DNA of 64,000 nucleotides from assembly GCA_963930775.1 (NCBI GenBank), contig OZ005698.1, positions 1,178,001-1,242,000 on the forward strand, written 5' to 3'. This document shows, piece after piece, positions 1 to 64,000 of the stretch; positions within the stretch are counted from its first letter, which is position 1; each line of letters opens with the position of its first letter. A program made the translations under genes and the position numbers. Below the pieces are notes generated by a model, which searched no databases, had not been told where the DNA came from, and saw only the letters and a list, made by a program, of their open reading frames with translations. The DNA comes from Cliona cf. orientalis. Lineage: Eukaryota > Porifera > Demospongiae > Clionaida > Clionaidae.

Positions 1-28
1 GCTCAATAATCATTAATTGTCACTTCAG

Positions 29-339
29 GTACAGGGTGCACAAGGGATGTGCGGAGAAGGCACCCCACAACTGTGGACTGCCTCGTGAGCTTATTGACTA
101 CTTCAGAAAGCAAGTCGTCCTTACATCAGCTCTCTCTCCCTCCAACGAGAACTTTGTCAGTTCAAGCGAAGGTCACTCTGCTCGACCACCTTTGCAGAAG
201 GTATCCACGGTCAGTGAGCCTGATAGTGGGAAAGAGAATGACCAGTTTGTCATACAGGAACTCTCCAAGGAGCCTTCGAAAAGTAAGTTGTGCTTTATAA
301 GTACCGTAACTATTGAAGGGGTAATAGAGGGATAAGGAG

Positions 340-374
<35 letters not shown>

Positions 375-3325
375 CTCCTCTCTCTCTCACTCACAGCTCA
401 ATTCAGTCCCATTATGGGCGTAAAGAAGCATTATCGTGAGAACGGTCGCCATCGCTACGAGCTACGGTCACAGACCTCGTCCACAAGCCTTCTGGAAGTG
501 CCCAACCCTCATCTACGCAGTGGCTGCAGAAGCACGAGCTCCAGCCCCTCCCCCTCCACCTCTCCACCCACCTCCCCCAGCCTCACACCAAGCTCACCCC
601 GCTCACCAAACGACTACGTGGGCGGGGGGATGATGGGGATGGAAGGAGGCAGTGGGCGCGGTTACTCCCGATACCAGTTCCCGAGGAACTATCCTTCACC
701 ATCCAAAGTTCGTGTCGTGTTCACGGATGAGTCGGGTGACGAGTCATGTGACGATCACTTGACCAGTGACTCGAGCGCCTTTTCATCGAAAAACAGCAGC
801 ACGAATGACATATCAGATCTCGACCGCGTCCGTGCCGTCAGCCCGACTGGACTCCGCCCACCTCCGCAAGTGATAGCGGCACAGTCGTTGCCCGATCTGC
901 TCAACATCAGTAGCTCGAGTGCCGATCACATGGACAGCGGGGGGAAGTTTGTCAGTAGTACCATCTCTAACGGGTACGTGTCGGACGAGAGCTACATCAC
1001 GGGAAGTAGCAGCGTGCCTAAGATCAGAAGGAAGGAATCAATACAGCGGACACTGTCTGCAGCCGACTCTAAGACCAGCACTCTGGTCAACAGCTTACCC
1101 GTAAGATTAAGCTACACAAAACGCTCAATGTTAAGAAAGTTTGCATGTGTTGCTTATTGTATGATTTTATGTACGGGTATAGTAATAGATCTGCATGTAC
1201 ATGTATAATCAACAAACTTGCCTTGTCCCTGGATGATTTCTAGCTATTGTCCAATAATAATTATTGCTTTGCTATATAGGAGTTATGTGGTTGGTTGGTG
1301 GTCAGTGGCTAGACTACTCTAGGGAGGGAGGGAGGGAGGGAGTAAGGGTGTTGTAGCTACACTTCCCACAAGACGATAATATTTTGAGGAAGCCCCTGTG
1401 TTGCCTTGAGAATGATTCAAACTTTTCCATAATTATGCCTGAGAACACAATAATGATAGTATACATGTATGTCATACACATGTACATGTAAATGCAATTG
1501 CTTGGTCTGTTATTATACCACTGCCTTGAGAATTCCTTGATTATACTTGCTTCATCTCTTCTTTTCCTCCTTGTTGCTTTGTTTAGACTGAGGAGGATGA
1601 CTACGATGCAGACTCTCTTCTCAGCAGCCAGGGAGACGTGGGAGAGAGCTTCAGGAGGGGAGCAAGGATCATGGTGAGCTACCTTTTCTACCACAGTTAC
1701 AGTGGGGAGAGAGAGGGAGGGAAAGAGAGAGAGACCCTTCCATGCATGCATACATGATATTATGCTTACGAGTTTTAGCTGGATTGGGGGGAATACATAC
1801 ATGTATATGACGTTGTAGATCGAAGCATAATAATATTATGATAACAGATATTTACATGTACATATTATTACAATTATCTTTTCCACACCCCTACAGCATC
1901 GTAACAGCATTGTTGACGAGTGGAGCATACCCTACAGCAGCATCAAGATCTTGGAACTGGTCGGGCGTGGTCCAGTGAGTGAAGTCTACCGTGGGAACTG
2001 GCACGGGGAGGTGGCCATCAAGCGGTTCTCGATTCCCGACGCCAGCCCCGACCAGATCAATCGGTTTAAGGAAGAAGTGGCCATTTTGAAGAAGACGCGG
2101 CACGAGAACCTCGCTCTGTTCATGGGAGCGAGTCTGACAGTACCAAATCTGGCCATCGTCACAAGGTATGTACATGAGTGTGTGAGAGAGAAGAGATATT
2201 GAAGACGAAAGAGGGAGAAATTGGGGGCTGAGTTAAGGCTAGACTATTGTACTTCCTCACCAAGAAACCTTAATATCAGTATTTGTCTACAATATTCCAT
2301 GGGAGTGGGGGGTGCAATGAGCTAGATGAAGAGTATGGAGGGAGGGTGAAGCGGAAAGAGAGAGAGTAGAAGCTAAGTGAGAGAGAAGAAAGATGTGTCA
2401 GGATTTCAGTATTCTCTTATTTCACTACAGCTACTGTAAAGGGCGTACCCTCTACACTTACCTGCATGTGTGGTGTGAGCCGTTTGCCCTGGAGAAGAGC
2501 ATCAACATTGGCCGTCAAGTGGCTCAGGCAATGGGCTACCTCCATGCACGGGGCATCGTTCACAAAGATCTCAACACGAAGAATATCTTTCTCGAGAAAG
2601 ACAAAGTTGTCATCACTGACACAGGCCTCTCAAGCCTCAGTGACAACATATGGATCCAGTAAGTAGTGTGTTTATTTACAAGGCTTGTATTTTGGAGATG
2701 CTTAATATAATATATTATATATATAGCTTGATAGCGGATGTGGATGGTTTGTTGTCTTAAAAGTTATGCATGTGGTAGGGAGAATTTCCATGAAACAAAG
2801 AGCTTTTTAACCTACCACCCCTAGTTCTCAAGGCTAGGCACCTGTCTTTTGCTGGGTCCTTTAGGTTTAGGATTGGTAGTGGACGATATCCTACTAAAGT
2901 TCATGTTGCTTACAGTCAAACTCTCTCTCTTCCTGCAGTCGTCCTCAGCTTGAGTGTGAAAAGGGCTATGTTGTTATTCCTCGCACTAAGCTCTACTACC
3001 TGGCCCCAGAGATTCTGAAAGTACTCTGTCCATGTCCCGCAGTGACAGACGGAGGTGACCTTTACCCTTACAGTGAAAGGACAGACGTCTTCGCCTTTAG
3101 GTAAGTGATTAATTTTTTGTTAATGGTTTTTGTGTGCTTGTTATTGACTCTGATTCTCTCTCTCTCCCCCTCCCCAGCACGGTGATGTACGAGCTCCTGT
3201 CAAGGAAGTTTCCCTTCATGACTGACATCTTTGGCTACTCAATGGATCCTTCTGTCGTTGTCTACCTCGTTTGCTCTGGGAGGAGACCAGACATGCAGTC
3301 CAGGGAAATACCAAAACGAGTCAAG

Positions 3326-3357
<32 letters not shown>

Positions 3358-4447
3358 TGTAGAGGGGGGAAGGAGAAAGGAAGGGAGAGGGAGAGAGAGG
3401 TGGTGAAAGTGTGCACGGTTCGTAGCGTGTGTGTGCATCATATTATGTGTATATTAGCATGACAGCAATTACAGTGTTTGCTGTAAAAAAAGGGATTGTC
3501 GATACAAGCATCCAAATAAGAGTACAATATTATTGCAGCTGCTGCCTCAGTTCAGCAACTAGTCCATGTGACATCCAATCTCTCAATACAACCTACGCAG
3601 CATTGCATAATAACACAGCTGTGCAGGTTTACCATGACTGGTGCTGTTATTAACTCTAAACCGTAGTCATGTGACCTCCTCCATAGTAAACATCCCCTCA
3701 CACGCACACATATAGTCATTCACCAATTTGCTATATAACTATTCAGTTTTGAGACTGGAATTTGTCCATGTACAAAAATGGAGCGTCTAGCTGTACCGTG
3801 GATATACATAGATAGCTAGGGGCCTGCCAAACTCAGCTCCTTATCTGGAATTGTTTGGCCTTTGAGCTATTAGCTTCAGAGTCATGTGGAAATGACCCAT
3901 TAGGCAATGATACGTAATGGTATCGCATACATAGACCGGTGTGCTGATTCATGTAACACCTGTCAATTTCAAAACATTCAGTATAAGGGTTAGTGTTTAA
4001 TGTATGAAGGGGTGTGTGGAGTGGGGGGAAGGGAGGGAGGTTGGATTATGTGCTAAGTTAAATTTGATGATAGTTATTGGTTGCATCTGGGGAGGGTCTA
4101 CGACCTATATTTGGGGAGGGGTGGGGTATTAACACCGGCGTGTATGCATGAATTATTATTAGTTTGTGTGCATAATTTTATACTTGTGTGATATAATACT
4201 ATGATTGCGAAATTGATCTCTCTCTCTCCCTCCCTTCCTCTCCCTCCCCCGTCTCTCTCTCTCCTCCTCCTCCCTTCCTCAGGATCTTGTTCTTCAGTGC
4301 TGGCACCAGGATCCACGCCAGAGGCTCCCATTCAGCACCATCAATGAGGTGCTGATCAAGCTCTCTCGTAAGAAGACTCCAATCTCTCGCAGTCCCTCCT
4401 TCCCCATCTCTCTCTCACGCTCAACAGAAACTCTCAATTTTTTATAG
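29..4447 (+). CDS. KSR: Kinase suppressor of Ras (KSR), 5'-partial, 8 exons
   Basis: Spliced from 29-282, 397-1100, 1587-1673, 1897-2165, 2431-2658, 2939-3100, 3178-3325 and 4283-4447; all junctions are GT-AG and keep frame, giving 671 codons plus TAG. The first exon holds the end of a C1 zinc domain (VHKGCAEKAPHNCGL). A long Ser/Pro-rich linker follows, with a YQFP motif at 672-683. The kinase domain starts near 1935: glycine loop GRGPVSEVYRG, VAIK with the lysine kept, KSR signature CKGRTL, HKDL in place of HRDL, DTG in place of DFG at 2612-2620, and YYLAPE. KSR is known as a largely catalytically weak scaffold that joins Raf, MEK and ERK at the membrane. CKGRTL, HKDL and the C1-linker-kinase order favour KSR over Raf. 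The N-terminal CA1 region must lie upstream of the window. Confidence 0.93.
327..396 (+). repeat. CT-rich tract forming a KSR splice acceptor
   Basis: A (CT)n microsatellite runs into the acceptor cacag directly before the KSR exon at 397. It serves as a greatly extended polypyrimidine tract. The same arrangement recurs at other acceptors in the window. Confidence 0.7.
672..683 (+). other. Candidate ERK docking (DEF-type) motif in KSR
   Basis: The codons read Tyr-Gln-Phe-Pro in the KSR frame, in the disordered linker between the C1 and kinase domains. Vertebrate KSR1 carries an FxFP-type ERK docking site in the same interval, and DEF motifs accept Tyr or Phe in the first position. Function is inferred from motif and position only. 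Confidence 0.4.
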
Positions 4448-5259
4448 TAAATAATACAGAAAGACTCGGGGCATACATTCATCGATTTTTTTTCTGTCCA
4501 CATCACTACTATCATGTCACTTGTTTTGTATTTTTGTCCTTTTTTTTTTTGTACATGCCAGGGAAGTTCATGCCTTGTGGTATAATATTATTATTATAAT
4601 AATATGTTTTTGTTAAATATTTGTGCGTGTCTGTTCATAATTATATCCATACAGTGTGTAAACGAGTATTATGTTCAGGATTGAAGTATTTTTTCAGCAA
4701 TTTTTTTAAAGCAAACAATTTTTGTCAAACATCCATTCTTCACAGCCTGAAATAATTAATGTCAGGTGTTTTGTACATGTGTGTCTTAAGTAATGACAGT
4801 GTATTTTCAGTGTTCAAAATTATAACCATTATAATATATAATAATTGTGTTTCTGAGTAACTGAATGTTGAGTGTAGCACATGTGCAAGTGATTTCGATC
4901 AAGCATGTAGAATATGCAGCATGCTACAGCTATTACCAAGGGCTTATATTATCGAGCCACCATAGGCAGCTTGCTATTCGCTTTGTCATCTTTACTTTAA
5001 AGCATTTGACGATTACGTAACATTGCATAACTTAAGTGTACTATTTATATACATAGTGACCCTTTACCATATACAATGAAGCTACTAGAGCACGTGGCAA
5101 TCGTTTCATAATCAAGCATTAACTATGCAATAATTATGCATGTGAGGGAAATGCAGACCCTGACTGTGTCAATACCATAGTAGATAGGTAAAGATCGTCT
5201 TAAATACTTATTGACCGCTGAAGAGACGGTGTGTCATCAGTGACATTGTCAACCATGCG
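4448..5259. other. KSR 3' flank, no further gene seen
   Basis: AT-rich sequence downstream of the KSR stop. It should contain the KSR 3' UTR, but no canonical AATAAA was found close to the stop. The minus strand was read for the missing syntaxin membrane-anchor exon and no hydrophobic open stretch behind a splice acceptor was found. Confidence 0.5.
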
Positions 5260-5880
5260 TGCCTGCAGCATGACCTGCTATGACTTCCATTCATCCCATC
5301 TTATAATAACAAACTTTAATATTGCACACATCATGAGACTACGAAAAGATACAACTAAACTATCTACGTAGCTACATGTATTACATATTACTGATTAAAT
5401 CAGTAAATCATATATAGCGATCGTAACAATAATATTATAGGTATGGATTACCAAGGGCTTATAAGCCCTATATATAAGTCCTTGGTTATACTTAATCTTT
5501 GGACACAAGTCTATACAGATGTGACTACCGCTGGACATTGCGCTGTGCCAGAGGCCAGGGGTGTGGTTTGTCCTTCAAATTCTTCACTTAATCTGCATAA
5601 TATGCGTTCTTTCACTTTATGCAGCTCTTCATTTATTGAGAGTAGCCTCTTTTGAATCTCCAACATCACTGACTTTTGATCCACCTGATCAGCTGGAGTA
5701 AAGTTATTGTGTTCCTAGCCTTGTATACATGTACAGTAACCAGGCCCTTTATATAGTAGCTAGATACTAGTCTATAAGTAAAGACAGCAAAATGCAGGAT
5801 TTCATTTGGACGGGGCCTAAACTTTCCTTTCCAGTTTCCCCCGAGAATTACGGAACTACATGTATTTTTGTGCTAGTACC
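5260..5880. repeat. Direct segmental duplicate, copy A
   Basis: Non-coding flanks of the orphan exon resemble those of the TRPA terminal exon. A stretch with atgacttc, attcat and catcttata recurs at both left ends. A stretch with taaactttcc, gtttccccc and attacgga recurs at 5818-5852 and 9018-9066. The copies have the same orientation and diverge by many substitutions and small indels. Confidence 0.75.
5511..5699 (-). pseudogene. Duplicated terminal exon of the TRPA gene (orphan copy)
   Basis: The minus strand reads 62 residues then TAG, beginning TPADQ and containing MLEIQKRLLSINEELHKVKE. It aligns throughout with the real TRPA terminal exon at 8736-8948 (TPADQ, MLEISKIQEMLLSMNEGLHE, VVTS against IVTP near the stop). 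The frame is open but 24 bp shorter. The acceptor of the real exon (tgcag) is replaced by acttt, so splicing at the ancestral site is impossible; a cryptic AG lies seven bases further in. Flanking DNA is duplicated too (about 5260-5880 against 8575-9100). No other TRPA exon lies nearby. It is most likely a relic of a segmental duplication. Fusion to the syntaxin gene was tested: the last syntaxin exon ends in phase 0, which does not fit. Confidence 0.8.
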
Positions 5881-5964
5881 AAAATGGGAAATCCGGGGGA
5901 GGGGGGCAACCCCATATTGGAAAGGAGGGTAAATCGATCCCAAGAGAGAGCAAATGCACCCCCC

Positions 5965-5982
5965 ACCCCCCCCCCCCCCCCC
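5965..5982 (+). repeat. Poly-C run
   Basis: An 18-base run of C just downstream (in minus-strand sense) of the last recognised syntaxin exon. Such runs often mark sequencing or assembly uncertainty, which matters because the next syntaxin exon is missing. Confidence 0.8.
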
Positions 5983-6017
5983 CGAAAAACCTTGATTATA
6001 ATAAATTTCCCACTTAC

Positions 6018-8443
6018 TCTTCTGTTGCTGCAGCTATATTCAGCCACTCTGTGAATGTTCTGTTGGCCAACTTCCATGTGGGCAGCTACCAACTCAATAT
6101 TGTACTCATGATCAATCAGGTCAATCATCTCTCCCTGCTCTTCTATCAGGGCCATGTCATAGAATATATCATTGAGTTCCTATGTGTGTGCGTATGTAAG
6201 AGAGAGAGAGAGAGAGACAGACTGGCTTCAACATTTCTTCAGACCCCTCCATCCTTAGTCCTACCATGATTTTTTCTTCCACAAGGAAGATTTCTACATG
6301 CCTGGCCTCAATCTCCCCAAGAGCCTGTCTCTTCTGAGCAGTAGCTATCTATCAAAATCTGGAAAAAAAAATTACAGCCATCTTGAAAATGTACTAGCTG
6401 CGTTATAGTTGTTCTTTTATGAAGGATAAGGAAGTGATAATATCTTGTCACATGACATTGAGAGCTTAGCTACACTACCCATGCTTTGTAGGTTTTCCAC
6501 AATCACGTTTATGCTTTCATCATCATCCTAATTACTTACATCTTTAGAAAACACAGCTGGGTTGTCCGACTCCAGTATTTCCTCAACTTCATCCTCTGTA
6601 ACTCTCTTCCCAGCTGGAGTGAAGAGGAGGGAGAGAGGGAGAGAGGGAGGGAGAGAGAGAGATGAGGGAAAGAGAGAGAGATGAGGGAAAGAGAGAGAGA
6701 GCCTGAGACATACATTAAATGAGGTACTACTGACTGTATTTGATCTGTTTTGTGATTCTGTCCCTGCACTTCTCTCTGTACTCCTCCTGTATTGTGTTGT
6801 AGTTCACCATCACTTCCATGAACTTTCGAGAAAGCATAGAATACTACAACAGAGCAAACAAATCATTGTAGGTAATTAACATCAGCAATGCTGGTAATGT
6901 TGTTAGAGAGGTAGAGGTAGTATTGGTAATACTACCTTATAGATGAAACTAGAAATAGATAAGCATAATATGATGATATGTGGTTTTTTTTTTATCATCT
7001 GCTCTGGTATCGAAAGAGCCCAGGCTCTCCCCACTAGCTAGCTACAGGCCTGCATGACACTAATTGTTATAAAGTATGCACGTACTTGAGTTTTCTTGAT
7101 CCGAAAGTCGGCCATGTTCCTTTCAGGCCCCTCTTGTTCCGCCTCTATCTGTTGTTTTAGTTCTGGCAAATTGGAATAAAAGTTAAATTGTCTCCCTTTT
7201 TCTCCCTCCCTCCCTCCCTCCCTCCCTGCCTTCCTCTCTTTCCCCCTCTCTCCTTCTCTCCCTGAGCCTCTCTCTTGCTCCTCCCTTCCTCACTAATCAG
7301 TCCATCATGGATTCGGTGTGATGTCTTCTTGACCTCGTCCATGAGTGTCTCTGTCTCGTCCTTTGTCGCCTGGTTTTGGAATGAGGCCAGGATCACGTTG
7401 TGATTGTGCTTAATCTGGTCCACATGAACCGAGATCTGGTTCACCATCTTCGTCAACTCATCAATCTATAGACACACACATACACAAATGCATACACATT
7501 ATTTATCGTCACATTAACTTCAAATAGTTACGATCACATAGCCTCTTCCAAGGACTATTCCTCAAAACTAGGAATGGACCTATAGGCTTGTCCCCATCCC
7601 TATTCTGTGTATGGTATAATAATTTTTATTATACTATGATACATGTATTACATGGTATATGCATGTGGCATACATACACATACGTATACCGTAGTGAAGA
7701 ATCCAATCATGAAGCCCCCCTCTCCTTCCAGGGCCTGGAGCGAAGACTCAGTTGGTACAAAATCATCCTCATACTTGCCTTGTTGCTGCAGAACGTGTGA
7801 AACAACGGTGACAGATACATAAACTTTAATATTCTTAGATTAGTATATACCCTGATCAAAAATGATATCCTGCAATACTAAGCTAGACCACACGCTTTTA
7901 TATTCCCAGTAGCAATTTAACTTTTCGGTTACAAGGTAATCACGGTGTAACCTATTGGGGCATATAGCGTATAGTGTTTTCGTAGACATGCACTAACAAT
8001 TATGAATATCTCAGTCTGTTGCTGTCAAGAGCAGGAAATTTAATAGTGTGTACATTTATTCTCAAAAAAATTGTGATATGAGCAAGCTAGCTATAGTAAT
8101 TCCCAAATTTTGGTACCATCTGACATTGTAAATGTTAGCGCACGCCTTGATTTCGCGACAATGCGGTACATTTCCTGCGATTTGTATGCGAAACTGTACA
8201 GTCTTAACATGGGCGTGGCCTGGGGACGAGGCTACTATAGTGCGTATAGCTACAAAAGTTTGCGTTTTGGGCCAATCTGCAGACATTAGGCCGAGTACCC
8301 GCAAAATAGTCACCGCGTCGCCGCCCTTTCACGACCACAAAGGTAGCTAGAGAATGGTGCGGCGCCGCGAGACTAGTTTCCTATAATATTCTACTTACGA
8401 CATGCTTTAGCTGCTCAAGTCTGTCCTTCATATCAAACGCCAT
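6018..8443 (-). CDS. STX: Syntaxin (Qa-SNARE), last exon not found
   Basis: Minus-strand exons 8399-8443, 7690-7785, 7294-7465, 7086-7162, 6735-6843, 6540-6613, 6265-6348 and 6018-6179 join in frame to 273 codons without a stop. The start is ATG at 8443 (MAFDMKDRLEQLKHV). The Habc domain is clear (IDELTKMVNQI, ILASFQNQATKDE, MADFRIKKTQ, LSRKFMEVMVNYN), followed by a linker ending ILESDNPAVF. The SNARE motif carries the zero-layer Gln in EEQGEMID. Syntaxins of the STX1-4 type sit in the plasma membrane and pair with SNAP-25-like proteins and VAMP. Relative to the family the motif has lost one residue before the zero layer and gained two (Asp-His) after it. The exon ends at the basic residues SNRR with donor gtaagt, where a transmembrane exon should follow; none was recognised before KSR. 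It could be a soluble form or a decaying paralogue. Confidence 0.9.
7786..8398 (-). other. Syntaxin intron 1
   Basis: This 613 bp intron separates the 15-codon first exon from the second. The part near the first exon (about 8140-8370) is unusually rich in CpG for this window and may hold promoter or enhancer elements. No other coding sequence was recognised. Confidence 0.4.
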
Positions 8444-8574
8444 GATCGCTTCCTCGATTCCTTTAACAACCAGCCTTCACCCCGGAGTCACTTCTCTCTA
8501 GTCACGATCGAGTATCACGAACATGCCAGGCTCAAGTTAATCATGGGACGCACACCCTAACTTAACTTGTATGT

Positions 8575-9100
8575 ACAAGGCCACCATGACTTCAATTCAT
8601 ATCATCTTATAGCAAGTATCAGAAAAGAGACGTTAAAATATTTGGGGTTTAAACTGTGTGAGTAACTATAGCTAATACGTATTAATCTGGCTAATGTCAT
8701 CTATAATTATTATAGGTGTGTCTTTGGTCACAGAACTATGTAGGTGTGACTATCATAGGACGCCGTCCCGGGCCAGGGGCACTGGGGGCCGGCGGTATGG
8801 TCGACTGGACTTGCTCTTTAACTTTCTCTTCACTCAGTTCGCGTACACGTTCCTTCACCTCATGTAGGCCTTCATTCATTGAGAGTAGCATCTCCTGAAT
8901 CTTGGATATCTCCAACATCAAATTTTGAGTCATCTGATCAGCTGGAGTCTGCATGGAATAGGTGGTAAGCTTTTAATGTGGTGGTGCTAGTACTAGTAGT
9001 CAAAAATACAGGGTTTGGGATAAACTTTCCCATCCGGTTTCCCCCTTGAGAATAATATTACGGACTTTGTAATGTAGCTATTAAATTTTGTGTTTGTGCT
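8575..9100. repeat. Direct segmental duplicate, copy B (contains the TRPA terminal exon)
   Basis: The partner of 5260-5880 in the same orientation. It includes the functional-looking terminal exon 8736-8948 with an intact acceptor, part of the preceding intron and the 3' flank. Confidence 0.75.
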
Positions 9101-12100
9101 ATCTCTCCTGGATTCTCACTAAGCTATGAAAAGCTGAAAGGGATAACTATTCAATCAGAAAGGGTGGACAGGCCATACCTATAATTATGCATGATAGCTA
9201 GCCATACCTTTGTAGGATTGAGCTCCATAGAAAGGTGTTCCGCGGAACTGTAGTTTTCACCAACCAAGAATTTTGGCACAAAGAAGTAGAATGACAGCCT
9301 GTTTGGGTGTATTGTGAGCTCTCTCTGCTCATACAGATTTTGACAATTTCCAAGAAATCTCCGAGAGCCCACTGGCAGCTTGAATATTAACTTTTGCATT
9401 CCGTGAAAGAGCATTGAGCCATCCAGAGCTAGAATCAGATCCACCTACAGTAAAATTTATTATAGCGGGTAAGTGAAAGTATACATGCATGCACGAGAAT
9501 AAATTAGGTTTTCTGGCCCTTACCCTCATTTCAAGCCTTTTCAAGGTAGCTGCCTCCTGGATACCTTTTATGTCATCCACTGCCAAACCAACCTGTGAGA
9601 ATCGTACATGTAGCATGTCAATTTTGCACTTGTCACAATGCAAAAAAAATTATACTAGCAATAACAGTTCAGCTTTCATAACTATCCCAGTACATGCTCA
9701 TGATCAGGCACAACCATACCCATGATATTCCATATTCAAGTGCCAGGTACCAGTATTCAGTCTATTCTCTTATAATTAGGCCCTTTAAGTTAGCGGAAGC
9801 ATATCTAGCTCCCCTATAAAGACTGGATGTGAAAGCACAAAAGTTGAATCTCTAGGAAGACACTAAAGTCTAAGTATGCATGCCAGCGTGGTGTTGTAGT
9901 ATCCATATCTTACCAGCAAGTTGGTGAAGAGGATGGGCATGAGAATAAGAAAGATCACCCAAAGTATGTACGAGACTTCTGGAAATGGTATTGGTGGAAT
10001 GTCATCGTCTGACCCCCCAGAAGCCTGGTGAAAAATGTCTTCATATCCCATCTCTCCTGTGGTCATGGTCATGATTTTCCAAGTGGACTGGAGCATGTTG
10101 TTGAAAGGTGATCGCTCAAAGAATGAGTGAAAGTGGTTGAAGGTCATATGGAATGCAAGGGCGAACATCACAACAAGTACAATTGTCAAGATCACTGCCC
10201 GAACGAATGTCTTGAATATGCTTTGAAACATGAGAACATAGAGACCAGTGTCTACATGGGGAACACATACATGACATTGTATTGATCAGAATCTTTCTGA
10301 CATTACATGTAGCACTATTAATAATATTTCTCAAATGTATGCTCCCGTGAAAGTTTTCTCCACAAAAACTATACAATTGATTTAGCACTCTGCCAAAGTT
10401 TTATCCATGAAATGCTCACTTCCTACTGATCTGCAAAGCTTTCTCCCTCCAATTTTTCTCTCTATACAGTATTAGCCAACTTACCCAAGAGTCGTAGTTT
10501 GCGCATGTACAGCACGACGTCAGCCCATGACAGGAACACTGCTACAATTCCCACCTGCCACTCCCACTCATGGGGACACAGACACTTGTTGCCATGGACA
10601 CCAGAGATGAAGATAAGAGTGCTAATTATAAGGGGAATCTTCACCAAGGTGGCAAGGTCAATGTCATCAATGTACTCTCCGATATGGTGATAATTGAAAC
10701 GATGTAAAAGTCGGCATTTCCAGATTTTTCGAAATACTCGAATGAGGCAGAAAGCAATAAGAGTCCATGATGCACCCACAAGAAATTTGCTTTGTACTGT
10801 AAAAAGTATATTATGTTATTTAATTTATACTATTATGAAGGAGTGCTGTTATCAGCCAATTGATGAAGGTTACCTGGACACTCTATATGTGATCCACACA
10901 ATATTTCACTGATATCTACTGCCAGTGTAGTATCATTGCAAACGTCTCCTTGACTGAAAATGCCATCTGCATTGAGGGTGATGTTTTGATCGATCAGAAA
11001 GTTCATAACTGCTTCACGAGTGGACGATGAAAGCTGAGAAATATTTACAGCACCATCATGATGTGGGCTGAAGTTGCCTGTATAAAACATAATATTAAAG
11101 CACTGTCGTAATTTATACAGCCAAGTGGCATATAAACTAGCCTTGTTCCCAGGCCCTCCCAGCTTTTCAATAAGAGAGGGTGGGGACAAGGCTATAGCTA
11201 CTACTATAAGCATACATACATGCTGGTGACAAAGGATTGGGTAGCTGAAGAGCAAATGTTGTGAGAAGGACAGCAAACAGCAGGTAGCAAACCAGTGAAA
11301 TGTAAAAGAAAAGCATAACCATCTCATTTTTCCATTTATGGTCGATGAGGCTGTAGATGAGGGGATGTTTCAATAGCTCAGTGCGTTTACTCTCAACCTA
11401 AGGGTTATTTTGGGTGTTATAATAATTATTATTATGCATTAGACAAATATTAAATTTTTATACCATGATTCTTAGAGGGTGTTTCATTTTTTGTCTTTTC
11501 TGACGATGACGAAAGAAATGTACCACTTTATAACTCTTCCCCTCGACAGGCTGTGAGCTCTTCTCATCAACTGATTCTATCTTATTCTGAGCTTTCCACC
11601 TGCAAAATTTAATATATACTCTAACTCTAGGTCATTGTATTCTCATGCAGGTATAATAATATTATGGAGATTTGCGGGCCAGTAGGTTGAGGGACTGAAG
11701 CAGAGTTGAAAGTTATTATTGAGCACAACACCCTTAGCTATAGCTAGCACTGTTGTCAGAGTTTTGGTTACCGACTGGATCAAACTCTTATATAGTCCCT
11801 CAACCTACCTGCAAGGTATTATACTACATAATAATATGTATAGTGCATTGTGGGAAGCAACAGATCAAGAATTCTCAATCTACAAATACTCAAACTGCCC
11901 TATCATTTTACACATTTAAACAGTTGTTATAATCCAAACTTATCATAAATAATTTATGTTATTAATATAATATTATTTACCTTACTAGTTATTTGTATGG
12001 TGTCATGCCAGTATTAGCTTTAGCTATTCATGTAGCTACACCACTGATGTATATTTTTCAAGCATCAGAAAATATTATAGACAAAAAAAAAAAAAAAAAA

Positions 12101-15100
12101 GAAGCCTATATATACACTGTACCTATTAAATTTTGGTGGCATAATTAAACCAAGAAGCCTCTCAAAAAATCAATAATGTCTTTACTTGTCTGGTATGCAA
12201 GAAGTTTAAATTACATGTACTTGTATATATGTGACCTGCTATGACAAAAGGGACCACTCATGTTAGGATGACAATTTTTATCATGACAATGTCCAACTTT
12301 CTTTCTACAAATGTAGCAGTGAGTATATTGAAATTAACATACAGCGGATACACCTACAGAATATATACATTATACTCTATGCATACTAGTACAAGCTACA
12401 TAAAACAAACACGAATTATGTCCCAAATGGTCCCTTTTCTCACAGTTGGTCACATATTATTGTAGTACTATACTCTGTGCACTCACTTGTATATTACGTA
12501 TGCTACGAACATGCATCTAAGAAATTTTCTAAACTTACTCTTTGGCATCTTCAGAGTCTTCAATAAATTCATAGCTGAAGGTCACAGCATAATCCTTGCT
12601 ATCTGGACTGGTACCTTCCGATCCATCTTTAGCGTTAGTACTTGTACACTTCTTCAGTACTAACTGAGCCACATCTTCAGATAAAAAATGTATTACATTG
12701 TTATGAATTGAAATTTGGTATAACTCTGTATAGCTACCTGGCATCCTCTGAATCAGTTTTCTGAAAGGTGTTGTTTCTCTCCCATCTTGTGTTTTTGTAC
12801 AGTTCCTCAGGGCTAGCTTCCACTTGGGACTAGAGATAATAGCTTCTGCTACATCTCTACATTAAAGAAAAATCAGTGGCAACCAAGTAATACGATTCTT
12901 TTTCAAAGTTGATGTCGTACCTATGACCTTTCTCAATCGCCCAATCCAAAGCGTTAAAGCTGCGCTGATCCCTCAAGCCAAGATTGGCACCATGCTTGAT
13001 GAGTGTCTCCACGGCAGTCACATGACCTTCTTTGGCAGCCAGGTGAAGGGGTGTGGTCTTCAATTTGTCAGTGGGGTCGATCTCGGCTTTTGCTGACACC
13101 AGCTCCTTGACGATTCTGGCATGCCCATTTGCCGCAGCACAATCTAGTGGAGTCCACAATACTTTATTTCTGTATAAGGGATATACACTCGAGTCATAAA
13201 TGCGAAGTTTATACTGTGGGATCCCTCTATTATCAATGCCATTGGGACAGCTTAATTAAAGGAAGTACCCTCATTAATTTCAGGGATGGCTAGTTTTGTA
13301 CATACATGTAGCTAGGATCTAGTATCATGGACGTGTTTAAGGTTACAACAGTATCTTACTGTAATATAAGGGCATGCCTGCATGCTTGTTATAACTGATG
13401 CTCACCTTGCTCCAATATTAGCCCCTGGCATCTTAATCAAATTTTTGGCAACATCTAGGAAGCCGTGTTTGCAGGCAAGATGGAGAGGTGTGTTGCCATC
13501 ATCATCGACACTTTTCAAGAGATGACCGACATCAGTTGCTTCATGCTGTTTTGTATCTCTCACACTATCCTTCCAGTAGTGCTGGAGCTCAGTCATAATG
13601 CTAAGATTTTATGGTCAAGATAGTCATAATTATCGTATAGCGGGAATTTTCAAGGGGTTCAATTTTTGCTGGTAGTGGGTTTTATTAACATTTACTGATG
13701 TATGTGATCGTGCTCTCTATGCAGTGGCATCTCTAGGTAGTTTTTAACCGGCTACAAGCAATCAAAGGTGACTGCACAGGAGTGGGTGCTTGCCTGGGAC
13801 ACTACGGTATATTATTACTAGTTTGCTTAATTCACGGGTTTTGGTTAGTTATTATGAAGACTGTGAAATTGGACTCCTTGAAATTTTCCGGTACAGTAGT
13901 AGGTATAATATTGTTGTTGTCACTTACTGGTTATGTCCATTTTCGGCAGCAAGGTGCATGGCAGTCTTAAGCAATGCATTCTTTTTCTGCAGCTTAAGGT
14001 CTAGCTTGGCTCGAAGATTCCAAAGCTCTTTCACACACTCAAGATGACCATTCTGTGCAGCAATGTGGAGGCAGGTATTGAAACTAGTGTCGACTGTTTC
14101 GTACAGCTTGCGTCCTTCATCACTTCTCTTGGAGAGTATGAGCTACACATCCAATGCAAAATGCATAGTTGAAATTAGAATTCAAATTTTTGATGGCATA
14201 TGATTTTGCACACCTCTATTATCTTTGGGTGATTGTGCTCTGCAGCCAGAAAAAGAGCAGTTTTTCTGCCCTTGGTTTTGACAGCAACAGCAGGGTTTTC
14301 TGATGTCTTTACAAGCATAGCTCCCTTCTCCAGCAGAAGCTCAAAGCCTTCTACTTGCCCATACTCAGCAGCTGTCAGAAGAGGAGTGTAAGAATGAGCG
14401 TCCTCCACTTCTTTGTCAGCACCCCTGCAAATTTAGAGGAGTAAAATACGTAGCTACAGATCTTTACAGCATTTGGATGTGCACTATATATATATATGTA
14501 CACATACTTCTTTAGAAGGAGTTCCATCATATCAGTTTTTCCGTATTCAGTTGCATAGTGGAGGGGCGTTTGGTCGTAAGTGTCCTTTACATCCACCACT
14601 TTGCGTTCTTTTTCGAGAAACTCTTCCATGACGTTGACACAGCCATATTGGGCAGCAATGTGAATTGGCGTGACCCCGTCACTTATTCGGGGTGTGAGAA
14701 ACTCGTCTAAGCTACTACTTTCCTTCATAAGCAGTCAAACTGTGGGGATGCTATCATTTCGACAAGCATAATGGAGTGGAGTTGCTTTGTCGTTATCACA
14801 CTCATTCAACAAGCCTGGGTGGGCGTCTAGTAGCAATTTGACTATCCTGTAGTGATCCTCGCGACAAGCAATGTGGAAAGGCGTCAGGCCAGCCTTATTC
14901 TTGATATTTACTTTAGTCACATCTGATTTTCCATCTGTCTTCATTTTCTCCAGCAGAACCTTAACAACTTGCTTGTGACCGTGGAAGCAGGCTTCATGGA
15001 GAGGTGTGTCGCCATTTCCATCCTTCACGATCAGATCGATATCCTTGTGGTCTAGAAGTGACTCCACTGCTTCTTTATTGCCCGACTGGCAGGCTATGTG

Positions 15101-18100
15101 AAGAGCTGTAAAGCCATATCGGTCTTTGGCATTTACCTGCAAGTGTATAATTAGTATTTCATCACATGATATTGTTAATGTAGCTATACATACGTCAATC
15201 TCTGTGCACTCAGTGACAAGAAGGTCAAAGATTTGTTTGCAAGATGTTTGTCGCTCATAAGTGGCTGGAACTGAACTGCTTTGATGGTATTTACGCTTAG
15301 GAAGCTCCAGAGTACCAGTATCACTCTGCGTCCTCTCATATCTTCTTTCGGTGTGTTCAGCTGAGTCAGTTTGATCAAAAACATCAGGTTGTACAGTAAT
15401 CTCTGTAGACTTGCAAGGCTTGCAGGCATGGCGGAGGTAGCAGGCTGCGAGATGAAGTGGGGTGTACTCCTCCGAAACAGTCTTGGCCCTAACATCTAGA
15501 AATGGGAATATCCAGTGCAATGTAATTTAATTGGGGAATAATGACTTGATATGGTATCATACCTGCACCACTGTCTACTAATATTCGCATTATTTCTGGT
15601 CGGTTGAACTTGGCAGCATAGTGAACTGGAGCATAGCCATGGCTATCTTTCATTTTCACCTGTTGATCCTTATTCTTACTTTGCTCCAACAATCCTCTAA
15701 CCCCATCTTGTTCATCTTCCCATATATGCTGTATGTATGATGATACATGTAAAGAATGCCTTGTAGCTATACTATATACATGTATATACCGTCACCTCTA
15801 GTCTATAAATGAATTGTATATTATGTAATGTCCAGGCCTGGCCCATCCCTGTGCATTGAGTCAGAACACTCATACAGGAATAAAGTGCTTTTAGCTCAAT
15901 TACTATAGCTACAGGGCTAGGGTGCAGGGTGGAATTGCCAGGCCTATAGTGATCCCAAAGGGAAACTCCATGATGCACAAGGCCTATACTTAGGGGACTA
16001 ATTATAGTCTATACATCCTTAAAATTCCATTCACTTGATTATGTGTGCATGGAGCTAGTAAACAGGATGGATTTTCTACTTGAAACCACAATCAATATTA
16101 TTATTATGAACTCATAGCCTGGATATTATAATATATATAGCTAGTGTGTAGGTGGGCTGCAGGTCAATATAATCTCGTGACTATAGAGCTAATTTAACCC
16201 ATGATGCAGGTAAATGTTTCACTGTTGCTGTTTATAGGCACCTAATTGATATTGGTGACCTACTGTACCATGCCTCGCTCAAGTCCATGGCATTATCTGC
16301 TCTACAGCCTGAGCTAGCAACACTGGACATAATATTATGTGATACTATATTATACAGAGATTCTCCAAGAATTTGAAATAGCCATTAAATTTAATTTAGT
16401 TAAGAAGCCTACAAATGATATTAATTGAGAAGCCTTGTTCGTCTACAATATACTGCTAATAGCTATAGTGTAGTGGCTATTATATTATAGCTAAGAAATA
16501 GTCGGGGATTTTTTGGCCCTGCATGGATGTAGGAAGTGCACATCCTTTTCCTCCTTATCATTATAATTATATATTATATCTAAGACCAGGATACAAATTT
16601 TGATATGAAATTTTTGTGATAATATTATTGTTTAGCCCTATTATACATGCAGCATGCACTGTCTAGAATCTAGGTGACTCTTGTAAATTGTGTGTAACTA
16701 TTATTACCGGTATATCACTGATGACACAATTTTTATGTAAGATCCATAAAAATAATATGAAAGACAACAGTTGCATTTGGTAGAATCAGCAGCTATAAGG
16801 GGGGCTTGTCCAAAGTCCTTGTGGAAAAATTAACATCATAATGACGTTATAGGGGAGCAGGGGGTCTTGGTCCATGATGTTTTACAGCACAGACTTTAGC
16901 TGTGATTATGCATTCTTGTGGTTGAACAAGACTAGACATGCCTCCAGCAGTGCATTTTAGTGACAGCTGTATCAAGCACTATCATAGGCGTCAGTTGGAT
17001 ATCATAAGTGGGGGGTCACAGAGTTCCATCTGACAGATGGACATAAAAAAAATACCTTTGGGAAATTATAAATACCCAGACTAAAATCATGCACTTAATA
17101 TAAATAATTACCCATACTTTTGGGAAATTGTAAATAATTACGTACCCAGAATCTGATATCTATTTTGGTACATTCAGAACATTGATTAAAAAGCATTTAT
17201 ACACTCAGATCTTGTGATATTTAATATGCTTTCGGTTCTGAACATGGCTATTTGTACACATGAATCTCGTAATAATTATTATTACCACGATACATATCAT
17301 TTTTGTAGTAAAGAGCAATAATTATTACTGAAGCAAAGTGAGGGGGCACAGCTCAGGCCCCCCCAAAATGACGCCTATGAGCACTATGTAGCTAAAGGTG
17401 TACACGTAGCTATAGCTACAGGCAATTGCAAGTAAGAAACTGTCAAAGAAGCACAGGTATGCAATGAATCCATGAACTTCAAGACACTGTAGAATACAAG
17501 TGAATATCGAATGTGTCGGTTAGCTAAATGGAGCAGAATCAGAGTTTCAGTGTTGAATCTATGCTGAAATGCTGTGACGTTAAGAGAGCAGAAGGGGGGG
17601 GGGGGGAGTAAATGTTAACGTCATAATTTTTCCACAAGGACTTTGGACAAGCCCCCTAATAATGATCCTACTTGCATTATCCAATTTGCTTTGTACACTT
17701 GAAATGAATGTAGCTAATAGTGAGCTCAAGTATAGCACGAATACAGAGCAGATTATGTACATTTATACTCCATACAAACAACTAGCTACATGCATATACT
17801 ACAAACAAAATGGTCACATTATCAATAATGTTAGCTATACAGCTGATGATATGCCATGAAAGCAAACGTTTGTGGCGTGACCACACCCTCCACACGCACT
17901 TACCCAGTAAATGTCTCGATCTCGATTGGCCCTCTCTGCTGCACCATCCCAGTTGGTACGATCGCGAGATGATTCATCCTTCTTCTGCACGTGGCCCGCT
18001 AAATTGCCACGCGGCTCCTCAGAGTCGGTCTTAGCCTCTTCCACATCGATGCGAACGTCGGCGACTGCACCCCCCGACGGAGCTTCGTCGGAGTCGCGAC

Positions 18101-18134
18101 GCACTAGTTCGATGCTATCGCCTGTAGCTTCCAT
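8736..18134 (-). CDS. TRPA1: TRPA-type ankyrin-repeat cation channel, 18 exons, with an in-frame TGA
   Basis: Exons: 17904-18134, 15563-15728, 15194-15495, 14508-15136, 14214-14424, 13928-14142, 13406-13600, 12921-13169, 12738-12856, 12539-12674, 11464-11599, 11220-11397, 10874-11077, 10485-10796, 9914-10251, 9524-9592, 9208-9444, 8736-8948. All phases fit, giving 1380 codons. Order: acidic N-terminus (1-77), a long ankyrin array (about 80-780; many TPLH..A..G repeats) with a disordered insert near codons 150-210, S1 near 890, a Cys-rich S1-S2 loop, S2-S5, pore GEMGYEDIF near 1160, S6 near 1190-1212, TRP-like helix VGLAVDDIKGIQEA, and a C-terminal coiled coil. TRPA channels are Ca-permeable sensors of irritants or heat; the pore and post-S6 helix match TRPA best. 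Codon 367 is TGA (14735-14737), so the gene is a nonsense allele, is read through, or contains a base error. If decoded as a stop, only part of the ankyrin domain would be made. Confidence 0.92.
9208..10251 (-). other. TRPA pore, S6 and post-S6 helix exons
   Basis: The exon 9914-10251 encodes S5, the pore with GEMGYEDIF, and S6. The exon 9524-9592 encodes exactly 23 residues (VGLAVDDIKGIQEA then ATLKRLEMR). This matches the TRPA post-S6 helix, where human TRPA1 has GLAVGDIAEVQ. The exon 9208-9444 continues into the cytoplasmic tail. These stretches are the strongest evidence for the TRPA assignment. Confidence 0.9.
11682..11808. mobile_element. MITE-like element with 15-bp inverted repeats
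   Basis: gtaggttgagggact at 11682-11696 is perfectly inverted at 11794-11808. Total length is 127 bp. There is no coding capacity and no clear target-site duplication. Confidence 0.5.
12227..12457. mobile_element. MITE-like element with about 30-bp inverted repeats
   Basis: The left arm 12227-12256 contains atatgtgacc and aaaagggacca. The right arm 12428-12457 reads the same inverted with a few mismatches. The total is 231 bp, AT-rich inside, within a TRPA intron. A TA dinucleotide flanks the left end, consistent with but not proof of a Tc1/mariner origin. Confidence 0.55.
14735..14737 (-). other. In-frame TGA inside TRPA ankyrin exon 4
   Basis: Exon 4 (14508-15136) reads NDSIPTV, TGA, then LLMKESSSLDE in one unbroken frame, and ankyrin repeats continue on both sides. 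The position corresponds to the variable residue before LL in helix 2 of an ankyrin repeat. A CGA-to-TGA transition would explain it. Confidence 0.85.
16799..17656. mobile_element. Non-autonomous DNA element with TAA target duplication, interrupted
   Basis: The left end runs GGGGGGCTTGTCC and continues about 34 bp into GTCCTTGTGGAAAAATTA. The right end is the inverted complement (one G fewer). TAA lies directly outside both ends (16796-16798 and 17657-17659). A TAA duplication with G-rich ends resembles PIF/Harbinger MITEs. Removing the nested insert leaves about 450 bp with no transposase. Confidence 0.7.
16983..17379. mobile_element. Nested hAT-like MITE with perfect 8-bp target duplication
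   Basis: The 397-bp element starts CATAGGCGTCA and ends with the exact inverse TGACGCCTATG. AGCACTAT is duplicated at 16975-16982 and 17380-17387. An 8-bp duplication is typical of hAT (and P-type) transposition. It lies inside the element 16799-17656, so it inserted later. Confidence 0.8.
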
Positions 18135-18200
18135 AACTTGTTCATAAGGGCGAAAGAGGTTTTTTGCTAGCTGGTATTACCGTAATTCTCAATGATTTTT

Positions 18201-18206
18201 TTTATT
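18201..18206 (-). terminator. Poly(A) signal of the 18295-20941 gene
   Basis: TTTATT on the plus strand gives AATAAA on the minus strand, about 90 bp after the stop at 18295 and only about 70 bp before the TRPA start codon. The two genes are packed head-to-tail. Confidence 0.5.
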
Positions 18207-18231
18207 AATATTGCTTAGCGGAAGTGGTTTT

Positions 18232-18251
18232 GTTACCGCGCATGCGCGTGA
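18232..18251. promoter_or_regulatory. GCGCATGCGCG palindrome upstream of TRPA
   Basis: A GCGCATGCGC palindrome, the NRF-1 type core, lies about 100 bp upstream of the TRPA start at 18134. It is in the 160-bp gap to the next gene, so it is a plausible promoter element. Assignment is by motif only. Confidence 0.4.
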
Positions 18252-18294
18252 TTGAGACTACAAAAAAAATTGAGGGTGTGGCTCTGACCCGATA

Positions 18295-20941
18295 CTATTC
18301 TGCATACAATTCAGGCAATTCAGAACCGTCATCCAACACACTATTGCTGCTATTTGTTCTGAGGAGGTCAATTAACTTTTTCTTTGTTCCCCTCAGACAC
18401 ACTTTCACAGGCTGGTGTGTCTTCTTGTATGCTCTTAACACCACGTTCGAGTTCTGCTCCACCTTCTTCTTGCTGCCGCTCAGATTTCCAAGAATATTTC
18501 TTTGCAGTTGCACTTTTCTTCTTTGACGTGATCTCAACATACACCTGCTTGAGTCACTGACCTGGTGATGGATATTAGTATCAGGACTGTTGGAGCTATT
18601 CCCTCTTAATGTTACTCTGTAGCCAGTGTTCATTCCTTCCGCCTCTCGGCTCTTTTCTGTGATGGCATGAGATAAGTTAACAATTCTTCCATGCTGTTTA
18701 GAAGAGGACAAGAATCTCCCAGTGACTGTGTGTGAATTGAAAAGAATTTGGTAACCCCTTTGAGAATCAATCTGAGAGTTATGTAAAAGGTGAATACCTT
18801 TTCTGTGTCCACTCCTTCGTAGGTGGGGGTATGCCACAGTGTGCCTTTCCACAGAGCTTAGTGCTCTGTCTGACTCGTTTGCACCACTGCGGGATTTATG
18901 AGGTGATGCAAGGAGGGAGCTGTTAATCACCGTTGGGCAATTGACAACAAGCTCATTAGCACACTCCTGAGAGTTTTGTCTGTCTTCAAGGATTCCTCCC
19001 CTGTCCTTAAGTATTCTTCGCGAATTATTGCAGCAGTGTGTACTGCTCGATGATGAGACGGTTACATCGGAACTGTTGTCTTGATGATATTGAATGAGAG
19101 CTGATGAAGATGATGAAGGATGAATCTGCAGATCGCACAAGTTTGACTGTGCTATCGATTTCGATGGAATCGAGCGAGTGGTATCGTGCTTTTCAATGTG
19201 ATAAAACCTCCTCCTTCCCCTTTTTCTGCCATTATGTCTGGATACATACTGTGCATACGTAGCATTATCATCTTCACTAGCTAACTGTTTCCCAATTGTC
19301 AGTTGCTGAAGATCTTCTTCTGTGACTTGCTGTGTACCAGATTTTATTCGCCCTGAGAGCAGTCTTCCAAAGTTCAGGTGATGACTCTCAGTGGAAGAGT
19401 GTTCCACAAGATTCCCGCGATGATCCTCATGTTTTCTTGCATTCTTGTCTATAGTTTTCCCTTCAGAATCTGCTGTGGACAGTGGTTCTAAATAGTGCAC
19501 ACGCCTTTCCTTCTTAGCCACAGACTGCTGCTGTTGCTCGGGTGCTGTCATGCTGAAGAATTCAATCCTAGTGTGGACCTTTCCGTCTTTACTTCTTGAG
19601 CTTTTCACCATAATCTGGTCTTCTTGTTTCTCGTGAAAGAGCAAAGAGGGTGGGTATTTGGATTTCTTTAAGTGATTTGTGTGCAATTGAAGTGGCTGGA
19701 AAGTAGCATTTGATTGTTGCGTGTCCTTTGATCTGGATTGATACCCAGTGGAATAATTTTGTGTTCTAGCACTTGAGCTTCTACTCCGGTATATGGCATT
19801 TTCAGGTACCCATGCTGTGAATTCTGCTGGTTGTTCACTCACGGTCATCCGTGCAAGTGACCCAATGCTATTACGTGGTCCTTTGGAGCATTTTTTAGTC
19901 AATAACTCTGCTTCGGAAAATACTACTGGTGCAGCTCTGCCAATCACTTGTGGTCTGACTGGACCGGTGTCTACTAGCACTGATACACTTTGCAATTGAC
20001 TCCCTCTTAAATTTGGACTACAATCGCCATTACTGCTATGAGGAACCAGAGGCACTCGATGAAATTTGGATATCTTATTCCGTACAGTTGTAAGCTTTTC
20101 GTTACTATCCAGTCTGCAGTGAAATATGATAACATTTGGTCAATCAATCAGCAATAATAAACAAATTAACCAAAGAGCCAGCTAGGAATTGAAGTACTGG
20201 TATAATAAAATATTCTCTTGGTGTTAAGTGGGAGTTGTATAATAGTAGTTGAGTGTAACATGGGTTACCATAGTTGCTACAAGTGTTATGCCATTACTCT
20301 TAAGTATTAAACGGTGATAATTAAACATCACACCTTCACTTAGTTAGCTCTCATTAGGAAATGTATCATAACAGTAATATTATACTGTAGCTAAACTTTA
20401 TTAATTTTGTTGCTCACCTGTTTACTCCATCTTCAACATCTGGGAAACTCACATCTTGAAAGCTCCCTTTAACTTGCATTAGTCGAGTGCACGTGGTGGG
20501 TGGGCCTGCTTTATAATTCCTTGGTGTTTTCTCCACTAATAGCCCAAGTTTCATTTCCCTATAGTGTATTATGTGGTCACTAGCGTTCCCAAGGTGACAA
20601 AACCTCAAACACTCTTCCTCCGCCTTCCGATCAGCTTTCCTGCGAAAAATGGCGATTCTTTGCGTGGGCTTTATACTTGTGACGTTGCTGGCCTTCTGCG
20701 ACGATCCGCTGTCCACATTCGCGCCTGTGCTCTTGCTGCAATCGGCGCCGAGATAGGTGTTCTTCACTGCGTGGATGCGACCTGGAGGTATTGCTGCGTT
20801 TGCGCATTTCGCCCACCCACCGAACTCCACGCTGGTATCGTGGTGGATGCACAGACAGGCAGCCTTGGCCCGCGATTCCTTGAGTAGCTTTCGGCTATAA
20901 TTTGGTGTCACCATGATCCCTCTCCAGCACTCTCTGCGCAT
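18295..20941 (-). CDS. Unrecognised 780-residue serine-rich basic protein, 2 exons
   Basis: Exons 20418-20941 and 20113-18295 join in phase (donor ag|gtgagc, acceptor ctgcag|a) to 780 residues and a stop. A second in-frame ATG lies at 20914 (MVTPNYSRKLLKES) and could be the true start. I do not recognise the family. The protein is low in hydrophobic stretches, has no signal peptide or membrane segment, and is rich in Ser, Arg, Lys and Gln with short runs such as SSSSS and QQQQ and a basic patch RKRGRRRF. This suggests an intrinsically disordered, possibly nuclear protein. The uninterrupted 1.8-kb second exon in AT-rich DNA supports a real gene. It is transcribed divergently from INO80B over a 137-bp promoter. 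Confidence 0.7.
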
Positions 20942-21078
20942 CGGGCCATTTGCGCAAAGGGCATGCCATGCGCCAATCAGTGATAATGGGTGGAGCTTGT
21001 ATTACACATGCACGTTGGGGCGGGGCTATTATGTGACCTTTAACCCGAGGAATCCTAGTTTGCGCGGCTTGGTTCATC
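20942..21078. promoter_or_regulatory. Divergent (bidirectional) promoter
   Basis: Only 137 bp separate the two start codons. The gap holds a CCAAT box within gccaatcag (about 20970) and a GC box ggggcggggc (about 21017-21026), with higher GC than its surroundings. No TATA box is obvious, as expected for a housekeeping bidirectional promoter. Confidence 0.65.
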
Positions 21079-24000
21079 ATGGGCAAAAAGCGCTCAAAAG
21101 AAGGTATGCTATTGCATGTTTGATGCGGCTAGTCTATATAATAAGTTTAAAGCCTATTTGAGTACCGAAATTCCATAACAGCAGAGCAGCTTGCGCTTGT
21201 AGTGCTGTGTTTATAACGTTTGGTAATGGGTCGTCACTCTTGGTTGCTAGGTGGGGAAGGAGGTGGCTCTCCGAAGAAGAAACACAAAAAGAACAAACAC
21301 AAGAAGCACCACTACGTGGTCAGTGCTAGCGAGGATCTGGAGGGATCGCTATCTCCGACCAGTGGGGCGTCGTCGTCCTTCCAGCGACCAATCACACTCA
21401 AGATCAAGCTGGGCGATCGACTCATCTCCAGTAGTAGTACCGTGTATGTGAGGAGTAGAGACAGAGGGAGGGAGGGAGACAGAGAGGGAGAAAAGAGAGA
21501 GACACACATCTCATATCATTTTGACATGTTAGGCCACTCCAATATGATTCACTGTTTCCCCTTTCACCAGAAAGCCTGGGGTACGCGGGCGGGCGGTTCA
21601 TTATTCATTATTCATTATCACTATACGTATTAGAGCACCAGCAACATTGACAACCCATGCCAAAGCTACTGTTAAGACAACAAGATAAGAGTGGGTATAC
21701 TAATACACTATAATGAATAAAATCTGGAAATTATGGAAAGGATGCAGGCGGGAAATGGGAAACAACTAATCATATTGGAGTGGCCTTAACTTGATCGAGT
21801 CCATTTCCAGCTTTATAAGCTTAGTGTTGCATGATAAGTGATACCATAGATTATATATAATCTATGCTGAAACGCTTTTAATGGGCCTATCAATGAGGAT
21901 CAGATACAGCCATCCCTTCCCATCCATCCTTGCACTAATTAATTTAATAATTAATTTTAGCGACCTTCCACCTGATGATGCCAGTAGCATTGCCGAGAGC
22001 GAGCCACAGAGCCTCGTTGCCGGGGGCAGCAGCTCAGTGGGCGGAGTCGACGAGGAATGGGAGGGCAGTGACATCTCCCTCACTCAAGACAGTGAGTACA
22101 ATAATGAAGTTCGGATAGGTACGGGGTCGTCATATTACTTAGTTCTCTTTTGTAGTTAGTGAAGATGAAGGGGAAGAGGAGGCGTGGCTTGATGCATTGG
22201 AGGCGGGGCAAGTTAATGAAAGGGGCTACCTCCCACAGAAGAAAGATGTCAGCACACTCACAGCTAGGCAGGTGCGTGATCTGACCCATGCCCCACAGTG
22301 TGCATTAACTGTCTGTAATGAGTCTGATGTGGTAAAGGGTCGACACACTCTTGTACTGTCTGGTGACTGGAAATAATGTAGGGCAGGGAATGAAAATTAG
22401 TGATTTCATTGCTTTCAAGAGTTAAACTTTTGAGGTGATGAATCGGCTGCTGATATCCCCTCCCCCTCAAGCACACCCATATGCACACACACATACAAGA
22501 TACCGTAGTTAATCGAATACAACACATGATCCAATTTAACACAAGAAATTAGCATTTTAGGAATTCTCATAACGTTTATGAGACACGATTGACAACCTTA
22601 TCAGAAAAATACGTATTTTTCAAAATTGAAATTATTTCTTTTCCATGCATTATATTAGATTATGTACAAACCTGCACATTAATGTTGTATTCTAGATGGT
22701 TACATGTTTGCACCTGAAATGTAGAGAGCCATGCTGGGAGAGGGAGGAGGGGAAGGTAGTCAGTTGATGGAGCTGCCCCTCATTAGCAAGCAGCAGGCGG
22801 CCATTGGCGATGATGAGATGACAGAGGAGATGCTGCTCAAGAAGACGGAGAAAAACAGAAAGAGAAGGCTAGCTGCACAGAAGAGAAAGGAGAAACGAAA
22901 GGTTTGTGTAAGAGAGAGAGAGAGAGAGAGAGAGTTCAATCCCCTAATTGGAACATCCTCCTCTCATCTAGACATTTTTCCGCATCACACATAACAACCA
23001 GACCATGTGATAGAGATAGAGCAACAACATTCATTCACAAGAAAATACATAGTAGCATAATAATAATGAATTGCCTCTACTACTAATGCAATAATGCCCA
23101 TGTACATAAAAAAACAGTGCAGCCGTGACCATCTGTGTTCAAATGTTGCCCGATGTGTACTCGAGCATACTTGTACTAGTAAACCAGAGATGTAGCTTAA
23201 CAAAAGCGAGGGGGGGAGGGGGTGATACAAACTATAACAGAGTATGTACATGTAGTTGTAGTTGTAGCTACGTACACATACGTAGTAGCCGTCTATGAGG
23301 TGTGGTGTAGTCGTGTGTAAGTACTACATACGCTGACGCTTGCAAAGACCGGTGCACAACGAAAGTTATCGTAACAACTTTCTGGTTGGATAAATAGTCA
23401 TAATTTTAGGAGAGATCGTTGTTGGTTGTTTGAAGTGCATGCGTAAAGGACGAGGCACATGCATGAAGTAACGTGTGAGAAACAGAGTGGGAGCTGTCTC
23501 TCTTACTCTCTCTCTCTCTCTCACCAACTCACTCTCTCATCTCTGTCTCTTCCTCTCTGTTTTTTTTTTCTTTCTCTCTCCCCCTCCCCCCCTCCCCCCT
23601 CCCCCCCCCCTCTCCTTCCTCCTTTCATCCTTCTTTCAAGACCTTACCCACAACATCAAGATATTTGTAAGTATGGCGAACGAAAACAACGACTGGGGTT
23701 ACGTGTATTAATCAAACTTATCTACATTTCATTTTCTGGTACATAGATCTGTTCAATACAGATAGGAAAGACATTTTCGCTGTTCTCCTACAAGACGTAG
23801 AACTAGAATCTGATATGCACGCTCCAACCATTTTACAATTTCGCGACCACATAGTACCGACTCTATCTACCCAAATATCACTTGCCTGTCTTGCATGAAT
23901 AACCCCACCTTGATTATATACTATACTATGAACATGTGCCGCAGACCATAATATTATAGTACATGAGCTGTACATGTACACTGCATGTACTACATGTGTA

Positions 24001-25153
24001 CGAGACTCCGCATGACATTTTCAGGGAGTATCGGTCATGCATAGGTGACCCTACTGAGATAGTATGAATGTACCGTAGAATGGATTTTGATTGAGTAGTT
24101 TAATGATGGCATTTTTGGCTGGTCAGACCTGGCCCAATTGCGAGTCTAATAGAACTTCTAGAATGTGCATACTTGACAATGTGTATGTTGGTATTAAAAT
24201 ATTATATGAGTGAGATGCTTGTGGTACATAATAATATAATAATTATGCATACGTACCCACCATGCATATCCGTATGTACAATACTGTCATGCACGTATGG
24301 CGTATTTTTGCTTCTTTTTTTCTCAAAAGAGCCCGATGAGTGAACTTAAGATTGATGCTCCCTCACTTACTCATGCGTGCATGCGTGCAGTGTACAGTTG
24401 TAGTACACACTAGCTCGCATACTCACGCATACACACACACAGAATATGAACTTAACAATAATACTACAATAATATTCATGTTTGCATGCCTTGATTTTGT
24501 AGGCTGAAACTGTCAGGAAATTACTGGAAAAACAAAGTACAAAGAAGAGAGATGAAGATCAGGTATGAACTTTCTAAGTTAATCTCAAGTTAATTGATCA
24601 ATGTAAGTGTGCTCTCTCTCTCCTTGTTATATACAATTGTAGGTTCATGTTTCTACTAGGCCCAAACTGCCTCACATGCGATACGTCAACACCATGAGGG
24701 GTGTGGCTGGTGGGTGTGGCCTGGAGTCGAGCCTCTCGCTTCCCCCGGGGATGGATTACCCTCTGGCTGCACAGAAAGCTACCGAGTAAGTTCCTTTTAA
24801 TCTAGGTGACATTAGTAACGTTTCTCTCCCTTCAATTTCTCCTCTCCCCCTCTCCTCTCTCTCTCTCTCTCTCTCTTCCTCCCTCTCTCTTTCTCTCTCC
24901 CTCTTCCTTCCTCTCCCTCTCTCTCTCCCTCCCCCCCCCCCTCTCTTTCTCCCTTCCTCCCTCCCTCATACACACCTGTAGGCCCCCTCCTCCCTTGAGA
25001 TGTGCTGCTGAAGGATGCACCAATCTCAAGAAGTACTCTGACCCCATCTCCAAGCTCCCTCTGTGCAGCCTGGAGTGCTACAAGAAGTCCAGAGCGTCAG
25101 TTCAGGGCCGCAGTTGCTGTGAACAATCGCCGATGATAGAATCCCCAAGTTAG
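21079..25153 (+). CDS. INO80B: INO80 complex subunit B (PAPA-1 / zf-HIT protein), 8 exons
   Basis: Exons 21079-21103, 21251-21443, 21961-22091, 22156-22271, 22725-22901, 24503-24562, 24643-24785 and 24982-25153 give 338 residues and TAG. Features in order: a Lys/His-rich stretch (KKKHKKNKHKKHH, near residue 20), ITLKIKLGDRL near 60, an acidic region with EEEAWLDALEAG near 125, the PAPA-1 helix (EEMLLKKTEKNRKRRLAAQ, near 190), MRYVNT, LSLPPG, and a C-terminal HIT-type zinc finger with cysteines in RCAAEGC (289, 294) and LCSLEC (310, 314). All have direct counterparts in human INO80B and yeast Ies2. The protein is a nuclear subunit that stimulates the INO80 nucleosome-remodelling ATPase. The start MGKKRSKE is the only ATG that fits the first donor. 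Confidence 0.95.
22902..24502. other. INO80B intron of 1.6 kb
   Basis: It contains a GA tract at 22912-22933 and a CT-rich tract at 23496-23640. The latter ends in an AG followed 26 bases later by gtaagt (see findings). No other coding sequence was recognised. Confidence 0.6.
24841..24981 (+). repeat. CT-rich tract before the last INO80B exon
   Basis: About 125 bp of CT/C-rich simple sequence runs up to the acceptor at 24981. It forms nearly the whole intron between 24785 and 24982. Confidence 0.8.
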
Positions 25154-25214
25154 CCAGTTGCAGTAATATCATCACTCCAATATACTTGTAGTTCACTCAA
25201 TTCCACACCACTTG

Positions 25215-25300
25215 TATGCACATGTACATGTACATGTACATGCACATACACGTACATGTATACATGTATGCACATACACGTACATGTATACATGTATAAT
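25215..25300. repeat. ACATGT/TACATG alternating low-complexity repeat
   Basis: Tandem acatgt units, partly varied to cacgtacatg, lie just after the INO80B stop. Similar stretches occur at 61920-61952 and 62757-62791. Confidence 0.7.
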
Positions 25301-25638
25301 GTACATAATAGTACTGTCACTCTCTCTCTCTCTCTGCATTAGTTAAATAACAGATAATATAATATTAATGCTCTCCTGTGACTCGTCCTAGCTGTTGTAA
25401 TGATCAGGTGACCAGAATGCCGAATATTCACGATATTACACATATTTGTTTAGATTGTAGTATTATTATTTTATTATTAGATCTCTGAATGGCGGACATT
25501 TTTAAGGTCAGTGTCAGTAACACACCCAATCAATGTCAATATTGAATTCCCACTTAGCTCTCGAGTTACTGATAACAAAATTAATAAGGGGTTCCTCACA
25601 TAACATAATATTATTATTAGTCTCCAGATTAATCTCGA

Positions 25639-25929
25639 CAATATTTTACCACATGAGTTGGGTTCAAAGAATAGTAAGGTTCACCGTGAAGAAAAATAAT
25701 CAGCTTGATAAGCCGTAATAGTGCGAGATGGTTCCTATAGCTAGAATCGTCATAAGTGGAGGGTCTTGATAATCCATTAACCCAACCATGCCAATATTTT
25801 ACCACATGCATGAGTTGGGTTCAAGGTTCACTGTGAAGAAAAATAATCAGCTTTATACATAAGCTGAGATAGTGCGAGATGGTTCCTAGAATCATCATTA
25901 AATGGAGGGTCGGTCCCGGCCGTGCCAAT
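25639..25929 (+). repeat. Imperfect tandem duplication, two units of about 150 and 138 bp
   Basis: caatattttaccacatg begins units at 25639 and 25792. Both continue through tgaagaaaaataatcagctt and gtgcgagatggttcct, with small indels between. Confidence 0.8.
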
Positions 25930-27282
25930 GTGGGAAACGAATGAATGGGGTTGGTTGGTGAAGTTGTATAAACATTGAACATTACAGCCACTCCCTCGGA
26001 ACTTTATAGTGAAGTTGGAGAAACAATGGAATCGATCGATCTGTTATTAATAGTGTAAAACCAATGATGCACCTGTACACACACGGACGCCACTAAAATT
26101 GATTTCAACGCCTTAGCTAGGCCCTATTTCCAAGTTGTTTTATGTACTGATCATGATCATGAAAAGTGCTTTCGGTGTAATATATATTATTATTATTATG
26201 CGACATTGAATGCTGGGATGGGCCTGTTAATTAACTCAGTCGTTACCATAGCGATATTAATTTGAAAGAGGTGTTAATTTACACCACTCTACTCGACTCG
26301 TACTGAAATGGCATGCAAGTCCAAGGTTCAATCTCTTGACATCTGAGACCATAATCAAGTTTAAATAAGTCACATGCAGGATCGGCGTGTGTGTGGCACT
26401 GTATTGATTACAAAATTATATTATCATACTTAATCAATGCCCATTAATTATACACGTATACCAAAAATGTTGCTCTATGATATTGTTTTGCACTGCACAA
26501 TTAACGATTCTGTGTAGTTCTTGTTACGAAATGAGCTCACCCGTATCATATTGGCCATTTCCATAGGAATTGTATATACACATCTGATATGATTGGTATG
26601 ACATTATGTGATATTCAGTAATACATCGATCAAGTCCATGGATTTGCACCCTCACCTTTGACTTGACACAGTATAGCCTTATACCTCCCTCCTGTCCCAC
26701 TAGTGCTTGAGATACTACAATTGCACATTATTATGACATTTGTATCCCCCACCCCTCCGCTCTCTGCTCTTTAATTATAATAATATTATTATGTATTGAA
26801 TTAATTCAATCCCTAGGATCAGGCTACGTAATCACCTGACCATACTACGTCTGTAGTGACATAGCATGCCAGAACCAATTTGTAACGTCAATTGCTATTC
26901 AGTGTGCATGCAGTAGTATGTACGTAATTACCAATTACCGCGAAATTGCACGGACACTGTATATGCATAATAATTAATATTATTAATATTATCATGGCCA
27001 TAGCAGCTGCAGATGACACACGCGTCTTACAATTATAGTATGCAATTGTTGGCCCATGACCCCATCTCATCATTAATTTGCTACGTACCCTAGCCTGACC
27101 TACGATCACCCACACCCCTCTGGTAGCCAACAACATGCATGACATTGTACAATAATATGCATAACTTTTGTTGCTAGGCGATATATGCATGGCTAACAAA
27201 CAATAATAAAATTAATTATTATGATACATGTGCATGTACATTATCTGGTCACACACTCACATGATCAATAATATACACATTT

Positions 27283-27469
27283 GTTGGTAGTTGCTTAGCA
27301 ACCAAAGTTTTTATAGGCAATATAAATTTGCCGGCTATGGGAAGGGGTTGGGTCATCATAAAGTAGGCCAATGATGAACAGAGGTTAACTACCAACAAAA
27401 TAGTTATCTGCCAGTAATTGGGGTGCATTCGACCATGCATCTCATGCACCCCAATTACTGGCAGATAAC
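27283..27469. repeat. Dispersed hairpin repeat, copy 1
   Basis: It begins with tagcaaccaaagtttttata, contains ggccaatgatga, and ends in a perfect 26-bp inverted repeat (27403-27428 and 27444-27469) around a 15-base loop. A related copy is at 52851-53062 and a partial one at 60870-60920. A reversed fragment lies at 27163-27182. Confidence 0.7.
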
Positions 27470-27673
27470 CACACACACACACACACACACTAGCTCACAT
27501 GCTTATAATATTATTATATTAGAATATTTCGTGGACATAGCAATAATTATTATCATTGAAGGATATCGATCTTGATGGGTGTCAAAAATTTCTGCATGTT
27601 ATATAAATAGCACTATAACTTGGCAGCTGTTAATTAGCTATATATAATAATAATTATTATTATGGTCACATGA

Positions 27674-63114
<35,441 letters not shown>

Positions 63115-64000
63115 CTGCAAAAAGTGCATTTTTAAATTAATTTTTACGAAGCAAATTTAATTAAATGTTTGTACTCGATGCTTTGTCCAGCAAGCGAAAC
63201 GAGTGATCCAAATAGAAAGCACTCATGAAGACATAACTAGAGTACCTACAAACACTTGGTCCCACCCCTTGTCCTTTCTATATATGTAAAGCTCTTAGAC
63301 TAAAGACCGTTTTTCTCCTTAACTAGCTGGGAGACATATTTAATGTTAATGAAAAAGATGAGGATATGATCGATGGTCCAGGAACCAGAGTTGAGTGCTG
63401 GCTCCGAGGGGGGGAAAATGATTTTTGGGTCCACCAGACTTGGGGAAGTATGAGAAATTGTATAAGAAACTGTCAATAATTGCAACAACCGGCGGCATCA
63501 CAAGTACAGGAGGTCAACTTTTGTTCCCATGCATGCACGCTCATCATCCCTCCCTCTCTCCCTCCCTACGTCCGTCTGTCCGTCCGTCTGTCCGTCCGTC
63601 CGTTCCCCACATCCTAAGAAATCCTGTCAACGGCAGGAATGTGCACTGACTGACTTAAGCCACGCAGGAGAGCTAGTCAGCTATTAATAACAGCGGCACC
63701 TGCAGACTTACATGTACATGCCTACACACAGAGCTGAACCTTTTCATCAAGCAGGATATTCCCAGGGAGAAATTAAAAATCCGTGTCTACATAGAGCTAT
63801 GTAAATGCTCCTATTATGTGGTGTTAGCCACAGGTAGACCACCTAACGTTGGCCACATCCCACCGATTGCCACCGTCAACTGTTATTATAATTAAATATC
63901 TGAGTGTGGTGCAATGCTGATTGTATTTATCTGTAACATGATTCCATTGTTGCATGGGTTAATTAGTAAAAGGAAAAGAAGATGCTGATTGATGGGCTGA
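63115..64000. other. Upstream part of the CDP-alcohol transferase gene, no exon recognised
   Basis: The exon at 63059-63114 needs an upstream exon ending in phase 1 after an Asp codon. No convincing donor with that codon was found here, so the next exon is probably outside the window. A CT/CCGT-rich patch lies at 63540-63605. Confidence 0.5.

Follow-up and report, generated by a model that had tools for sequence, protein, structure and literature searches.

An in-frame TGA codon in a TRPA-like channel gene of Cliona cf. orientalis, probably a recent nonsense allele

A TRPA-like channel gene of the demosponge Cliona cf. orientalis is interrupted by a TGA at codon 367 (14735..14737, minus strand; TCA on the plus strand), and the rest of its coding structure is open. 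Most likely this TGA marks a nonsense allele that arose recently in one TRPA-like gene, presumptively null and probably segregating.

Structure of the TRPA-like gene

The gene occupies 8736..18134 on the minus strand of the window (i.e. the whole stretch of 64,000 nt that was analysed). Its exons were rebuilt from splice boundaries: the coding sequence starts with an ATG at 18134, passes through 18 exons and closes with a TAG whose last base is 8736, and all 17 introns are GT-AG with the reading frame kept across each of them. The spliced coding length is 4140 bases, or 1380 codons with the terminal TAG counted, and the frame contains only two stops, at codons 367 and 1380. This independent reconstruction agrees with a sequence-only reading of the region, which had given 18 exons in frame, 1380 codons and a TGA at codon 367.

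The predicted product combines ankyrin repeats with an ion channel domain. Pfam Ank_2 scores 139 bits upstream of the TGA and 197 bits downstream, in the same frame, so the claim that clean repeats flank the stop also stands. The Ion_trans domain, downstream of the TGA, scores 52.7 bits (cut-off 25). Compared with PDB sequences, the channel part (a query of 492 residues, matched over residues 221–427) gave 11 matches: nine TRPA1 sequences rank first (lowest E 2.5e-21), followed by two TRPV4 at 2.8e-4 and 4e-4. Exon 4 alone is matched better by ankyrin-1 and other ankyrin proteins than by TRPA1; repeat sequence behaves in this way and exon 4 therefore does not discriminate for TRPA membership. 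With its long N-terminal array of ankyrin repeats and a channel domain nearest to TRPA1, the gene is a predicted channel gene of TRPA-like type. Exon 15 (9914..10251, minus strand), assigned to the pore region by the reconstruction and the structure match, lies 3' of the TGA and is open.

The in-frame TGA and its possible origin

The TGA lies in exon 4 (14508..15136, minus strand; 629 nt, entered in phase 0 and left in phase 2), which encodes ankyrin repeats. Within this exon it is flanked by TPLHYACRNDSIPTV on one side and LLMKESSSLDEF on the other, and is followed by CTG CTT ATG. To either side of it the coding structure is open, and one and the same frame carries the repeats across the site, while the remaining two minus-strand frames of the exon contain many stops. 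Fourteen introns lie 3' of the TGA.

The remark that a single CGA-to-TGA transition would suffice to create the stop needs qualification. CGA is indeed one base away, as are seven other sense codons, eight in all. It is favoured as the former codon, though only indirectly, because the window is poor in CpG and rich in TpG and CpA (observed/expected 0.48, 1.21 and 1.24 respectively). None of the 11 full-length paralogues of exon 4 has Arg at this site, and the former codon therefore cannot be stated.

Paralogues of exon 4

The 11 full-length paralogous exons found in the genome have identical splice boundaries and are 44–53% identical to exon 4; a twelfth copy (L015) is partial and stops short of the TGA site. 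No stop codon occurs within any of the 11. The residue aligned to the TGA is E in eight, K in two and S in one, encoded by GAG (6), GAA (2), AAA, AAG and AGT; one of these exons (L011) has inserted residues nearby. Shortly after the TGA, the residues LDEF (14699–14710) align to a gap in 11/11 full-length paralogues.

The nearest paralogue is 52–53% identical to the TGA-bearing gene. The latter is therefore an old, separate member of the family and not a fresh spare copy, which rules out a recent redundant duplicate.

Six of the exon 4 copies (L005–L010) lie within about 257 kb on contig C11 (2356060–2612757), five of them on the same strand, and L005 and L006 have identical protein over exon 4. 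This arrangement suggests a recent tandem array.

Stops in other family members were surveyed with the two domain models. Among those of the 213 ankyrin matches that were listed, one other contains a stop, a single in-frame TAA (C5:2592565–2592972). In the Ion_trans control 19 of 54 matches contain stops (TGA only in 5 of the 19), a rate that is unusable as such since matches can cross introns. Four of the 19, all in other TRPA-like genes, were inspected: their stops (three TAA and one TAG) all fall outside the exon, either 5' of its acceptor or 3' of its donor.

Residue constraint and age of the stop

Exon 4 of the TGA-bearing gene keeps 49 of the 51 residues that are invariant in seven compared rows. 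When each of seven paralogue rows was left out in turn, the corresponding values ranged from 49/49 to 49/54; this test left out L006, L008, L009 and L010, which are near-copies of L005, and the partial L015. Downstream of the TGA the count was summed by hand over exons 5–10 and 12, which are matched in all seven of the paralogue genes used (7 of 11). There, 103 of 105 family-invariant residues are kept, compared with 103/104 to 103/118 in the seven paralogue genes. The matched exons of these seven contain no stop. Exons 2–3 (21/21) were given no weight, exons 13–17 were set aside as matched in 1 to 5 paralogues, and exons 1, 11 and 18 have no paralogue match and stand outside the comparison. 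Within the set-aside group, exon 14 keeps 13 of 19 invariant residues, below the five paralogues available there (13/13 to 13/17), which may hint weakly at looser constraint.

Besides the TGA no second disabling change (stop, frameshift or broken splice site) was found in the gene. We modelled decay with assumed rates, i.e. a transition bias of 2, a fivefold CpG rate and indels at 5–15% of substitutions. At these rates each unit of neutral divergence should bring 387–697 disablements. The lack of a second disablement therefore bounds neutral divergence, at 0.43–0.78% (95%) or 0.10–0.18% (50%), and speaks against prolonged decay under the assumed rates. An old pseudogene is ruled out by the intact structure and the kept residues. 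Thus, given the absence of decay and the kept residues, the stop is either young or carried by a single allele of a gene that is still under selection as a whole.

Assembly quality and haplotypes

The available part of the genome report (PMC12639293) gives, for the primary haplotype of odCliOrie1.1 (GCA_963930775.1), 217.17 Mb in 307 scaffolds, a QV of 58.0 and about 90x HiFi coverage. The copy of the assembly that we searched comprises 216,785,154 bases in 149 contigs, small scaffolds being seemingly absent. An assembly or base-calling error at the TGA is very improbable. A QV of 58.0 corresponds to about 1.6e-6 errors per base and, with 3.9% of substitutions creating a stop, a spurious stop anywhere in the gene is expected in about 3 of 10,000 cases (4137 bases x 1.6e-6 x 0.039). 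Most errors in HiFi reads are indels in homopolymers, whereas an error at the TGA would need to be a substitution.

According to the same partial source, curation, including the removal of 81 haplotypic duplications, reduced the assembly length by 32.33%, and k-mer completeness of the primary assembly is 60.5% (PMC12639293). Both values fit divergent haplotypes, although symbiont k-mers may add to the latter, and we count the length reduction in favour of a nonsense allele. The alternate haplotype is deposited separately (GCA_963930685.1), as is RNA-seq from the same specimen (PMC12639293). In the searched assembly one copy of exon 4 was found and no second haplotype copy; the exon has just one other match there, covering 120 bases of a paralogue at 74%. 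A search of a bacterial and archaeal genome collection, where a sponge gene is not expected, found no copy of the site, whether C or T was taken as the codon's first base.

Splicing, readthrough and recoding of the TGA

The sequence-only reading went too far in holding the TGA to be beyond removal by any intron. The stop could be avoided either by removing 14911–14723 as an intron in part of the transcripts or by skipping exons 4 and 5, in both cases yielding a shorter but complete channel. The hypothetical intron (14723..14911, minus strand; 189 nt, i.e. 63 codons or about two ankyrin repeats) is the best in-frame GT-AG pair that leaves usable exon pieces. It scores 9.3 (donor 6.4, acceptor 2.9) with a matrix built from 17 introns only; the pair 14911–14510 scores higher (12.2) but leaves a 2-nt exon. 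In leave-one-out scoring, the weakest three among the 17 real introns stay below 9.3 (4.3, 4.7 and 5.4), and three real acceptors (-0.1, 0.4 and 2.1) fall below the candidate acceptor. Bases spanned by an equally good in-frame pair amount to 11.7% across the 14 exons scanned and to 30% of exon 4. Exon 5 (14214..14424, minus strand) measures 211 nt by the reconstruction; exons 4 and 5 together make 840 nt, so that their joint skipping preserves the frame. Against this, the candidate acceptor is weaker than every real one (3.9 to 12.5) when scored with the full 17-intron matrix, which contains the real ones. Moreover, the donor and the acceptor of 14911–14723 are both absent from the homologous positions of all 11 full-length paralogues, and the repeats that splicing would drop are retained in each of them. 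We therefore regard avoidance of the TGA by splicing as unlikely. Introns inside coding exons are known as exitrons, and the candidate resembles them in that its length is a multiple of three, it runs from GT to AG within a coding exon, and it contains the stop. It differs from them by its weak acceptor and by sites that are unshared with paralogues, and it is known here from genomic sequence alone.

Translational readthrough giving full-length channel at a useful level is very improbable. Of the stop codons UGA leaks most, and a C in the position right behind it favours the binding of near-cognate tRNA, as stated in the available text of PMC12233894. The codon after the TGA is, as had been reported, CTG and not CTA, whereas high readthrough in humans has the consensus UGA CUA (PMC4359377, in the part available). 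The same part of that source gives 0.61–2.29% for three UGA CUA contexts in HeLa cells against 0.27% for one UGA CUU context; the context UGA CUG is absent from the text of PMC12233894 and PMC4359377. The 118 nt from the TGA onward fold no better than shuffled sequence (z +0.49; 134 of 200 shuffles fold at least as well). Neither the UGA CUA motif nor a downstream stem-loop, either of which would mark programmed readthrough, is thus present, and none of the 11 paralogues in the same genome has a stop at the site. The TGA is like the functional UGA readthrough of LDHB and AQP4, as these are described in the accessible part of PMC4359377, in having CU after UGA and an open frame behind it; it is unlike them in having CTG instead of CTA, in lying in the middle of the protein and in showing no sign of conservation among paralogues. 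Context and folding thus give readthrough no support. Insertion of selenocysteine at this codon, or its conversion to UGG by A-to-I editing, has next to no probability. TRPA1 channels sense reactive chemicals via cysteines, and a selenocysteine would be striking in this respect. The paralogues, however, have E, K or S at the site and never Cys or Trp, and local RNA structure at the TGA is nothing unusual. A scan of the window with Rfam models at gathering scores gave no match of any kind, and the 15 matches that 5000–18300 gave at E values of up to 10 include none to the SECIS model. A genome-wide SECIS search also gave no match, as did its controls, and is hence uninformative. A selenoprotein would be expected to have a SECIS in its 3' UTR and Cys in homologues at the UGA; neither was found, and selenocysteine is rejected because the Rfam model detected no SECIS near the gene and the residue pattern is wrong. 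The options listed in the sequence-only reading thus form the right set, within which base error and readthrough (QV 58.0, no UGA CUA, no unusual downstream fold) are weaker than a nonsense allele.

A probable recent nonsense allele

Several features expected of a recent nonsense allele are found together here: an in-frame stop in an otherwise open spliced gene, a sense codon in the related copies, and constraint downstream of the stop with no further decay, exon 14 being a weak exception. The TGA would have arisen recently by nonsense mutation in one member of the TRPA-like family, the most probable route being that an arginine codon lost the cytosine of its CpG. Translation would end after 366 residues, within the ankyrin array and ahead of the channel domain. 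An mRNA whose stop is followed by introns is expected to undergo nonsense-mediated decay, and this would apply here because of the 14 introns 3' of the TGA. Given the truncation and the expected decay, we regard the allele carried by this haplotype as a presumptive null. Most likely it segregates and entered the primary-haplotype assembly by chance; next in line comes a loss that became fixed very recently.

There is a small chance that the TGA is instead retained on purpose, forcing alternative transcripts (without 14911–14723 or without exons 4 and 5) or leaky readthrough. If so, the channel would be made solely with a shortened ankyrin array or at trace level, and one TRPA member would have an altered sensing range.

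As a nonsense allele, the TGA belongs to an ordinary class of biology, since segregating loss-of-function alleles in otherwise intact genes form a general class. It shares with them a single stop, intact remaining coding and splice features and no long decay; unlike that class, it is known from one assembly alone. TRPA channels have diversified in demosponges, as described for Ephydatia muelleri in the available part of PMC7385117. The Cliona genome is similar in having many TRPA-like copies and differs from that account in that one of them carries an interrupting stop. The allele adds one modest observation on loss-of-function variation in an expanded family of sensory channels in an animal without neurons; among the matches listed in a literature search, judged by title or abstract opening, none deals with such variation in sponges. 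The main consequence concerns annotation, where automated gene finders may break up or truncate the TRPA-like gene or place a spurious intron across the TGA.

Other features of the window

A tRNA scan of the window found none. Intron 1 contains, at 16800–17656, a perfect inverted repeat of 33 nt with 791 nt between its arms, which resembles a small non-autonomous DNA transposon. On the 3' side of the channel gene, an open frame on the minus strand (7295–7465) has a weak match to Pfam Syntaxin (E 0.0025; 18.1 bits, with a curated cut-off of 26.7) and looks like part of a putative SNARE gene of syntaxin type.
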